Shown here piece by piece: positions 1 to 64,000 of a stretch of 64,000 nucleotides of DNA. Origin of the DNA: Alphaproteobacteria bacterium (GTDB taxonomy: Bacteria > Pseudomonadota > Alphaproteobacteria > Caulobacterales > Parvularculaceae); NCBI GenBank assembly GCA_016125425.1, contig WGLT01000013.1, positions 1 to 64,000 on the forward strand, in the 5' to 3' direction. The notes beneath the pieces are model-generated. The model did not search any database. It was not told the DNA's origin and worked only from the letters and a program-made list of their open reading frames with translations. Each line of letters starts with the position of its first letter. Position 1 is the first letter of the stretch. A program made the position numbers and the translations under genes.

Positions 1-558
1 CAAGGCGTGATGACTGTCCACCAGGGCGCGGCCATGTCCGGGAAGGTGCTTGATGACCGGCAGCGCCCCGCCCTCGATCACGCCGTCCATCATTTCGCGG
101 CCAAGAACCGCGATCTGGTCGGCATGGCCGGCGAGCGCGCGATCGCCGATCACCTGCGCGTCCGAATCCTTTTGCGGCACGTCCAGCATCGGCGCGCAAT
201 CGATCGTAATCCCGAGATCGGCGACCAGCCGGCCGAGCAGAAAACCGTCGAGCCGAGCCGCCTCTCGCGCTGCGCTCGGATCGAGCTTCCAAAGTCGGCC
301 GAGCGTCGCCGGCGCAGGATGAGAGCGGAAGGCGGGCGGTTTCAATCGCGCAACGCGTCCCCCTTCCTGATCGATCAGGATCGGCGCATCGCGTCCGACA
401 GCCTCGCGCAACTCGGCGCAATGCGCCCTCACCGCCTCCGCAGTTTCGCAATGGCGCGCAAAAAGGATGAACCCCCAGGGGTCCGCATCGCGAAAGAAGG
501 CGCGCTCTTCTTTCGAAAGGCGCGCCCCTTCGCAATCATAAATCGCCGCGCTCGGCAT
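1..558 (-). CDS. nagZ: Beta-N-acetylhexosaminidase NagZ, 3' end outside the window
   Basis: This is a glycoside hydrolase family 3 enzyme that removes N-acetylglucosamine from muropeptides during cell-wall recycling in the cytoplasm. The first 186 residues are visible. They include the barrel-strand motif IDQEGGRVARL (62-72) and the signature KHLPGHGRA (170-178), followed by DSH (181-183), which carries the catalytic histidine of bacterial NagZ enzymes. The nucleophilic aspartate lies beyond the window. The ATG is 7 bp downstream of the stop codon of the SPOR gene, so the two are probably co-transcribed. The family call is secure; only truncation by the window edge limits it. Confidence 0.93.
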   Translation of the reverse strand, partial: MPSAAIYDCEGARLSKEERAFFRDADPWGFILFARHCETAEAVRAHCAELREAVGRDAPILIDQEGGRVARLKPPAFRSHPAPATLGRLWKLDPSAAREAARLDGFLLGRLVADLGITIDCAPMLDVPQKDSDAQVIGDRALAGHADQIAVLGREMMDGVIEGGALPVIKHLPGHGRALVDSHHAL

Positions 559-565
559 CAACGCC

Positions 566-1462
566 TTACTTCGATTTGACGAGGCAGTCCTGTCCGCGAG
601 ACTTCAGACCCTCGCAATAGGTCTTGGCGTCGTCCGCCGTCGCGAAAGAAGCAATGCGCACCCGGTAGAAGACGCCCTTGGCGCCGAGGTCGGCGCGCTC
701 GACATCCATGCTCTTGCCGGAGAGATAATCGCCGAGCTTGCGTTCAAGGCGCGACCAGGTCTGATCGGCTTCCGCGTCGGAGCCGACCGCGGCGACCTGA
801 ACCACGTAATCGCCAGAGGAAACGCTGGCCGTCCTGGCGGGCGCCGGCGCCGGCGCGACCGCCGGTTTCTCCGCGGCCGGCTTCGTCGTCTGCGCGGGCG
901 CAGCCTGCGCGCGTTCGTCCGACGCTTTCGTCGCCGGCGTCGCCGGTTTCACGTCGAGATTTTGCTGCGGTTCGTCGTTTTCTCCGGCGGCCGCGTCGCT
1001 GGCCGCTGCGAGCTTGGCGATGCGGTCGGCGACCGCATCGTCGACGGCCGAGGATTTGCCGGGATTTTTCGTTGCAATCGCGGCGATCGGGTCCGAACTT
1101 GTGCGGTCGACCGGCTCTTCCGGCTTGGCGGCGAGGGTTTCGACCGGATTGGTCTGTTGCCCGTCGAACTTGTCATAGACTGCGGGCTCGTCCGTTTTCG
1201 CGGTTTGCGCGTCCTTATTCTCAATCTTCACCGGCCCGGGTTCGGCCGCCACATAAGGCGCGCTGTTGCGCGCCGCCTGCCCGCCGCCGGTCTTCACTCC
1301 TTGCTCATACGCGATCCAGACGACCGACGCGAAGGCGCCGAGCATGACGATGCCCATGAGCAGAACAACGAGACCCGACAGGCCGCGCTCGCCGTCTTCA
1401 TCGTCGTCGAACTCGTCGTATTCTTCATATTCTTCTTCGAAGGTCTCGGTCTGGGCGTTCAT
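566..1462 (-). CDS. SPOR-domain membrane protein (septal peptidoglycan-binding)
   Basis: The protein has 298 residues. An acidic cytoplasmic N-terminus (Glu/Asp runs, residues 9-25) is followed by one membrane segment at about 29-52. A long Ala/Pro/Lys-rich periplasmic linker comes next, and a SPOR domain occupies about 216-298 (starts GDYVVQVAAVGS, ends near the C-terminus). SPOR domains bind denuded septal glycan strands, so a role at the division site is expected. The ATG has a good ribosome-binding site (AAAGGAG). The gene is followed closely by nagZ. In many alphaproteobacteria an argS gene lies between dgt and this gene, but here only about 147 bp separate them. Confidence 0.88.
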   Translation of the reverse strand: MNAQTETFEEEYEEYDEFDDDEDGERGLSGLVVLLMGIVMLGAFASVVWIAYEQGVKTGGGQAARNSAPYVAAEPGPVKIENKDAQTAKTDEPAVYDKFDGQQTNPVETLAAKPEEPVDRTSSDPIAAIATKNPGKSSAVDDAVADRIAKLAAASDAAAGENDEPQQNLDVKPATPATKASDERAQAAPAQTTKPAAEKPAVAPAPAPARTASVSSGDYVVQVAAVGSDAEADQTWSRLERKLGDYLSGKSMDVERADLGAKGVFYRVRIASFATADDAKTYCEGLKSRGQDCLVKSK

Positions 1463-1609
1463 CCGTGGTCTCCTTTGCGGCGATCGCGCCGAAGGTCCTC
1501 GGCATCGGAGCAGCGCGCCGCTGCGCGTTCATTCGAGCGCGAATCGCGGTCGCAAGGCAAGCATACCATCCCCTAGTCAGGGATCATATCATCGAAGATG
1601 AACAGGCCG

Positions 1610-2794
1610 TCACAAAGCCGGCCCGACGCCGAAAAGACGCTCATATTCGCGCATGGCGTAACGGTCCGTCATGCCTGCGATATAATCACAAATCACGCGC
1701 GCGCGCCGCGCATCGCTTTGCCCCTCCTGCCGCTCGCCCCATTCGGAGGGCAAAGTCTCCGGCTCGGCGAGGAACAGATCGAACAGCGCGCGCACGATGC
1801 GCTTGGCGCGGCTTCTGACACGATTCACCTTGTAATGGCGATACATATTCTCGTGCAGAAACGCCCTGAGGCCCGCGAGCCGTTCGCGCATCGGTTCGGA
1901 AAAGGCCACGGTCTGACTATCGGCGCCGCGAACGCCGTCGGCGTCCTGAGGCCGCAATTCCTCGAGCCGCGCGCGCGTTTCGGCCACCACGTCCGCAATC
2001 ATCTCTCCGATCAATGCCGAGACGGCCTCGGCGATGACGATGTCGCGCGGGGCGTCCGGATAAGCTTTTTCCACAGAAGCGATTGACGCGCCAACCAGGG
2101 GCAGCTCGCGCGCTTCGTCGAATGAGAACAATCCCGCGCGCAGCCCGTCGTCGACATCGTGATTGTTGTAGGCGATGTCGTCGGCGATCGCGGCGACCTG
2201 CGCCTCGAGTCCGGCGAAACTGTCGAGCCAGAGATCGTGATCTTCGCTGTACTCGGCGATGGCGGCGGGCAACGGCCCTGCGCCGGCGCCGATCAGCGGG
2301 CCGTTATGCTTGACGACGCCCTCAAGCGTCTCCCATGTCAGATTGAGGCCGTCAAAGGCGGCGTGCCGCCGCTCCAGCTTCGTCAGGATACGGAGCGTCT
2401 GCGCATTGTGATCGAATCCGTCATAAGCCGCCATGCATTCCTTCAGCACCTCCTCGCCCGTATGGCCGAAGGGCGGGTGGCCGAGATCATGGGCGAGCGC
2501 CACGCATTCGGCGAGGTCCTCATCGAGTTGAAGCGTCCTCGCGATCGAGCGGGAGATCTGCGCGACTTCGAGCGAATGCGTCAGCCGCGTCCGGTAGTGG
2601 TCGCCCTCGTGATAGACGAAAACTTGCGTCTTCTGCTTGAGCCGGCGAAAGGCGATCGAATGGACCACCCGGTCGCGGTCGCGCTGGAAGGCGGTCCGGG
2701 TCTCGCTCTCGCGCTCGGAATGGAGCCGCCCCCGCGTTTCCGCCGCTTTTGAAGCATAGGGCGCAAGCGGAGCCGGAAAAGAGAGGAGGTTCAT
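1610..2794 (-). CDS. dgt: Deoxyguanosinetriphosphate triphosphohydrolase-like protein
   Basis: This HD-superfamily dNTPase releases tripolyphosphate from dGTP or related dNTPs. The metal-binding signature is visible: LTHSLEV (71-77), AHDLGHPPFGHTGE (101-114) and a later NNHDVDDGL segment, giving the H...HD...D ligand set. RGRLHSE near residue 21 is typical of the family start. Length is 394 residues from the ATG at 2794. A TTG four codons upstream (2806) is also open but less likely. The gene is divergent from the Fe-S carrier gene, a common arrangement in alphaproteobacteria. It belongs to the dGTPase-like (type 2) group, so true substrate preference is uncertain. Confidence 0.92.
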   Translation of the reverse strand: MNLLSFPAPLAPYASKAAETRGRLHSERESETRTAFQRDRDRVVHSIAFRRLKQKTQVFVYHEGDHYRTRLTHSLEVAQISRSIARTLQLDEDLAECVALAHDLGHPPFGHTGEEVLKECMAAYDGFDHNAQTLRILTKLERRHAAFDGLNLTWETLEGVVKHNGPLIGAGAGPLPAAIAEYSEDHDLWLDSFAGLEAQVAAIADDIAYNNHDVDDGLRAGLFSFDEARELPLVGASIASVEKAYPDAPRDIVIAEAVSALIGEMIADVVAETRARLEELRPQDADGVRGADSQTVAFSEPMRERLAGLRAFLHENMYRHYKVNRVRSRAKRIVRALFDLFLAEPETLPSEWGERQEGQSDARRARVICDYIAGMTDRYAMREYERLFGVGPAL

Positions 2795-2930
2795 AGGGTT
2801 AGCCAATCATCCTGCGGGATCGCCGCCGCCCGTCCGCTTGCCGGGCGATTTTTCGCGCCGCAGCGTTTGGCGAGGACCGCAACACCGCCTAAATATAGCT
2901 CAAACCCGTCTTCAGTAACCGGATTCGTCC

Positions 2931-3275
2931 ATGACCGCTCTCGCCGACGCTTCGCCCGTTTCCGTTTCCAACCGCGCCGCCAAGCGCATTGCGGAGATCC
3001 TCTCCCGGGAGCCGGCCGGCGCCATGCTGCGACTCGCCGTGAATGGCGGGGGCTGCTCCGGCTTTCAGTACGACTTTTCGATCACGACCGATCGCGAGGA
3101 AGGCGACCTTGCGATCGAGAAAAACGGCGTCATCGTGCTCGTCGATTCGGTCTCGCTCGACTTTCTCAAAGGCGCCGAAATCGACTTCGCCGACGAACTG
3201 ATCGGGGCGGCGTTCAAGGTGAACAATCCGAACGCCGCATCGTCCTGCGGCTGCGGAACGAGTTTCTCGGTTTAA
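2931..3275 (+). CDS. erpA: A-type iron-sulfur cluster carrier (ErpA/IscA-like)
   Basis: This HesB/IscA-family protein of 114 residues delivers [Fe-S] clusters to apoproteins. The three invariant cysteines are present: Cys42 in NGGGCSGFQY, and Cys106 and Cys108 in SSCGCGTSF. Length and motif spacing match A-type carriers exactly. It is divergently transcribed from dgt across a 136-bp intergenic region. In many alphaproteobacteria xthA lies directly downstream of this gene. Here xthA sits about 5 kb away, after a restriction-modification module and several unrelated genes. The symbol erpA is by family and context; sufA or iscA cannot be excluded from sequence alone. Confidence 0.9.
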   Translation: MTALADASPVSVSNRAAKRIAEILSREPAGAMLRLAVNGGGCSGFQYDFSITTDREEGDLAIEKNGVIVLVDSVSLDFLKGAEIDFADELIGAAFKVNNPNAASSCGCGTSFSV

Positions 3276-3369
3276 ATTTCGCGTTTGGGAGACTGGACGA
3301 CCCGCCCAAGAACCGCTAAGAACAAATAGAGAACGTAGCGCTTGGGGTCGAATCGGCAATAGTGAGTTC

Positions 3370-3962
3370 ATGAATGCGTCTTCACTCGCGCCGGCAGACA
3401 TTCGCGCGCGCTTCGATGTTCACGAATGGCGCAAGGGCTTGCCGTGTTCACCGCCGCGAATTCGGCGGAATGGCGCGATGTTCTCACCGCTCTGCGAGAG
3501 TTCGAATTATCCGCAAGAGAGATTTTGTCGCCAGGCGGATCAAAATCTCTGATCGCAAATAAGCTAGATCGTCGTCTGTATGAGCTTGGATGGAAAGAAA
3601 AAACATACAAGACAGCGACGATAGTCGATGATGTCAGGTATGAGGCGCCAACCCACAAGGCGGACTGCGTAAAAGGTCGAGTAGCCTTGGAAGTCGAATG
3701 GAACAACAAAGACCCATTCTTCGATCGCGATTTAAATAACTTTCGCCAACTATTCGATCTCAGGGCGATCGATCTAGGCGTAATTATCACGCGCGCTTCT
3801 GAGCTGCAGTCGATTTTTAATGAATTGGGCAAAGGCGCGAGCTTCGGGAACTCAACGACCCATTTCGGGAAACTTCTTCCAAGACTTGAAGGCGGCGCTG
3901 GAGAGGGATGCCCCATTGTCGTCTTCGCCATTACCAAGGCCTGTTATGTCGATGATCGATAA
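3370..3962 (+). pseudogene. BglII/BstYI-like type II restriction endonuclease with an apparent 1-bp frameshift near the N-terminus
   Basis: From ATG 3426 the reading frame encodes 178 residues of a BglII-like endonuclease. The spacing D80-x8-E89-x-E91, within a conserved EVEWNNKDPF stretch, matches the Asp84/Glu93/Gln95 active site of BglII. Later conserved segments are RDLNNFR, GVIITR and GASFGNSTTH. The natural N-terminus appears to lie in another frame. ATG 3370 reads MNASSLAPADIRARFDVHEW, and at about 3435-3442 a single missing base would join HEWRKG to LAVFTAAN. ATG 3426 has no visible Shine-Dalgarno sequence. The gene is therefore either a frameshifted (possibly inactive) allele, an N-terminally shortened enzyme, or a sequencing error. 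The last 17 bp overlap the methyltransferase. Confidence 0.75.
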
Positions 3963-4596
3963 GCTCCGACCGTTACATGGCCCCGGCGATGATCTTCTCC
4001 GTTTTGCCGGGAATAATCGATTTGGGACGATCCTCGCTGATCCGCCTTGGCGCTTTATCAATCGGACCGGCAAAATGGCGCCGGAGCATCGGCGGCTAAC
4101 ACGTTACGACACAATGACGACGGATGAAATTTGCTCACTGCCCGTGGAGCAGATTGCGGCTGATCCGGCCCATCTTTATCTTTGGGCGCCGAATGCATTA
4201 CTCGCCGAAGGGCTCAGAGTTATGAATGCGTGGGGCTTTCAATATAAATCCAACATTATTTGGCACAAGGTGCGCAAGGACGGTGGCTCCGACGGACGCG
4301 GGGTCGGGTTCTATTTCCGTAACGTCACGGAGATTATCCTTTTTGGCGTACGGGGGAAGAATGCGCGGACACTCGCTGCTGGGCGCCGACAAGTCAATTG
4401 GATCGCAACGCGTAAACGAGAACACTCACGCAAACCCGACGAACAGTATGAAATTATCGAAGCGTGCTCTTGGGGCCCTCGTCTCGAGCTTTTCTCACGA
4501 GGCGCCAGAAAAGGATGGGCTTGCTGGGGCAATCAGGCCAACGATGAATATCGACCGACCTGGGATACGTACGCTTACAATTCCGCCGCGGAGTAG
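3946..4596 (+). CDS. MT-A70 family DNA adenine-N6 methyltransferase
   Basis: The protein has 216 residues and the catalytic motif DPPW at 32-35 (TILADPPWRF), as in MT-A70/Ime4-type SAM-dependent adenine methyltransferases. Downstream family blocks are LYLWAPNALLAEGL, IIWHKVRKD, RKREHSRKPDEQYEII and ELFSRGARKGW. The start ATG 3946 lies inside the end of the restriction-enzyme frame, a tight overlap typical of restriction-modification pairs. It probably protects the host from the neighbouring BglII-like enzyme by methylating adenine in a GATC-containing site; the site is inference. A+T content is visibly higher than in flanking genes, consistent with horizontal acquisition. Confidence 0.88.
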   Translation: MSMIDKLRPLHGPGDDLLRFAGNNRFGTILADPPWRFINRTGKMAPEHRRLTRYDTMTTDEICSLPVEQIAADPAHLYLWAPNALLAEGLRVMNAWGFQYKSNIIWHKVRKDGGSDGRGVGFYFRNVTEIILFGVRGKNARTLAAGRRQVNWIATRKREHSRKPDEQYEIIEACSWGPRLELFSRGARKGWACWGNQANDEYRPTWDTYAYNSAAE

Positions 4597-4738
4597 CGCA
4601 CAACAACCAGTCTGACGAATTGTTCGGCGCCGCCCCGCGCACGGGACCAACTTTCTTGGGTATGCGCCGGATAGCCCGCTTGCCTCGGATGGCGGCATCC
4701 CCCACTCTCTCCGCTCTTTTAACCTTGGAGGGGAGAAT

Positions 4739-5299
4739 ATGGGACATTCTTCTTCAATCGCTGCTTTTTCGCTTGCGTTGCTCGCCGCCGGCTCGGCTTA
4801 CGCCGCCCCGGCGTCTTCATCGTCGACGACCATGAAGACGCAAGCGACAATTCCGCATCTCGCTGTCGCGCCCGCCAATTTGGTCGCGCCGGGAGGAGAT
4901 GCGGGAAAAGCGTGGATCGTGGGGCCGTTTTCGCGCGGAGTCATCGGATATTTCGACGTTGTGAATCCGGACCCCGCGGCGAGCCTTTCCGGCCGCATAC
5001 AATGCCATCAGCAGGATCGCTCCGCGCACGCCGATGAAATTGCGACGAGCTGGAGCTTCACGGTCGCGCCGAATGGCTGGTATTTCTGGACCAGCGACAT
5101 GCCGGGCCGCGGCCTGCGCTATACTGGGGACGCGCAGACTCCGGCCTTGCTCGGCTGGTGCGCGGTGACGGCTTCGCAGCCCTTTGTCGTCGTTACGGGC
5201 GGGCGCGAGGAAACCAATGAGCTCGTCCCCGGGACCAGCCAGACCCGGACGGTCACCCACCCGGCGCCTGGTCCGCAAGCGATCCGCGTGGCGCCGTAA
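4739..5299 (+). CDS. Secreted protein of unknown function
   Basis: The gene encodes 186 residues, beginning with a clear Sec signal peptide (MGHSSSIAAFSLALLAAGSAYAA, cleavage expected near Ala22-Ala23). The mature part is rich in beta-prone segments (AWIVGPFSRGVIGYFDVVNP, WSFTVAPNGWYFW) with two cysteines that could pair in the periplasm. I recognise no family. The start is strongly supported by a GGAGGGGAG ribosome-binding site just upstream. A nitroreductase gene follows in the same direction after 16 bp, so the two may be co-transcribed, but no functional link is evident. Confidence 0.75.
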   Translation: MGHSSSIAAFSLALLAAGSAYAAPASSSSTTMKTQATIPHLAVAPANLVAPGGDAGKAWIVGPFSRGVIGYFDVVNPDPAASLSGRIQCHQQDRSAHADEIATSWSFTVAPNGWYFWTSDMPGRGLRYTGDAQTPALLGWCAVTASQPFVVVTGGREETNELVPGTSQTRTVTHPAPGPQAIRVAP

Positions 5300-5315
5300 C
5301 AGCACAAAGGGGCCT

Positions 5316-5987
5316 ATGAACGTTACTGACGCTCTCAAGGCCCGGATTTCGGTTCGGGCCTTTCTCGACAAGCCGGTCGCGGAGGAATTGATCCGCAACA
5401 TTCTCGAAGCCGCGAAATATGCGCCGTCGGGCGGCAATCTTCAGCCCTGGAAGGTGCATGTCGTCATGGGCGGCGCGCGCGACAGGCTTGTCGCGACGGT
5501 GAAAAAAGCGATCGCCGACAATCCGTTGGCGGACGAGTCGGAATTGAAGATCTATCCGGAAAAACTGTGGGAGCCCTATCGCACGCGCCGCTATGATCTC
5601 GGCGAAGCGATGTACGCGCTTCTCGGCATACCGCGCGAGGACAAGCCTGCGCGGCTTGCGCGCTTTGCGCAAAATCTCGAGTTCTTCGGCGCGCCGGTCG
5701 GCCTGTTTTTCTCGCTCGACCGGGGCTTCGACAAGCCGCAATGGGCTCATCTCGGCATGCTCATGCAGTCGATCGCGCTGGTCGCGGTTGAGAAAGGTCT
5801 TGCAAGCTGCATGCAGGAAGCCTGGCAAATGCGCGCGAAAACCGTCGCGGCGTTTCTCGGCCTGCCAGACAGCCAGCAGCTCTATTGCGGCATGGCGCTC
5901 GGCTACGCCGACGAAGCCGCGCCCGTGAACAGGCTGCGCTCCGAACGCGCGCCGCTCGACGACTTCGTGACTTTTATCAGGGAATAG
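5316..5987 (+). CDS. Nitroreductase family FMN oxidoreductase
   Basis: This 223-residue protein belongs to the NfsB/FRase I-like nitroreductase superfamily, whose FMN enzymes reduce nitro groups, quinones or enones with NAD(P)H. The FMN-phosphate motif region is seen as RISVRAFLDKPV (10-21), followed by AAKYAPSGGNLQPW (32-45). Later regions include QWAHLGMLMQSIALVA and GMALGYADEAAPVNRLRSER. The ATG 5316 is preceded by AAAGGGG; an earlier in-frame start would overlap the previous gene. The gene ends just before a strong bidirectional terminator shared with the convergent S10 peptidase gene. Substrate cannot be inferred. Confidence 0.9.
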   Translation: MNVTDALKARISVRAFLDKPVAEELIRNILEAAKYAPSGGNLQPWKVHVVMGGARDRLVATVKKAIADNPLADESELKIYPEKLWEPYRTRRYDLGEAMYALLGIPREDKPARLARFAQNLEFFGAPVGLFFSLDRGFDKPQWAHLGMLMQSIALVAVEKGLASCMQEAWQMRAKTVAAFLGLPDSQQLYCGMALGYADEAAPVNRLRSERAPLDDFVTFIRE

Positions 5988-6017
5988 CGGTCTATTCCGA
6001 TCGGGGAAATGAAAAAA

Positions 6018-6041
6018 GGGCCGGGCTTTTACGCCTGGCCC
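6018..6041. terminator. Bidirectional Rho-independent terminator
   Basis: The arms GGGCCGGGC (6018-6026) and GCCTGGCCC (6033-6041) form a 9-bp stem with one G-U wobble and a six-base loop. An A-run precedes it (AAAAAA, 6012-6017) and a pyrimidine-rich stretch follows. The hairpin therefore has a T-tract for transcripts arriving from the right and a weaker one for those from the left. It lies between the convergent nitroreductase and S10 peptidase genes. Confidence 0.8.
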
Positions 6042-6061
6042 CTCTATTGTCGCTCGGGCCC

Positions 6062-7684
6062 TTATTGTCCCGGAATGTTGTCCGTCTTCTCGATGAAGGC
6101 TGCGACATTGTCGTGAAGCTGCTTCAGCGACGCCTCATGCGCGTAGACCATGTGGCCCGACGGATAGAAGGCGAATGAAATATTCGACATCAGCGATTTC
6201 GGAATCGGCAGATGGCGCATTTCGTAGACGCCTTCGAAGAACGGCGTTGCAAGATCATAATAGCCGGCGTTCAGGAACACCTTGAGATCGGGATTGTACT
6301 TCATCGCGAAAGCGAGGTCCGGCATGACATTGGTCGCGCCGGGGAAGGCGAATCCCATGCCGGGCTGCTTGTGCTCGAAGCTCCAGCCGGGGAAGACTTC
6401 GGCGAAGAGCTTGTAGGCTTTTTTCTCGCCGTATTTCAGCTCGGTGCGCACATAATTGTTGAAGGCCGAGACATAGGCCGCGCTGATCGCCGCTGATTGC
6501 GGATCGTAATCCGAACGTTGACTCAACGGATCCATGCTCGGACCGGAAAAGCGCGTGTCGAGGCGGCCCGTGGTCAGATCCGCATCATCCTGAAGGCTCT
6601 TTTCGAATTCGCCGCCGTCGATGCGCAGGTTCGCCTTCTTGATGTAGGACACCGGCAGGCCGGTATATTCGTGCAGCTTGTTGGCGATTTCATCGAATTT
6701 CGCCTCCGGCAGCGCCGAGCCGGCGCCGAGCGCCAGCGCATAATCGTTCATAGCGAAGTTTTCGACTTCCTTCAAAAGCGCCTGCAAATCCTTCGGCGCG
6801 GAGTCGGGCAGCTTCTTGTGGTACCACGCCGTCGCCGCATAGGTCGGCAAGGCGACTTCATAGGCGACATCGACGCCCGGATTGGTCGTCGGCCCGTCGA
6901 CGCTGAGATCAAAATTCAGGATCTGCGACAGCAGAATGACGCCGTTCAGGTCGACCGCGTAATCATTGGCGAGGATCGCCGAGAGCACCGCCGAACGCGT
7001 CGTGCCGTAGCTTTCGCCGAACAGATATTTCGGCGAGTTCCACCGATTATATTTCGACAGAAACTTGGTGATGAACTCGGCGAAGGCGTGACCGTCCTGG
7101 TCGATGCCGTAAAACGCCTTCTTCGCGTCTTTGCCCCGGATGCGGGAGAAGCCTGCGCCCGGCGCGTCGATGAAAACCAGATCGGACGCGTCGAGCAGGC
7201 TGTAATCGTTGTTGATGAATTTGTACGGGGCGGCCGGCGTGTGAGTGTCATCCGCAGTGACGATCCGCTTCGGACCGAAGGCGCCCATATGCAGCCACAC
7301 CGTCGCCGAACCAGGCCCGCCATTATAGATAAAGGTCACAGGCCGCGGACCTGTCCCCTTCTTGAAATAAGCGACGTAGAACATCGACGCCTCGGCGGGC
7401 TGCTCCTTGTCGTCTTTGTCCTTGTCGCCTCCGCCGGATTTTTCGGCGGCCGCGTCGTCCCAGCCCTCGGCGTGGACGAGAATCGTTCCGGCGACAGCCT
7501 GGTAGTCGATGCGCTTGCCTTCGACGGTGGCCGAGCCCTCGGTCGTCGAGTCCGGCGCGTTGAAGAAAGAAGCGGCATCCGTTTTCGCCGCATCGGCGGC
7601 GGCGTCCTTGCTGTCCGGCGCGGCGGCGGCGGCGGCGATCAAGACAAACGAACAAGCGGCGGTCAAAAGAGCGACACGCTTCAT
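6062..7684 (-). CDS. Secreted S10-family serine carboxypeptidase
   Basis: This 540-residue protein has a Sec signal peptide (residues 1-22, ending AAAAAAP). Peptidase S10 blocks follow: FIYNGGPGSATVWLH (118-132, oxyanion region), FIDAPGAGFS (171-180) and the nucleophile motif LFGESYGTTRS with Ser225. The charge-relay aspartate is in YYDLATPF and the histidine in PSGHMVY near the C-terminus. A Lys/Asp-rich insert lies at about 82-98. Family members remove C-terminal amino acids from peptides in the periplasm. The ATG has a GGGAG ribosome-binding site. It is divergent from the SRPBCC gene across about 250 bp in which I see no other gene. Confidence 0.92.
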   Translation of the reverse strand: MKRVALLTAACSFVLIAAAAAAPDSKDAAADAAKTDAASFFNAPDSTTEGSATVEGKRIDYQAVAGTILVHAEGWDDAAAEKSGGGDKDKDDKEQPAEASMFYVAYFKKGTGPRPVTFIYNGGPGSATVWLHMGAFGPKRIVTADDTHTPAAPYKFINNDYSLLDASDLVFIDAPGAGFSRIRGKDAKKAFYGIDQDGHAFAEFITKFLSKYNRWNSPKYLFGESYGTTRSAVLSAILANDYAVDLNGVILLSQILNFDLSVDGPTTNPGVDVAYEVALPTYAATAWYHKKLPDSAPKDLQALLKEVENFAMNDYALALGAGSALPEAKFDEIANKLHEYTGLPVSYIKKANLRIDGGEFEKSLQDDADLTTGRLDTRFSGPSMDPLSQRSDYDPQSAAISAAYVSAFNNYVRTELKYGEKKAYKLFAEVFPGWSFEHKQPGMGFAFPGATNVMPDLAFAMKYNPDLKVFLNAGYYDLATPFFEGVYEMRHLPIPKSLMSNISFAFYPSGHMVYAHEASLKQLHDNVAAFIEKTDNIPGQ

Positions 7685-7938
7685 GCAGGAACTCCCTTCG
7701 TTTCCATGACGGGACGGCGCGGCGGCGCGCCGGAATGTGGAATCAACCCCCCAAGGTCGGCGAGACTAGGCAATCGCGCGCGCATGCGGAACCGGCTCCG
7801 GCGCAAAAATCGCTCCTTCCGCCGCACGCGCCCTGGACCCGGGGCGCCCGACGCGGCCTCCGCGGCGAGGCCGGCCGGGGGGCCTGCGATTATTGGCGGC
7901 AAGCGGCGGAATTTAAGGTAAGCTCGCCCGGCACGCCT

Positions 7939-8430
7939 ATGCCAAATCCGATCACAACCTCCGTCACGGAGACGCTCCGCGCGCCTCTCGCCGACGCCTT
8001 CGCCGCCGCATCGGGCTGCGACATACCGTCCATATTCCAGGCCCATGGGCGCATTCCCGGCGTCATCAAGGTCGACGAGCATCACGGGCCGTGGGGCGCG
8101 GTCGGCGAAAAAAGACTCCTCACCCTCAGCGACGGATCGACCGTGCGCGAAGAGCTCGTTTCCTTTGCGCCCAATGAAGAATACTCCTACCGCGTCAGCG
8201 GCTTTACGGGCCCGTTCGCCGCGCTCGTCAGCGAGGGCCGCGGCGTCTGGCATTTCACAATCGAAGGCCCGGCGACGACCCGCATCGACTGGACCTATTC
8301 CTTCACGCCCAAATCCTTTCTGACCGAGCCCGCCGTATGGTTCATTGTAAAGGCGTTGTGGCCCGGTTATATGCGCAAGGCGCTCGCGCGCCTTAAATCC
8401 CAGACCGAAAAAGCCGCCAACGCCTCGTGA
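7939..8430 (+). CDS. SRPBCC (START/Bet v 1-like) family protein
   Basis: The product is 163 residues with the helix-grip pattern of the polyketide cyclase/SRPBCC superfamily. The N-terminus reads TTSVTETLRAPLADAFAAA, the middle has GAVGEKRLLTLSDGSTVREEL and YSYRVSGFTGPFA, and a long C-terminal helix ends WPGYMRKALARLKSQTEKA. These proteins bind hydrophobic ligands; no specific ligand is suggested. The ATG 7939 begins the recognisable domain. Its stop overlaps the GTG start of xthA by four bases (GTGA), so the two are translationally coupled. Confidence 0.8.
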   Translation: MPNPITTSVTETLRAPLADAFAAASGCDIPSIFQAHGRIPGVIKVDEHHGPWGAVGEKRLLTLSDGSTVREELVSFAPNEEYSYRVSGFTGPFAALVSEGRGVWHFTIEGPATTRIDWTYSFTPKSFLTEPAVWFIVKALWPGYMRKALARLKSQTEKAANAS

Positions 8431-9209
8431 AAATCGCGACCTACAACGTCAATTCGATCAATGCGCGTCTGGAGCGCGTGCTCGAATGGTTCGACGACGC
8501 GAAACCCGACGTCGCGGTCTTGCAGGAAATCAAATGCGTCGATGAAAAATTTCCGGCCGTAGAATTCGAGGACCGCGGCTACAATGTCGCCGTACACGGC
8601 CAGAAAACCTATAACGGCGTCGCCCTTCTCTCGAAATATCCGTTCGAAGAAGTGAATAAGGGCCTTCCCGGAGACGATACGGACGATCACGCCCGCTATA
8701 TCGAGGCGATGGTGTTCCCTAAAGGCGTCAAGCCTGTGCGCATCGCCGGCGTTTATGTCCCGAACGGCAATCCGGCCCCGGGTCCGAAATATGATTACAA
8801 GCTGAAATGGATGAAACGGCTCAAACGGCGCGTGAAGGAGTTGCTCGGCTTTGAGGACGCTTTCGTGCTTGCGGGAGACTTCAATGTCATTCCGCAAGCG
8901 GAGGATGTCTACGATCCGAGGGAATGGGGCGCCGATGCGCTTTACTTGCCGCAAACCCGCGCCGCGTTCCGGGAGATTCTCAATCTCGGCCTGACCGACG
9001 CCATCCGCCAGATCCATCCCAAAGCCGTGCTTTACACCTTCTGGGATTATCAGCGCGGCGCCTGGGAGAAAGACCACGGGCTGAGAATAGACCACTTGCT
9101 GTTGTCGCCGCAGGCCGCGGACCGCCTGAAGGACGCCGGCGTCGACCGCGCCGCGCGCGGCAAGGAAAAGCCGTCCGATCATGCGCCGGTTTGGATCGAG
9201 CTGAAATAG
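8427..9209 (+). CDS. xthA: Exodeoxyribonuclease III / AP endonuclease
   Basis: This 260-residue protein belongs to the endonuclease/exonuclease/phosphatase family and acts in base-excision repair. Catalytic blocks are visible: ATYNVNSINARL at the N-terminus, metal-ligand Glu34 in VLQEIKC, VYVPNGNP, AGDFNVIP (about 151-158), and the C-terminal LRIDHLLLSP and KPSDHAPVWIEL with the catalytic Asp-His. It starts with GTG overlapping the SRPBCC stop. The next gene starts at the base where this one ends, so the three genes form a compact operon. Confidence 0.95.
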   Translation: MKIATYNVNSINARLERVLEWFDDAKPDVAVLQEIKCVDEKFPAVEFEDRGYNVAVHGQKTYNGVALLSKYPFEEVNKGLPGDDTDDHARYIEAMVFPKGVKPVRIAGVYVPNGNPAPGPKYDYKLKWMKRLKRRVKELLGFEDAFVLAGDFNVIPQAEDVYDPREWGADALYLPQTRAAFREILNLGLTDAIRQIHPKAVLYTFWDYQRGAWEKDHGLRIDHLLLSPQAADRLKDAGVDRAARGKEKPSDHAPVWIELK

Positions 9210-10294
9210 TGCAATGGTCAGTCCAACAGGACGCTGCCTTGAAAGCAGTCAGCCGCTGGCTCCATGCGCCGGACCGGCAGGTCTTCCGCCTGTTCGGATA
9301 CGCCGGCGCCGGCAAGACGACGCTGGCGCGCCACATCGCGGAGAACGCCGGCGGCGAGACCGCATTCGCGGCCTTCACCGGCAAGGCCGCGCATGTGATG
9401 CGCCAGAAGGGCTGCGCCGGCGCGACGACCATTCACGCGCTCATCTATCGCCCCGCCGATGAGGACGAAGAAGGCGGACTCGTATTCGCGCTTCGCCATG
9501 ACGCGCCCGCCTCGAAGGCCGATCTCATCATCATCGACGAATGTTCGATGGTCGACGAAGAGCTCGGCAAAGACCTGCTCTCCTTCGGCAAGCCGGTGCT
9601 CGTGCTCGGCGATCCGGCGCAATTGCCGCCGGTCAAGGGCGGCGGCTATTTCACCGAGGCCGAGCCCGATTTCATGCTGACGGAGATTCACCGTCAGGCC
9701 GCGGACAATCCGATCATCCGACTCTCCATGGATATTCGTGAAGGACGCGAGCCGGAAGCTTTCGGCGAGGGCCTCCGTTCCATGTCGCGCCACGAGATTT
9801 CATCGGAAGAGATTCTCGCCGCCGATCAGGTGCTGGTCGGAATCAATCGGACAAGGAAACGTTTCAACGACCGCATACGCGAGCTGAAAGGCCACACGGA
9901 CCCGACGCCGGAGGCCGGCGAAAAACTCGTCTGTCTCAGGAACAATCGTCGCAAGGGCCTTCTCAATGGCGGCATATGGACGGTCACTTTGAAAAAAGCC
10001 GCCAAGGCCGGCCGCGCGCGCATGTCCGTCCAGCCGGAAGACGGCGGCAAGCCCGTCAACATATCCGTGCCAAAAGCGTTCTTCACCGATGGCCCGGAAT
10101 CCGTGCCGTTCCCGGTCCGTCGCGGGGCCGACGAATTCGATTACGGCTACGCGCTGACTGTGCATAAGGCGCAAGGCTCGCAATGGGACGATGTCGTCCT
10201 GTTCGACGAGAGCTACGCCTTTCGCGAACATCGCGCGCGCTGGCTTTATACAGGCGTTACGCGCGCCGCCGAGCGGCTGACGCTCGTGCGCTAG
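9209..10294 (+). CDS. RecD-like superfamily 1B ATP-dependent DNA helicase
   Basis: The protein has 361 residues from a proposed GTG at 9209 that overlaps the xthA stop by one base; no ATG gives a full-length domain. The Walker A motif is LFGYAGAGKTTLA (28-40) and Walker B is LIIIDECSMVD. The Q-loop region LVLGDPAQLPPV follows. The C-terminal UvrD-like block YGYALTVHKAQGSQWDDV and WLYTGVTRAAERL are motifs V and VI. This matches the short RecD/TraA/Dda-like helicases of alphaproteobacteria. It is probably a DNA repair or recombination helicase, given its coupling to xthA. Confidence 0.88.
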   Translation: MQWSVQQDAALKAVSRWLHAPDRQVFRLFGYAGAGKTTLARHIAENAGGETAFAAFTGKAAHVMRQKGCAGATTIHALIYRPADEDEEGGLVFALRHDAPASKADLIIIDECSMVDEELGKDLLSFGKPVLVLGDPAQLPPVKGGGYFTEAEPDFMLTEIHRQAADNPIIRLSMDIREGREPEAFGEGLRSMSRHEISSEEILAADQVLVGINRTRKRFNDRIRELKGHTDPTPEAGEKLVCLRNNRRKGLLNGGIWTVTLKKAAKAGRARMSVQPEDGGKPVNISVPKAFFTDGPESVPFPVRRGADEFDYGYALTVHKAQGSQWDDVVLFDESYAFREHRARWLYTGVTRAAERLTLVR

Positions 10295-10385
10295 AGTTTG
10301 AACTCTTACTCGTCGGAAAACGCGCTTCGTCGCTCCGCAGGGCGCCGATGCTGAGACGATAATCATGATCACCCGGCGCGTCCGG

Positions 10386-11285
10386 CTAGACCCGCGTCGA
10401 CCGGAAATGGATAGCGAGCGTATCGATCAGGCTACGGACGGCTGCGGGCAATCCAAGGCGCGCGGGAAAGACAACGTGGACGATGCCTTCAGGCGCGCTC
10501 CACCCGGGGAAAACGCGAACGAGACGCCCCGCTTCAAACGCTTCGCCGCATTGCTCTTCCGGGATCAGCGCGACGCCGAGCCCAACCTCCGCCGCGCCGC
10601 GCAAAGCCGCGAAATCGCCGCAGGAAAATCGGGGGCGATGTCTCCACGCGCGGCGTTCGTCATTCGGCCCGACAAGCTCCCAAACGCCTTCGCCGGGGGT
10701 CTCGGTATGACTGAGCGTCGGAACGCCGCGCAAGCTCGCCAGATCCGACTGGTCGCCGAGTCGGTTCGCGACCGAGGGCGCGCAGACGAGAATAGCCCGG
10801 CTTCGGCCGAGCGTTCGCATGGTGAGCGAAGCGTCCGTGTCGAGCACGGCTCTCACGCGCAGCGCAAGATCGACGCCCTCGCCGATGAGATCGATCCGGC
10901 GATTGGTCGCCAGAACCTGCAATTCGACTTTCGGAAACCGCCGCATGAACTCGGTCAGCGCGGGGCTGACTTTTCCGAGCACGCCGAGCGGACAGGAAAG
11001 ACGGATCAAGCCCTGCGGTTCGTCCCTCGCCGCGCCGACCGCGGCCTCGGCTTCGGCGACCTCGGCGAGCATGCTTTCGCAATGCGCATAGAAATCGCGG
11101 CCGATGTCGGTCACGCGGAACCTTCGCGAAGAGCGCTCGATTAACCGCACGCCGAGCCTTGCTTCGAGCCCGGCCACCCGCCGCGACAGCGTTGATTTCG
11201 GCTGGCCGATCGCCCGGCCCGCCGGCGCGAAGCCGCCATGTTTCACGACTTCGGCGAAATAATAGAGATCGTTGAGGTCCTGCAT
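10386..11285 (-). CDS. LysR family transcriptional regulator
   Basis: The gene encodes 299 residues. The N-terminal winged helix-turn-helix (1-60) reads [17 protein letters not shown], then [20 protein letters not shown] and [16 protein letters not shown] periplasmic-binding-like effector domain follows at about 88-295. ATG 11285 gives the standard LysR length; longer in-frame starts (up to 11357) would run through the operator region. It is divergent from wrbA. The intergenic region carries a perfect 18-bp palindrome 10 bp from the start codon, so it probably regulates wrbA and itself. The effector is likely a quinone or electrophile by analogy, which is inference. Confidence 0.92.
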
Positions 11286-11294
11286 GGGCGCTTT

Positions 11295-11312
11295 CGTTCC
11301 ATATATGGAACG
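11295..11312. promoter_or_regulatory. Perfect 18-bp palindrome between lysR and wrbA (probable operator)
   Basis: CGTTCCATATATGGAACG is an exact inverted repeat with an AT-rich centre. It lies 9 bp upstream of the LysR start codon and about 205 bp upstream of wrbA. A divergent LysR regulator next to its target normally binds such a dyad. Binding by this particular LysR protein is inference from position and symmetry. Confidence 0.65.
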
Positions 11313-11461
11313 GAATGTACCAGACCAGGCGTCTTTCAGCATCATCGTTCTGCCCATAGGTCATTGGCGTCTGCTCTCTCAACGGGCCCCGCGCCGGCCC
11401 CTCTTCCCCCAAGGCCGGTGCGGGAGCCTTCCGAACAGGCGCGCAGACGATGGCTGTCTGC

Positions 11462-11487
11462 AGACCGGCGGCGCGAGGCGCCGGTCT
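11462..11487 (+). promoter_or_regulatory. Stable hairpin in the wrbA leader
   Basis: AGACCGGCG (11462-11470) and CGCCGGTCT (11479-11487) are perfectly complementary with an eight-base loop. A short pyrimidine run CTTTCTT follows, and the wrbA ribosome-binding site (CAGGAGGG) begins about 18 bases later. It could be an attenuator-type terminator or an mRNA stability element. I do not recognise a riboswitch class. Confidence 0.45.
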
Positions 11488-11516
11488 CTTTCTTGGGTCG
11501 CATTCAGGAGGGCGAA

Positions 11517-12116
11517 ATGCCGAAAGTTCTGGTTCTTTATTACTCCGCCTACGGTCATATCGAGAAGATGGCCGAGGCGGTCGCCGAGGGCGCGCGCGAG
11601 GCCGGCGCCGTCGTCGACATCAAGCGCGTGCCTGAACTTGTGCCGGAACAGACAGCGCGCGCCGCGCACTACAAACTCGACCAGCCGGCGCCGGTCGCGA
11701 AAGTCGAAGAGCTGGCCGATTACGATGCAATCATTGTCGGAACGGGCACGCGATTCGGACGCATGTCGTCGCAGATGGCGAATTTTCTCGACCAGGCCGG
11801 CGGGCTTTGGGCGAAAGGCGCGCTTAACGGGAAAGTCGGCGGCGCCTTCACGTCAACCGCGACCCAGCATGGCGGACAAGAGACGACACTCTTTTCCATC
11901 ATCACCAATCTTCTGCATTTCGGCATGGTCGTCGTCGGCCTCGATTACGGCCACGCGGGACAAATGACGCTCGACGAAATCACCGGCGGCTCGCCCTATG
12001 GCGCGACAACCATCGCCGGCGGGGACGGCTCGCGTCAGCCGTCGCAAATCGAACTCGCCGGGGCGCGCTATCAGGGCCGCAAAATCGCCGAGACCGCGGC
12101 GAAACTGGCGCGTTAG
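11517..12116 (+). CDS. wrbA: NAD(P)H:quinone oxidoreductase WrbA
   Basis: This 199-residue flavodoxin-like FMN enzyme performs two-electron reduction of quinones. Motifs: the FMN phosphate loop [16 protein letters not shown] (4-19), [43 protein letters not shown] and the C-terminal [20 protein letters not shown]. All are characteristic of WrbA. The ATG is preceded by CAGGAGGG. It is divergent from a LysR regulator and preceded by a leader hairpin, suggesting inducible expression. Its TAG stop overlaps the end of the MATE pseudogene on the opposite strand. Confidence 0.95.
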
Positions 12117-12907
12117 GCGGCCGCCGCCGCGCCTCGGCCCGTTTGCAGCCGGTGCGCGAACTGCCGCCGCATGAACAGATAGCTCAACAGCGCTTGCGCC
12201 GCGACGGTGCGACGGAGAGGCGCCAGACGTGCTCCAATTCGAAATGCGGCTGTCTGGACAGCCAGATCGCCGGCCCTGCGAATGTGGCGATCCGCGTCGC
12301 CGTCGACAAAAGCGCAGGCCAGGTGTTGACCAGCATATCGGGACGAATATGGCGGAGCAGGGTCAGCGATATCATGACGATGCTCGATATGGCGATGCAG
12401 GCCCGGTAGGTGGCGCGCACGCGCTCCTTCTCGCCCGCGCCGAAATTTTGCCCCGCGACCGCAGGCGCGGCGAAAGCGATCGCCATCGCCGGCAGAAAGA
12501 TCGACTGCATCACGCGCGAGCCGACGCCCTTGAGCGCGAAAGCCGCGAAGAGGTTGATGTAATATGCGACGGAGATGAAATAGGCGAAGGCGAGCGCAAG
12601 GTCGGAGGTCTTCTCTAAAAAGGCGACCGCGCGCGGCGGCTGGTTTTCGAGCAGCGGTTCGACCTCAGCGATATTGCGCCGGATGGCGTGGCGAAAAGAT
12701 AGGCGGCGCACAGCCCCACATGCCGGCCCACGCCCGGTTTTCTGCAACGTGCGAGAGGATGGGCCCCGCAGCCAGAAAGCCCGACCCGATAATCGAAGCG
12801 AGCGGCGTCACAGTCGCGCGCCAAGCGCGCGACTTCAGGGCGTTAGGATTGATCGTCGCGGCAGCGTGCATGAGCGCGGCGACGACCGAAACGATGTCAA
12901 TGATCAA
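12113..12907 (-). pseudogene. Decayed MATE-family multidrug efflux pump
   Basis: Pieces of a MATE (NorM/DinF-like) sodium- or proton-coupled drug exporter appear in successive frames on the minus strand. The first piece is TPLASIIGSGFLAAGPI (about 12830-12780). The second, in another frame, has AFAAPAVAGQNFGAGEKERV (about 12485-12425) and the following helix. After a further 1-bp shift near 12211, the third is the typical C-terminus AQALLSYLFMRRQF ending at 12113. At least two frameshifts separate these pieces. Only about 265 codons remain of a family norm near 450, so the N-terminal half is missing. It is not functional. Confidence 0.8.
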
Positions 12908-12975
12908 GCGACTATTCCCTGCGCGGCTCTGAACAACCTGAGCTTAAGCCGGATTCGCGCCGGAAGCGGGCGCCG

Positions 12976-14286
12976 CTATTTCTGGAAATCGTAGAATGCG
13001 CCCATGCCGAGAAGGCCCGTCAGCGCGTCGAGCGCGGCGAAGGCTTCCTCCATGAAGGTCGGGTCTTTCAGGTCGTCGAGCGTGAGGCGATCGCGGTAAT
13101 GCTTTTCGACCCAAGCTTCGAGCGCCGCAATTTTCTCCGCGTCGAGAAGGAAATTCTGATTGACCGCGCCGCGCTCTTCTTCCGACATCACGACGCGCAG
13201 GCGAAGACAGGCCGGACCGCCGCCATTTCTCATGCTCTCCCGCACATCCATGTAAACAGCTCGATTGATCGGATTGTTCGCCGAAACTGTTTCTTCAATA
13301 AAGGCTTTCGTGCGCGCGTTTTCTTCCGACTCCTTCGGCAGGATCAGCGCCATCTCGCCGCCGTCCAAAGAGACAAGTTGAGAATTGAAGAGATAGGAAG
13401 AGATCGCGTCTTCGAGCGAGACCTTGCGCTTGTCCGCTTCGATGATCTCGACGAAAGGCGCGGCGGCGCGGATCGCCGCGAGCGCGCCCTCGCGGTCTTC
13501 AAAACTCTGTTCATGCAGGAACAGGACGCGGCCATTGGCGACTCCGACAACATCGTTGTGGAAGGCGCCGGCGTCGAGCGCTGTCTTCGATTGCATGACG
13601 AAAACCGTCTTGTCCGCAGCGAGACCGTGATTGCGTGCGACAGCTTCGCTCGCGCGTCTTTTCTGGCGGGCCGGAAAGCGCGCGCCGTCTTCGCCGTAGA
13701 CGAAAAGATGAACGCCCTTCGCGCCATGCTTTTCAGCAAGACGGCCATGATTGGCCGCGCCCTCGTCGCCGAAATGAACGCCGCCCGGCAAAGGCGGGTG
13801 ATGCGCGAAACGCTTTTCGTCGTTGAAGATGTGCTTGAGCGCGCGCGACGTCTGCCCGGCCTCGATCGCGCGATGGAAATTCGAGGCGAGATTTGCGGGC
13901 GTGAAGTGAATCTTGCCGTCCGGCGTATCGGGCGACGGCGCGACCGTCGCGGCGTTGGCGGTCCACATGGAGGACGCGGAATAAACATTGGCGAGAATCT
14001 CCGGCGCGACCCGTCCCGCTTTTTCGATGACCTGTCTGTCTGTTCCGGAAAAGCCGAGCGCGCGCAGCGTGTTGAGATCCGGACGCGCCAGCGGCGGCAG
14101 AAATCCTTGAACGCAGCCGAGCTTCGTGAGCGCGCGCATTTTGGAAAGTCCCTGGAGCGCCGCCGCTTTCGGATTGGACACCGCGCCCGCATTTTTCGCA
14201 GAGGCGATATTGCCGAGCGACAGTCCCGCATAATTATGCGTCGGACCGATCAGGCCGTCGAAATTCGCTTCTTTATAGCCGCTCAT
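12976..14286 (-). CDS. astB: N-succinylarginine dihydrolase
   Basis: The protein has 436 residues and matches AstB of the arginine succinyltransferase catabolic pathway, which converts N-succinylarginine to succinylornithine, ammonia and CO2. Signature stretches include EANFDGLIGPTHNYAGLS at the N-terminus, FLPPLARPD, MWTANAATVAPSPDT, HHPPLPGGVHFGDEGAANH, and MRNGGGPACLRLRVV with the catalytic cysteine region. The ATG at 14286 overlaps the mfd stop by four bases (ATGA). No other ast genes are in the window, so the pathway must be completed elsewhere or the enzyme has been kept alone. Confidence 0.95.
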   Translation of the reverse strand: MSGYKEANFDGLIGPTHNYAGLSLGNIASAKNAGAVSNPKAAALQGLSKMRALTKLGCVQGFLPPLARPDLNTLRALGFSGTDRQVIEKAGRVAPEILANVYSASSMWTANAATVAPSPDTPDGKIHFTPANLASNFHRAIEAGQTSRALKHIFNDEKRFAHHPPLPGGVHFGDEGAANHGRLAEKHGAKGVHLFVYGEDGARFPARQKRRASEAVARNHGLAADKTVFVMQSKTALDAGAFHNDVVGVANGRVLFLHEQSFEDREGALAAIRAAAPFVEIIEADKRKVSLEDAISSYLFNSQLVSLDGGEMALILPKESEENARTKAFIEETVSANNPINRAVYMDVRESMRNGGGPACLRLRVVMSEEERGAVNQNFLLDAEKIAALEAWVEKHYRDRLTLDDLKDPTFMEEAFAALDALTGLLGMGAFYDFQK

Positions 14287-17200
14287 GCCGCCTCCCCCGC
14301 AATCTCTTCGAGTATTCCCAAAATCTTCTTGCAGCCCCTGAGGCGCGCGCGCTCGTCGGGCCATTCCTGGCGGAAGACGAGTTTCTGGTCGGGGCGGAGT
14401 TTGACGTCATGCGCCGCGGTTGAAATGAACTGTACGAGGCCCGCCGGATTGGCGAATTGATCGTTGCGGAAGCTGACGACTGCGCCCTTGGGCCCGGCGT
14501 CGATCTTGGCGACGCCGGCGCGCCGGCACAATCCCTTGATCGCAACGATCTGCAAGAGGTGCTCGACTTCGGCCGGGAGCGGGCCGAAACGGTCGACAAG
14601 CTCGGCGGCGAAGCCTTCGATCTCCCGTTCTTCGGAAAGATCGCCGAGCCGGCGGTAGAGCGCCATGCGGACATTGAGATCGCCGATATAATGCTCTGGA
14701 ATGAGAACCGCCGCGCCGATTGAAATCTGCGGCGACCATTGGGCATCGCTCGCCGCTTCGCCTTCGCGCAATTCTGCAACCGCCTCTTCCAGCATGTGCT
14801 GATAAAGCTCTACGCCGACCTCCTTGACGTGTCCGGATTGCTCCTCGCCCAAAAGGTTGCCCGCGCCTCTGATGTCGAGATCGTGCGAGGCGAGCGTAAA
14901 GCCCGCGCCCAACGTGTCGAGCGACTGCATAACCTTGAGTCGGCGTTCCGCGCCCGGCGTCAGTTTCTGGCGCGGCGACGTCGTCAGATACGCATAGGCG
15001 CGCACTTTCGATCGTCCGACCCGTCCCCTGAGCTGATAGAGCTGGGCGAGGCCGAACCGGTCCGCATGATGAACGATCAGCGTATTCGCCGTCGGAATAT
15101 CGAGCCCCGACTCGATGATTGTCGTCGAAACGAGCACTTCGAACTTGCCGTCGTAAAAGGCGCTCATAATGTCTTCGAGCGCTCCAGGCGCCATTTGCCC
15201 ATGCGCGATCTGAAATCGGACTTCCGGCACATGCTCGGTCAGGAATTCGGCGACGCCCGCGAGGTCCGAGATCCGCGGGACCACATAAAAGCTCTGCCCG
15301 CCGCGATAATGCTCGCGTAAAAGCGTCTCGCGCGCCACCACAGGGTCGAACGGTCCGACCGTCGTGCGCACCGCCAGCCGGTCGACCGGCGGCGTTGCGA
15401 TCAGCGAGAGATCGCGAATGCCGCTCATCGCCAGTTGCAGCGTCCGCGGGATCGGCGTCGCAGTGAGCGTCAGAACATGCGTGTCGGCGCGATATTCCTT
15501 CAAACGCTCCTTATGCTTGACGCCGAAATGCTGCTCCTCGTCGACGATCAGAAGACCGAGATCGCGAAACTTGATGCTCTTTGAAAGCAGCGCATGCGTG
15601 CCGATAACAATGTCGACCGACCCGTCAGCAAGGCCGGCGCGCGTTTTCTCCGCATCCGCTGAAGAAACGAGACGCGACAGGGACGCGACATTGACCGGAA
15701 AGCCGCGAAAGCGCTCGGAGAAGTTCTTGTAGTGCTGGCGCGCGAGCAAGGTCGTGGGCGTTACGACCGCGACCTGCCTTCCCGTCATCGCCATGACGAA
15801 AGCGGCCCGCAGCGCGACTTCCGTCTTGCCGAATCCGACATCGCCGCAAACAAGCCGGTCCATCGGCCGGCCCTTGGCGAAATCCTCGATGACGTCGGCG
15901 ATGGCGTTCTCCTGATCCTCCGTTTCGGCGTAAGGAAAGCGCGCGCAGAACTCCTCATAAACGCCCTGCTGCGGCGAAATCTTGTCGGCGGCTTTCATTT
16001 CGCGCTTGGCGGCGATCGCAATCAATTGCTCGGCGAGCATTTTGATGCGCGCGCGCATTTTCGCCTTGCGCGCCTGCCAGCCGGCGCCGCCGAGCTTGTC
16101 GAGGGGCGCGTTCGGATCGTCCGAGCCGAAGCGCGACAGCAATTCGATGTTTTCTACGGGCAGGAAGAGCTTGTCGCCGCCGGCGTATTCCAGTTGCAGA
16201 CAGTCATGCGGCGCGCCCTGAATATCGAGCGTCTTCAGTCCCGCATAGCGCGCGACGCCATGATCGACATGGACGACGAGATCGCCGACGAGCAGGCTCG
16301 ACGCTTCTGTGAGGAAATTCTCCGCCCGCTTCTTGCGCCCGCGCCTGACAAGCCGGTCGCCGAGAATATCCTGCTCCGAAATGAACGCGGCGTCGGGAGT
16401 CACAAAGCCCGTTTCAAGGCCGAGGACGATTGCGCCGACCGCGCGCGCGTCGCCGCCGCGCGCCTCGCTCCAGTTTTTGTAGCGCTTGACGTCGCCGAGA
16501 CCGTGATCGGCGAGCACTGAGCTCATGCGGTCAGCCGACCCCTCCGTCCAGCAGGCGATGTAGACGCGTTTGCCTTCGCCCTGGAGGGATTTGATATGCG
16601 CCTTCACGGCGTCAAAGACATTGGCGCGTTCGGCGGCGCGCTCGGCGGCGAAGCCGCGGCCAACTTTGGCGCCGAAATGAAAGGCGCGCCGGCCTTCCGG
16701 CGGCGCGAATGGAGAAAGCCGTCTCAGCGCGCAATCGGCGAGTCGCGTCTTCCATTCATCCGCCGTCAGATAAAGCGCCTCCGGCTTCAAGGGGCGATAA
16801 GGCGGCGCGGAAAACTCGGAATCACGAGGGCGCCTCTCCGCGGCGTCTTCGGCGCGCGCAGCGTAATAGTCCTCTATCGCCGCGAAGCGCTCATGCGCGG
16901 CCTCTTCTGCAAGATGCTCCAGAAACACGACTCCTTCGCCCGTAAAATCGAAGAGCGTGTCGACGCGGGCGTAGAAGAGCGGCAGCCAGTGCTCCATGCC
17001 GGCGTGCTTCCGGCCTGCGGTGACGGCTTCGTAGACCGGATCGTCGCCGGCGGGCCCGAATGTCGCGACAAAGCCGGAACGAAAGCGCGAGATCGCGTCG
17101 TCGGTCAGCAAAACCTCCGTCGCCGCGGCGAGATCGACCTGCCGAAGCTGGCGCGTCGTCAATTGCGTCGCCGGATCGAAAGCGCGGATCGATTCGAGCG

Positions 17201-17789
17201 TATCGCCGAAAAAATCGAGCCTGATCGGTTCGTCGGCGCCGGGCGGGAAAATGTCGATCAGCCCGCCCCGCACGGCGAATTCGCCCGCCTCGCGCACGGT
17301 CGAGGCCCGCGCATAGCCATTCGAGGCGAGATACATATTGAGCGCCTCCATGGAGACGCTCTCGCCGGGGCGCGCCGAAAAGGCGGCCGCAGCGATCGTC
17401 TCCCTCGGCGGCGTTCTTTGCGTCGCGGCGTTCACCGTCGTCGTGACGATGAGCGGCGACTTGCCGTCATGGGCCGCAAGCACGGCGAGCGCGGCCATGC
17501 GCTGCGAAGACGCCGCACTCGACGGCGACACTCGGTCATAGGGAAGACAGTCCCAGGCGGGAAAATCGACGACCGGAATATCGGGCGCGAAAAAATGCAG
17601 CGCTTCGTTCATCGCCGCGGAGCGCGCGCCGTCGCGCGCAATATGAATGACAAGGCCTTTGCGCGCGCGCGCCGCCGCGGCGACGGCGAGCGCATCGGCG
17701 CCTTCCGGCGCGCCGAAGACATCGAGAGCGCCCTTCGCCGCCCACGCTTCTTCGGGGCGGATGACCGCAACGCCCGAAATGTCAGTCAT
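14283..17789 (-). CDS. mfd: Transcription-repair coupling factor
   Basis: Mfd is the RNA polymerase-displacing DNA translocase that recruits UvrA at stalled transcription. From ATG 17789 the product is 1168 residues, close to the family norm; a start at 17909 would add 40 residues with no family resemblance. Visible features are the N-terminal UvrB-like module (EEWAAKGALDVFG region), the CarD-like polymerase-interaction domain (GDLVVHVDHGVARYAGL) and helicase Walker A CGDVGFGKTEVALRAAF. Further motifs are LLIVDEEQHFGVKHKE, TLTATPIPRTLQLAM, the TRG-type C-terminal motif region and the QLRGRVGRSKVRAYAYL block. astB overlaps its 3' end. Confidence 0.95.
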   Translation of the reverse strand: MTDISGVAVIRPEEAWAAKGALDVFGAPEGADALAVAAAARARKGLVIHIARDGARSAAMNEALHFFAPDIPVVDFPAWDCLPYDRVSPSSAASSQRMAALAVLAAHDGKSPLIVTTTVNAATQRTPPRETIAAAAFSARPGESVSMEALNMYLASNGYARASTVREAGEFAVRGGLIDIFPPGADEPIRLDFFGDTLESIRAFDPATQLTTRQLRQVDLAAATEVLLTDDAISRFRSGFVATFGPAGDDPVYEAVTAGRKHAGMEHWLPLFYARVDTLFDFTGEGVVFLEHLAEEAAHERFAAIEDYYAARAEDAAERRPRDSEFSAPPYRPLKPEALYLTADEWKTRLADCALRRLSPFAPPEGRRAFHFGAKVGRGFAAERAAERANVFDAVKAHIKSLQGEGKRVYIACWTEGSADRMSSVLADHGLGDVKRYKNWSEARGGDARAVGAIVLGLETGFVTPDAAFISEQDILGDRLVRRGRKKRAENFLTEASSLLVGDLVVHVDHGVARYAGLKTLDIQGAPHDCLQLEYAGGDKLFLPVENIELLSRFGSDDPNAPLDKLGGAGWQARKAKMRARIKMLAEQLIAIAAKREMKAADKISPQQGVYEEFCARFPYAETEDQENAIADVIEDFAKGRPMDRLVCGDVGFGKTEVALRAAFVMAMTGRQVAVVTPTTLLARQHYKNFSERFRGFPVNVASLSRLVSSADAEKTRAGLADGSVDIVIGTHALLSKSIKFRDLGLLIVDEEQHFGVKHKERLKEYRADTHVLTLTATPIPRTLQLAMSGIRDLSLIATPPVDRLAVRTTVGPFDPVVARETLLREHYRGGQSFYVVPRISDLAGVAEFLTEHVPEVRFQIAHGQMAPGALEDIMSAFYDGKFEVLVSTTIIESGLDIPTANTLIVHHADRFGLAQLYQLRGRVGRSKVRAYAYLTTSPRQKLTPGAERRLKVMQSLDTLGAGFTLASHDLDIRGAGNLLGEEQSGHVKEVGVELYQHMLEEAVAELREGEAASDAQWSPQISIGAAVLIPEHYIGDLNVRMALYRRLGDLSEEREIEGFAAELVDRFGPLPAEVEHLLQIVAIKGLCRRAGVAKIDAGPKGAVVSFRNDQFANPAGLVQFISTAAHDVKLRPDQKLVFRQEWPDERARLRGCKKILGILEEIAGEAA

Positions 17790-17987
17790 ATCAGCTGAAA
17801 CCTCATGCAACGCAAAACGCGCGGTCGCCGGATTTGGCGGCCGCGTACCTATTAAAAAGCTGATCTCTCGCACGCGCTCTTCTACTGCGCAAGCCGTAGC
17901 GGTTCGCAATCAGCATCAGTTGACTTCAAATGTCTAATATGGCTCGAAGGGCGATCTTATGCGCAAGCGGATAAGACGGCAGCAGAT

Positions 17988-19142
17988 ATGGTCCAGCTTT
18001 CGAGACGCACGATTCTGACCGGGGGTTCCGCTCTTGCGACGGGCGTCCTGATCGCGGGCGAAACGCGCGCTGCGCTACAGACCGACAAGCTTGCAGCCGC
18101 GATCGACCGCGCCGCCAGCGAGGCCATCGTCGCCAACGCCTGTCCCGGCGTCGCTGCAGCCGTTTGGCGCGGCGGGGAGGCTTTATTTTCGAAAGGCTAT
18201 GGAACAGCCAATCTTGAGACCGATACGCCGGTCGCTGCGCGAAGCGTGTTCCGAATCGGCTCGCTGACAAAGCAATTCACGGCGGCGGCAATCATAAAGC
18301 TCTCCGTCGAAGGTAAGCTCGGACTTGATGATCCGGTTTCAAAGCATCTCGAATTTTTCTCTACCCTCAAGATGGTTTCTATTCGCGAGCTGCTCAACCA
18401 TACAGCGGGGCTGCACAGCGATGAGGCCGGACCGATGTGCCTTGATGAGAAGCCCAAAACCCAAATTGATCTCGCGCGCGCCATTGCCGAACAGAAACAG
18501 CCGTTCGACTTCGCGCCTGGTTCGGCTTGGCTCTACAGCAATACAAACTACATCGTGCTCGGCGCGATCATTGAGAAAGTCGCCGACGCGCCTCTCTCCG
18601 CCGCCATGCAGACGCTCGTCTTTGCGCCGCTCGACCTGAACAACACCGCCTTCGACGATTCGACAACGATCGTGCCTGGCCGCGTTTCGGGTTATACGCC
18701 CGCGGAAGTCGCCGGAGTCTTTACGCGCGCGGCATATATCCCGATCGAGCAAGCCGGCGGCGCCGGCGCAATGCGCTCGACGAGCGGCGATCTTTGCCGA
18801 TGGCACGCTCATTTGTTTAACGAACGCCTCTTTAACGCAAAGAACGTCCAGCTGATGATGACGCCAGGCCGGTTGCGCGACGGCCGGCTCGCAAGCGAGA
18901 ACCGCTTCTCGCCGCAGGACGCGTCCTACGGTCCGACGCAATATGGATTTGGCTTATTGATCCCGCCCCCGACCAAAGGCCATCGAAGCGTCATGCATTA
19001 CGGATTCATCAACGGCTTCGCCGCCTTGCTTGAGACTTATGTCGACTTGAAACTGACGCTCGCCGTTCTTTGCAACGCCGACGTCAATCCCGCTCTGCCG
19101 ATCCGCTCCATCCGGCGCATCGTGATCGACCAGCTTCTTTAG
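17988..19142 (+). CDS. Exported beta-lactamase-fold serine hydrolase
   Basis: This 384-residue protein belongs to the class C beta-lactamase/CubicO (S12) family. The SxxK motif is SLTK at 92-95 and the YxN motif is YSN at 183-185. A twin-arginine-like signal (SRRTILTGGSALATG) starts the protein, suggesting Tat export. The general base region near HYGFINGFA resembles the C-terminal HxG-type motif. Substrates could be peptides, esters or D-amino-acid linkages. It sits between mfd and sdhE, which are often close neighbours, so it interrupts a conserved repair/respiratory neighbourhood. It converges on sdhE with 13 bp between stop codons. Confidence 0.88.
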   Translation: MVQLSRRTILTGGSALATGVLIAGETRAALQTDKLAAAIDRAASEAIVANACPGVAAAVWRGGEALFSKGYGTANLETDTPVAARSVFRIGSLTKQFTAAAIIKLSVEGKLGLDDPVSKHLEFFSTLKMVSIRELLNHTAGLHSDEAGPMCLDEKPKTQIDLARAIAEQKQPFDFAPGSAWLYSNTNYIVLGAIIEKVADAPLSAAMQTLVFAPLDLNNTAFDDSTTIVPGRVSGYTPAEVAGVFTRAAYIPIEQAGGAGAMRSTSGDLCRWHAHLFNERLFNAKNVQLMMTPGRLRDGRLASENRFSPQDASYGPTQYGFGLLIPPPTKGHRSVMHYGFINGFAALLETYVDLKLTLAVLCNADVNPALPIRSIRRIVIDQLL

Positions 19143-19155
19143 GGTCGGCGCCCGA

Positions 19156-19443
19156 TCAGGCCGATTCGCCGCTCGCGCAGACTTCGGCGAGATCGAAGGC
19201 GCGGAGGCGTTCGAGAAGCGGTCCGTTGATCTCCTCCGGCGCCGCAACGCCGCCCTTCGCCCAACTGAAGAGATCGTGATCGGGGAAGCGCAAAAGCGCC
19301 TCAAAGGCGTCAAGCTCCGCCGCGCTCAACGCCTGGATATGCGCGCGCGCGAAACCGCCGAACAGGATATCGGCCTCTTTGAAGCCCCGATGCGTGGCCT
19401 GATAGAGAAGGCGTTTGCGGCGGATGTCGTCGGCGTCAGTCAT
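19156..19443 (-). CDS. sdhE: Succinate dehydrogenase flavinylation factor SdhE (SDHAF2-like)
   Basis: This 95-residue protein matches the YgfY/Sdh5 family, which promotes covalent FAD attachment to the succinate dehydrogenase flavoprotein. The conserved signature RKRLLYQATHRGFKEADILF (9-28) contains the RGxxE motif (RGFKE) required for flavinylation, followed by FARAHI and FPDHDLFSWAKG. It is divergent from recG with about 65 bp between starts. mfd, sdhE and recG neighbouring one another is typical of alphaproteobacteria. Confidence 0.93.
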   Translation of the reverse strand: MTDADDIRRKRLLYQATHRGFKEADILFGGFARAHIQALSAAELDAFEALLRFPDHDLFSWAKGGVAAPEEINGPLLERLRAFDLAEVCASGESA

Positions 19444-19508
19444 GGGATGGTCTTACCGGCTAACCGCCCCTTCGACAATTCGCCCGAAACCGCCGATAAA
19501 TCGCCCGC

Positions 19509-21590
19509 ATGCGGCCCGCCATTCTCAACCCCCTTTTCGCCGACGTCACCGCCCTTCAGGGAGTCGGCCCGAAGGTCGCGGCCCTTATCGCGCGCGCGGC
19601 GGGCCCCCGTATCGTCGATCTCGTTTTCACCCTTCCGACCGGCGTCATCGATCGAAGCGCCCGGCCGAAAATAGCCGACGCCGAGTTCGGCTCTCTCGCT
19701 ACGCTCGAAGTCCTGGTGGACAGGCATGACCCGCCGCATTCCCCCCGCCAGCCTTATAAGGTCATTGTCTCCGACGAGACCGGATTTCTGACGCTCGTCT
19801 TCTTCCACGCGCGGGCGGATTATCTCAAACGCGCGCTGCCCGAAGGAGAAAGGCGTCTGATCAGCGGCAAGATCGAAGATTACGGCGGCGCGCGTCAAAT
19901 GACGCATCCGGATCATATCGTCGACCCGAATGACGCCGCTGCGCTGCCGCTGTTCGAGCCGGTTTACCCCCTGACCTCCGGCCTGACGCCGGGGGTCATG
20001 CGAAAGGCGGTCGCGCACGCCGTCGAACGCGCGCCGGCGCTGCCCGAATGGCAGGATGCGGCCTGGCTCGACAAAATGCATTGGCCGGGTTGGCTTGACG
20101 CGGTCAGGGCGGTTCATGCGCCCTCTTCGCGCGGCGATCTATCGCTGCACACGCTGGCGCGCATGCGCCTCGCCTATGACGAGCTTCTCGCCAATCAGCT
20201 CGCTCTGCTTCTCATCCGGCGCGCGCGCATAAAATCCTCCGGCCGCTCGATCAAGGCGCCGGGAAAACTCCGCGCACGCGCTTTGAAGGCCCTCCCCTTT
20301 GCGCTGACGCGTGCGCAAGCCGAAGCGCTGAAGGAGATCGACGCCGACATGGCCGCGCCCGAACGCATGGTGCGCCTGCTTCAGGGCGATGTCGGATCCG
20401 GCAAGACGGTCGTCGCGTTTCTCGCCATGCTCTCGGCGATCGAATGCGGGGCGCAGGCCGCGATGATGGCGCCGACGGAAATCCTGGCGCGCCAGCATCT
20501 CGAAACTCTCGCGCCGCTCGCGGAGAAAACCGGCGTCTCGCTGGAAATCCTGACGGGCCGCGACAAGGGCGCGGCGCGAGAGGAAAAGCTGGCGAAACTG
20601 GCCAGCGGCGAAACGCAAATCCTGGTCGGCACGCACGCCCTGTTTCAGGAGCATGTGACGTTCAAGGATCTCGCCTTTGTCGTCGTCGACGAACAGCACC
20701 GCTTCGGGGTCCATCAAAGGATGGCGCTGTCGCAGAAAGGCCCGCGCCCCGACATGCTGGTCATGACCGCGACGCCTATTCCAAGGACGCTGGCGCTCAC
20801 CGCCTATGGCGATATGGAGGCGAGCGCGCTTACGGAGAAACCGCCGGGCAGAAAGCCCGTCGCGACGAGAACGATACCCGTCGAAAGGCTCGGCGAAGTC
20901 GTCGACGGAGTCGAGCGCGCAATCAGGAAGGGCGAGCAGGTCTATTGGGTCTGCCCGCTGGTCGAAGGATCCGACGTCATTCCTGCGACCGCTGCGGAAG
21001 ACCGCTTTGCTCAGATGCGCGAAAGATTCGGCGACAAGGTCGGGCTCGTTCACGGCCGCATGCCGGGGCCGGAGAAAGACGCCGTCATGGAGAAATTCCA
21101 TGACGGCGAAATCTCGATCCTCATTGCGACGACCGTGATTGAGGTCGGCGTCAATGCGCCCAATGCGACGATCATGGTCATCGAGCACGCCGAGCGTTTC
21201 GGCCTTGCTCAATTGCACCAGCTTCGCGGCCGCGTCGGACGAAGCGACAAGGCCTCGTCCTGCGTGCTTCTCTACAAAGGCCCGCTCGGCGAAACCGCAA
21301 GGGCGCGCCTTCAAATTCTGCGCGAAACCGAGGACGGCTTCAAAATCGCGGAAGAGGATTTGCGGCTGCGCGGCGCGGGCGACGTTCTCGGCGCGGCGCA
21401 ATCGGGTTTTCCCCGATTCCAGCTCGCCGATCTCGCCGTTCATGGAGAGCTTCTCTCCGCGGCGCGCGATGACGCCCGCCTTGTCGTCGAGCGTGATCCC
21501 GATCTGAAGACGGAGCGCGGGGAAGCCTTGCGCGCGCTGCTTTATCTCTTCAGCCGCGACGACGCCGTAAAACTTCTCAGATCCGGATAA
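19509..21590 (+). CDS. recG: ATP-dependent DNA helicase RecG
   Basis: RecG is a superfamily 2 helicase that remodels stalled forks and Holliday junctions. It has 693 residues, the usual length. The N-terminal wedge domain begins LFADVTALQGVGPKVAALI. Helicase motifs are LLQGDVGSGKTVVAFLAML (Walker A), AAMMAPTEILARQH, FVVVDEQHRFGVHQR (DExH box), MTATPIPRTLAL and IEVGVNAPNATIMVIEHAERFGL, then QLHQLRGRVGRS. The C-terminal segment EDLRLRGAGDVLGAAQSGFP is family-specific. A methyltransferase gene follows after 23 bp. Confidence 0.96.
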   Translation: MRPAILNPLFADVTALQGVGPKVAALIARAAGPRIVDLVFTLPTGVIDRSARPKIADAEFGSLATLEVLVDRHDPPHSPRQPYKVIVSDETGFLTLVFFHARADYLKRALPEGERRLISGKIEDYGGARQMTHPDHIVDPNDAAALPLFEPVYPLTSGLTPGVMRKAVAHAVERAPALPEWQDAAWLDKMHWPGWLDAVRAVHAPSSRGDLSLHTLARMRLAYDELLANQLALLLIRRARIKSSGRSIKAPGKLRARALKALPFALTRAQAEALKEIDADMAAPERMVRLLQGDVGSGKTVVAFLAMLSAIECGAQAAMMAPTEILARQHLETLAPLAEKTGVSLEILTGRDKGAAREEKLAKLASGETQILVGTHALFQEHVTFKDLAFVVVDEQHRFGVHQRMALSQKGPRPDMLVMTATPIPRTLALTAYGDMEASALTEKPPGRKPVATRTIPVERLGEVVDGVERAIRKGEQVYWVCPLVEGSDVIPATAAEDRFAQMRERFGDKVGLVHGRMPGPEKDAVMEKFHDGEISILIATTVIEVGVNAPNATIMVIEHAERFGLAQLHQLRGRVGRSDKASSCVLLYKGPLGETARARLQILRETEDGFKIAEEDLRLRGAGDVLGAAQSGFPRFQLADLAVHGELLSAARDDARLVVERDPDLKTERGEALRALLYLFSRDDAVKLLRSG

Positions 21591-21613
21591 CAGGGCGCTA
21601 ACGGGAGGAGAAA

Positions 21614-22291
21614 ATGCCTGAACCAGTCATTTTGAAGCGCGATTACGCGCCGGAGCGCGTCAAGAAGCAATTTGCCGCCGTCGCCTGGTTCTACGACGTA
21701 TGGGGCGCGCTGACCGAGAGAAAAGCGCTGGATCGAATGATCGAACTCGCCAGTCTTAAAGACGGCGACCACGTGCTCGAAGTTGCAGTCGGATCGGGCC
21801 GCCTCCTCGCCAGTCTTGCAGCGCAATATCCGAAGAGCAAGTTCTGCGGCGTCGATCTTTCGCCGGCGATGTTGGCCCGCGCGCGCAAGCGTTTTGCTCA
21901 GATTGCGCCCGCCGCAGCTTACGAACTCAAGGAAGGCGATGCCTATTGCGTTCCTTATGAGGACGATACTTTTGACGTTCTGATTAACAGCTACATGCTC
22001 GACCTTTTGCCAACCGAAGATCACTCGCGCATTCTCGCCGAATTCGGCCGGGTGCTGAAACCGGGCGGAAAACTATTGCTCGCCTATTTCTCCCATGGCG
22101 CGCGCAAGCGAAACCGGTTCTGGCCCTGGCTCGCTCGACATTACCCTGCGCTTTTGACCAATTGCCGGCCCATACGACCGCAGGCCGCCGTGACGGCGGC
22201 CGGCTTTGCCATCGAAATGCAGGAAGAAGTGAGCCAGAACACTTTTCCGTCCGGCGTCATCGTCGCCCGCAAGGGCGGCGCGCCAGTGTGA
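21614..22291 (+). CDS. Class I SAM-dependent methyltransferase
   Basis: The product has 225 residues. The SAM-binding motif I is VLEVAVGSGRLL (about 54-65), then KFCGVDLSPAMLARARKR and the post-motif region DTFDVLINSYMLDLLP. This resembles UbiE-like methyltransferases. A strong GGGAGGAG ribosome-binding site precedes the ATG. It follows recG closely and may share its transcript, but no functional connection is visible. The true substrate (lipid, quinone or small molecule) cannot be inferred. It converges on the DUF502 gene. Confidence 0.85.
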   Translation: MPEPVILKRDYAPERVKKQFAAVAWFYDVWGALTERKALDRMIELASLKDGDHVLEVAVGSGRLLASLAAQYPKSKFCGVDLSPAMLARARKRFAQIAPAAAYELKEGDAYCVPYEDDTFDVLINSYMLDLLPTEDHSRILAEFGRVLKPGGKLLLAYFSHGARKRNRFWPWLARHYPALLTNCRPIRPQAAVTAAGFAIEMQEEVSQNTFPSGVIVARKGGAPV

Positions 22292-22332
22292 CATAGACGG
22301 TCGGCGCGCCAAACGCCGGCGGACGGAGAATC

Positions 22333-23184
22333 TCAGCCGTCCTGGCCGGCCTTCCTCCGACCGGGTATGGGCAGCCGGAATCCGTGCTTTTTCGGCTCCG
22401 CCGCTTCCGCCGCCATTTCCTCGAGCTTTTTGACCGCATCGTCCGGGCTGTCGAAGGGCGGCGTCACCAGCCCGATCGAAAAGACCGCCTTCGCGGCGTC
22501 CTCGACGCTCATCGTCAACGGGCGAAGCGTCGCGCGCGGGACGAACAGCAGGAATCCGGAAGTCGGATTCGGCACTGTCGGCACGAATACGCTCGTCAAT
22601 TGCTCGCCCTGATCGGCAAGGCGGTAGACGATCTCGCCTTTCGTATCGCCGACGACAAAGCATATCGCCCATGCGCCGGGACGCGGATATTCGACAAGCG
22701 CGACCTCCTTGAAGGAGCGCTCCGACTGTTGCAGCGCCGTCTCGAACACATTCTTGAAGAAGCGATAGAGCGAGCGGATGACCGGAACGGAGTCGAGCAG
22801 CTCCTCGCCGGCGCGGATGAACGCCCGCCCGACGAAATTCTTCGCGAATGCGCCGAGAATGACGATGAGAATAATCGCGACGATCACGCCGAGAAACGGA
22901 ATGGCGTGAAGGATGGTGTCGATATTGCCGCCGTTTTCGGGCAGCGCCTGCTTTACGAAAGCGTCAAGCTTCGTCAGCGGCCCGGTCAGGAACCAGTAGA
23001 CGATCGCAGCCGTGATGCCGATCGGCGCGACGACGACGATGCCGGCGAAAAAGCTCGAGCGCAGATTGGCCATGAAGCTCGGCTTCGGCGGCTTGATGAG
23101 GCCCTCGCCGTGCTTTTCGGCGCGCCCGTCGCCCGCGCCGCCCTCCGGCCTGGCCTCCCGGTTGTGATTCGCGTCTTCGGTCAT
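22333..23184 (-). CDS. DUF502 family membrane protein
   Basis: This 283-residue protein has two membrane helices, at about 41-67 (SSFFAGIVVVAPIGITAAIV) and 93-116 (AIPFLGVIVAIILIVILGAF). Then comes the DUF502 hallmark region EELLDSVPVIRSLYRFFKNV and a soluble domain containing VFVPTVPNPTSGFLLFVPRA. DUF502 proteins are widespread in bacteria and plants (COV-like) with unproven molecular function. The N-terminal 35 residues are charged and variable, as is the C-terminal Lys/Glu-rich tail. No operon partner is evident. Confidence 0.88.
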   Translation of the reverse strand: MTEDANHNREARPEGGAGDGRAEKHGEGLIKPPKPSFMANLRSSFFAGIVVVAPIGITAAIVYWFLTGPLTKLDAFVKQALPENGGNIDTILHAIPFLGVIVAIILIVILGAFAKNFVGRAFIRAGEELLDSVPVIRSLYRFFKNVFETALQQSERSFKEVALVEYPRPGAWAICFVVGDTKGEIVYRLADQGEQLTSVFVPTVPNPTSGFLLFVPRATLRPLTMSVEDAAKAVFSIGLVTPPFDSPDDAVKKLEEMAAEAAEPKKHGFRLPIPGRRKAGQDG

Positions 23185-23405
23185 GTTCGCCGTCCTTAGG
23201 CGCTGCGGTGGCGGTCCGGCTGCGGCTTCGTCAAGGGTGACAGAACACGGCCGTCCGACTAATTCTAGGCGTCGCCGCCCCGGCCGGCGGCCTCATATCA
23301 GCCCCGTGGTGCGGTTTCTATGGCGAAATATGGTGTTTCCCGTAAAGGCTCGCCACAATTTCGCGCAAGAATCGAAGCCGCGCGCGGCTTGCGCGCCTCC
23401 GCCGC

Positions 23406-24575
23406 GTGAAATCCCGGCGCTATATCCTCTTCGCCGCCCTCGGCGCGCTCGTCCTCACGGCGGCGAGCGCCGTGATTTTTCAGGACAATCTCGTTCGCTG
23501 GATGATCAAACCGCGGACGCCTTTCCAGGCGATGTCGCCGCCGCCGCCGCCCGAATACGGCGCGCGCGGCGCATGGATCCTTTGGCCGGACAATGACGAC
23601 GGGCCGGCGGACATCTTCTACGTCCACTCGACCACCTATTACTCGAACAAGAGCTGGAATGCGGCGATCAATGACGCGAAGGCCGACGAGGCCTTGCGCA
23701 AGATCGCCGCGCCGAACGAGGCCGGCCCCTTTCTCAAGGCGGGCGCGATCTACGGTCCGCGCTACCGACAGGCGACGCTCTACGCCCGCTTCACGCGCCG
23801 CTATGACGGAAGCGCGGCGCGCCGGCTCGCTTACGGCGATGTCCGGCGGGCGTTCGAGACGTTCCTGAAGACGATCGGCGACCAGCGCCCCATCGTGCTC
23901 GTCGGCTACGGCCAGGGCGGCCTCATCGTACAAGGGCTTCTGCAGGAATTCTTCGAGAATGACGAATCGTTGAGAAAACGCCTCGCCGTCGCCTATGTCA
24001 TCGATCAGGCGACGCCGATGTCGTTGTTCTCGACGACGCTCAAGAACATCCCGCCCTGTCTCAAGCCGTCCGACATCCGCTGCGTGGTGTCCTATGCCGA
24101 TTACGAGCCGCGTTTCGACGAAGAGCGCGAGCGCGTGCGCCATCGCTCCATGGTCTGGTCGCCGGATTTCGATCTCGTAGCCTCCGACACCACCGATCTT
24201 CTCTGCGTCAATCCGCTGACCTGGACGGCGACGACGGATTATGTGAGCGCCGATGAAAACATGGGCGCGGCGTCGGCGACCGGGCTTCGCTTTGGCGAGA
24301 CGCCGGCGCCGGTCACGCACGCCGTCGGGGCCGAATGCCTCAAGGGCGTCCTGCGCGTCGACCGGCCGGTGCAGGGCTATCTTCGCCGCGGCGACTGGTT
24401 CGGCGCAAAATGGCGCGCCCAACCCTTCAACCTGTTTTATTTCGACCTTGCGGACGACGTCGAACGGCGCCTCCAGACTCTCGCGGCGCGACGCGCCTTT
24501 GAATATCGCCACCTCGCGCCGATCGATAATGAGGTTGATCTTAAAGACAGTCCCATCAATAAGGTCCCGGAATAG
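23406..24575 (+). CDS. DUF3089 alpha/beta-hydrolase-like protein with the nucleophile serine replaced
   Basis: This 389-residue protein (GTG start) has an N-terminal membrane anchor or signal (residues 6-25) and a DUF3089 domain. ADIFYVHSTTYYSN is the first conserved block, followed by GPRYRQATLYA. The strand-nucleophile elbow reads VLVGYGQGGLIVQGLL (165-180), where family members usually carry GHSQGS. Here Gly169 replaces serine. The protein may therefore be a non-catalytic relative or use another residue. Later conserved regions are VVSYADYEP and LLCVNPLTW. galU follows by 21 bp. Confidence 0.82.
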   Translation: MKSRRYILFAALGALVLTAASAVIFQDNLVRWMIKPRTPFQAMSPPPPPEYGARGAWILWPDNDDGPADIFYVHSTTYYSNKSWNAAINDAKADEALRKIAAPNEAGPFLKAGAIYGPRYRQATLYARFTRRYDGSAARRLAYGDVRRAFETFLKTIGDQRPIVLVGYGQGGLIVQGLLQEFFENDESLRKRLAVAYVIDQATPMSLFSTTLKNIPPCLKPSDIRCVVSYADYEPRFDEERERVRHRSMVWSPDFDLVASDTTDLLCVNPLTWTATTDYVSADENMGAASATGLRFGETPAPVTHAVGAECLKGVLRVDRPVQGYLRRGDWFGAKWRAQPFNLFYFDLADDVERRLQTLAARRAFEYRHLAPIDNEVDLKDSPINKVPE

Positions 24576-24596
24576 CAAGCCGCAGAAAAGTCGAGC

Positions 24597-25469
24597 ATGA
24601 AACCCGTCCGCAAAGTCGTCATTCCGGTCGCCGGCCTCGGCACGCGCGTTCTTCCCGCGACGAAATCGATCCCGAAAGAATTGCTGCCCGTCGTCGACCG
24701 GCCGCTGATCGACTATGTCGTCGCCGAGGCGCGCGAGGCGGGCATTGACGATGTCATCCTCGTGACCGGCCGCGGAAAAGGGGCGATCGAGGAGTATTTC
24801 GATCACGCTTTCGAACTCGAAGCGACGCTTGCGGCGAAGGGCAAGAACGACGTGCTCGCCGCGCTCAAGGCGGCGCTGCCGAAAGCGGGAACGGTTTCCT
24901 ACACGCGCCAGCAGGCGCCGCTTGGGCTCGGCCACGCCGTATGGTGCGCGCGCGCGCTCGTCGGCGACGAACCTTTCGCCGTGTCGCTGCCTGACGAAAT
25001 CGTTCCGGAAAGACCGGGCTTTTTGAAGCAAATGGTCGACGCCTATGCGCAGACTGGCGGCAACATCGTCGCGGTCGAGGAAGTCCCGCCGGAAGAGACG
25101 TCGAAATACGGCGTCATCGCGCCGAAGGCGCGCAAGGGCGAACTCATCGAAATGACCGGCATGGTCGAAAAGCCGGCGCCGAAAGACGCGCCGTCGAATT
25201 TCCGCATTATCGGCCGCTATATTCTGCAACCGGAGATTTTCGCTCTTCTCGAAAAACAGGAGCGCGGCGCGGGCGGCGAAATTCAGCTTACGGATTCAAT
25301 GAACGCGCTCGTTCGCGAGCAGACCTTTCACGCCTGCCTTTGCAAAGGCGTCATTCACGACTGCGGCTCGAAGCTCGGCTGGCTTCAGGCGAATGTGGAT
25401 CTCGGGCTGAAAAGTCCGGAGCTATCGCAGGCGTTCCGGAAGTTTGTCGAGACGCGAGTGAAGGATTAG
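24597..25469 (+). CDS. galU: UTP-glucose-1-phosphate uridylyltransferase
   Basis: GalU makes UDP-glucose from UTP and glucose-1-phosphate for surface polysaccharides. The 290-residue protein starts KPVRKVVIPVAGLGTRVLPA, the nucleotide-binding loop, with the lysine motif ATKSIPKELLPVVDRPLI next. Other blocks are RQQAPLGLGHAVWCAR, VSLPDEIV (metal-binding Asp) and GRYILQPEIF, then GAGGEIQLTDSMN. Length and motifs are standard. The gene lies just downstream of the DUF3089 gene and may share its promoter. Confidence 0.96.
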   Translation: MKPVRKVVIPVAGLGTRVLPATKSIPKELLPVVDRPLIDYVVAEAREAGIDDVILVTGRGKGAIEEYFDHAFELEATLAAKGKNDVLAALKAALPKAGTVSYTRQQAPLGLGHAVWCARALVGDEPFAVSLPDEIVPERPGFLKQMVDAYAQTGGNIVAVEEVPPEETSKYGVIAPKARKGELIEMTGMVEKPAPKDAPSNFRIIGRYILQPEIFALLEKQERGAGGEIQLTDSMNALVREQTFHACLCKGVIHDCGSKLGWLQANVDLGLKSPELSQAFRKFVETRVKD

Positions 25470-25529
25470 GTTGTCGGCTTTGATTCTTTGCGGAGCCCGT
25501 GTCCCCTCGACAGCCTGTTCTCGGGTCGC

Positions 25530-25793
25530 ATGGGGTCGCCGGAAACAGATTGGAGTGCAGCGATAGACGCTCTTACTGTATTCGGGCTTGTCGCCGTCAC
25601 GCTGATGCTGGTTTTCTACGCGCTGGAAAGCCGCAGCGCCTGGTTCATCCTGGCCTTCGCAGGCGCCTGCGCGCTCGGTTCCGTCTACGGATTCCTACAA
25701 GGCGCCTGGCCGTTCGGGCTTGTCGAAGCGGTATGGGCCGTCGTCGCCGCCGCGCGCTGGCGTAAGGCGCGCGTCAGGAATGTTTCGGAATAG
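25530..25793 (+). CDS. Small conserved membrane protein
   Basis: This 87-residue protein has two predicted membrane helices: ALTVFGLVAVTLMLVFYALE (about 14-33) and AWFILAFAGACALGSVYGFL (about 37-56), then a hydrophobic stretch GLVEAVWAVVAAARW. Short proteins with this pattern are common as unannotated conserved proteins in alphaproteobacteria. ATG 25530 is chosen because the segment before it shows no conservation pattern; 25488 is an alternative. Its last 20 bases overlap the end of the convergent merR. Function unknown. Confidence 0.65.
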   Translation: MGSPETDWSAAIDALTVFGLVAVTLMLVFYALESRSAWFILAFAGACALGSVYGFLQGAWPFGLVEAVWAVVAAARWRKARVRNVSE

Positions 25794-26229
25794 AGTCGGC
25801 GGATGACGGATCGAGGGCGTCGAGAATGGCGCACTCCGGAACCGCCTCGCCCGAACAGTCGCGCATGTTCCGCATCAGAAAGCTTTCGAGTTTTTGCAAA
25901 TCGGCGATTTTTGCACGGATCGATTCAAGATGACGTTCTGTGATCGCGCACACATCGGCGCAAGTGGCGACGCCGCGGTCGCCGAGACCGAGGAGCGCTC
26001 TGATCTCCTTCAGACTAAACCCGAGTTCGCGCGCGCGCCGGATAAAGGCGAGACGGCGCATTTGCGCCGCCCCGTAGGCCCGCCTGCCGCCTGACGTACG
26101 TGGCGGCGGCGGCAACAGGCCGATCTTTTCGTAATAGCGTATGGTCTCAATATGGACGCCCGTACGCCGCGACGCCTCGCCGATCGGCGAGGCGTCGCCT
26201 CGCGCATCCGTGATCGCTGCATCGTGCAA
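25774..26229 (-). CDS. merR: MerR-type mercury-responsive regulator
   Basis: This 151-residue protein has the MerR winged helix at about 15-80 (SPIGEASRRTGVHIETIRYY, then FIRRARELGFSLKEIRALLGL). The C-terminal dimer helix carries CADVCAITERHLESIRAKIA. Cysteines at this helix, in RDCSGEAVPEC and around it, align with the Hg(II) ligands Cys82, Cys117 and Cys126 of classical MerR. The only start giving a full DNA-binding domain is TTG at 26229. It is divergent from the gst-merT gene, with a MerR-type dyad promoter between them. Confidence 0.87.
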   Translation of the reverse strand: MHDAAITDARGDASPIGEASRRTGVHIETIRYYEKIGLLPPPPRTSGGRRAYGAAQMRRLAFIRRARELGFSLKEIRALLGLGDRGVATCADVCAITERHLESIRAKIADLQKLESFLMRNMRDCSGEAVPECAILDALDPSSADSIPKHS

Positions 26230-26235
26230 AAGATC

Positions 26236-26266
26236 TTGCTCCTGTAGCCGCTACAGGAACCAGATT
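26236..26266 (+). promoter_or_regulatory. MerR-type mer promoter/operator
   Basis: A -35-like TTGCTC (26236-26241) and a -10-like CAGATT (26261-26266) are separated by 19 bp, the long spacer typical of MerR-activated promoters. The spacer contains the dyad TCCTGTAGCCGCTACAGGA (26240-26258), which has perfect 9-bp arms around one base. The dyad is placed as in known MerR-family operators, so MerR is expected to bind and distort it upon metal binding. Confidence 0.75.
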
Positions 26267-26324
26267 TAGGGACGCCGGCGGCGCATTGCAAGCCGCGCCG
26301 CCGACCGAAACAAAAGGAAGCCCG

Positions 26325-27365
26325 ATGATCGACCTTTACGCCGCCAGCACGCCGAACGGACGCAAGGCGACGATCATGCTCGAAGAAACAGGACTTCCCT
26401 ACCGGCTGCACAAGCTGGAGCTGTCGGCGGGCGATCAGCGGCGGCCGGAATTCCTGCGCATTAATCCCAACGGCAAGATTCCGGTCATCGTCGACCATGA
26501 CGCCGGCCTAACCATCGCCGAATCCGGCGCCATTCTCAGCCACCTCGCGGAAAAATCGGGAAAGCTGCTTTCGTCTGAGCCGGCGCAAAGAATCGCCGCG
26601 CTGCAATGGCTGTTCTTTCAGGTCGGCGGGCTCGGGCCGATGGCCGGGCAATATAATCACTTTCGCCGCCATCGCCCCCGCATCGACTACGCCTTCAACC
26701 GTTATCGCGACGAGGTGTTGCGATTATGCGCCGTCATGGACGGCGCGCTCGCCAGGAGCGATTTCATCGCCGGCGCCTATTCGATCGCCGACATCGCTTT
26801 ATCGCCGTGGATGCGCGCCCTGAAGCGCTGGGACATCTCTTTCGCGGACTATCGAAATGTGACGCGATGGTTTGAAAGCCTGACGCGACGCGAGGCCGTT
26901 ATCTGGGGCTTTGCGGCGCTCGAAACCGACAGAGAGGATAATATGACGGACGAAACGCACGGAGCCGCCAAAAAAACCGCGCCCAGCGCGGCGCCGTTGA
27001 ATAGCGGCCCGACGAAGCGGCGCGCGCAGAAAATCGCCGCCGCCGGCGGACTTCTTGGCGCGATCGCCGCCTCGTCCTGCTGCGTTGTTCCCTTGGTCCT
27101 CGTCAGTCTTGGCGCGTCCGGCGCATGGATTGGAAGCTTGACAGTGCTCGAGCCCTACAAACCGGTCTTCATCGGCGTTGCTCTGGTCTTCATTGCGGCA
27201 GGATTCTGGCGCGTCTATTTCAGGAAGGCGGAACAACCTTGCGAAGACGGAACCCTGTGCGCGCGGCCCGATTCTGCGCGCCTGACCAAAGCGGCGCTTT
27301 GGATATCGGCCATTCTGGTTTTGCTGGCGGCGACGACTGACTACTGGGCGCCGCTGTTTTATTGA
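26325..27365 (+). CDS. merT: Glutathione S-transferase fused in frame to mercuric ion transporter MerT
   Basis: One open frame of 346 codons joins two proteins. Residues 1-200 are a GST: thioredoxin-like half with NPNGKIPVIVDHD (48-60) and the glutathione-binding ES in AESGAIL (66-72), then an all-helical half. Residues 207-346 are MerT: TM1 with vicinal Cys252-Cys253 (SSCCVVPL), a second helix (283-298), the loop pair Cys306/Cys312, and a third helix (322-340). No stop separates them. Codon 207 is an ATG (26943) preceded by GAGAGG, so MerT could also be made alone (140 residues). ATG 26325 has AAAAGGAAG upstream. It is the first gene of the mer operon; MerT imports Hg(II) for reduction by MerA. 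Confidence 0.87.
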   Translation: MIDLYAASTPNGRKATIMLEETGLPYRLHKLELSAGDQRRPEFLRINPNGKIPVIVDHDAGLTIAESGAILSHLAEKSGKLLSSEPAQRIAALQWLFFQVGGLGPMAGQYNHFRRHRPRIDYAFNRYRDEVLRLCAVMDGALARSDFIAGAYSIADIALSPWMRALKRWDISFADYRNVTRWFESLTRREAVIWGFAALETDREDNMTDETHGAAKKTAPSAAPLNSGPTKRRAQKIAAAGGLLGAIAASSCCVVPLVLVSLGASGAWIGSLTVLEPYKPVFIGVALVFIAAGFWRVYFRKAEQPCEDGTLCARPDSARLTKAALWISAILVLLAATTDYWAPLFY

Positions 27366-27380
27366 AAAGGAGCAAATCTC

Positions 27381-27716
27381 ATGAGAAAAATTCTGCTTAT
27401 CGCGGTCGCTGTCGGCGCAGCCGCGCTCGGCGGCTTCGCCGCAATCGCGCGATCCTCGGACGCCGGCGCCGCCGTTCTAGCGTCGGCTGAGAAAGCGGAA
27501 GCGACGGCGCGTTTTTCGATCAAGAATATGACCTGCGCGACCTGTCCGATCTCGGTCAGAAAAGCAATGATGCGCGTTGACGGCGTCAAGTCGGTCACGA
27601 TCGACTTTGACACCAAGATCGCGACCGTCGTTTATGACCCGGCTGTGACGACGCCTGCGGCTATCGCCGCGGCCTCGACCAATATCGGATATCCGGCGAG
27701 CGAGCTGGACGCGTAA
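27381..27716 (+). CDS. merP: MerP-like mercury-binding protein
   Basis: This 111-residue protein has an N-terminal signal or membrane anchor (3-23) and a heavy-metal-associated domain (about 43-110) with NMTCATCP, in which Cys52 and Cys55 are the Hg(II) ligands. MerP binds Hg(II) in the periplasm and passes it to the cysteines of MerT. The gene lies 15 bp after merT with an AAAGGAG ribosome-binding site. MerA here lacks its own heavy-metal-associated domain, so MerP is the only such domain in the operon. Confidence 0.9.
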   Translation: MRKILLIAVAVGAAALGGFAAIARSSDAGAAVLASAEKAEATARFSIKNMTCATCPISVRKAMMRVDGVKSVTIDFDTKIATVVYDPAVTTPAAIAAASTNIGYPASELDA

Positions 27717-27784
27717 ACGCGCATTGAGAATCTTATCGGCAACACATGTGCCGGCGCCTGAAAAGCGCGCCGCAGGGGAAGCTT

Positions 27785-29209
27785 ATGCCAGACTGTTGCT
27801 CATCTGTCGATCGCGACCGCTATGACCTGATCGTCATCGGCGCCGGCTCGGCGGGGTTTTCCGCCGCGATCACCGCCGCCGAAGAAGGCGCGCGGGTTGC
27901 GCTGATCGGCTTTGGGACCATCGGCGGGACATGCGTCAATGTCGGCTGCGTCCCGTCCAAAACCATGATCCGCGCCGCTGAAGCGCTGCACGGCGCGCGA
28001 GCGGCAAGCCGGTTTCAGGGGATTATAGGCGAAGCGCATATCGAAGACTGGGCCGCGCTCGTGGCGGATAAGGACGCACTTGTTTCAGGTCTGCGCCAAA
28101 AGAAATATGTCGATCTCCTCGGCGCTTATGATTCAATTGATTATCTTGAAGGCGCGGCGCGTCTCGCCAATGGCGGCGTTACGGTCGAAGGCCGCTTCAT
28201 TGCGGCTGAAAAAATCATTATTGCAACCGGGGCGTCGCCGGCGATTCCGCCCATTCCGGGCCTAAATGAAACAGGCTATTTGACCAGCACGACGGCGCTG
28301 GAGCTTTCCGAATCGCCGCGATCTCTCATTGTTGTCGGCGGCGGATATATCGGCTGCGAACTCGCGCAAATGTTCGCACGAGCGGGCGCCAAGGTAACGC
28401 TTGTGACGCGCAGCCGGTTGCTGCCGAAGGCTGAGCCGGAGATTTCAGACGCGCTTGCGGACTATTTGGAGGCGGAAGGCGTCAGCGTGCGTCGCGGTCT
28501 CTCCTATGTCGCCGCCGCAAGAACGGAGGCGGGCGTTTCGCTGACAATTTCCGCTGACGGGCGCGAGGAGACCCTTCATGCCGAGCGCCTGCTATTGACG
28601 ACCGGGCGCAGGGCCAACACCGAAACGCTCGGCCTCCGCGAGGCCGGCGTTGAAACTCTTCCCAATGGCGCCATCGCCGTTGATGCGCGCATGCGCACAA
28701 GCCGGCCCGGCGTCTACGCCGCCGGCGATGTCACGGGACAAGACCAGTTTGTTTACATGGCGGCGTATGGCGCGAAGCTGGCGGCGAAAAACGCACTGAA
28801 CAGCAATTCCTACACATATGAAAATGCGGCGATGCCATGGGTCGTCTTCACCGATCCGCAAGTCGCGGGCGCCGGACTGACCGAGATCGAAGCCGAGGCG
28901 GCGGGCTTCAATGTCAAAACGTCCATAGCGCCGCTCGATCAGGTGCCGCGCGCTCTCGCCGCCCACGATACGCGCGGGCTGATCAAGCTCGTCGCCGACG
29001 CCGATACGGACCGCTTGCTCGGCGCGCAGATTCTGGCGCCGGAAGGCGCGGACTCAATCCAAACCATCGTGCTTGCGCTCAAATTCAATATGACCGCGAC
29101 GCAACTCGGCGAGACGATTTTTCCGTATCTGACGACGGTCGAAGGGCTGAAACTTGCGGCGCAAGGATTCGACAAGGATGTAACAAAGCTCTCCTGTTGC
29201 GCCGGATAG
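27785..29209 (+). CDS. merA: Mercuric reductase
   Basis: This 474-residue FAD disulfide oxidoreductase reduces Hg(II) to Hg(0) with NADPH. The FAD fingerprint is YDLIVIGAGSAGFSAA (13-28), and the redox-active pair is GGTCVNVGCVPSK with Cys50 and Cys55. The NADPH fold is SLIVVGGGYIGCELAQM, and YAAGDVTG binds FAD. The C-terminal vicinal pair Cys471-Cys472 (KLSCCAG) delivers Hg(II) to the active site of the dimer partner and is diagnostic of MerA. The N-terminal heavy-metal domain of many MerAs is absent, but a Cys4-Cys5 pair is present. ATG 27785 is preceded by AGGGGAAG. Confidence 0.95.
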   Translation: MPDCCSSVDRDRYDLIVIGAGSAGFSAAITAAEEGARVALIGFGTIGGTCVNVGCVPSKTMIRAAEALHGARAASRFQGIIGEAHIEDWAALVADKDALVSGLRQKKYVDLLGAYDSIDYLEGAARLANGGVTVEGRFIAAEKIIIATGASPAIPPIPGLNETGYLTSTTALELSESPRSLIVVGGGYIGCELAQMFARAGAKVTLVTRSRLLPKAEPEISDALADYLEAEGVSVRRGLSYVAAARTEAGVSLTISADGREETLHAERLLLTTGRRANTETLGLREAGVETLPNGAIAVDARMRTSRPGVYAAGDVTGQDQFVYMAAYGAKLAAKNALNSNSYTYENAAMPWVVFTDPQVAGAGLTEIEAEAAGFNVKTSIAPLDQVPRALAAHDTRGLIKLVADADTDRLLGAQILAPEGADSIQTIVLALKFNMTATQLGETIFPYLTTVEGLKLAAQGFDKDVTKLSCCAG

Positions 29210-29405
29210 GATGGAAGGCGGCCCATGGCGGCAACCACCTTAAACTCGAAGAGTCAGCGCTCGCGAGTTGTTGAAGGCGATCGGCGTCAGTCTCGGCGTT
29301 TCGGAAGGCGACGGAATCGTCTAATTTCAACACCCTGGCGAATGAGGGGGGGCGCACCGCGATGCTCAAGGCGTTTCGGGACAACGGCCGAAACTCGGCG
29401 GCGAA

Positions 29406-30047
29406 ATGTTGACGCGGCTGCTCGCAGGAATAGGCGCGATCGCCTGCTGGACGGGGCTCGCCATTCAACTCTTCATCCTGATGACGGGTCCGTTGGGAAT
29501 CGCAGGCGGCGTCTGGCGCTTCCTCGCCTTTTTCACTGTGCTGATGAATCTGCTCGCGGCGCTGTTGTTTTCCGCCGACGCGCTCAGACCGGAGCTATCG
29601 CCGTCGCGCGCTCGTCTGCAAACAGCGTCCGCGGTCTATATGACTTTTCTGGGCGTCGTTTACGTGACTCTGCTGCAGAATCTTTGGGACCCGCAAGGCC
29701 TTCAATTCATCGCCGACGCGCTTTTGCACTATGCGGGCCCGGCGGCGGCGGCGCTCTTCTGGATCATCTGCACGCCGAAATCCGCCGTCAGATGGAGCGA
29801 CATTCCCCGCTGGACGGTCGTTCCGCTCGCATATCTCGTCTACGCGCTTCTGCGCGCCCAGGTCGACGGCTTTTATCCCTATCCCTTTATTGACGTAAGC
29901 CAGCTCGGCTGGCCCAGAGTGCTGTCGAACAGCGCTGGAATGCTCGTCGCTTTCGTCGTTCTGGAGAGCGCCTTCGTGGGGATCGCCAAGGCGACGAGCC
30001 GGCGCCGTTTGAACGTCGAAGCGGGACAGAGAAGGTGGCGCAGATAG
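29406..30047 (+). CDS. Pr6Pr-like integral membrane protein
   Basis: The product is 213 residues with about six hydrophobic helices. It has the pattern of the Pr6Pr (FAR-17a/AIG1-like) family: LTRLLAGIGAIACWTGLAIQ, VWRFLAFFTVLMNLLAALLF, VVYVTLLQNLWDPQGLQFIA, YLVYALLRAQVDGFYPYPFI and a final helix. The LWDPQG and FYPYPFIDV segments are recognisable family features. Biochemical function is unknown. It lies 196 bp downstream of merA, in the same direction, but has no ribosome-binding site suggesting tight coupling. Confidence 0.78.
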   Translation: MLTRLLAGIGAIACWTGLAIQLFILMTGPLGIAGGVWRFLAFFTVLMNLLAALLFSADALRPELSPSRARLQTASAVYMTFLGVVYVTLLQNLWDPQGLQFIADALLHYAGPAAAALFWIICTPKSAVRWSDIPRWTVVPLAYLVYALLRAQVDGFYPYPFIDVSQLGWPRVLSNSAGMLVAFVVLESAFVGIAKATSRRRLNVEAGQRRWRR

Positions 30048-30062
30048 GGGCCGTCGTCCTGA

Positions 30063-30419
30063 TCAACCCGAATCGCTCTCGTCGTCCTCCCAGTGAAACT
30101 TGTGAAGCAGCCTGTGTAAGACCGGCGCGAGCAGAATGCCGAAAGAGGCTATGAACACCAGGCCCGCATAAAGCGCAAAGACGCCGGCGAACAGTTTGCC
30201 GCGGAGACTGTCCGGCGTCTCGACAAATCCCATGCCGCCCAACAGCGATGCGGCGTGGAGAAACGCATCCGCAGGCGGCAGCTTCTCAAACAGCACAAAC
30301 CCCGCCATGCCCGCGCCAAGCGACGCAAGGATAACGACGCATACGATTCCGACATGGCCCGTCATGCGGGCGATGAACGCCTTGCGAGAAATCGGCGGCT
30401 GCGAGCGGCGTTCATACAT
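30063..30419 (-). CDS. Two-helix membrane protein resembling a K+-channel pore with an altered filter
   Basis: This 118-residue protein has two membrane helices (about 22-47 and 84-106) flanking a re-entrant-like segment. The segment DAFLHAASLLGGMGFVETPD is followed by RGKLFAGVFALYAGLVFIAS. That order matches pore helix, selectivity filter and inner helix of 2-TM potassium channels (KcsA-type). However, the TVGYGD filter is replaced by GGMGFVE. No ligand-binding domain is attached. It could be a degenerate channel, a non-selective pore or an accessory subunit. It follows kdsA on the same strand after about 130 bp containing a GC-rich repeat. Confidence 0.65.
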   Translation of the reverse strand: MYERRSQPPISRKAFIARMTGHVGIVCVVILASLGAGMAGFVLFEKLPPADAFLHAASLLGGMGFVETPDSLRGKLFAGVFALYAGLVFIASFGILLAPVLHRLLHKFHWEDDESDSG

Positions 30420-30480
30420 ATTCGACCTTCGCCCAGCGGGTGTCGGCTCCGCGCCGGAAAGCTATATCGGTTCGCTTGCG

Positions 30481-30498
30481 CGCGAAAATACTTTCGCG
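30481..30498. repeat. Perfect 7-bp-stem inverted repeat
   Basis: CGCGAAA (30481-30487) and TTTCGCG (30492-30498) pair perfectly around a four-base loop. It lies downstream of kdsA on the minus strand and upstream of the channel-like gene. It has no T-tract, so a terminator role is only possible. Confidence 0.4.
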
Positions 30499-30510
30499 GG
30501 CCCCGGCCCG

Positions 30511-30535
30511 CCGGCCGCCGGCCGCCGGCCGCCGG
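30511..30535. repeat. Tandem 7-bp GC repeat
   Basis: The unit CCGGCCG is repeated exactly three times plus a partial fourth copy, immediately after a similar GGCCCCGGCCCG stretch. It is a noncoding microsatellite-like tract between kdsA and the channel-like gene, and a plausible slippage site. Confidence 0.7.
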
Positions 30536-30551
30536 AGCGGGAGCGCGTCCC

Positions 30552-31424
30552 CTATCCCGCGAACCCATGCAAATCGCCGCGCTTTTTCGCGACAGCGTCT
30601 ATCTCCATCAGCTCACGGATGAAAGCTTCGAGTTTTGTCATCGGAATTTGCACCGGCCCGTCGGAGATCGCCTTGTCGGGGTCGGGATGGGTCTCGGCGA
30701 AAACGGCGGCGACGCCGACGGATACGGCGGCGCGCGCGAGCGTCGGCACGAATTCCCGTTCGCCGCCGGAGGATGCGCCCTGTCCGCCCGGCTGCTGCGC
30801 CGAATGGGTCGCGTCGAAGACGACCGGCGCGCCTGTCTCCCTCGCCATGATCGGGATCGAGCGGAAATCGGAGACGAGCGTATTGTAGCCGAAACTCGCC
30901 CCGCGCTCGGTGACGAGGACGTTCGGATTACCTGCGCCTGCGATCTTCTGAACGACATTCTTCATGTCCCACGGCGCGAGGAACTGTCCCTTCTTCACCT
31001 TGACGACGCGGCCGGTCGCTGCGGCGGCGACAAGCAGGTCCGTCTGACGGCAGAGAAAGGCCGGTATCTGCAAGATATCGACGGCCTCGGCGGCGGGGGC
31101 GCATTGTCCGCGCTCATGCACGTCCGTCACGACGGGCAGTCCCGTCTTGTCGCGGATTTCCGCGAAAACGGGCAGCGCCGCATCGAGGCCGAGCCCGCGC
31201 GCGCTCCGGCCGCTCGTCCGGTTCGCCTTGTCGAAAGAGGTCTTGTAAACGAGGCCGATCTTCAGGCGGCCGGCGATCTCGGCGAGCGCGGCGGCGCATT
31301 CGAGCGCGTGCTGGCGGCTCTCCATCGCGCAGGGTCCCGCGATGACGACGAGCGGCAGCCGATTGCCGATCCGGACCGCCCGGCCCCCGCCCCCGATTTC
31401 AACGATTTCATTAACCGCCGCCAT
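30552..31424 (-). CDS. kdsA: 3-deoxy-8-phosphooctulonate synthase
   Basis: KdsA condenses phosphoenolpyruvate with arabinose-5-phosphate to form Kdo-8-phosphate for lipopolysaccharide. The protein has 290 residues. Motifs are LPLVVIAGPCAMESRQHALE, GLVYKTSFDKANRTSGRSAR, GLPVVTDVHE, IPAFLCRQTDLLVAAA, KKGQFLAPWDMKNVV, LVTERGASFGYNTLVSDFRS and VVFDATHSAQQPGG. The ATG has a GGGAGG ribosome-binding site. kdsA is divergent from kdsD with 37 bp between starts, so both early steps of Kdo synthesis are encoded back to back. Confidence 0.96.
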   Translation of the reverse strand: MAAVNEIVEIGGGGRAVRIGNRLPLVVIAGPCAMESRQHALECAAALAEIAGRLKIGLVYKTSFDKANRTSGRSARGLGLDAALPVFAEIRDKTGLPVVTDVHERGQCAPAAEAVDILQIPAFLCRQTDLLVAAAATGRVVKVKKGQFLAPWDMKNVVQKIAGAGNPNVLVTERGASFGYNTLVSDFRSIPIMARETGAPVVFDATHSAQQPGGQGASSGGEREFVPTLARAAVSVGVAAVFAETHPDPDKAISDGPVQIPMTKLEAFIRELMEIDAVAKKRGDLHGFAG

Positions 31425-31461
31425 TCAGCCTCCCATGGCGTTTGCCGCGAATTCCCCTTAA

Positions 31462-32454
31462 ATGGCCCGCGCCATGGCCAAGAGCAAGCAAAGCCCCGCT
31501 CCGATCAGCCCGCTCGACATCGCCCGGGAGGTTCTCGGGATCGAGATCGCAGGGCTCGAAGCCTTGCGCGAGGGGCTGGACGCCGGCTTTGTCGAAACGC
31601 TTGAGCTTTTGAAATCGGCGAGCGGGCGAATCATCGTGACCGGCATGGGCAAATCCGGCCATGTCGCCCACAAGATCGCCTCGACCTTCTCCTCGACCGG
31701 CGCGCCGGCGCTTTATGTCCATCCGGGCGAGGCGAGCCATGGCGATCTTGGCATGATCGCGCGGGGCGATGTCGTGCTTGCGCTGTCGAAATCGGGCGAG
31801 ACGGCCGAACTCGGCGACCTGCTCGCCTATGCGCACCGGTTTTCGATTCCGGTGGCCGCGATCACTTGCCGGCCCGATTCGACGCTCGCCCGCGCCGCGG
31901 CGGCCGTGATCGCTCTGCCGAATGCGAACGAGGCCTGCGGCGAAACGCAGGCGCCGACGACTTCAACAACCATGATGATGGCGCTGGGAGACGCGCTCGC
32001 CGTCGCGCTGCTGCGCGACAAGGGGATTACGGCAAGCGAGTTTCACGGCTTTCACCCTGGCGGCAATCTCGGCGCAGCGCTGCGGCGCGCGCGCGACATG
32101 ATGCACGGCTTAGAGGCGACGCCGCTCTGTCGCGATTCCGCGAGCGTCGGCGAAGCCGTCGCGATATTGAACGCAGGCGGATTCGGCTGCGTCGGTCTGG
32201 TCGGCGAAGACGGAACGCTCACCGGGATACTGACGGACGGCGATTTGCGCCGGCAATTCGGCAAGGCGCGCCCGGACGCGCCTGTGCGCGAAGTGATGAC
32301 GAAATCGCCGAAGACCATCGGACCCATGACCCTCGCAGGCGATGCGCTCGCCATACTGAGCAAGGGCAAGATCACGGCGCTCTTTGTCGTCGAAGACCGA
32401 AAGCCGGTCGGCCTTCTGCACGTTCACGACTGCCTGTCGACAGGCGTTCTCTAG
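31462..32454 (+). CDS. kdsD: Arabinose-5-phosphate isomerase
   Basis: This 330-residue protein of the KpsF/GutQ family converts ribulose-5-phosphate to arabinose-5-phosphate, the KdsA substrate. It has an N-terminal SIS domain (about 40-180) with IIVTGMGKSGHVAHKIAST, SHGDLGMIARGDVVLALSKS and GETAEL. A region with TSTTMMMALGDALAVALL and FHGFHPGGNLGAAL follows, then two CBS domains (about 205-330). ATG 31462 or 31474 could be used; neither has an obvious ribosome-binding site. Placement divergent from kdsA supports the assignment. Confidence 0.95.
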   Translation: MARAMAKSKQSPAPISPLDIAREVLGIEIAGLEALREGLDAGFVETLELLKSASGRIIVTGMGKSGHVAHKIASTFSSTGAPALYVHPGEASHGDLGMIARGDVVLALSKSGETAELGDLLAYAHRFSIPVAAITCRPDSTLARAAAAVIALPNANEACGETQAPTTSTTMMMALGDALAVALLRDKGITASEFHGFHPGGNLGAALRRARDMMHGLEATPLCRDSASVGEAVAILNAGGFGCVGLVGEDGTLTGILTDGDLRRQFGKARPDAPVREVMTKSPKTIGPMTLAGDALAILSKGKITALFVVEDRKPVGLLHVHDCLSTGVL

Positions 32455-32455
32455 C

Positions 32456-33046
32456 TTAGAAAAACCGCCGGCGGCGTTTCTTCAACAGCGCGGACGGCAC
32501 GGTCGCTGCGCGAGTGGCGTCCTCCAGCCGCTGCTCGGATTCGGCGTGCTCGTTATGCGGCTTCGGTTTTTCGTGGCTCGCATGCGGCTTCGGCTTTTCC
32601 GCGCTCGCATGCGGCTTCGGTTTCTCATTCTCATGACCCGAATGCGATTCATCATGATCGTCGGGAGGCGCTTCAAGCCCGGCCTCGCCTGCATGATCTG
32701 CGACGATTTCAATTTTCGCTTCTTCCGTCGTTTCACTTGCCCCGATGCGAATCGGCGCGGCCTGTCCGGCCGCCGCCGTCGCCCGCGCCGTCGCCTTTTC
32801 GACCTGCGCGGTCAGATGGCGAACCTCGACGGCGAGATCCTGTGCGGCGCGAAAGTGTTGCTCCGCCATTTTTCGCGCTTCCTGCGCCGCATGCGTTGCG
32901 CGGAAAGCGAACATGCACAGCACGAAGGCGCACACGAACAAGACGCCCGCGCCCAGCGCCACGCCGATCGCGATCACCGGCGCCATTTCGCTGGAAAGAA
33001 TTCCCGCAAGCCCCAAAGACGACAATACTTCATGAAGACCCATCAC
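32456..33046 (-). CDS. Membrane-anchored coiled-coil protein with Lys-Pro-His-rich tandem repeats
   Basis: The 196-residue product has one membrane helix (about 24-47, APVIAIGVALGAGVLFVCAF). A predicted coiled coil follows (about 52-95, ARKMAEQHFRAAQDLAVEV then KATARATAAAG). The C-terminal region is acidic and His-rich and contains three 9-residue repeats (EKPKPHAS-type, about 138-164). The tail is basic (LLKKRRRRFF). I do not recognise the family. The repeats are exact enough at DNA level to have arisen by duplication. It converges tightly on kdsD, with one base between their ends. Confidence 0.65.
   Translation of the reverse strand: MMGLHEVLSSLGLAGILSSEMAPVIAIGVALGAGVLFVCAFVLCMFAFRATHAAQEARKMAEQHFRAAQDLAVEVRHLTAQVEKATARATAAAGQAAPIRIGASETTEEAKIEIVADHAGEAGLEAPPDDHDESHSGHENEKPKPHASAEKPKPHASHEKPKPHNEHAESEQRLEDATRAATVPSALLKKRRRRFF
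32553..32633. repeat. Three tandem 27-bp coding repeats
   Basis: Units begin at 32553, 32580 and 32607. Each shares the core ATGCGGCTTCGG, and each encodes nine residues of the type EKPKPHAS plus one variable residue. The period is a multiple of three, so copy-number change would keep the frame of the surrounding gene. Confidence 0.8.
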
Positions 33047-33085
33047 GCCCGCTTCCCCTGAAAAGCCGGCGGGAATTTAGCGTTA

Positions 33086-34558
33086 ATGCCCGACCCGGTC
33101 TACACGGACACGCTCATGGATGAATTGCAAAACCGTCCCAATGTCGTCCTTCTCCGACGGGAATTGCGGCTCGCCGACAATCCGGCGCTCGCCGCAGCCT
33201 GCGCGGCGCGCGCGCCCGTAATCGCCGTATTTGTGCTTGACGACGGCGAGGCGTTCGCGCCTCAGGGCGCCGGGCGCTGGTGGCTTCACAAATCACTGGA
33301 CCGCTTGGGAAAGAGCCTCTCGGCGATCGGCGTCGCCTTCGCCCTGCGGCGGGGGCCGATGGCTGAGACCGCCTTTGATTTCGCCTTAGAGGCGAAAGCG
33401 GGCGCGGTCTTCTGGAACCGGCGGTATGAGCTTGGCGAAATCGCCGCCGATCGCGACCTTAAGACGCGGCTGTCGGCCGCAGGGATCGGGGCGCGCTCTT
33501 TCAACGGCCGGCTCGTGCGAGAACCCTGGGAGCTGCAAACGGGCGCCGGCGCGCCCTATCGCGTTTTCACGCCCTTCTGGCGCGCGCTCCGGGCGGCCGG
33601 TCCGTCGCGGACCATCGCCGCAGCGCCCCGAAAGGCGCGCGCGACCGCCCAGGCGCCCGTATCCGACAGCCTCGGGGACTGGCGACTGCTCCCGACGGAG
33701 CCGGACTGGGCGCGGGAATTCGCCGGCCTCTGGACGCCGGGCGAAGCAGGCGCGCAAGCCGCGCTCGCGCGCTTTCTCGAAGGCCCGGCCACGGACTACG
33801 CCGAAACGCGCGACCAGCCCGGCGCAGAGGCGACGTCGCGCCTGTCGCCCCATCTCGCCTTCGGTGAAATCAGTCCCCTGACAATCTGGCGCGCGGTTCA
33901 CGCGCGCGTCGAATCCGGCGCGATCAGCGAAAAATCCGCTGACAAATTTCTTTCCGAAATCGCCTGGCGCGAGTTCAATCATTCATTGCTTTACTACAAT
34001 CCCCATATCGCCGACGAACCGATCAACAAAAAATTCGAACATGTGCGCTGGCGCAGCGATAAAGACGCATTTGCGGCGTGGACCAGAGGCGCGACCGGCT
34101 ATCCGATCGTCGACGCGGCCATGCGCGAGCTGTGGCGGACAGGCTGGACGCATAACCGCGCTCGCATGATCGCAGCGAGCTTTCTCGTAAAACACCTGAT
34201 GATCGACTGGCGCGAAGGCGAACGCTGGTTCCGCACTACGCTTGTCGACGCAGACGCGGCCAACAATCCGGCGAATTGGCAATGGGTCGCCGGCTGCGGC
34301 GCGGACGCCGCGCCCTGGTTCCGCATTTTCAATCCGGTGCTTCAGGGCGAGAAATTCGACGCGGAGGGCGCCTATGTGCGCCGGTTCGTTCCCGAGCTCG
34401 CGAAGCTGCCGTCACGCTATATTCACAAGCCGTGGGCCGCGCCGGCGGATGTTAGAACATCCGCCGGCGTAAGGCTCGGCTCCGATTATCCCCGCCCCAT
34501 AGTCGATCATGCGCAGGCGCGCCGGCGCGCCCTCGCCGTCTTTGATCCAGCGCAATAA
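33086..34558 (+). CDS. phrB: Deoxyribodipyrimidine photolyase
   Basis: This 490-residue class I CPD photolyase repairs UV-induced pyrimidine dimers with blue light. The N-terminal alpha/beta antenna domain starts VVLLRRELRLADNPALAAA. The FAD domain contains SRLSPHLAFGEISPLTIWRA, FLSEIAWREFNHSLLYYNP and GATGYPIVDAAMRELWRTGW, then HNRARMIAASFLVKHLMIDW and DADAANNPANWQWVAGCGAD. These are typical cofactor and substrate-binding blocks. ATG 33086 gives 490 residues; ATG 33116 is an alternative start nearer the conserved region. cfa follows by 44 bp. Confidence 0.94.
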   Translation: MPDPVYTDTLMDELQNRPNVVLLRRELRLADNPALAAACAARAPVIAVFVLDDGEAFAPQGAGRWWLHKSLDRLGKSLSAIGVAFALRRGPMAETAFDFALEAKAGAVFWNRRYELGEIAADRDLKTRLSAAGIGARSFNGRLVREPWELQTGAGAPYRVFTPFWRALRAAGPSRTIAAAPRKARATAQAPVSDSLGDWRLLPTEPDWAREFAGLWTPGEAGAQAALARFLEGPATDYAETRDQPGAEATSRLSPHLAFGEISPLTIWRAVHARVESGAISEKSADKFLSEIAWREFNHSLLYYNPHIADEPINKKFEHVRWRSDKDAFAAWTRGATGYPIVDAAMRELWRTGWTHNRARMIAASFLVKHLMIDWREGERWFRTTLVDADAANNPANWQWVAGCGADAAPWFRIFNPVLQGEKFDAEGAYVRRFVPELAKLPSRYIHKPWAAPADVRTSAGVRLGSDYPRPIVDHAQARRRALAVFDPAQ

Positions 34559-34602
34559 AAAGGCATGGCAAAGCGCCGCCCGCTTTCCTATTATAGAGAG
34601 CG

Positions 34603-35853
34603 ATGACAGTCGCAGTCCCCGCTCAGCCGAACACGGTCGTCGTTACTTCCGATAACCGTGATCAGCTCCTGGCCGGCGCGCCGATGTTCTTCAGGCTCGC
34701 CTGCAATCTCACGTCGCGCATCAAATACGGGGCGCTGACCTATGTCCTTCCGGACGGGCGCGCGCTGAAGTTTCTCGGCGAAGCCGAACAATCCTCCGAA
34801 GGCGTCATAATCGTCAAGGACTACGCTTTTGCGCGCCGGTCGTTGCTCGGCGGAAGCAACGGATTTTTCGAAAGCTTCGCCGACGACGAATGGGAGACGC
34901 CCGATCTGACGGCCGTCCTTTATGTCTTCGCGCGCAACGCCGACTATGTGCGCGAGGCGTTTCGCGCAACGCCCTTCATCGCGTGGTTCGATCGTCTGCG
35001 GCACAATCTGAACGCCAACACCAAGCGCGGCGCGCGCCGAAATATCATCGCGCATTACGATCTCGGCAACGCCTTCTACGAAAAATGGCTCGACCCGACG
35101 ATGACCTATTCGTCGGCGCTCTATCCTTCCCCCGACGCCGATCTCGCGGACGCGCAGAGAAACAAATACGAAGCGCTCGCGAGGCGGATCGGCCTCCGAC
35201 CCGGCGAGGAAGTGCTGGAAATCGGCTCAGGCTGGGGCGGCTTCGCCGTGCACGCCGCGAAAAATTACGGCGCGAAAGTGACGGGGCTGACCATCTCTCC
35301 CGCGCAATTCGACTACGCGCGCAAGCGGATATTCAGTCAGGGTCTCGCCGAAAAGGTGGACATTCGTCTCCAGGATTATCGCGATGTCGCGGGCCGATTC
35401 GACAAGGTCGCCTCGATCGAGATGTTCGAGGCCGTGGGCGAGAAATACTGGCCCGCCTATTTCTCGAAAGTGCGCGAGGTTTTAAAGCCCGGCGGCGTCG
35501 CGGGGCTTCAGGTCATCACCATCGCCGACCGGTTCTTCCAGCATTACCGCGCCGGCACGGATTTCATCCAGAAACATGTCTTTCCGGGCGGCATGTTGCC
35601 GAGCCCGTCGGCCCTCAAGGACCAGATGGAGCGCGCCGGCCTCGTCTGGCGCCAGGCGAACGCTTTCGGTCAGGATTATGCGCAGACGCTCGCCGAATGG
35701 CGGACGCGTTTTCTCGGCGCATGGGACGATATCAAACCGCTCGGTTTCGACGCGCGCTTCAAGAAGCTCTGGCGCTTTTATCTCAGCTATTGCGAAGCGG
35801 GCTTCCGCGCGCAAACGACGGATGTCTATCAGGTCGTAGCCGCCCGCGGCTGA
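34603..35853 (+). CDS. cfa: Cyclopropane-fatty-acyl-phospholipid synthase family methyltransferase
   Basis: This 416-residue protein methylenates unsaturated acyl chains of membrane lipids using SAM. A short N-terminal lipid-binding region is followed by NIIAHYDLGNAFYEKWLDPT and MTYSSALYPSP. The SAM-binding motif is VLEIGSGWGGFAVHAAKNYG, followed by GLTISPAQFDYARKR and SIEMFEAVGEKYWPAYF. HVFPGGMLPS lies near the active site. All are hallmark CFA synthase motifs. It follows the photolyase gene in the same direction; both are commonly induced by stress, but no shared control element is seen. Confidence 0.92.
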   Translation: MTVAVPAQPNTVVVTSDNRDQLLAGAPMFFRLACNLTSRIKYGALTYVLPDGRALKFLGEAEQSSEGVIIVKDYAFARRSLLGGSNGFFESFADDEWETPDLTAVLYVFARNADYVREAFRATPFIAWFDRLRHNLNANTKRGARRNIIAHYDLGNAFYEKWLDPTMTYSSALYPSPDADLADAQRNKYEALARRIGLRPGEEVLEIGSGWGGFAVHAAKNYGAKVTGLTISPAQFDYARKRIFSQGLAEKVDIRLQDYRDVAGRFDKVASIEMFEAVGEKYWPAYFSKVREVLKPGGVAGLQVITIADRFFQHYRAGTDFIQKHVFPGGMLPSPSALKDQMERAGLVWRQANAFGQDYAQTLAEWRTRFLGAWDDIKPLGFDARFKKLWRFYLSYCEAGFRAQTTDVYQVVAARG

Positions 35854-36075
35854 CCCGGCCCGTCGAAGGCTTGCGTCATTCTGCGGCGCCTTGACCGAAC
35901 CTGCGATATTATCATCGGCGCGAAAGCGCCCCAATCCGCCGGCCGCGCCGCATCATGTAGCAAGCCTCATTTTGGCGTCAGAAATTCTCTGCTATCCGGC
36001 GGACCTTCGAATTGGCGCGCCGCGCCGCTTTCGGTTAGCGTCGCGGCCCTTGGAAACCCGAACCCGCCGGAGACA

Positions 36076-37080
36076 ATGATGCGATTTCACGAGTCTGCGC
36101 TGAATGCGATCGGCAAGACGCCGCTCATCAAGCTCAAGCGCGCATCGGAAGAGACCGGCTGCACGATCCTCGGCAAGGCCGAATTCTTAAATCCCGGCCA
36201 GTCGGTGAAGGACCGCGCGGCGCTTGGCATTATTCTCGATGCGGAAAAGCGCGGAACGCTGAAGCCCGGCGGCACGATCGTGGAGGGAACGGCGGGCAAC
36301 ACCGGCATCGGCCTCGCCCTTGTCGGCGCAATCCGCGGCTACAAGGTGAAGATCGTCTTCCCGCGCACCCAGAGCCAGGAGAAGAAGGACGCAATCCGCC
36401 TGCTCGGCGCCGAGCTGATCGAAGTGGACGCCGTTCCCTACGCCAATCCGAATAATTACGTTCATTATTCGCGCCGCCTCGCCGAGGAGTTGGCGAAGAC
36501 GGAGCCGAACGGCGCGCTGTGGGCGAATCAATTCGACAATGTCGCCAACCGCGAAACGCACCGCCTGACAACCGGCGTCGAAATTTGGGAGGAGACAGAC
36601 GGAAAGGTCGACGGCTTCACCTGCGCGGTCGGCTCCGGCGGCACGCTCGCCGGCGTCACAGCGGCGCTCAAGGAGCGCAACAAGGATGTGAAATGCGTTC
36701 TCACCGACCCGATGGGCGCAAAGCTTTACAGCTGGGTGAAAACGGGCGAGCTCGCCGCCGAAGGCTCCTCCATCACCGAAGGCATCGGGCAAGGCCGCGT
36801 CACCGCCAATCTTGAGGGGCTGACCTTCGACGACGCTTATCGCGTTCCCGACGCCGAAGCGCTCGAAATCCTGTTCAGGCTTGTCGAGGAGGAAGGGCTT
36901 TGCCTTGGCGGCTCGTCGGGCATCAACATCGCCGGCGCGATCCGCCTCGCCAAGGATATGGGCCCGGGGCATACGATCGTCACCGTGCTTTGCGATTACG
37001 GCAATCGCTACGCCTCCAAGCTCTATAATCCCGACTTCCTGCGCTCGAAGGATTTGCCGGTTCCGCCCTGGATGGCCTAA
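36076..37080 (+). CDS. cysK: Cysteine synthase A
   Basis: CysK makes cysteine from O-acetylserine and sulfide. The 334-residue protein has the PLP lysine Lys45 in NPGQSVKDRAAL (39-50), the substrate loop VEGTAGNTGIGLAL, the phosphate-binding AVGSGGTLAGV and LCLGGSSGINIAGAI. It is the first gene of a rightward cluster with DUF1059, sseA, GNAT, metC and a lipoprotein gene. The 222 bp between cfa and cysK hold no convincing gene. Extra C-terminal residues (KLYNPDFLRSKDLPVPPW) are typical of the longer CysK/CysM-like group. Confidence 0.94.
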   Translation: MMRFHESALNAIGKTPLIKLKRASEETGCTILGKAEFLNPGQSVKDRAALGIILDAEKRGTLKPGGTIVEGTAGNTGIGLALVGAIRGYKVKIVFPRTQSQEKKDAIRLLGAELIEVDAVPYANPNNYVHYSRRLAEELAKTEPNGALWANQFDNVANRETHRLTTGVEIWEETDGKVDGFTCAVGSGGTLAGVTAALKERNKDVKCVLTDPMGAKLYSWVKTGELAAEGSSITEGIGQGRVTANLEGLTFDDAYRVPDAEALEILFRLVEEEGLCLGGSSGINIAGAIRLAKDMGPGHTIVTVLCDYGNRYASKLYNPDFLRSKDLPVPPWMA

Positions 37081-37164
37081 CCTCGCCTCGTTGGCCATTT
37101 GCGTGCGGATCGAACCGGCAAGCGCCGCTCGCTCGTCGAGCAGACGCGCCTTCGGGAGGAGCAA

Positions 37165-37395
37165 ATGAAGAAAATGACGTGCAGGGCGCTCGGCGGACCA
37201 TGCGACGCCGAATTCACTGGAGATTCTTTTCAGGAGATCGGCGAGAAAAGCCATAACCATGTCATGGCGGAGATCAACAAAGGCGATGCGGCCCATCGCG
37301 CCGCCGCCGAGAAAATGCGCAACGCCGCGCCGGACGAACTCAAGGCCATGATGGAGACGTTCCAACGGCGCTATGACGACGCGCCTGAGGTTTAG
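37165..37395 (+). CDS. DUF1059 family small protein
   Basis: This 76-residue protein begins MKKMTCRALGGPCDAEFTGD and continues with FQEIGEKSHNHVMAEI. Conserved cysteines in TCRALGGPC and the following acidic residue match DUF1059, a small family of unknown function found in bacteria and archaea. ATG 37165 has a GGGAGGAG ribosome-binding site. Its position between cysK and sseA suggests, but does not prove, a link with sulfur metabolism. Confidence 0.82.
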   Translation: MKKMTCRALGGPCDAEFTGDSFQEIGEKSHNHVMAEINKGDAAHRAAAEKMRNAAPDELKAMMETFQRRYDDAPEV

Positions 37396-37525
37396 CTTCG
37401 GTCCGCGCCGCTTGAAGAATATGAACGCTCCGGCATGGATGAGGCGCATTCCAGTCTGACGCTGGCGGGCAGGCCGCCGCTCTCCCGGAGAGACGGGCTC
37501 CGCCTTTGCTTGGAAGGTTTTCATT

Positions 37526-38386
37526 GTGACTGACCTCCCCGCCCCTCTTGTCTCCACCGAATGGCTCGCAAGCCATCTCGGCGAAAAGGACCTCGCGATT
37601 ATCGACGGCTCATGGCGCATGCCGGGCTGCGGAATGGCGAGCGACGATTACAGGAAGCGCCATATTCCGGGCGCGGTCTTTTTCGACATTGACGCCATCG
37701 CCGACAAGTCGACAGACCTGCCGCATATGCTCCCGCCTCCCGAGGATTTCGCAGCTGCCGTCGGCGCGATGGGAATCGGCGACGGCGACCGCGTGGTCGT
37801 TTATGACGATCAGGGGTTGTTTTCGGCCGCGCGCGTCTGGTGGACCTTCAAGGCGATGGGGCATGAAAGCGTCGCTGTTCTCAATGGCGGCCTCAAGAAA
37901 TGGCTGGCCGAGAACCGTCCGGTGACGGACGAGGCGACGCACCCCGCGCCGAAAACGTTCCATGCAGAGCTGATCCCCTGGCGCGTCGCCGACGCCGCCG
38001 AATTGCGCGCCGGGCTGAAAGAGGGCGCCTGCGTCCTCGATGCGCGGCCGGAGGGACGCTTTCACGGCAAGGACGCCGAGCCCCGGCCCGGCCTTCGTTC
38101 GGGCCACATGCCGGGCGCGAACAACCTTCCCGCCGCCAGTCTCATCGCGCAGGACGGGACCCTGAAACCGCCGGAGGCGCTGAAGAAAATTTTCGCCGCC
38201 GTCGGCGTCCGGGACGGCGCCCGCGTCATAACGTCCTGCGGCTCCGGCGTCACAGCCGCCATCCTCTCCCTGGCGCTTGAGGCTATTGGACGAACGGCCC
38301 ACGGTCTTTATGACGGTTCATGGGCGGAATGGGGCGACGAAAGAAACGATCCGGCGCTATTCCCCGTGGAGGCGGGAGTTCGTTGA
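37526..38386 (+). CDS. sseA: 3-mercaptopyruvate sulfurtransferase
   Basis: This 286-residue tandem rhodanese protein starts with GTG. The first domain (about 7-130) is inactive-type and reads IIDGSWRMPGCG. The second (about 152-285) carries the active-site loop CGSGVTA at 238-244, whose sequence distinguishes mercaptopyruvate sulfurtransferases from thiosulfate sulfurtransferases. The product transfers sulfur from 3-mercaptopyruvate to thiols or cyanide. It sits between cysK and metC. The GTG of the acetyltransferase gene starts at the base after its stop. Confidence 0.93.
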   Translation: MTDLPAPLVSTEWLASHLGEKDLAIIDGSWRMPGCGMASDDYRKRHIPGAVFFDIDAIADKSTDLPHMLPPPEDFAAAVGAMGIGDGDRVVVYDDQGLFSAARVWWTFKAMGHESVAVLNGGLKKWLAENRPVTDEATHPAPKTFHAELIPWRVADAAELRAGLKEGACVLDARPEGRFHGKDAEPRPGLRSGHMPGANNLPAASLIAQDGTLKPPEALKKIFAAVGVRDGARVITSCGSGVTAAILSLALEAIGRTAHGLYDGSWAEWGDERNDPALFPVEAGVR

Positions 38387-38932
38387 GTGGGAAAAAAGAT
38401 CGACGTCACCATCACCTATCTCGAACAGAGAACCAAGCCGACCTTCCCGACGCCGCCGCGCCCGCCTTTCAAGGTCGCGATCATGCGCGCGGAGAATCCG
38501 CCGGTTCATTTCTACCGCTATATCTACCGGCTTGTGGGCGACCCCTATCACTGGGTGAGCCGGCGCCGGCTCACGGACGGCGAACTCGCCGCGATCCTCT
38601 CCGACCCGGCTGTTTATATCTACGTCCTCTATCTCGCCGGCGCGCCGGCCGGCTTTGCGGAAATTGACTTCAGAACGGGCAAGACCGCCGAGATCAAATT
38701 CTTCGGTCTTGCGCCCGAAGCGATCGGGCGCGGTCTCGGCCGCTATTTCCTCACCAACGCCATCGAAATGGCTTGGGATCTCGGGCCGAAGCGGGTCAGA
38801 CTGGAGACCTGCACGCTGGATCACCCCGCCGCCCTTCCGCTTTACCAGAAGCTCGGCTTCACGGTATTCGACCAGAGGAAGGGCCAGGTCGAACTCATTG
38901 AGGAAGACGCCCCGCGCGTCGCGAGCCGATGA
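38387..38932 (+). CDS. GNAT family N-acetyltransferase
   Basis: The product is 181 residues from a GTG directly abutting the sseA stop. The acetyl-CoA binding region is FFGLAPEAIGRGLGRYFLTN (about 101-120), with the R/Q-x-x-G-x-G/A signature GRGLGR. The pattern LETCTLDHPAALPLYQKLGF is typical of GNAT motif B. The N-terminal part (TYLEQRTKPTFPTPPRPPF, HWVSRRRLTD) is shared by a conserved alphaproteobacterial subgroup. Substrate is unknown. It overlaps metC by four bases (ATGA), so translational coupling is likely. Confidence 0.88.
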   Translation: MGKKIDVTITYLEQRTKPTFPTPPRPPFKVAIMRAENPPVHFYRYIYRLVGDPYHWVSRRRLTDGELAAILSDPAVYIYVLYLAGAPAGFAEIDFRTGKTAEIKFFGLAPEAIGRGLGRYFLTNAIEMAWDLGPKRVRLETCTLDHPAALPLYQKLGFTVFDQRKGQVELIEEDAPRVASR

Positions 38933-40089
38933 AAGAAGACACAAAGCTCGCCGCCGCCGGCCGGCCGCATCGCCGGCCTTCCCATCCGGTCAACACGCCC
39001 GTCGAACGCGCTTCGACCTATCTGTTTCCGACCTATGACGACCTCATCGAGGGCGGCAAGAACATCGTTTACGGACGATTGGGCGGGCCGACGCACCGCG
39101 CGCTCGAGGAAGGCGTGAACATTCTCGAAGGCGGCTTCGAGACGCGCCTCGCCTCTTCGGGGCTCATGGCGGTCAACGCCGCGCTTCTCGCTTTTGTCCG
39201 GGCGGGCGATCACGTGCTTGTCGTCGACACCGTCTATGATCCGGTCAGAAAGTTCTGCGACCGGTTCCTGAAGCGCTTCGGGGTCGAAACCACCTATTAC
39301 GATCCGATGATCGGCGCCGGGATCGAAGACCTTATGCGCGCCGAGACCAAAGTCATTCTCGCCGAATCGCCGGGCTCCCTCACCTTTGAGGTGCAGGATC
39401 TGCCGGCGATAGCGGACGCCGCGCGCAAAAAGGGCGCAAAGCTCGTCGTCGACAACACCTGGGGCGCCGGATATTTCCTGAAACCCATCGCGCTCGGCGC
39501 GCATGTCTCGGTTCAGTCCGGCACGAAATATCTGAGCGGCCACGCCGATTGTCTCATCGGCACGCTGACGAGCGCGGACGAGGCGACCTCCAAACAGATA
39601 TTCCTGGCGCTGTTGCAGCTCGGTTCGAATGTCTCAGCCGACGACGCCTATCTGACGCTGCGCGGTCTTCGCACATTGTCGGCGCGGCTGCGGCGTCACC
39701 AGGAGAACGGGCTTGCGCTCGCCAAATGGCTGCAAAAGCGCCCGGAAGTCGACCGCGTGCTGCATCCGGCCTTCAAGACGACGCCGGGGCATGCGATCTG
39801 GAAGCGCGACTTCACGGGCGCCTCCGGCCTTTTCGGCGCGGTCTTGAAGCCCGTCGCCCCGCCCGCGCTCAAGGCGTTCTTCAATGCGATGAAGCTTTTC
39901 GGCATGGGCTATTCCTGGGGCGGCTATGAGAGCCTTTGCATTCCGGTCCGCCCGGAGGCCTATCGCACGGCGAACCCATGGACCGAAAAGGGCCCGACCA
40001 TTCGCCTGCACGCCGGGCTCGAGGATATAGAAGACCTCATCGTCGATCTCGATCGCGCCTTCGCAGCGATGAACGCCGTAAAGGAATGA
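38929..40089 (+). CDS. metC: Cystathionine beta-lyase
   Basis: MetC is a PLP enzyme of the Cys/Met metabolism family that splits cystathionine to homocysteine, pyruvate and ammonia. It has 386 residues. PLP Lys200 lies in SVQSGTKYLSGHADCL, and other blocks are VYGRLGGPTHRALE, ASSGLMAVNAALLAF, VVDNTWGAGYFLKPIALG and YSWGGYESLCIP. The short spacing and WGGYES motif favour MetC over MetB/MetY. The gene is coupled to the upstream acetyltransferase and overlaps the downstream lipoprotein start. Confidence 0.93.
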   Translation: MKEDTKLAAAGRPHRRPSHPVNTPVERASTYLFPTYDDLIEGGKNIVYGRLGGPTHRALEEGVNILEGGFETRLASSGLMAVNAALLAFVRAGDHVLVVDTVYDPVRKFCDRFLKRFGVETTYYDPMIGAGIEDLMRAETKVILAESPGSLTFEVQDLPAIADAARKKGAKLVVDNTWGAGYFLKPIALGAHVSVQSGTKYLSGHADCLIGTLTSADEATSKQIFLALLQLGSNVSADDAYLTLRGLRTLSARLRRHQENGLALAKWLQKRPEVDRVLHPAFKTTPGHAIWKRDFTGASGLFGAVLKPVAPPALKAFFNAMKLFGMGYSWGGYESLCIPVRPEAYRTANPWTEKGPTIRLHAGLEDIEDLIVDLDRAFAAMNAVKE

Positions 40090-40436
40090 TGACCCGCAAA
40101 CTCTTCCATAGCGCCGCCATTTTCGCCGCCCTCGCGCTGGTCGGGGGATGCAAGACCTTGAGCCTCGCCGATATCGGGATCGGCGGCGCGGGCGCGCCGA
40201 TCACGCGGATCGTCACCGATCCGCCGGGCGCGACGGTGCGCGTCGAAGGCTATGGCGAATGCGCCTCGCCCTGCACGATCGGCCTTGACGGGCCGCGCCA
40301 GATCATCGTCGCCAAGGCCGGCTACAAGGCGCAGCGCTTCCAGTTGTCCCCCGGCAAGCCCGTCGTGCGCGTGAAGCTCGAACTCGTCGCGCCGACCAAG
40401 GGCGTTGAATCGGACGAACTGCCGCCGGTGAATTAG
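40086..40436 (+). CDS. PEGA-domain lipoprotein
   Basis: This 116-residue protein has a lipoprotein signal peptide ending LVGGC (lipobox cysteine about residue 23) and a PEGA-like domain. The domain includes ITRIVTDPPGATVRVEGYGE and CTIGLDGPRQIIVAKAGYKA. PEGA domains are small beta-sheet modules of surface proteins. The ATG overlaps the metC TGA (ATGATG), with a second ATG three bases later. It is the last gene of the sulfur cluster run, so it may simply be co-transcribed. The next 470 bp before tRNA-Arg hold no convincing gene. Confidence 0.75.
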   Translation: MMTRKLFHSAAIFAALALVGGCKTLSLADIGIGGAGAPITRIVTDPPGATVRVEGYGECASPCTIGLDGPRQIIVAKAGYKAQRFQLSPGKPVVRVKLELVAPTKGVESDELPPVN

Positions 40437-40906
40437 CCTCCGCGGGGCCTTCCTCCGTATACGGATTCGTGTTTTTGGGGAATCGCCGGAGCCCAGTAAC
40501 GGCGCGGGGTCTGGCCGTTTTCGGCGGAAAATTTCGGCGAACTTATCAACCCCCTTTCGGCGGGCCGTAAACTGGCCGGCATGGAAAGACGTTGCGCGCA
40601 TCCGCAGGCCGACTTTTCTCCCCGCGCCTTCCCGCGCGGGCGGAGAGCCGGCTGGCCGCCCGCCCGCATCCCCGCCTTTGAGGAACGGTTCGGGGCGAAG
40701 GGCGATGTCGCCCGGAACGTCCGGGGCGCGCGCTTCGACGCGCCCGCGGGACTTCGCGCGCTGCGTGTCGAACTGCGCAATAGTCGAAAGGACGAATTGC
40801 GCAATATCGGGCCGAACGCCGCAAAAAGGGCGGACCGATCAGAATCGGCTTTTCGGAAATTGCGCAATTCGCACGGTCCGGAACGAGCGCAATGGGAGAA
40901 AAAATC
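40437..40906. other. Intergenic region with repeated TTGCGCAA palindromes
   Basis: No convincing gene is seen in either strand of this stretch, which lies downstream of both the PEGA lipoprotein gene and tRNA-Arg. Long open frames through it have irregular composition and run across the tRNA. Visible features are TCCGTATACGGA (40454-40465), CTGCGCAAT (40773-40781), ATTGCGCAAT (40796-40805) and AATTGCGCAATT (40858-40869). A hairpin CCGAT/ATCGG followed by CTTTTC lies just before the last of these. An A-run (40899-40904) gives the tRNA transcript six Ts. Confidence 0.55.
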
Positions 40907-40983
40907 TGGCGACCCCGGCAGGACTCGAACCTGCAACCGTCGGCTTAGAAGGCCGGTGCTCTATCCGGTTGAGCTACGGGGCC
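40907..40983 (-). tRNA. tRNA-Arg (anticodon TCT)
   Basis: The 77-nt gene folds as a cloverleaf with 5' acceptor GGCCCCG and 3' acceptor CGGGGTC, followed by discriminator G and an encoded CCA. The D-arm contains AGCTCAACCGGATAGAGC. The anticodon loop CTTCTAA gives anticodon TCT, reading AGA/AGG. The T-loop is GGTTCGAGTCC. Six Ts follow on the transcribed strand. It lies next to the NDUFS4-like gene on the same strand. Confidence 0.97.
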
Positions 40984-40997
40984 GAGCGCGCCCGGCC

Positions 40998-41306
40998 TTA
41001 ATGCGTCCAGGGCTTTCTTCGTCTGTACGCGAAATTATCGGAATAGGCTTTGACCACGGGACGCGCCGGCGGCGCGTCGAAGACCTGATAGGGGATGCCG
41101 TGTTTTTCGGCGAAAGCGATCGCCGCCTCTTTCGTTTCGAAAGTAAGGCGGAGTTCGCTCGCATCCATGTCGGAGCCGCTGGTCCAGCCCATGACGGGAT
41201 CGATGCGGCGCGCGGCTTCGGCCTCGAAATCGAGGAGCCACACCCTGGTGTTGGCGACGCCGGACTGCATGGCCGTTTTCGCCGGTTTGTAGATTCGCGC
41301 AAGCAT
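40998..41306 (-). CDS. NDUFS4-like accessory subunit of respiratory complex I
   Basis: This 102-residue protein matches the ETC complex I subunit conserved region (NDUFS4/18-kDa AQDQ) family. It begins MLARIYKPAKTAMQSGVANT, followed by WLLDFEAEAARRIDPVMGWT and DMDASELRLTFETKEAAIAF. NDUFS4 is an accessory subunit at the peripheral arm of alphaproteobacterial and mitochondrial complex I. ATG 41306 begins the conserved region; earlier in-frame codons have no family match. The gene lies just upstream of tRNA-Arg on the same strand. Confidence 0.92.
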   Translation of the reverse strand: MLARIYKPAKTAMQSGVANTRVWLLDFEAEAARRIDPVMGWTSGSDMDASELRLTFETKEAAIAFAEKHGIPYQVFDAPPARPVVKAYSDNFAYRRRKPWTH

Positions 41307-41357
41307 GGGCTGGGAGTTATCGCACGCCGCCGCAGGTGGCAAGGCGGCCCGAAAGCC

Positions 41358-41984
41358 CTAGAGGGCGACCGCCCTGCGCGCATTCGCCCGGATCGCGTCC
41401 CAGTCTCTCGCGCCGATCAGCTCCCTTGGCGCAAGCCAGGAGCCGCCGACGCAAACGACATTCTTCAGGGCGAGATAGGCCGGCGCGGCGTCGGGGCCGA
41501 CGCCGCCGGTCGGACAGAAGGTGAGATCGGGCAGCGGCCCGCTCAAGGCTTTCAGATAGGCGGTCCCGCCCGCCGGCTCGGCGGGGAAGAACTTCATCAG
41601 CGTCACGCCCGCCGCGCGCGCGGCCATCGCCTCGCTCGCGGTCGCCACGCCCGGCAAAAAGGGAACGCCGAGGCCGATGAGAGACTGGAGAAGCGCCGGC
41701 GGCGCGCCGGGCGTTACGAGAAAATCGGCGCCCGCGTCGATCGCGCGCCGCGCGCCCGCCTCATCGAGGACGGTGCCCATGCCGACGACGAGCTCGGGCT
41801 CGGCCTTTTTGGCGGCCGCAAGCGCTTCGCAGGCGCTCGCCGTGCGCAAGGTCAGTTCGACCGCCTTGAGGCCGCCTTCGGCGAGCGCATGAGCAAGCGG
41901 GGCGGCGTTCGCCGCCTCCTCGATCTCGATGACGGGGAGAACGCGGGTCGCGCGGAGCGCTGCGATGAGGGCGGTGTGATTCAT
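41358..41984 (-). CDS. eda: 2-dehydro-3-deoxyphosphogluconate (KDPG)/KHG aldolase
   Basis: This 208-residue class I aldolase cleaves KDPG to pyruvate and glyceraldehyde-3-phosphate in the Entner-Doudoroff pathway. The catalytic Glu43 is in AVELTLRT and Schiff-base Lys131 in VTLMKFFPAEPAGG. Other family features are GMGTVLDEAGARRAIDAGAD, PGVATASEAMAA and CPTGGV. Length is standard. It is on the minus strand between rcdA and the NDUFS4-like gene, without other Entner-Doudoroff genes nearby. Confidence 0.93.
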   Translation of the reverse strand: MNHTALIAALRATRVLPVIEIEEAANAAPLAHALAEGGLKAVELTLRTASACEALAAAKKAEPELVVGMGTVLDEAGARRAIDAGADFLVTPGAPPALLQSLIGLGVPFLPGVATASEAMAARAAGVTLMKFFPAEPAGGTAYLKALSGPLPDLTFCPTGGVGPDAAPAYLALKNVVCVGGSWLAPRELIGARDWDAIRANARRAVAL

Positions 41985-42038
41985 GGCGTGTCCGACGCGC
42001 GTTATACACTGCGTCGGCGCAAACGCTATCTCGAAGGC

Positions 42039-42533
42039 CTAGGCGCCGCGGCCGAAAGCGTCGAGAAGCGCGCGCTGCTGGGCGGCGGCGTCGCGCTCGG
42101 CCGGCTGGGAGCGCGCGTCGCCGAAAAGCTCGGCGTCAAGCCGCGCGATGCGCGCGTAAAGCTGGCCGCTCTGCTCCGCGAGCGCAATGAGCGCGTTGGG
42201 AAGGTCTTCGGCATGCATGTCGCGGCAGGCCGGCTCGCGCGCCTTGAGGCGGAACTTCTCGTCCTTTGCTTCGTCGAAGCTCATTTCGCCTTCGCGCACC
42301 GCGCGCATGACGAGAAGCCAGGATGCGATCTGCATCAGTTGCGTCGTCAGGCGCATCGAGGAGCCCGCATAAGCGAGCGCGCCCGAACGCGACAGGGCGC
42401 GCGAAGCCTCCCGGCCCGCGCCGTCGAGATAGTTCGCGGTCTCCTCGACCAGCGCCATGCCCTCCCGAAATGTTCTGGCGAACAATTCGGACTGCACAAA
42501 AGTCGCCGCGTTCGTTCCCTCGCACGCCGCCAT
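42039..42533 (-). CDS. rcdA: RcdA/DUF1465 protease adaptor
   Basis: This 164-residue protein matches DUF1465, the family of Caulobacter RcdA. RcdA works with CpdR and PopA to deliver the cell-cycle regulator CtrA to ClpXP. Conserved segments are LFARTFREGMALVEETANYL, SRSGALAYAGSSMRLTTQLM, IASWLLVMRAVREGEMSFDE and a C-terminal helix LYARIARLDAELFG. The start at ATG 42533 is preceded by GCGAGG; an in-frame GTG lies six codons earlier. Its presence supports an alphaproteobacterial host with CtrA-type cell-cycle control, though ctrA itself is not in the window. Confidence 0.88.
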   Translation of the reverse strand: MAACEGTNAATFVQSELFARTFREGMALVEETANYLDGAGREASRALSRSGALAYAGSSMRLTTQLMQIASWLLVMRAVREGEMSFDEAKDEKFRLKAREPACRDMHAEDLPNALIALAEQSGQLYARIARLDAELFGDARSQPAERDAAAQQRALLDAFGRGA

Positions 42534-42803
42534 GATCGCCTCGCCCCGCACAGCGCCCCTTCTTTCAGCATGCCGGTCCGAGCCGGCGAAGACAACAAGA
42601 ATTCAGTTAACGCCCCGGATGGTCCCCGAGGTCAGGCGGCTTTGCAGCAATCGATGTGCCAGCAACCGGAAGGGGAAAGCGTTCCGCGATGCGCCACGGC
42701 CCTTCGCGCGTTCGGGCGCCGCGCATTCATATGTGCGGCCCCGCGCTCCGGCGATCCCTCCCCCCGGAAAGCGCCGGTTCGGCGACGAATTAAGGCGAAG
42801 GGG

Positions 42804-44114
42804 TCAACCCTTGATCGCGGCTTCCGTCGCCTCCGCGAAGATCGCAAGACCTTCGTCGAGAAGCTCGTTCGAGATCACAAGCGGCGTCAGGCAGCGAAGG
42901 CACTGCGCATAAGCGCCCGCCGTGGTGAAAATCAGACCCCGATCGCGCGCCGCCGCCTGAATCTTCCCGGCGAGTTCGCCGTTCGGCTGTTTGGGATCGC
43001 CGTCCTTGACGCATTCGACGGCGATCATGCCGCCGACCTGGCGCACGTCGCCGAAATAGCCTTTCGCGGGACCGTTCTGCAATTTCCGCCAGCTCGCCGC
43101 AACGCGTTCGCCGATTTCATTGGCGCGCTGAAGAAGATTCTCCTCCTCGAAGACTTCGAGCACCGCGAGCGCGGCCGCGCAGGCGACCGGATTGCCGCCA
43201 TAAGTGGAGCCCATGCCGCCCGGCGCAATCTTGTCCATCAGCTCAGCCTTGCCGACGAGCGCCGACAGCGGAAGTCCCGCCGCAATCGATTTGGCGACGC
43301 AGATCATGTCGGGCTCGACGCCCGCATGTTCAAAAGCGAACCATTTGCCGGTGCGGCCCATGCCCGACTGGATTTCATCGCCAATGAGCAAAATTCCATT
43401 GTCGTCGCAAATCTTGCGCAGCGCTTTCAGGAATTCAGGCGGCGCGGCGTTAAAGCCGCCCTCGCCCTGCACCGCCTCTACGATGATCGTCGCGACTTCC
43501 TCAGCTGGAATCATCGTCTTGAAAATCTGTTCCACGCCTTTGAGCGCCGTATCAAGGGAGACGCCGTGATAGGCGTCGGGGTAAGGCGCATGAAACACCG
43601 CCGGCACGAGCGGTCCGAACCCGACCTTGTAGGGCTTGGCTTTGCCGGTCAGCGTCGTCGCAAGCAGCGTGCGGCCGTGAAACGCGCCCTCAAAGGCGAT
43701 CACGCCCGGACGGCCCGTAATGCGCCGGGCGAATTTCACCGCATTCTCGACCGCTTCGGCGCCCGAATTGAACAGCGCCGTCTTCTTCGGCGTTTCGCCC
43801 GGCGCAATCCTGTTCAGCTTCTCGGCGAGTTCGACATAGACCTCATACTGAGCAATGCCGAAACTCGTATGCAAAAACGCGTCGGCCTGCTTCTTGATCG
43901 CGGCGACGACTTTTGGATGACGGTGACCGACATTGAGAACGCCAATGCCGCCGATGAAGTCGATATAACGCTTGCCTTCGACATCCCAGAGTTCGGCGCC
44001 TTCGGCGCGCGCGACATAGACGCCCGATTTCGAGGGCAGCCCGACAGGCAGCGCCGCATCCCGGCGCGCTTTCAGGCTTTCATTGCTGACGAATTCATTC
44101 TTCCCGTGATCCAT
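42804..44114 (-). CDS. gabT: 4-aminobutyrate-type class III aminotransferase
   Basis: This 436-residue fold-type I PLP enzyme transaminates gamma-aminobutyrate or related omega-amino acids with 2-oxoglutarate. PLP Lys275 is in ICVAKSIAAGLPLSALVG, and Asp246 in LLIGDEIQSGMGRTGKWFAF contacts the cofactor pyridine. ALFNSGAEAVENAVKFAR and the GAFHGRTL block are further family motifs. The N-terminus (FVSNESLKARRDAALPVGL) is close to GabT. No succinate-semialdehyde dehydrogenase gene is adjacent. The 270 bp to rcdA contain no convincing gene. Confidence 0.92.
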   Translation of the reverse strand: MDHGKNEFVSNESLKARRDAALPVGLPSKSGVYVARAEGAELWDVEGKRYIDFIGGIGVLNVGHRHPKVVAAIKKQADAFLHTSFGIAQYEVYVELAEKLNRIAPGETPKKTALFNSGAEAVENAVKFARRITGRPGVIAFEGAFHGRTLLATTLTGKAKPYKVGFGPLVPAVFHAPYPDAYHGVSLDTALKGVEQIFKTMIPAEEVATIIVEAVQGEGGFNAAPPEFLKALRKICDDNGILLIGDEIQSGMGRTGKWFAFEHAGVEPDMICVAKSIAAGLPLSALVGKAELMDKIAPGGMGSTYGGNPVACAAALAVLEVFEEENLLQRANEIGERVAASWRKLQNGPAKGYFGDVRQVGGMIAVECVKDGDPKQPNGELAGKIQAAARDRGLIFTTAGAYAQCLRCLTPLVISNELLDEGLAIFAEATEAAIKG

Positions 44115-44287
44115 GGCGTCATTCCCGACGATTATCGTTTACTGGCGGAGCTTTCCTCCCGGGCCGCCGGTCCCGTCTTCGGAGCCGCGTCTAGCACGTT
44201 CCGCACGCGCAGTGCAGGGGCGTCAACGCAACTTTTCTCAGCCATGTCCGTCATTCTGAGCAAACCTGATATCGTCCAGGCGAAAAT

Positions 44288-44719
44288 TCAGGGCGCAGGT
44301 CGACAAGCGCGGCCATTAACAAGTTCGAAATTCAGATCCGCGCCCCGCCTCTGGCGCATCCTGCTCAAAACAGCTGTCCGGATCGAGGCGCCGGCGAACG
44401 GCGATTCTGGGATTGCAGGCGCAAAAAAGCCGTTTGAGATCAAAAGAACAGGAAGCGCCGGAACCGCAAGCCTCGCGCCCTCCGATCTGACTGGGAATAA
44501 TGCGACTGCAATGACCCGCAAGGGCCAGAACGTCAACATAATCGCTTCAACAGTAACGTTCTGCGGCTTTCCCGCCGCGCCGTCCGCAATAAAGTCCGAC
44601 ATATCGCCCGCAGCGGGCGGCGCCATGCCCTCGAAGACGATCGGCATTCGCGCCCAAAACCCAAACAGCGCGCCGATAGCCAGCGTCAGGACGGCTGTCG
44701 CCGGAATTAAAGTCAGCAC
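44288..44719 (-). CDS. Small membrane protein of unknown function
   Basis: This 143-residue frame starts with GTG at 44719. It has an N-terminal hydrophobic segment (LTLIPATAVLTLAIGALFGF) and a second stretch around VTVEAIMLTFWPLRVIAVAL to VLLISNGFF. Codon usage is periodic and GC-biased at third positions in the first half, supporting translation. No family is recognised and no convincing ribosome-binding site is seen. It lies between the ThDP enzyme gene and gabT on the same strand. Moderate confidence that it is real. Confidence 0.45.
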   Translation of the reverse strand: MLTLIPATAVLTLAIGALFGFWARMPIVFEGMAPPAAGDMSDFIADGAAGKPQNVTVEAIMLTFWPLRVIAVALFPVRSEGARLAVPALPVLLISNGFFAPAIPESPFAGASIRTAVLSRMRQRRGADLNFELVNGRACRPAP

Positions 44720-44882
44720 AAGAACCGTATTAAGCCCTCACACGGCTTCAAATCGCCGTTTCGACGCTGACATGACGAGCCGTGTCGAAGGCGCTGTTAA
44801 GCCGCTTCTTCTTATTTGGCAGGCGCCGGAGGTCGGCGGGCGCTTGATCCTTCAATACCGGAAATCCGCCGATCAGTCCGCC

Positions 44883-46529
44883 TCAACGAGGCGCCAGCCT
44901 TCTGCCCGGCGCGATTTCATTCGCCGACGTCTTAAGATCGATGACCGCCGGCTTGCCGGAGGCGCGCGCCTCTTCAAAAACCGCGGGAAAATCCTCTGTC
45001 TTCGTCACCGTCGCGCCGAAGGCGCCGAAAGAGCGAGCGAACGCGGCGAAGTCCGGATTGACGAGCCCCGTTCCGGAAACGCGTCCCGGATATTGCCGCT
45101 CCTGATGCATACGGATCGTTCCGTAAGTTCCGTTATTCGATACGAGGACAATCACCGGCAGCTCGTATTGCACGGCTGTCGCAAGCTCGGACGCCGCCAT
45201 CATGAAGCAGCCGTCGCCGGCGGCGCAGATAACTTCTCGCTCCGGCATAACGGCCTTGGCGGCGAGAGCGGCCGGAAATCCGTAGCCCATCGCGCCGGAG
45301 GTCGGCGCGAGCTGCGTCCTGAATTCCTTATGTCTGTAGAAACGATGCAGCCAGCCGGCGTAGTTCCCCGCACCATTGCACATGATTGTGTCCGCCGGGA
45401 GGTTTTTGTCGAGCCAGCAAAAGACCTCCGAAAGATTGACGCCTTCCTTGACCTCGATTGGTTTCGAAAAATCCTCGAATTCCTGATGCGCCATATAGGC
45501 TTGTTGCAGCCAGCCTTCGTCAAGCGTCCAGCTTTCGGCGGCGAGCGCGCGCGCCATCGCTTCAGGCGCGGCGTTGATCGCAAGCATCGGCGTGTAAACG
45601 CGGCCGAGCTCTTCAGCGCCAGAATGAATATGGACGAGCGGCTGACGCGCGAGCGGCGGCTGAAGCAGCGTATAGCCCGACGTCGTCATTTCGCCGAGGC
45701 GCGGCCCGAAGGCGATGACAAGATCGGACCTACGCACGCGCTCGGCGAGTCTCGGGTTGGGGGCAATACCAAGATCGCCCGCATATTGCGGGTGAAGGTT
45801 GTCGAAAAGATCTTTGCAGCGGAAAGAGGCGCCGACCGGGAGACCCGTCGCCTCGACAAAGGTCTGAAGATCGCGCACCGCGTCGGCCGACCAGCCGCCG
45901 CCGCCGACAAGAAGGAAGGGCCGCTCCGCGCCGCCCAACATTTCACGAAGCTCCTCGAGCGCGCGCTCGTCGGGCGCCGGCAAAGCGCGTTGCGCCGGCG
46001 GAAGCGTTTCCGCCTCAACCTCTTCGGTCAGCATGTCTTCCGGAAGAGCGAGCACGACCGGACCCGGCCTGCCATTAATCGCTGTCGCGAAGGCGCGATT
46101 CACATATTCCCCGGCGCGTTCGGCGACATCGATCTCCGCCGCCCATTTTGCGACGGCGCCGAACATGCGGCGATAGTCGATCTCCTGAAAAGCCTCGCGG
46201 TCGAGCTGATCTCTCGCGACCTGCCCGACAAACATGATCATCGGCGTCGAATCCTGAAACGCAGTGTGCACGCCGACGGATCCTTGCGTCGCGCCCGGCC
46301 CCCTTGTCACCATGACGACGCCGGGCCGTCCGGTAAGCTTGCCGAACGCCTCCGCCATGTTCGACGCAGAGGCTTCGTGCCGGCAGGCGATCAATTTGAT
46401 CCGATCACGGACGTCATAGAGCGCATCCAGAACGGCGAGATAGCTCTCTCCCGGAACGCAGAAAACATGCGTGACGCCGTTCATCACGAGCGCGTCGACG
46501 ATATGGCGGGCGGCGGTTTTTCGTGTCAT
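44883..46529 (-). CDS. Thiamine diphosphate-dependent enzyme (acetolactate synthase-like)
   Basis: This 548-residue protein is of the POX/ALS superfamily. The catalytic Glu52 is in CRHEASASNMAEAFGKLTGR, and the N-terminal pyrimidine domain starts THVFCVPGESYLAVLDALYD. The central domain includes PFLLVGGGGWSADA. The ThDP-Mg motif is AAGDGCFMMAASELATAVQY with VLVSNNGTYG. It is not a standard IlvB, because no IlvH partner is adjacent and the protein is shorter than catabolic ALS with fixed quinone motifs. Possible roles are glyoxylate carboligase-like or an unassigned 2-oxo-acid decarboxylase or ligase. It is divergent from the dioxygenase gene. Confidence 0.85.
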   Translation of the reverse strand: MTRKTAARHIVDALVMNGVTHVFCVPGESYLAVLDALYDVRDRIKLIACRHEASASNMAEAFGKLTGRPGVVMVTRGPGATQGSVGVHTAFQDSTPMIMFVGQVARDQLDREAFQEIDYRRMFGAVAKWAAEIDVAERAGEYVNRAFATAINGRPGPVVLALPEDMLTEEVEAETLPPAQRALPAPDERALEELREMLGGAERPFLLVGGGGWSADAVRDLQTFVEATGLPVGASFRCKDLFDNLHPQYAGDLGIAPNPRLAERVRRSDLVIAFGPRLGEMTTSGYTLLQPPLARQPLVHIHSGAEELGRVYTPMLAINAAPEAMARALAAESWTLDEGWLQQAYMAHQEFEDFSKPIEVKEGVNLSEVFCWLDKNLPADTIMCNGAGNYAGWLHRFYRHKEFRTQLAPTSGAMGYGFPAALAAKAVMPEREVICAAGDGCFMMAASELATAVQYELPVIVLVSNNGTYGTIRMHQERQYPGRVSGTGLVNPDFAAFARSFGAFGATVTKTEDFPAVFEEARASGKPAVIDLKTSANEIAPGRRLAPR

Positions 46530-46651
46530 GCGGCGTTGCTAGCGCGCCCGGGAGGGCCCGGTCAATCAGCGCAGGCGCAGGCGCAGACTCCGGCCATGGC
46601 GAAGACAGGCCCAATTGGTGTAAGCAGAGCGCAACGCGGGATGGTTTGAAA

Positions 46652-47599
46652 ATGACGAGAAAATACGACCGGGTTCCGGAGCTTTCCCTCAAGGCCTTGA
46701 CTGAAGGCTCGCCCGAGACCCGCGCCGAATTCGAAGCGGCGCTGATGGAGGGATTCAGGCAATTCGGGTTCATTATCCTAAAAGACCACAGAGTGAGCCG
46801 CGACCTTTTGCGCCGCGCCTATGCGCTCGCCGCCGAGTTCTTCGCTCTGCCCGAAGCCGAAAAGCTTCGCTATGTCGCCGGGGTCGACGGCCAACGCGGT
46901 TATACGCCCTTCGGGCGCGAACACGCCAAAAACGCAAAGGTCGGCGATCTCAAGGAGTTCTGGCATATCGGCCGGGAATTTGAGCCCGGCTCGCCCCTCG
47001 CCGACACCTACCCCGCCAATGTCTGGCCGCATCGCCCGGACGGCTTCCGCGAAACATTCCTCGCGCTCTACGACGCGCTCGAAGAGGCGGGGCTTTCCAT
47101 GCTCGAAGCATTGGAGCCGTCGCTCGATGCGCCGCGCGATTACTTCCGCAACATGGCGACGAACGGCAATTCGATCCTGAGGCTTCTCCACTACCCGCCC
47201 GTGCCCGACGGCGCGGACCCGGAAGCTGTGCGCGCCGCCGCGCATGAGGACATCAACCTGATTACTATCCTCGTCGCGGCGAACGGCGCGGGTCTGGAGC
47301 TTCTCACGCGCGAAGGCGAATGGCTCCCGGTCGAAACCAGTCCGGACAATTTGATCGTCGACGCCGGCGACATGCTGGCGCGCGCCACGAATGATGTCAT
47401 TCCCGCAACAACGCATCGCGTCGTTAATCCGAAGGGCCCGAATGTCTCGCGTTATTCGATGCCCTTCTTTATGCATCCTCATTCGCAGGCGGTGCTTGAA
47501 TGCATTCCGAGCTGCAGAGGCGAGGGCGCAAAATACCCTCCGATTACGGCGGACGCATTCCTGAAAGAGCGCCTTAAAGAGATTGGACTGGCGGGATAG
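46652..47599 (+). CDS. Isopenicillin N synthase-like 2-oxoglutarate/Fe(II) oxygenase
   Basis: This 315-residue protein is of the IPNS/2OG-Fe(II) oxygenase superfamily. The iron triad is His198-x-Asp200 (AAHEDINLITIL) and His255 (TTHRVVNP), and the RYS motif at 267-269 would anchor 2-oxoglutarate. The N-terminal DIOX_N region includes FGFIILKDHRVSRDLLRRAY and GQRGYTPFGREHAK. It is divergent from the ThDP enzyme and 5 bp upstream of the flavoprotein gene, so these two form a likely unit. Plausible reactions are hydroxylation or ring closure of a small molecule; the substrate is not inferable. Confidence 0.88.
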   Translation: MTRKYDRVPELSLKALTEGSPETRAEFEAALMEGFRQFGFIILKDHRVSRDLLRRAYALAAEFFALPEAEKLRYVAGVDGQRGYTPFGREHAKNAKVGDLKEFWHIGREFEPGSPLADTYPANVWPHRPDGFRETFLALYDALEEAGLSMLEALEPSLDAPRDYFRNMATNGNSILRLLHYPPVPDGADPEAVRAAAHEDINLITILVAANGAGLELLTREGEWLPVETSPDNLIVDAGDMLARATNDVIPATTHRVVNPKGPNVSRYSMPFFMHPHSQAVLECIPSCRGEGAKYPPITADAFLKERLKEIGLAG

Positions 47600-47604
47600 A
47601 GAAC

Positions 47605-49224
47605 ATGACCGAAACAAACACTCCCGATGTCATCATCATCGGCGCGGGCCATAACGGCCTCGTCTGCGCCTGTTATCTCGCGGCGGCCGGCCTGAAAACG
47701 CATGTCGTCGAGCGACGGAGCGTCGTCGGCGGCGCGGCCGTGACGGAGGAATTCCATCCGGGCTTCAGAAATTCGACCGCAAGCTACACGGTCAGCCTCC
47801 TGAACCCGAAGGTCATAAAGGACCTCGACCTCTACAATAACGGCCTCAAGGTGGTCGAGCGCGACATCTCGAATTTCTGGCCCCTCGGCGCCGAACAAGG
47901 GGCGTATCTGAAGCTCACTTTCGATCAGGCGCGCAACAAGGAAGAGTTCGCGCGCATTTCGAAAAAAGACGCCGAGGCCCTGCCCGCTTATTACGATGCG
48001 ATCGATGAAGCGGCGGAAGTCCTGCGCGGTCTTGTGCTTGAAATCCCGCCCAATCTTGGCGGCGGCCTGTCCGATATATGGCGCGCGATGAAGACCGGCA
48101 ACCGGATTCGCGCCCTGAAAACCAAAGGCCAGCGCCTCGTTATCGACCTCTTTACGAAGTCCGCCGCCGAATTCCTGAAAGGATATTTTGAGCATCCCTC
48201 TATCATCGGCGCTTTCGCCTTTGACGGCATTGTCGGCGCCTACGCCTCGCCCTATGCGGCGGGTACGGCCTATGTGCTACTTCACCACGTCTTCGGCGAG
48301 GTGAATGGCAAGAAGGGCCGATGGGGTCATGCGATCGGCGGCATGGGCGCGATAACGGCGGCGATGCGGCGCGTCGCCGAAGCGCGCGGCGTCACCGTGA
48401 CGACGGACGCGCCCGTCGCGGCTGTCCTGATCGAAAACGGGCGCGCCGCGGGGGTTAAACTCGAAAACGGAGAAATCGTGCGGGCGCGCGCCGTCGCTGC
48501 GAATGTCAATCCGAAACTGCTCCTGACGAAGCTCATCGGCGCCGACGCTCTTGCGGCGGACTTCCGAAAGCGGATGGAGAACTATGTTTGCGGCTCCGGC
48601 ACGTTCCGTATGAATGTCGCGCTGTCGGAACTGCCGCAGTTTTCCTGTCTGCCGACCGACGGCCCCGGCGAGCATCACCGCTCCGGAATCGTCATCGGGC
48701 CAACAGTCGATTATCTCGACCGCGCCTGGCTCGACGCAAAAATCCACGGTTGGTCCAAAGAACCAATCGTCGAGATGCTGATCCCGTCGACCATGGATGA
48801 CAGCCTTGCGCCCGAAGGCAAACATGTCGCGAGCCTGTTCTGCCAGCAATTCGCGCCGGAACTCCCCGACGGAGCAAGCTGGGACGACAAGCGCGAGGCG
48901 GCCGCCGAGACGATCATCGAAACGGTGACGAAATATGCGCCGAACTTCAAAGCGAGCATTATCGCCAAACAGATTCATTCGCCGCTTGATCTCGAACGCA
49001 AATTCGGCCTCGTCGGCGGCGACATCATGCATGGGCGGCTGTCGCTCGATCAGATGTTCTCGACGCGGCCGCAGCCTGGCTATGCCGACTATCGGATGCC
49101 AGTGAAAGGCCTTTATCTGTGCGGCTCCGGCGCGCATCCGGGCGGCGGAGTCACGGGTGCGCCAGGACACAACGCGGCCAAAGTGATCATCAGCGATTTC
49201 CGGGCGCGGCGCATGCCGGGTTAA
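47605..49224 (+). CDS. CrtI/PYROXD2-like FAD-dependent oxidoreductase
   Basis: This 539-residue flavoprotein has an N-terminal dinucleotide fold VIIIGAGHNGLVCACYLAAA (about 10-29) followed by THVVERRSVVGGAAVTEEF. The FAD-binding C-terminal motif is GLYLCGSGAHPGGGVTGAPG. A middle region with FDGIVGAYASPYAAGTAYVL and WGHAIGGMGAITAAMRRVAE matches the PYROXD2 branch of the phytoene desaturase family. Such proteins oxidise alicyclic or polyene substrates, but most members are uncharacterised. Start ATG is 5 bp after the dioxygenase stop. Its TAA shares bases with the stop of the convergent metalloprotease. Confidence 0.9.
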   Translation: MTETNTPDVIIIGAGHNGLVCACYLAAAGLKTHVVERRSVVGGAAVTEEFHPGFRNSTASYTVSLLNPKVIKDLDLYNNGLKVVERDISNFWPLGAEQGAYLKLTFDQARNKEEFARISKKDAEALPAYYDAIDEAAEVLRGLVLEIPPNLGGGLSDIWRAMKTGNRIRALKTKGQRLVIDLFTKSAAEFLKGYFEHPSIIGAFAFDGIVGAYASPYAAGTAYVLLHHVFGEVNGKKGRWGHAIGGMGAITAAMRRVAEARGVTVTTDAPVAAVLIENGRAAGVKLENGEIVRARAVAANVNPKLLLTKLIGADALAADFRKRMENYVCGSGTFRMNVALSELPQFSCLPTDGPGEHHRSGIVIGPTVDYLDRAWLDAKIHGWSKEPIVEMLIPSTMDDSLAPEGKHVASLFCQQFAPELPDGASWDDKREAAAETIIETVTKYAPNFKASIIAKQIHSPLDLERKFGLVGGDIMHGRLSLDQMFSTRPQPGYADYRMPVKGLYLCGSGAHPGGGVTGAPGHNAAKVIISDFRARRMPG

Positions 49225-51782
49225 CGCCCGGCATCAAGAACATCGCAGAACCAACAGTCCTCTTTCGAGCCGGAGCCGATCGGGCTTCCCGGAGGAACGC
49301 TCGCCTGAGGCGCGACTGGCGCGCGCGCCGGCGCGGGCGCGGCAAGATGCGCGTCGATCATAGAGGCGAGCATCGCGCGTTCGGCCGCATCAGCACGATC
49401 GCCCGCGGGCGCGGAAAGCCTCGCGCGCAACGCCCTCAAATAGGCGTCTGTGCGGACGATGACCGCGGGCGAAGCCGTCGCGCCGCCCGAAGCGGAAACG
49501 AAAAGCGACGCGGCCTGCGATTCCCCGCCTGAAGCCCCGCCGCCGGCGATATCGATCAGCATTGAGACGAAACGGGTCTGCAAACGGCGCGCGATCTCGG
49601 CCTCGCGTGAAGTCGGCGCCGGCGCAAACAGGCGCGCCTCAATCGCACGCAGCACGTCCTCATAACGCAGCGCCCCCGGATCGCGACGTTCCGTTTCAAT
49701 CAGCCGCGCCGCGCGCGCCGGATGAAGCAGCGCCGTCAAGCTTTCTGTTCCCGCCGCATCGGCGGCGCTCAGAAGATCGAACATTGCGCCCGTATCGCTG
49801 CCGAACAACTCCGGGCGCTCGAGGCCCGGTCCGAACGAGGCGAGCTTCGGCGTCAGCAAATCGAGCGTCGCATCAGGAAGATCAAGCGCGGCGGGATCGA
49901 GCGTGGCGACGATCGCCTCCAGCGCGGCGCGCTGGCGGTCGGCCGGAACCGGCGCGCCCGCGGCCAGGGGATCGCCCTTTTCCGCATATCGGAAGTCGTA
50001 ACCGCCGATCGATTTCGCCGCCGCATCGACTTCATAGCGATGATAGAGATAGATCGGCGTTAAAATCGCCCGCAGGTCCGATATTGGTTGGCCCGCCTTA
50101 AGCGAGCGCGTTCCGAAATTTCGGAGCGCAATCTCGCGCACGCGCATCGTTTGTTTGAGCGCTGCGATCGGATCGTCGCCATTGTCCCAGACAGCGCCGT
50201 AAGGGTTCGCCGTTGCGACGCTTCGCGCCTCATTATCATCCACGAAGCGAAGGCCGGACGCATAGGCGTCATTAACGATCTTGTTGAGCGCGGCTTTCTC
50301 GTCCGTCCCCTTAGGAAATTCGGAGTAAAGCCATTTGACCATGACTTTGTCCCATTCGCCGACGCCGACAGCATAAGCATGAGAAAAGTCGAGCTTTCCG
50401 TCGGCGCCGACTCGTACATCCGGCGCCGGATAATCCATCACCGAAGCGCGCCCGTTCGTGCTCGCCGCGAAGTTGTGCGCAAAGCCGAGCGTATGTCCGA
50501 CTTCATGCGCGCCGAGTTGGCGGATGCGCGCAAGGGCAAGTTCATTCGGATCGTCTGGCGCGCCGCTCCCTGTTTTGTCAGCGCCCTCAAGCCCTTCGAA
50601 GATCATGCGATCCTGCCGCACGCGCTGGCTTCCTAGCACGACATGCGCTTTGATCATCTCGCCGGTTCTCGGATCCGACACGCCGCCGCCATAGGACCAG
50701 CCGCGCGTTTGCCGATGCGTCCATTCGACGACGTTATAGCGGACGTCCATCGGGCTCGCGCCCTCCGGCAGGATTTTCACGATGAAGGCGTTCTCAAACC
50801 CGGCCGCCTTGAACGCATCGGCCCACCATGAAACGCCTTCCTTCAACGCCGAACGGATCGGCTCAGGCGCAGCGTTGTCGATATAGAAGACAATCGGCTT
50901 TTTGACCGGGCTCGACGGCGCGTTCGGATCGATTTTTTCCAGCCGAAACCGGCGCGCAAATCGATTGATGATCGGGTCCGAAAGTTCAGCGCCGAAGTCG
51001 TAATAGGGCACGTCGATGTCGGCAATGCGCGGATCGAAGGTGCGCGTTTTGTAGCCGTCATCCGGCAGCCGCACGAATGAATGGTGCTGAATCAGCGTGA
51101 AGACGCGTCCGTTCGCCGCCGTCGCCGCAACTTCGCTTCCCGCCTTGTCGCTGGTCAACGTCACATAGGCGTCCATCTCGACATTGTCGGGAAAAACAAG
51201 CACCGACCTGTAATCCGGGAAGCTCCGATCCTTGTCGATAGCGTAGTCGCCCTGCCCGCCCTGCTTGAGAATGCCGCGGATGTCGAGCGTGTCGCTCGTC
51301 AAGAAACTCGAAATGTCGATCACGACGCCCGCATCGCTCTCGCTTACGATGTCGCCCGACCATAAAAACGACCGTGCGAACGAATCTCGCACGGCGCGCT
51401 TTTCATCGGGGTTGTTCGTTGTCGCGCGGTAATTCCAGTTTTCCTGTTCGATGACGACCTTCGGGCCGATCTTGCGGAAATCGATGATGCGGCCGTCATC
51501 CGCGAGTCCCCGGTCAAGTCCGACTGGATTTGAGCCCAACCCGGCTGTCAGCCCAGTCGCGTAGATCGCCCGCAACATCAGGCCGTCTTTGTCCGGGGCG
51601 GGAAGCGTGACGAGCAGCTTTCCGCTTTTTGCGTCGGCCTCAGCCTTGAAAAATCCCGCCCCGTCTTCATGATCCGTCTGCTGGCCGGCCGGGCTCGGCG
51701 GGGCGGCCGCCTCTGACTCCTTGTGGGGCGAACAGGACGCAGCGAGCGCGAGACAGGCTGCGACGAGCGCGAGACGGATCAT
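49221..51782 (-). CDS. Zinc metalloprotease lipoprotein (DUF5117/DUF4953 type)
   Basis: This 853-residue protein has a lipoprotein signal peptide with lipobox ending at Cys17 (LAAS-C). The extended zinc-binding motif is HEVGHTLGFAHNF: His426, Glu427, His430, with His436 as third ligand. It is flanked by VLGSQRVRQDRMIFEGLEG and ASVMDYPAPDV, the MDYP Met-turn. The N-terminal DUF5117-like region includes ENWNYRATTNNPDEKRAV and the SFARSFLWSG block. These large metzincin-type enzymes are exported and probably degrade peptides. ATG 51782 gives the signal peptide; an in-frame start 12 codons earlier lacks it. Convergent with the flavoprotein gene. Confidence 0.9.
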   Translation of the reverse strand: MIRLALVAACLALAASCSPHKESEAAAPPSPAGQQTDHEDGAGFFKAEADAKSGKLLVTLPAPDKDGLMLRAIYATGLTAGLGSNPVGLDRGLADDGRIIDFRKIGPKVVIEQENWNYRATTNNPDEKRAVRDSFARSFLWSGDIVSESDAGVVIDISSFLTSDTLDIRGILKQGGQGDYAIDKDRSFPDYRSVLVFPDNVEMDAYVTLTSDKAGSEVAATAANGRVFTLIQHHSFVRLPDDGYKTRTFDPRIADIDVPYYDFGAELSDPIINRFARRFRLEKIDPNAPSSPVKKPIVFYIDNAAPEPIRSALKEGVSWWADAFKAAGFENAFIVKILPEGASPMDVRYNVVEWTHRQTRGWSYGGGVSDPRTGEMIKAHVVLGSQRVRQDRMIFEGLEGADKTGSGAPDDPNELALARIRQLGAHEVGHTLGFAHNFAASTNGRASVMDYPAPDVRVGADGKLDFSHAYAVGVGEWDKVMVKWLYSEFPKGTDEKAALNKIVNDAYASGLRFVDDNEARSVATANPYGAVWDNGDDPIAALKQTMRVREIALRNFGTRSLKAGQPISDLRAILTPIYLYHRYEVDAAAKSIGGYDFRYAEKGDPLAAGAPVPADRQRAALEAIVATLDPAALDLPDATLDLLTPKLASFGPGLERPELFGSDTGAMFDLLSAADAAGTESLTALLHPARAARLIETERRDPGALRYEDVLRAIEARLFAPAPTSREAEIARRLQTRFVSMLIDIAGGGASGGESQAASLFVSASGGATASPAVIVRTDAYLRALRARLSAPAGDRADAAERAMLASMIDAHLAAPAPARAPVAPQASVPPGSPIGSGSKEDCWFCDVLDAGR

Positions 51783-51944
51783 GAAATGCCCCCGATCGGC
51801 TTTAAGACGGCCCGGCACTTTGACGAATGTCCGGCGTCAAGGCAAACGCGAACTGCCGCGTCTCGTTGCCGCCATTCTCGGGCATTCTTATATTGGGCCT
51901 GTCCAGCGGAGGCGTCTTGTCTCCCGATGATGCGAGGAAGACGC

Positions 51945-52793
51945 GTGAAGTTCGCCGGCACCAAGGATTATGTCGCCACTGACGATCTCAAAATCGCGGT
52001 CAACGCCGCCGTCACCCTGGAGCGGCCGCTTCTGGTGAAAGGCGAGCCGGGCACCGGCAAAACCGTTCTCGCGATCGAAGTCGCCAAGGCTCTCGGCGCG
52101 CCGCTCATCGAGTGGCATATCAAATCAACAACGAAGGCTCATCAGGGCCTCTATGAATATGACGCGGTCGCGCGCCTACGCGACGGCCAGCTCGGCGATG
52201 AACGCGCGCGCGATGTGCGGAACTATATCAAGCGCGGAAAACTCTGGGACGCTTTCGCTGCTGAAAAGCGCCCCGTCCTTCTCATCGATGAAATCGACAA
52301 AGCCGATATCGAATTCCCCAATGATCTTTTGCAGGAACTCGATCGGATGGAGTTTTTCGTTTACGAGACCCGCGAAACCGTCAAAGCGGCGCAGCGACCC
52401 GTCGTCATCATCACTTCAAACAACGAAAAGGAACTGCCGGACGCATTTTTGCGCCGCTGCTTCTTCCATTACATCCGCTTTCCCGATCCGGACACCATGG
52501 CTCAGATCGTCGAGGTGCATTTTCCCGGCATCAAGAAGCGACTCGTCGCTGACGCATTGAAGATCTTTTATGAAATCCGCGACATCCCCGGCCTGAAGAA
52601 GAAGCCGTCAACTTCGGAACTGCTTGATTGGCTGAAACTTCTGATGGCCGAGGATATCGGCGAAGACGTCCTGAAGGAGCGCGACCCGAGGAAGATCATA
52701 CCGCCGCTGCACGGCGCGCTGTTGAAGAACGAGCAAGACGTGCACCTCTTCGAACGTCTCGCCTTCCTCGCGCGCCGCGAGGGCGTTCAATAG
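51945..52793 (+). CDS. MoxR-family AAA+ ATPase
   Basis: This 282-residue ATPase has Walker A GEPGTGKT (33-40) and Walker B VLLIDEIDKA (111-120). The sensor 1 region is VVIITSNNEKELPDAFLRRC, and HYIRFPDPDTMAQIVEVHF follows. MoxR ATPases act as chaperones, usually with a von Willebrand factor A partner encoded next door. GTG 51945 is preferred (GAGGA ribosome-binding site, family-typical KFAGTKDYVATDDLK start); ATG 51927 or 51930 is possible. Here the next gene is an alpha/beta hydrolase and no vWA gene is seen in the window. Confidence 0.9.
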   Translation: MKFAGTKDYVATDDLKIAVNAAVTLERPLLVKGEPGTGKTVLAIEVAKALGAPLIEWHIKSTTKAHQGLYEYDAVARLRDGQLGDERARDVRNYIKRGKLWDAFAAEKRPVLLIDEIDKADIEFPNDLLQELDRMEFFVYETRETVKAAQRPVVIITSNNEKELPDAFLRRCFFHYIRFPDPDTMAQIVEVHFPGIKKRLVADALKIFYEIRDIPGLKKKPSTSELLDWLKLLMAEDIGEDVLKERDPRKIIPPLHGALLKNEQDVHLFERLAFLARREGVQ

Positions 52794-52795
52794 AG

Positions 52796-53644
52796 ATGAC
52801 GGCGCGCCGGATTGACGCGAACGGTTTGTCCCATTTCGTTTGCGACGACGGTCCGGAAACCGCGCCCGCGATCGTTCTCCTTCATGGTTATCCGGACTCT
52901 TCGGCGATGTGGAGCGGCTTCGTGCCGCGACTTACGGCCGGGGGTTTTCGCGTCATCGCGCCGGACCTTCGCGGGTTTGGCGAGACCGACATGCCGGCGC
53001 GCCTCAAGGATTATGACATCGAGACCGGCGCCGCGCCGGACGTCATCGCCATTCTCGACGCGCTCGGCGTTGAGCGCGCGCATCTTGTCGGTCATGATTT
53101 CGGAGCCGTCGTCGCCTGGACGCTCGCCATTCGGCGGCCGGATCGGTTCAGAACGCTCGCCGCCCTCTCAGTCGGACATCCGCGCGCCTTCATGACCGCG
53201 GGCGCCGAGCAAATAGGCAAGAGCTGGTATATCGGGCTGCACCTTCTGCCGGGCCTCGCCGAAGCCGCGTATCGCCTCGATGACTGGCGCCCTTTCAAGC
53301 GTTACTGCGCGGGCCATCCGGACATCGACGCAGCGGCGGAGTTGCTCAAGCGGCCGGGACGCCTCACCGCCGGCCTCAACTGGTACCGCGTCAACGCCAA
53401 TCCGCTGCGCATGATCAAAGCGCGCCGATCGCAGGAGGACGCCGCCGTGCGCATTCCTACCCTCGGCGCATGGAGCGCGCTCGATCAATTTCTGGGCGAA
53501 GCGCAAATGAAAAATTCGCGCGAATTTGTCGCCGCGCCATGGCGTTACGTTCGAATCGAAGGCGCGCGGCACTGGCTGACTCATGAACAACCCGAACGCC
53601 TCGCCGCCCTGCTTTTCGAGCATTGGGGCGCAAGCGAGCCCTGA
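52796..53644 (+). CDS. Epoxide-hydrolase-like alpha/beta hydrolase
   Basis: The 282-residue protein has the oxyanion motif LLHGYPDSSAMW (28-39) and the elbow HLVGHDFGAVVAW with Asp101 as nucleophile. It also has RGFGETDMP and a C-terminal base His in GARHWLTHEQPE. An aspartate nucleophile points to epoxide hydrolases or haloacid/haloalkane dehalogenases rather than serine esterases. HGYP and the cap sequence favour epoxide hydrolase. The ATG starts two bases after the MoxR stop, so they are probably co-transcribed, but a functional relation is unproven. Confidence 0.87.
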   Translation: MTARRIDANGLSHFVCDDGPETAPAIVLLHGYPDSSAMWSGFVPRLTAGGFRVIAPDLRGFGETDMPARLKDYDIETGAAPDVIAILDALGVERAHLVGHDFGAVVAWTLAIRRPDRFRTLAALSVGHPRAFMTAGAEQIGKSWYIGLHLLPGLAEAAYRLDDWRPFKRYCAGHPDIDAAAELLKRPGRLTAGLNWYRVNANPLRMIKARRSQEDAAVRIPTLGAWSALDQFLGEAQMKNSREFVAAPWRYVRIEGARHWLTHEQPERLAALLFEHWGASEP

Positions 53645-53796
53645 GCCGGCGCGGGGGCTGGCCCTTCAGCCCGCCTTGGGTCACAATCAGCGCGGGTTCG
53701 CGGCGGACGGCCTGTCGGCGGAGTGGGTATAGGGGCGCTTGCATGTTGGTTGCGGCGGTAATGCGTTCGCAGTGTTGCGCGGCGTAGGGGGACGGA

Positions 53797-54789
53797 ATGG
53801 AACAGCTCGTCAATCAACTGCCATTCCTGCTGCTTTTGATTATTCTCTTCATTCTGCCTGCTTTGGCGCGCCAACAAAGGAACGCTGAAATTGAGCGCCG
53901 CTTCGCACGCATTCAACGCAAACGAAAATCGCGTCTCATAACGCTGGTCCACCGCCTGGAGCCGATGGGTTTCCTCGGCATCGCCAATCTTCGCTATATC
54001 GATCTGAATGACGCTGAAGATATTCTCGAAGCGATCCGCAAAACGCCGCCGAACACGCCGCTCGAGATCGTCCTGCACACGCCAGGCGGGCTGGTCCTTC
54101 CAGCGGTGCAAATCGCCCGCGCGATCAAAGCGCATAAAGGTCGAAAGACGGTTTTTGTTCCCCACTACGCAATGTCAGGCGGAACCTTGATCGCGCTTGC
54201 AGCCGATCAGATCGTTCTCAATCCGCACGCTGTGCTCGGCCCTATCGACCCGCAAATCGGCGGCCTTCCCGCTGCGTCGATCATCCGCGTCGCGAAATCC
54301 AAATCAGTTGACGCCGTGGACGATTATACGCTTGTTCTCGCCGATCTCGGACAGATGGCGATCGACCAGCTTGAGGCGACCGCGCGCGAGCTTCTGGAGG
54401 GAACCGTCCCGCCTGAGAAAGCGGCGGAGATAGCCCGTCAGCTCGCGATGGGTCGCTGGACCCACGATTATCCGATCGAGGCGAACGAGGCGCGCAGCAT
54501 GGGCCTTAATGTCAGTAACGACATGCCGGAAGACATCATGGACCTGATGGCGCTCTTCCCGGAGACGGTTAAACGCACCTCTGGCGTGCGATGGTTCGAC
54601 GCCGCCCGGGCCTTTTTCAAGAAGCCCCAGCCGACAGCGGAAAGCACGCCGTTCACGGGATATCAGCCCGGACCAGGCGCGCGCAGCTTCAGCTACGGCC
54701 CGTGGGATCCGCGCGACCTGCGCCCGCACGGCGTCCCCGGCCCCGCGCCGAGCGATTTGCGCGAGAACCAGAGCGTTCGCAGACGTTAG
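53797..54789 (+). CDS. Membrane-anchored Clp-fold serine protease (SDH/SDH-Sah family)
   Basis: This 330-residue protein has an N-terminal membrane helix (6-23) and a Clp/crotonase-like fold domain. The strand-loop LEIVLHTPGGLVLPAVQIAR forms the oxyanion hole, and Ser127 in HYAMSGGTLIALAAD is the likely nucleophile. DQIVLNPHAVLGPIDPQIGG follows. This matches the SDH family (Pfam PF01972) of membrane proteases. The C-terminal 60 residues are Pro/Gly/Arg-rich and probably disordered. Substrates are unknown. Its 150-bp upstream gap to the hydrolase gene holds no gene I can support. Confidence 0.85.
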   Translation: MEQLVNQLPFLLLLIILFILPALARQQRNAEIERRFARIQRKRKSRLITLVHRLEPMGFLGIANLRYIDLNDAEDILEAIRKTPPNTPLEIVLHTPGGLVLPAVQIARAIKAHKGRKTVFVPHYAMSGGTLIALAADQIVLNPHAVLGPIDPQIGGLPAASIIRVAKSKSVDAVDDYTLVLADLGQMAIDQLEATARELLEGTVPPEKAAEIARQLAMGRWTHDYPIEANEARSMGLNVSNDMPEDIMDLMALFPETVKRTSGVRWFDAARAFFKKPQPTAESTPFTGYQPGPGARSFSYGPWDPRDLRPHGVPGPAPSDLRENQSVRRR

Positions 54790-54804
54790 ACGCCTTGAGC
54801 CGCG

Positions 54805-55731
54805 TCATCCCTGGACGGGATCGAGCCAACCCCATTTGTCCTCGGTTTCGCCGCTGAAGAGACCAAAAAAGGCGTTCTGAATCGCCTTCGTAACGGGGCG
54901 CTCCCCAGCGCCGACCGGGAGCCGGTCAACCGAGCGGACCGGCGTAATTTCGGCGGCGGTGCCGGTCAGGAAAATCTCATCGGCCGCATAGAGCATCTCG
55001 CGCGGGATCGTTTGCTCGACGACTTCGTAGCCGAGGTCGCGCGCAAGCGTCATCGCCGTATCGCGGGTAATCCCCCATAGTATGGAAGAGGCCGCAGGCG
55101 GCGTGATAATCCGGCCTTTCATGACGACAAACAGATTTTCCCCGGCGCCTTCGCTCACCGTGCCGTCGACGGAAAGGCCGATCCCTTCCGCAAAGCCGCG
55201 ATCTTTCGCCTCCATGCTGATCAGGCGGCTGGAAAGATAGTTGCCGCCCGCTTTGACGGCTGCCGGCATCGTATCCGGCGCGAGACGCCGCCAACTCGAC
55301 ACGCAAACGTCGATGCCGTTCTTGAGGCCTTCCTCCCCAAGATAGGCGCCCCAGGGGAAAGCGGCGATCGCCACTTCAGACGGACAATTCTGCGCGCTGA
55401 GACCGATCTCGCCATATCCCAAAAAGGCGAAGGGACGAATATAGGCTGAGCCGAGATCGTTTTGCGCGACGACGGCGCGGCAGGCCGCCATCAATTCCTC
55501 TACGCTGTAATCGACGCCGATCTTGTAGATGCGCGCCGAGAACTTGAACCGCTCGAAATGCTCTCGGTTTCTAAAGACGCACACGCCCTTATGCGGCGTT
55601 TTATAGGAGCGCATTCCCTCGAAGACGCTTGTTCCGTAATGAATACAATGAGACAGCAGATGCGTCGTCGCTTCGCGCCACGGAACCATTTCGCCATTGC
55701 GCCAGATGAGCCTGGTCTCTGTAATCGCCAT
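54805..55731 (-). CDS. ilvE: Branched-chain amino acid aminotransferase
   Basis: This 308-residue fold-type IV PLP enzyme interconverts Leu, Ile and Val with their 2-oxo acids. PLP Lys160 lies in PAAVKAGGNYLSSRLISMEA, and Glu in SEGAGENLFVV is the cofactor ligand. The N-terminus ITETRLIWRNGEMVPW and THLLSHCIHYGTSVFEGMRS is typical IlvE. FLTGTAAEITPV is the C-terminal signature. ATG 55731 begins the domain; a longer start lacks support. It is divergent from proB with about 108 bp between starts. Confidence 0.94.
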   Translation of the reverse strand: MAITETRLIWRNGEMVPWREATTHLLSHCIHYGTSVFEGMRSYKTPHKGVCVFRNREHFERFKFSARIYKIGVDYSVEELMAACRAVVAQNDLGSAYIRPFAFLGYGEIGLSAQNCPSEVAIAAFPWGAYLGEEGLKNGIDVCVSSWRRLAPDTMPAAVKAGGNYLSSRLISMEAKDRGFAEGIGLSVDGTVSEGAGENLFVVMKGRIITPPAASSILWGITRDTAMTLARDLGYEVVEQTIPREMLYAADEIFLTGTAAEITPVRSVDRLPVGAGERPVTKAIQNAFFGLFSGETEDKWGWLDPVQG

Positions 55732-55839
55732 GGGAGTCCCTTTCCTTGCTTGGACCGGCCGCCTCAGGCCGCGTAATCGGCGACACAATGCGCCCGAAAC
55801 CGAAAACCGCCCTTGGAGGATAGGCCGGCTGTCGTCAAG

Positions 55840-57039
55840 ATGCCAAAGATGAAGGATGAGAAGACCTTGACCGACGCCGCAATGATGCTCCGCAAAGCGC
55901 GCAGGACCGTGATTAAGGTCGGTTCGGCCCTGCTGGTCGGAAACGATGGCGGACTGCGCCGGGACCGGCTTGCGGCGATCGCGGCGGACATCGCAAATCT
56001 TCGAGCCCGAAACTGCGAGACGATTTTGGTCACGTCCGGCGCGATCGCCATCGGCCGCCAGCGACTAGGCCTGACGGGGCGGCTGCGCCTGGAAGACAAG
56101 CAGGCCGCGGCGGCGGCTGGACAGGCCCATCTCATCGAAGCATGGCAGGAGGCGTTCACGCCGCACCACATGGTCTGCGCGCAGATCCTTTTGACGCTCG
56201 ACGACGCCGAGGATCGCCGACGCTATCTCAACGCCCGCGCTACGATCGCCGCGCTGCTCAGACGCAAGGCATTGCCTGTCATCAACGAAAACGACACCGT
56301 TGCGACGAGCGAAATCCGTTACGGCGACAACGACCGACTGTCTGCGCATACCGCGCTCATGGCGGGCGCCGATCTCCTCGTTCTGCTCTCGGATATCGAC
56401 GGCCTCTACTCGGCCGATCCGCGCAAGGACCAAAGCGCGGAACACATTGCGTGCGTCGAGGATATCTCGCCTGCGATTGAGGCGATGGCTGGTCACGCCA
56501 ACATGACGAGAGGCGTGGGTTCCGGCGGCATGGCCACAAAGATCGCGGCTGCGAAAATCGCCGCCACGGCGGGGTGCGCCGTCGTGATCGCCGACGGCGC
56601 TGCGCCGGCGCCGATTGCAGCCATCGAAGCGGGACGCCGCGCAACTCTGTTTCTCCCTCATTCGACCCCCGAACGGGCGCGGCGCGCATGGATCGGGGGC
56701 CGGCTGAAACCTGCGGGCGCCCTGACAATCGATGCGGGCGCAGCGCACGCCCTGCTCCGCGGTGCGAGCCTGCTCCCATCGGGAATCCGAAAGGTGGAAG
56801 GACGCTTCCGGCGCGGCGACGCCGTCTCGGTGCTGGATGAATCCGGCGCGGTGCTGGGACGAGGACTGGTCGCCTATGACGAAGAAGAAGTCACGCGCAT
56901 CGTCGGCCGCAAATCCTCGGACATCGAAGCTGTCCTTGGCTATCGACGAGGCGGGGCGGTGATCCACAGGGACGACCTTGCCCTCGCCGTTCGCGGTAAG
57001 GATAAGAAGCGCGAGAGCGAGGAGAACGGATCGGCGTGA
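55840..57039 (+). CDS. proB: Glutamate 5-kinase
   Basis: ProB phosphorylates glutamate to open proline biosynthesis. From ATG 55840 the protein has 399 residues. The kinase domain has [54 protein letters not shown] and [17 protein letters not shown], then [21 protein letters not shown]-terminal PUA domain (about 305-399) ends with [17 protein letters not shown]. The first 15 residues are not conserved, so ATG 55849 is also possible. Its last bases overlap the proA start (GTGA). The ProB-ProA-MazG order with overlaps indicates one operon. Confidence 0.93.
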
Positions 57040-58298
57040 GCGAAACGGCGACGATAATGTCCGAACTTGGCCGGCGCGCGCGCGCAGCCGCCGAGACAGC
57101 CCGTCTCGCGGAACCGCCTCAAAAGACTGACGCCTTGCTCGCGGCGGCTGAAGCGATCGACCAGGCCAAAGCGGCGATTCTCGAGGCCAATGCAGCCGAT
57201 CAAGCCGCCGCCATGAAGGCCGGCGCTGCTGCGCCTCTGCTCGATAGGCTGCGGCTTGATGAGGCGCGCCTGGCTTCAATCGCGACCGCCATACGCGACG
57301 TCGCCCGCCTGCCTGATCCTGTCGGAGAAATTATTGAGCGCCGACAAAGGCCGAACGGGCTGGTCATCGAGCGCGTGCGAACGCCCATAGGCGTGATCGC
57401 AATCATATATGAAAGCCGCCCGAACGTGACTGCGGATGCGGCTGCGCTTTGTCTGAAGTCCGGCAACGCCGCGATCTTGCGTTCCGGCAGCGAAGCTTTC
57501 CGCACCTCGCGCGCCATCCATGCGGCATTTGTCCGCGGCCTTAAGGAAGCTGGTCTCGACGCCGACGTCGCACAACTCGTTCCAACGACCGACCGCGCCG
57601 CCGTCGGGGCCATTCTGTCCGGGCTTGACGGCGCCGTCGATCTCATCGTCCCGCGCGGCGGCAAGTCCCTCGTGGAGCGCGTCCAACGGGAGGCGCGTGC
57701 GCCGGTGCTGGGCCATCTCGAAGGTCTTTGCCACGTCTATGTCGATCGCAGCGCGGACCTGAACAAGGCCGTCGATATTGTCGTCAATTCCAAGATGCGG
57801 CGTACCGGCATTTGCGGCGCGGCCGAAACGCTTCTGATCGACAGGGCGCGGCTCGCCGAACTCTGGCCGCCGATTGCGGCGGCGTTGCGCGCCGCCGGCT
57901 GCGAAATACGGGGCGACGAAATCATCCGGTCGGCGGACCCGAAAGTCACGCCCGCATCCGAAGACGATTTCCATACCGAATTCCTCGATGCTGTCATCTC
58001 GGCGAAGGCCGTCGAGGGCGTCAACGGCGCCGTCCGCCACATCGCGGAATATGGCACGCATCACACAGAAAGCATTGTCGCCGAGGACAGGGCGGCCGCC
58101 GAAGAATTTCTCAAGCGCGTCGACAGCGCGATCGTTATACATAACGCGTCGACGCAATTCGCCGACGGCGGCGAATTCGGTCTCGGCGCGGAGATCGGTA
58201 TCGCGACGGGCAGGCTTCATGCGCGTGGCCCTGTCGGCGTAAACGAGCTGACCACATATAAAAACATCGTGCGCGGAACCGGACAGACACGCCCATGA
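57036..58298 (+). CDS. proA: Gamma-glutamyl phosphate reductase
   Basis: ProA reduces glutamyl-5-phosphate to glutamate-5-semialdehyde with NADPH. The protein has 420 residues from a GTG. The catalytic Cys260 is in [19 protein letters not shown], and the nucleotide-binding and substrate segments are [33 protein letters not shown] and [20 protein letters not shown]. All match aldehyde dehydrogenase-like ProA. It is coupled to proB and mazG by 4-bp overlaps. No adjacent proC is seen. Confidence 0.96.
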
Positions 58299-59080
58299 GC
58301 GCAACAAACGAAATCGAACGACTGATCGCCATCATGGATAGGTTGCGCTCGCCGGACGGATGCCCCTGGGACCGCGAACAGACTTTTCGCTCTATCGCCC
58401 CCTATACGATCGAAGAAGCCTATGAAGTCGCCGACGCCATCGAACGCGGCGACATGACTGACTTGCGCGAGGAATTGGGCGATCTTCTCTTTCAGGTCGT
58501 CTTTCACGCGCGCATGGCGAAAGAGCGCGGCGCATTTGAATTCGTTGATGTCGCGGCGGCGATCAGTGATAAAATGGAACGGCGGCACCCACATGTGTTC
58601 GGGGAAGCTGACTTTCGGACCGCGGAAGAGCAGACAAAGGCATGGGAAGCGCAAAAGGCGGAAGAACGCAGCGCAAATGGCGCGGCGAGCCTGCTGGATG
58701 ACGTGCCGGTCGGGCTTCCCGGTCTGACGCGCGCGGTCAAATTGCAGAAACGCGCCGCACGGGTCGGATTTGACTGGCCGTCCGCCGGGCCGGTTCTTTC
58801 CAAGATCAAGGAAGAAATCGACGAACTGATGGAAGCCGCCGAAGCCGGCGATCAGGACTCCGTCGAAGATGAATTCGGCGATCTCCTCTTCGTGCTGGCC
58901 AACCTTTCCCGGCATCTCTCCGTCGACCCGGAAGCAGCGTTGCGGCGAACGAACGAGAAATTCGCGCGCCGCTTCCGTCACATAGAACGCCGACTCGCCG
59001 AGCGGGGCGTCGACATTAATGCGGCGAGCCTGGAAGAGATGGAATATCTCTGGACGGAGGCGAAGCAGCGCGAACGCTGA
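58295..59080 (+). CDS. mazG: Nucleoside triphosphate pyrophosphohydrolase MazG
   Basis: This 261-residue protein has two tandem MazG all-alpha NTP-PPase domains. The first has [20 protein letters not shown] and the metal motif [17 protein letters not shown]. The second has [19 protein letters not shown] and [18 protein letters not shown]. These EExxD/E-type acidic motifs bind Mg. MazG hydrolyses (d)NTPs to monophosphates and pyrophosphate, with roles in sanitising nucleotides and tuning (p)ppGpp-related stress. It overlaps the proA stop by four bases (ATGA). Confidence 0.94.
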
Positions 59081-59089
59081 AAAGCCCCA

Positions 59090-59791
59090 TCAACCGCCAT
59101 AGCCTCCGAGCGGCCTCAATGGCTTTTGCAGCAGCCTGTAAATGGGCAAGAAAGCGACGGCGGTCGCCGCTTTGACCGCAAAATCCGAAATCATCCAATT
59201 GAACCACGGCGAATCCGAGGTCCAATAAGCGATCGGGAAGTAGAGCAGCGATTGCGCGCCGAAGCCCGAAAGAACGGCGAAGAGCGGCGCGCGCCACCAT
59301 TCTCCGCCGCCGCGAATAACGTCATAAACGCCGATTGCGAGATACTGGCCGACGAGCGCGCTGGAAACGAAAGCGACAACAAAGCGAACGCTCGGAAAGT
59401 CGCTCGTGCTGAGAATGGGCGCAAGATAGGATATCTCCGCAAAGCTTGCGATCGCAGCAAGCCCCCAAGCCGCTGTGACGGCGCGCGAAGCCTCATCTCC
59501 CCCGTACCGCCGCGTGAACAGGATAGCGAGAGGCGCGCCCGCGTTCATGATGAGAGCGCCGATGTTCAGCCAGTTGCTTGGCTTTAGCTCGGCGATGTCA
59601 AACAGGTGGTCGAAATTCCGGACAGGCAAATCGGCGGTCAAAAAGGATAGAAGCAGCACCGGAACGAGAAACGCCGCCAGAAGCGACATCCGGACCAGGC
59701 CGCCCGCGAAGGCGACAAGCTCCCGCTTGAAACGCTGCATCGGCGTTTCCTTAATCGGGCGTCGCTGTTCGACCGCGACCGAGACTTCCAT
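59090..59791 (-). CDS. VUT/QueT-like membrane transporter
   Basis: This 233-residue protein has about six membrane helices and the pattern of the VUT (YhhQ) family of putative queuosine-precursor transporters. Segments include PLAILFTRRYGGDEASRAVT, PSVRFVVAFVSSALVGQYLA, and near the C-terminus FNWMISDFAVKAATAVAFLP with IYRLL, which is characteristic. Cargo is inferred from the family only. The start ATG 59791 is used; ATG 59740 would still cover the membrane domain. It converges on mazG with 9 bp between their ends. Confidence 0.7.
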   Translation of the reverse strand: MEVSVAVEQRRPIKETPMQRFKRELVAFAGGLVRMSLLAAFLVPVLLLSFLTADLPVRNFDHLFDIAELKPSNWLNIGALIMNAGAPLAILFTRRYGGDEASRAVTAAWGLAAIASFAEISYLAPILSTSDFPSVRFVVAFVSSALVGQYLAIGVYDVIRGGGEWWRAPLFAVLSGFGAQSLLYFPIAYWTSDSPWFNWMISDFAVKAATAVAFLPIYRLLQKPLRPLGGYGG

Positions 59792-59890
59792 GCCCTCACC
59801 GCTCCGGAATCCGGCGTAGAATCGGACCCTCTCGACTCTTAACCGAGCCGGGCCGTTAAGGAAAATCCGGAAAAAGACTGGTCGGGCGCG

Positions 59891-60169
59891 TCAGGACGCT
59901 TTGGCCAGCGCCCGCTTCACTTTGCGCGCCGCAGGAGACAGCGCATCGTCCTTCGCCTTCATCAAATAGGCGTCAAGTCCGCCAACGTGATCCACAGTGC
60001 GCAGCGCCGCCGCCGTAATGCGGAATTTGAAGGCGCGGCCCAGCTTTTCGCTGTGCAACGTCACCTGGCACAGATTCGGCAGAAAACGCCGTTTCGTCTT
60101 GTTGTTGGCATGGGATACGTTGTGCCCGGTCATCGGGCCAGTCCCGGTAAGTTCGCAGCGGCGCGCCAT
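59891..60169 (-). CDS. rpmB: 50S ribosomal protein L28
   Basis: The 92-residue protein is a clear L28. It starts [20 protein letters not shown] and has [20 protein letters not shown], followed by a long basic helix. It binds the 23S rRNA in the large subunit. The alphaproteobacterial-type C-terminal extension ([10 protein letters not shown]) is present. The gene is divergent from the Suv3-like helicase gene, a recurring neighbourhood in alphaproteobacteria. About 100 bp separate it from the VUT gene. Confidence 0.97.
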
Positions 60170-60381
60170 GGCGGCAAATCCTGAACGGCAGGCGGCGCTG
60201 GGGCGCTCGCCCGGATGAATTGGAGCCGGTGCCTATAGAAGAGGCGTCTCCGGCCGTCAAGGCGGCCCCGAGGGGTTGGCTCGCGCGCCGAACGCCCCAT
60301 CTATGGGAAGCGGCGCCGTCTGCCATAGTGAGCCCCGGAGACCGACGCTTCGCCCAACCCCTTCCGGAACCACAATCGCCA

Positions 60382-63378
60382 ATGAGCCTTACCGGCCAAC
60401 CCTCGCCGCGACTTCCCGGTCCTGATCGCAGCGCGCCGCCTCCGATCGGCGTTCTCGGTCCGACAAACACGGGCAAGACCCATTACGCCATTGAGCGCAT
60501 GCTTGCCCATCGCTCAGGGATGATAGGCTTGCCCCTGCGCCTCCTGGCGCGCGAGGTCTACGACCGCATCGTGGAGCGGCGCGGCGCCCGCGATGTCGCT
60601 CTCATCACCGGCGAAGAGAAGATCACACCCCCCTCGCCGCGATACTGGGTCTGCACGGTCGAGGCGATGCCACTCGACCACGAAGTCGAGTTCATGGCGG
60701 TCGATGAAATCCAACTTGCCGCAGACCTCGAGCGCGGACGCGTCTTCACCTCCCGTCTGCTCTATGCGCGGGGGACGGCCGAGACGCTGTTTCTCGGTTC
60801 GGAGACAATGCGCCCCATTCTCCGCAGCCTATTCTCGCCGATCCGATTTCTTTCGCGCGAACGCTTCTCATCCCTCACTTACGCCGGTCCGAAAAAGGTG
60901 ACGCGCCTGCCGCGCCGCAGCGCCGTCGTCGGCTTTTCTTCCGATACCGTATACGCAGTCGCAGAACTCATTCGCAGGCAGCGCGGGGGCGCGGCGGTCA
61001 TTCTTGGGGCCCTTTCTCCGCGCACGCGCAACGCACAGGCTGCTCTTTATCAGTCCGGCGAAGTCGATTACCTCGTCGCGACGGACGCGATCGGCATGGG
61101 GCTCAACATGGATATCGACCATGTGGCCTTCGCCTCGCGCCGCAAATTCGACGGATATGCGCGCCGCCCGCTTCGACATGACGAACTCGCGCAAATCGCC
61201 GGGCGAGCAGGGCGACACATGCGCGAAGGCACTTTCGGCGTAACAGCTGACTGTCCTCCATTTGAAGATGAGGCCGTCGCCGCGATCGAGGAGCATGAAT
61301 TCGACCCCGTACGGGCCGTGCAGTGGCGTTCGGAACAATTGGATTTTTCGAGCGTTCGCGCATTGAGCCATTCTCTCGATCAGCCATCGCCGCGCATCGA
61401 GCTCAAGCGAGCCCCTCCAGGCGAAGATGAGCTCGCGTTTCATCGGCTCGCTGCGCAGGAAGAGATCGCACGCATCGCCACAGGCGGCGCCGCACTCTCG
61501 CTCCTGTGGGAGGTATGTCAGATTCCGGATTTTCGGAAGACGGCCCCCGACGCTCATGCGCGGCTTCTTGCCGATATTTACAAGCAAATTGTCTCAGAGA
61601 GCCGGATCAAGAGCGATTGGCTGGAGCCTCGTTTGGCGAGCCTCGACCGCACGGACGGCGATATTGACGCCATTTCGGCCCGGATAGCCCATGTCCGCAC
61701 CTGGACCTATCTCTCGCACAGGTCTGCGTGGCTTGAAAACGCCGCTTATTGGCAGGAAAAGGCTCGCGCTGTAGAAGACTCCCTTTCGGATGCGCTGCAC
61801 GAAAAGCTTACGCAGCGCTTTGTGGACCGACGCACGTCGGTTCTCATGAAGAAGCTCAAGGACGACGAGCCGCTTCTGGCCGGCGTCACTGACGACGGAG
61901 AAGTCATCGTGGAAGGCCAATTTGTCGGCCGTCTTCTCGGGTTCGAGTTCATTGTGGATCCGCGCGCGCGCGGCCTCGACGCAAAACGCATGCGCGCCGC
62001 CGCTGATCAGGCGTTGGCGTCCGTTCTGGCTGTCAGAGCGGCGGCGCTCGCCAATGCGACGAATGACGAACTCACGCTCCGCGCGGACGGAGCTCTTTTG
62101 TGGCGCGGAGCGCAAGTGGCGCGTCTCATCAAAGGTCCCACGCCATTGCGTCCGGAGATCGTCCTGTCCGGAGTCGATGCGGTTTCTCCGCATCTTCGCG
62201 GACGAATTAAAGATCGACTGACGAGCTTTCTCGCTTCTCGCGTCGAAATCCTGCTTGGCGACCTCATCGCCCTCACTCACGCGGTTAATTCGACGGATGC
62301 TGACGGGCTTGGATCCCTCGCACGCGGCGTCGCTTTTCGCCTGCTCGAGAATTTCGGCGCAATGTCGCGCGCGCAATTCGGCGACGAGCTGAAACAGCTC
62401 GATCAGAACGAGCGTGGCAAGCTCAGAAAACTGGGCGTGCGTTTTGGCGAATATACGCTGTATATGCCCTCGCTCCTCAAGCCAGCGCCGGCGCGCCTGC
62501 TCACTTTGCTTTGGGCTTTGTGGAGCGGCAGGAATGCGGCGGACTTCGAGCCCCCGAAGGCCGGACTTGTATCGCTCGCAGCCGACAATGACCTTCCGCA
62601 TGCCTATTATTATGCGTCCGGTTACCGGCCGTCCGGGACGCGCGCTGTCAGGATTGACATGCTGGAACGCCTCGCGGGCCAGATCAGGTCTGAACGGAAA
62701 GACGGCGCCTATCGGGGAGGTTTCGAGGCGAGTCCCCAAATGATGTCGCTCGTCGGATGTTCGGGAGAAGACTTCGAATCTATCCTCGGCTCTCTCGGTT
62801 ATCGAAAACAGTCTATCCGCATTCCCGTCGCAGCCAATGGCGAGCCGGCGAAAAACGATACAGCGTCCGAGCAATCGCCGCCGGACAGCGGCGGGCCCGC
62901 TGCGGAGCAAGATATTTCGCCGCATGACGATGGGGCGACAGTCGACCCGGCGCAATCCTCCCCCGACGCGACGCCGGCGGATTCAAGCACAAACGCCGAC
63001 TGCGCAGCCCCGCAGAGCGCCGCAATCGCGGCGGACTCCGCAGGAGAAAACGAATCGCCGGCCGCGATCCGTGCGGAACGCGAAGTCGTCATTTGGCGGT
63101 TGGCGCCGCGCAAGCCTCCCCGGTCGAAACATCGGCCCGTTCGCCCGGAACGCGGCGCCGGCGCTTCGAAAACGAAAGCCGGCGCGCCCGGTCGGGAGGC
63201 ACGCCCGCGCAAATTTGACCGCCCCCGCGCCGGCGGCCCGCCGCCCAAGCCGCACTCTATCAGGCCTCAGCATCGCAAAGTCGCCGATCCGAATTCGCCC
63301 TTCGCCGTTCTGGCCGGACTCAAGGACGAACTCGTCAAGAGTAAGACCGCCGACAAAAAACCTGAGAAAGCGAATTGA
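60382..63378 (+). CDS. Suv3-like ATP-dependent RNA helicase
   Basis: This 998-residue superfamily 2 helicase resembles mitochondrial SUPV3L1. Walker A is VLGPTNTGKTHYAIERM (24-40), Walker B is FMAVDEIQLAADLERG, and ALSPRTRNAQAALYQSGEVD, VATDAIGMGLNMDIDHVAFA and QIAGRAGRHMREGTFG are the remaining motifs. A long helical C-domain follows. The last 180 residues are Ala/Pro/Arg-rich and probably disordered. ATG 60382 precedes the conserved domain; GTG 60328 or TTG 60220 are in frame. The S4 gene starts within its stop (TTGA). A role in RNA surveillance is inferred from the mitochondrial homologue. Confidence 0.92.
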   Translation: MSLTGQPSPRLPGPDRSAPPPIGVLGPTNTGKTHYAIERMLAHRSGMIGLPLRLLAREVYDRIVERRGARDVALITGEEKITPPSPRYWVCTVEAMPLDHEVEFMAVDEIQLAADLERGRVFTSRLLYARGTAETLFLGSETMRPILRSLFSPIRFLSRERFSSLTYAGPKKVTRLPRRSAVVGFSSDTVYAVAELIRRQRGGAAVILGALSPRTRNAQAALYQSGEVDYLVATDAIGMGLNMDIDHVAFASRRKFDGYARRPLRHDELAQIAGRAGRHMREGTFGVTADCPPFEDEAVAAIEEHEFDPVRAVQWRSEQLDFSSVRALSHSLDQPSPRIELKRAPPGEDELAFHRLAAQEEIARIATGGAALSLLWEVCQIPDFRKTAPDAHARLLADIYKQIVSESRIKSDWLEPRLASLDRTDGDIDAISARIAHVRTWTYLSHRSAWLENAAYWQEKARAVEDSLSDALHEKLTQRFVDRRTSVLMKKLKDDEPLLAGVTDDGEVIVEGQFVGRLLGFEFIVDPRARGLDAKRMRAAADQALASVLAVRAAALANATNDELTLRADGALLWRGAQVARLIKGPTPLRPEIVLSGVDAVSPHLRGRIKDRLTSFLASRVEILLGDLIALTHAVNSTDADGLGSLARGVAFRLLENFGAMSRAQFGDELKQLDQNERGKLRKLGVRFGEYTLYMPSLLKPAPARLLTLLWALWSGRNAADFEPPKAGLVSLAADNDLPHAYYYASGYRPSGTRAVRIDMLERLAGQIRSERKDGAYRGGFEASPQMMSLVGCSGEDFESILGSLGYRKQSIRIPVAANGEPAKNDTASEQSPPDSGGPAAEQDISPHDDGATVDPAQSSPDATPADSSTNADCAAPQSAAIAADSAGENESPAAIRAEREVVIWRLAPRKPPRSKHRPVRPERGAGASKTKAGAPGREARPRKFDRPRAGGPPPKPHSIRPQHRKVADPNSPFAVLAGLKDELVKSKTADKKPEKAN

Positions 63379-63716
63379 TCCGCGAGAAAAACGCCATTTC
63401 CGGAGCGCTGACAGCGCAGAGGATCGACAAGTGGCTTTGGTGCGCGCGGCTCTTCAAGACCCGCTCACAAGCCAGCAAGGCGGCGGCCTCGGGCAGCCTC
63501 CGATTGATGCGGGACGGCGCGACCTTTCGCGTCGAGAAAGCCAGCGCTCTCATCCGAGCCGGCGATCGGATCGCCTTCCTTCAGGGCCAAAAGCTCCGCG
63601 TCATTGAAATCATCGCATGCGCCGCGCGCCGGGGCCCCTCCGGCGAAGCCCGAATGCTGTATACGGAACCGGCGGCGGCCTCGCTGATTGAGGTCCGCAA
63701 TCCGGAGTTGGAGTGA
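63375..63716 (+). CDS. hslR: S4-domain RNA-binding protein (Hsp15/HslR-like)
   Basis: This 113-residue protein has an S4 RNA-binding domain at about 14-60 (AQRIDKWLWCARLFKTRSQA), the signature of Hsp15/HslR-type proteins that bind stalled 50S-nascent chain complexes. The start is TTG 63375 overlapping the helicase stop (TTGA); no ATG or GTG gives the full domain. It is coupled to the helicase gene, forming an RNA-handling pair. The following TerB-like gene starts in its stop codon (TGATG). Confidence 0.88.
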   Translation: MIREKNAISGALTAQRIDKWLWCARLFKTRSQASKAAASGSLRLMRDGATFRVEKASALIRAGDRIAFLQGQKLRVIEIIACAARRGPSGEARMLYTEPAAASLIEVRNPELE

Positions 63717-64000
63717 TGTTCGAAAAGCTGCGTGCGTTCTTTGCCGCTCCCCGTCCGCCCGCGGAGGCCGAAAACGAGCTTGGCGTCGCTGTCGCCGCAT
63801 TGCTTGTGGAAGCCGCCCGGGCGGATGAATTCTATGACGACACCGAACGAGGCCTGATCGACAGATTCCTGGCTCGTCATTTCAATCTGGACGCCGACGC
63901 CGCGGCCGATCTGCGAGCGCGGGGCGAACAAAAACAGGCCCAAGCGAACGACCTTCACGGCTTCACAAAGATCATCAAGACCCTAAGCGGGCCTGAGAAG
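63716..64000 (+). CDS. TerB-like protein, 3' end outside the window
   Basis: The visible 95 residues start MFEKLRAFFAAPRPPAEAEN. A helical segment LGVAVAALLVEAARADEFYD follows, then DTERGLIDRFLARHFNLD. This matches TerB/DjlA-like domains, acidic-metal-binding helical bundles first described in tellurite-resistance loci. Most chromosomal members have unknown roles. The ATG overlaps the S4 gene stop, so it belongs to the same operon. The remainder lies outside the window. Confidence 0.82.
   Translation, partial: MFEKLRAFFAAPRPPAEAENELGVAVAALLVEAARADEFYDDTERGLIDRFLARHFNLDADAAADLRARGEQKQAQANDLHGFTKIIKTLSGPEK

Follow-up and report, generated by a model that had tools for sequence, protein, structure and literature searches.

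A Nu-class glutathione S-transferase in frame with the mercury transporter MerT, and its possible place in the hand-off of Hg(II)

The window, meaning the whole 64,000-nucleotide stretch of DNA analysed here, contains an open reading frame in which a glutathione S-transferase (GST) is followed, without an intervening stop codon, by the mercury transporter MerT. As the preliminary description had claimed, the GST (codons 1-206) reads straight into MerT (codons 207-346): the frame extends from an ATG at 26325 to a TGA at 27363-27365 and comprises 346 codons with no internal stops in the window sequence, and both domains are complete and intact, each being placed by sequence matches. This is a real and unusual open frame, and it most likely represents a genuine fusion. 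The interpretation favoured here, to which a probability of about 45% is attached, is that an accessory gst from a mercury/metal gene cluster came to be placed behind a mer promoter and had its frame joined to that of merT, a tethered hand-off of Hg(II) by glutathione being the putative consequence. The gene order is merR / gst-merT / merP / merA, and the features of the region are as follows.

25774..26229, minus strand: merR, divergent regulator (Pfam MerR_1 and MerR-DNA-bind)
26236..26266, plus strand: mer-type operator/promoter, with -35 TTGCTC, dyad CCTGTAGCCGCTACAGG, 19-bp spacer and -10 CAGATT
26325..27365, plus strand: gst-merT fusion open reading frame (346 aa, 38.0 kDa calculated)
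26325..26942, plus strand: Nu-class GST domain, codons 1-206 (T9-P10-N11, Q38, K51, I52, E66, S67, R126)
26931..27041, plus strand: linker of low model confidence (AlphaFold2), residues 203-239, around the junction; holds the MerT ribosome-binding site and ATG
26943..27365, plus strand: MerT domain, codons 207-346 (helix 1 with a vicinal CC; PCEDGTLC as second Cys pair)
27381..27716, plus strand: merP, with MTCATC metal site and HMA domain (Pfam), a separate open reading frame
27785..29209, plus strand: merA, core only, without NmerA (CVNVGC site, C-terminal CC)

Within the fusion protein, Pfam GST_N and GST_C are matched inside residues 4-190 and Pfam MerT (PF02411) over residues 233-346, the latter with 110.1 bits against a cut-off of 32.9; the PRK13751 MerT model gives 110.5 bits, below its equivalog cut-off of 150. 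The junction peptide lies around ETDREDNMTDETHG. The further claim that MerT retains its own ATG and ribosome-binding site also holds, since the ATG is found at 26943 behind ACAGAGAGGAT, with a predicted anti-Shine-Dalgarno pairing of -6.5 kcal/mol. Of 881 plus-strand ATGs, 45 pair as strongly or more so, as do 404 of 9,122 sampled positions. The calculated mass of MerT alone is 14.7 kDa.

The genes around the fusion score to varying degrees against curated models: 533.4 bits for MerA (TIGR02053, above the cut-off of 454.45), 119.1 bits for MerR (best NCBIfam model TIGR02051, below the cut-off of 150.85) and 68.7 bits for MerP (TIGR02052, below the cut-off of 92.55). In the control region, the -35 element lies at 26236-26241, the dyad at 26241-26257 and the -10 element at 26261-26266 (TTGCTC-CTGTAGCCGCTACAGGAAC-CAGATT), and 58 bases separate the end of the promoter from the start of the GST. 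The layout TTG-N3-CTGTA...ACA is found in 24 of the 28 merR-merT intervals compared, including that of the window (23 of the 27 others); of the four lacking it, one (98 bases) carries a CTATAG variant and the other three are short, at 14, 14 and 56 bases. According to the accessible text of PMC3737084, the mer cluster of plasmid pMR68, which raised Hg resistance in E. coli, has the operator GCACCTGTAGCCGCTACAGGTTG with a -35 of TTGCAC, a -10 of CATAAT and 19-bp spacing, and the 17-nt dyad of the window is contained within this operator. As a mer-type operator common to the relatives and to pMR68 lies directly upstream of the GST, the latter, judging from the sequence, very probably heads a mer operon as its first gene.

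A GST between merR and merT is found in the window alone among these 28 intervals. Other genes are found in the equivalent slot: in a member of the same family, an unannotated 164-aa open reading frame without a Pfam match lies between the mer promoter and merT (L147, 3098-3592), and in pMR68 orf4 and orf5 occupy the space between operator and merT (PMC3737084, accessible text). Recent import of the whole operon, as judged by GC content, was considered and rejected, because the operon (0.60-0.63) shows no contrast with its surroundings (0.60-0.67). Loss of NmerA was likewise rejected as a special feature of this operon, since 34 of 34 rows of MerA relatives (redundant rows, filtered at >45% identity) also lack it. 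No GST was matched in the fetched stretches of these 34 rows, and hence NmerA loss by itself does not demand a GST.

The best GST model, PRK13972 (YfcG type), matches residues 1-208 with 193.5 bits against an equivalog cut-off of 332; the domain is assigned to the Nu class, like YfcG, and by this model is not a YfcG ortholog. Its nearest solved relatives include 4eci, 4l8e, 6tah and YfcG. Residues T9, N11, Q38, K51, I52, E66, S67 and R126 align with YfcG, and these eight fit the glutathione (GSH) contacts named for NaGSTNu in the accessible text of PMC5892560; the TPN motif and the GSH1 and GSH2 contact residues of the Nu class are present. The same text reports, for one Nu-class GST, either two GSH or a single GSSG bound to each subunit, and states that the Nu-class GSTs tested mostly exhibit disulfide reductase activity and that the physiological roles of the class are largely unknown (PMC5892560). 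The window GST has a single cysteine (C135) and lacks a metal-binding motif of its own, so any handling of Hg by this domain would go via glutathione. The same genome encodes a glutathione synthetase (406.8 bits, cut-off 299.05) and a glutathione reductase (665.4 bits, cut-off 606.05).

In the AlphaFold2 model of the fusion, blocks of the GST have mean pLDDT values of 88-97 and residues 203-249 fall below 50, the protein thus being modelled as a folded GST followed by a loose linker. MerT helices are placed at 240-268, 273-299, 317-336 and 338-345, the blocks past residue 250 averaging 54-76; this part of the model is weak, only two other MerT rows being present in the alignment. The three helices of MerT are therefore to be read as modelled at low confidence, and both Cys pairs were read from the sequence. 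MerT has an N-in topology, with a cytosolic N-terminus, and KRR precedes helix 1 in the fusion; on these grounds the GST would be cytosolic.

The window GST is not a random one, as it belongs to a clade linked to mercury/metal genes. In a tree of 156 sequences it forms a clade of eight with seven others (support 0.977), while an earlier tree of 153, without L206 and L207, gave a support of 1.0 for six; all seven relatives are unfused and none adjoins MerT. The nearest GSTs are gammaproteobacterial, at 53-70% identity (G1124/L038, G1125/L039, G1126/L050 and two in G1127/L198). Around these recur, not all in each case, genes for ArsR-like, YnfA, dihydrolipoyl-dehydrogenase-like and MerR-type proteins, for the membrane protein MemA and for the cysteine-pair membrane protein MemCC, the last two matching no Pfam family above cut-off. 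A cluster of YnfA / ArsR-like / MemA / GST / MemCC recurs in L038 (3539-7922), L050, L039 and L198. At the edge of the L198 contig (L054), the gene after a GST encodes a small cysteine-pair protein that is 39% identical to a Pfam-confirmed MerF and has no match to a MerF model. Of the two Salinisphaera GST copies on this contig, that of L054 is split over two frames and may be damaged, while the second is intact (L054 337-968 / L198 16732-17333).

The two remaining loci of the clade, L206 and L207, were found by GST similarity alone. In L206 (G1755:C5, 6394-9641), the GST is divergent from merR (155.2 bits, cut-off 150.85), which precedes merA (554.2 bits, cut-off 454.45). In L207 (G1751:C5, 2032-8477), merR (173.4 bits) and a merA with an HMA domain (531.6 bits), both above cut-off, are followed by a cysteine-pair membrane protein and a glutathione-reductase-like gene (319.7 bits, short of its 480-bit cut-off), with the GST lying about 0.4 kb further along. 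A match to MerR, MerT, MerP or to MerA-like, ArsR-like, MemA or MemCC proteins within 3 kb was found at 8 of the 158 distinct GST places in the fetched loci, exactly those of the clade, and at none of the other 150, whose flanks reach at least 3 kb on both sides in 57, at least 1.4 kb in 124 and less in 26; the MemA, MemCC and ArsR-like queries came from a clade locus, which favours matches there, and L206 and L207 were not used to pick queries. Ten non-clade GST places no more distant (52-54% identity) than the outer members of the clade are without such neighbours (the E. coli yardstick aside), and at L096 a MerA-like match (32%) lies just beyond 3 kb of the GST. As most members of the clade also neighbour ArsR-like and YnfA genes, its substrate could be another metal.

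Searches for a second GST-MerT fusion with the whole protein as query returned none in the family (62 genomes), in samples of the class (385) and phylum (398), in the gammaproteobacterial orders of G1126 (250) and G1127 (85) or in the Gammaproteobacteria, the class of G1125 (303). These figures refer to overlapping samples, some of which count the window's own genome, and in the class, phylum, G1126-order and G1125-class searches to the best five to eight candidates scored per genome, with matches listed below 1e-58 to 1e-63. For the order sample (398), MerT was the query and the length of the open frame the test; seven MerT matches beyond the window lie in frames of more than 200 codons, not one of them a GST fusion. 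In G356 (328 codons) and G051 (322), what precedes a MerT-like protein is a frame open by chance; in G011, G001 and G196 (217-223), nothing upstream matches a GST; and in G031 (251), MerT reads into MerP. In the G257 frame (228 codons; L209, G257:C26), MerT continues in frame into a metal-binding domain resembling MerP, which would seem to make it a case of the known MerTP type.

Among PLSDB plasmids, no record of the best 5,000 covers 80% of the query at a single site, a criterion by which adjacent unfused copies should likewise have been caught, and a scan of viral sequences gave a single GST-only match and no fusion. Both domains were not found together in any of 79 loci representing the best 80 of 195 relatives, identified with six peptide patterns in the genomes of 84,980 species. 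Nor did the matches listed from the open-licence PMC literature include any description of a GST-MerT protein, in agreement with the preliminary description, which knew of no mer operon with this arrangement. That description had also named homologues always occurring as separate genes as evidence against the fusion, and this is borne out in so far as every relative found is unfused; the frame in the window stands as a singleton. Hence GST-MerT is not a recurrent family of two or more instances in the samples and best matches, and this one instance could be the result of a chance stop-loss.

Under the favoured reading, an accessory gst of the small mercury/metal-cluster clade would have come to lie downstream of the MerR-controlled promoter and ahead of merT, with which its reading frame would have become continuous. 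Hg(II) would induce the operon through MerR, and ribosomes would make the 38-kDa GST-MerT along with some free MerT from the retained start. With the N-terminus of MerT taken to be cytosolic, the GST would sit where Hg(II) exits the transporter, binding glutathione at its cytosolic mouth on a flexible linker of approximately 37 residues. Its site might supply or hold two glutathiones as Hg(II) is released, such that the metal leaves as GS-Hg-SG; alternatively, the GST might reduce Hg-induced mixed disulfides. MerA, having no NmerA receiving domain, would then reduce Hg(II) to Hg(0). Where MerA lacks NmerA, free cellular thiols are usually credited with carrying Hg(II) from MerT to MerA, so a hand-off by small thiols would be expected in this operon. 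Two GSH per subunit, as reported for a Nu-class GST (PMC5892560, accessible text), would suit a bis-glutathione metal complex.

This reading is favoured by the gene order, the operator, the open frame, the intact domains and the neighbourhoods of the clade, all of which are read directly from the DNA, and further by the GSH-contact residues retained in the GST, the glutathione synthetase and reductase of the genome, the MerA without NmerA and the modelled folded GST with its loose linker. Against it are the singleton status of the fusion, the seven unfused clade relatives away from MerT, the one cysteine and missing metal-binding motif of the GST, the scores of MerR, MerP and the PRK13751 MerT model below curated cut-offs, and the stop beside the MerT start in either neighbouring frame. 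In the accessible parts of two reports, yghU with a putative MerR2 site shows more than twofold Hg induction in P. pseudoalcaligenes (PMC10433974) and gst genes are tentatively placed under CueR-like sites (PMC1526738); these would fit GSTs as part of metal responses, the tether itself not being addressed. A bolder reading, which seems rather unlikely, would make the GSTs of the clade enzymes dedicated to mercury clusters, with Hg(II) bound in the form of a bis-glutathione complex, and would see the one in the window as welded to MerT for a transporter-coupled glutathione hand-off like that of NmerA on MerA.

The in-frame join depends on few bases. Homology of the GST frame extends to approximately codon 201 (L039 shares GF..LET), and thus the join rests on about 15-18 nt in which an indel could fall. 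The other two frames have a TAA at 26939 and a TGA at 26944 (an ATGA overlap), just before and over the MerT start, so that a one-base indel within the final few codons of the GST would leave the two as ordinary neighbouring genes. Such an indel, in evolution or in assembly, could account for the join, as could a substitution in the stop codon. It is nevertheless improbable that an assembly or sequencing error has joined two genes that in the organism are separate and probably coupled in translation, the stop codon of the first lying just ahead of the MerT start or overlapping it. The two nearby stops, the 31-contig draft state of the source genome and the absence of the join from every relative found would agree with such an error, as would the origin of a second in-frame mer join, that of G031, from another draft (of about 290 contigs). 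However, the error would have to hit a 15-18 nt stretch containing no homopolymer of four or more (the longest in 26900-26960, GGGG, lies upstream of it), both domains are otherwise undamaged, and ATGA occurs by chance at many starts. The G031 join, from the same family, takes MerT into MerP in a 251-codon frame on the minus strand (L146, G031:C187, 2230-2350), and is itself either a real MerTP-like join or a one-base error. This read-through shows that such joins occur in the family's assemblies, and does not tell the cause of that in the window.

If the fusion is real in the DNA, it could still be a neutral stop-loss, with free MerT as the transporter and the GST as a general GSH-dependent disulfide reductase repairing Hg/thiol stress; this is a serious possibility that falls somewhat short of even odds. 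It would be in keeping with the start and ribosome-binding site that MerT retains, with the separate genes of all clade relatives and with the MerT-MerP read-through of G031, as well as with the accessory genes found elsewhere between promoter and merT (the 164-aa frame of L147, and orf4-orf5 of pMR68 in the accessible text of PMC3737084) and the mostly disulfide reductase activity reported for the Nu-class GSTs tested (PMC5892560, accessible text). The recurrent linkage of the clade to mercury/metal genes speaks instead for a GST with a metal-specific role; it does not speak for the tether. The ArsR-like regulators, YnfA and unnamed membrane proteins among the neighbours of the clade might suggest a GST that has a target different from inorganic Hg, such as another metal or an organic compound, and that hitch-hikes in the mer operon; this is highly improbable, given that the window operator is of the mer type, that the structural genes are mer genes, and that L206 and L207 carry merR and merA.

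The closest precedent for the arrangement is the MerTP fusion (NCBIfam NF033556), in which MerT is also joined in frame to another mercury-handling domain within a mer operon. There the partner is MerP and follows MerT, whereas here a cytosolic enzyme precedes it; NF033556 scores 43.7 bits, over MerT only, against a cut-off of 180, and MerP is a separate open reading frame at 27381. NmerA, an HMA-type domain with a Cys pair carried on MerA, is likewise tethered and is regarded as passing Hg(II) on toward the MerA core, which may make the GST functionally alike; unlike NmerA, the GST lacks a Cys pair and sits on MerT. YfcG, YghU and NaGSTNu share the class, the TPN motif and the GSH contacts, but are stand-alone proteins for which no transporter fusion was found in the present searches. 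The pMR68 cluster (merR-orf4-orf5-merT1...) resembles the window in the 17-nt dyad and in having extra genes between operator and merT, but orf4 is hypothetical, orf5 resembles a phosphoribosyl-AMP cyclohydrolase, and no GST or fusion is reported in the accessible text of PMC3737084.

A GST fixed to the importer, together with a GST clade near mercury genes, would make the step from MerT to MerA genetically testable for Hg(II), and could lead to a physiological role for Nu-class GSTs. A glutathione-linked enzyme inside mer operons is already represented by merK, a glutathione reductase, and glutathione can potentially transfer Hg2+ to MerA (PMC11227200, accessible text); unlike the GSH-binding transferase of the window, which is attached to the importer, merK is a separate reductase. 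L207 may be compared with merK in that a reductase-like gene and a GST both lie near merA, and L206 and L207 possibly represent an undescribed mercury cluster with a glutathione arm. By eye, L206 has at 7035-7210 a MerR-type promoter, with the dyad ACTACG...CGTAGT and a 19-bp spacer, that seems to face the GST.
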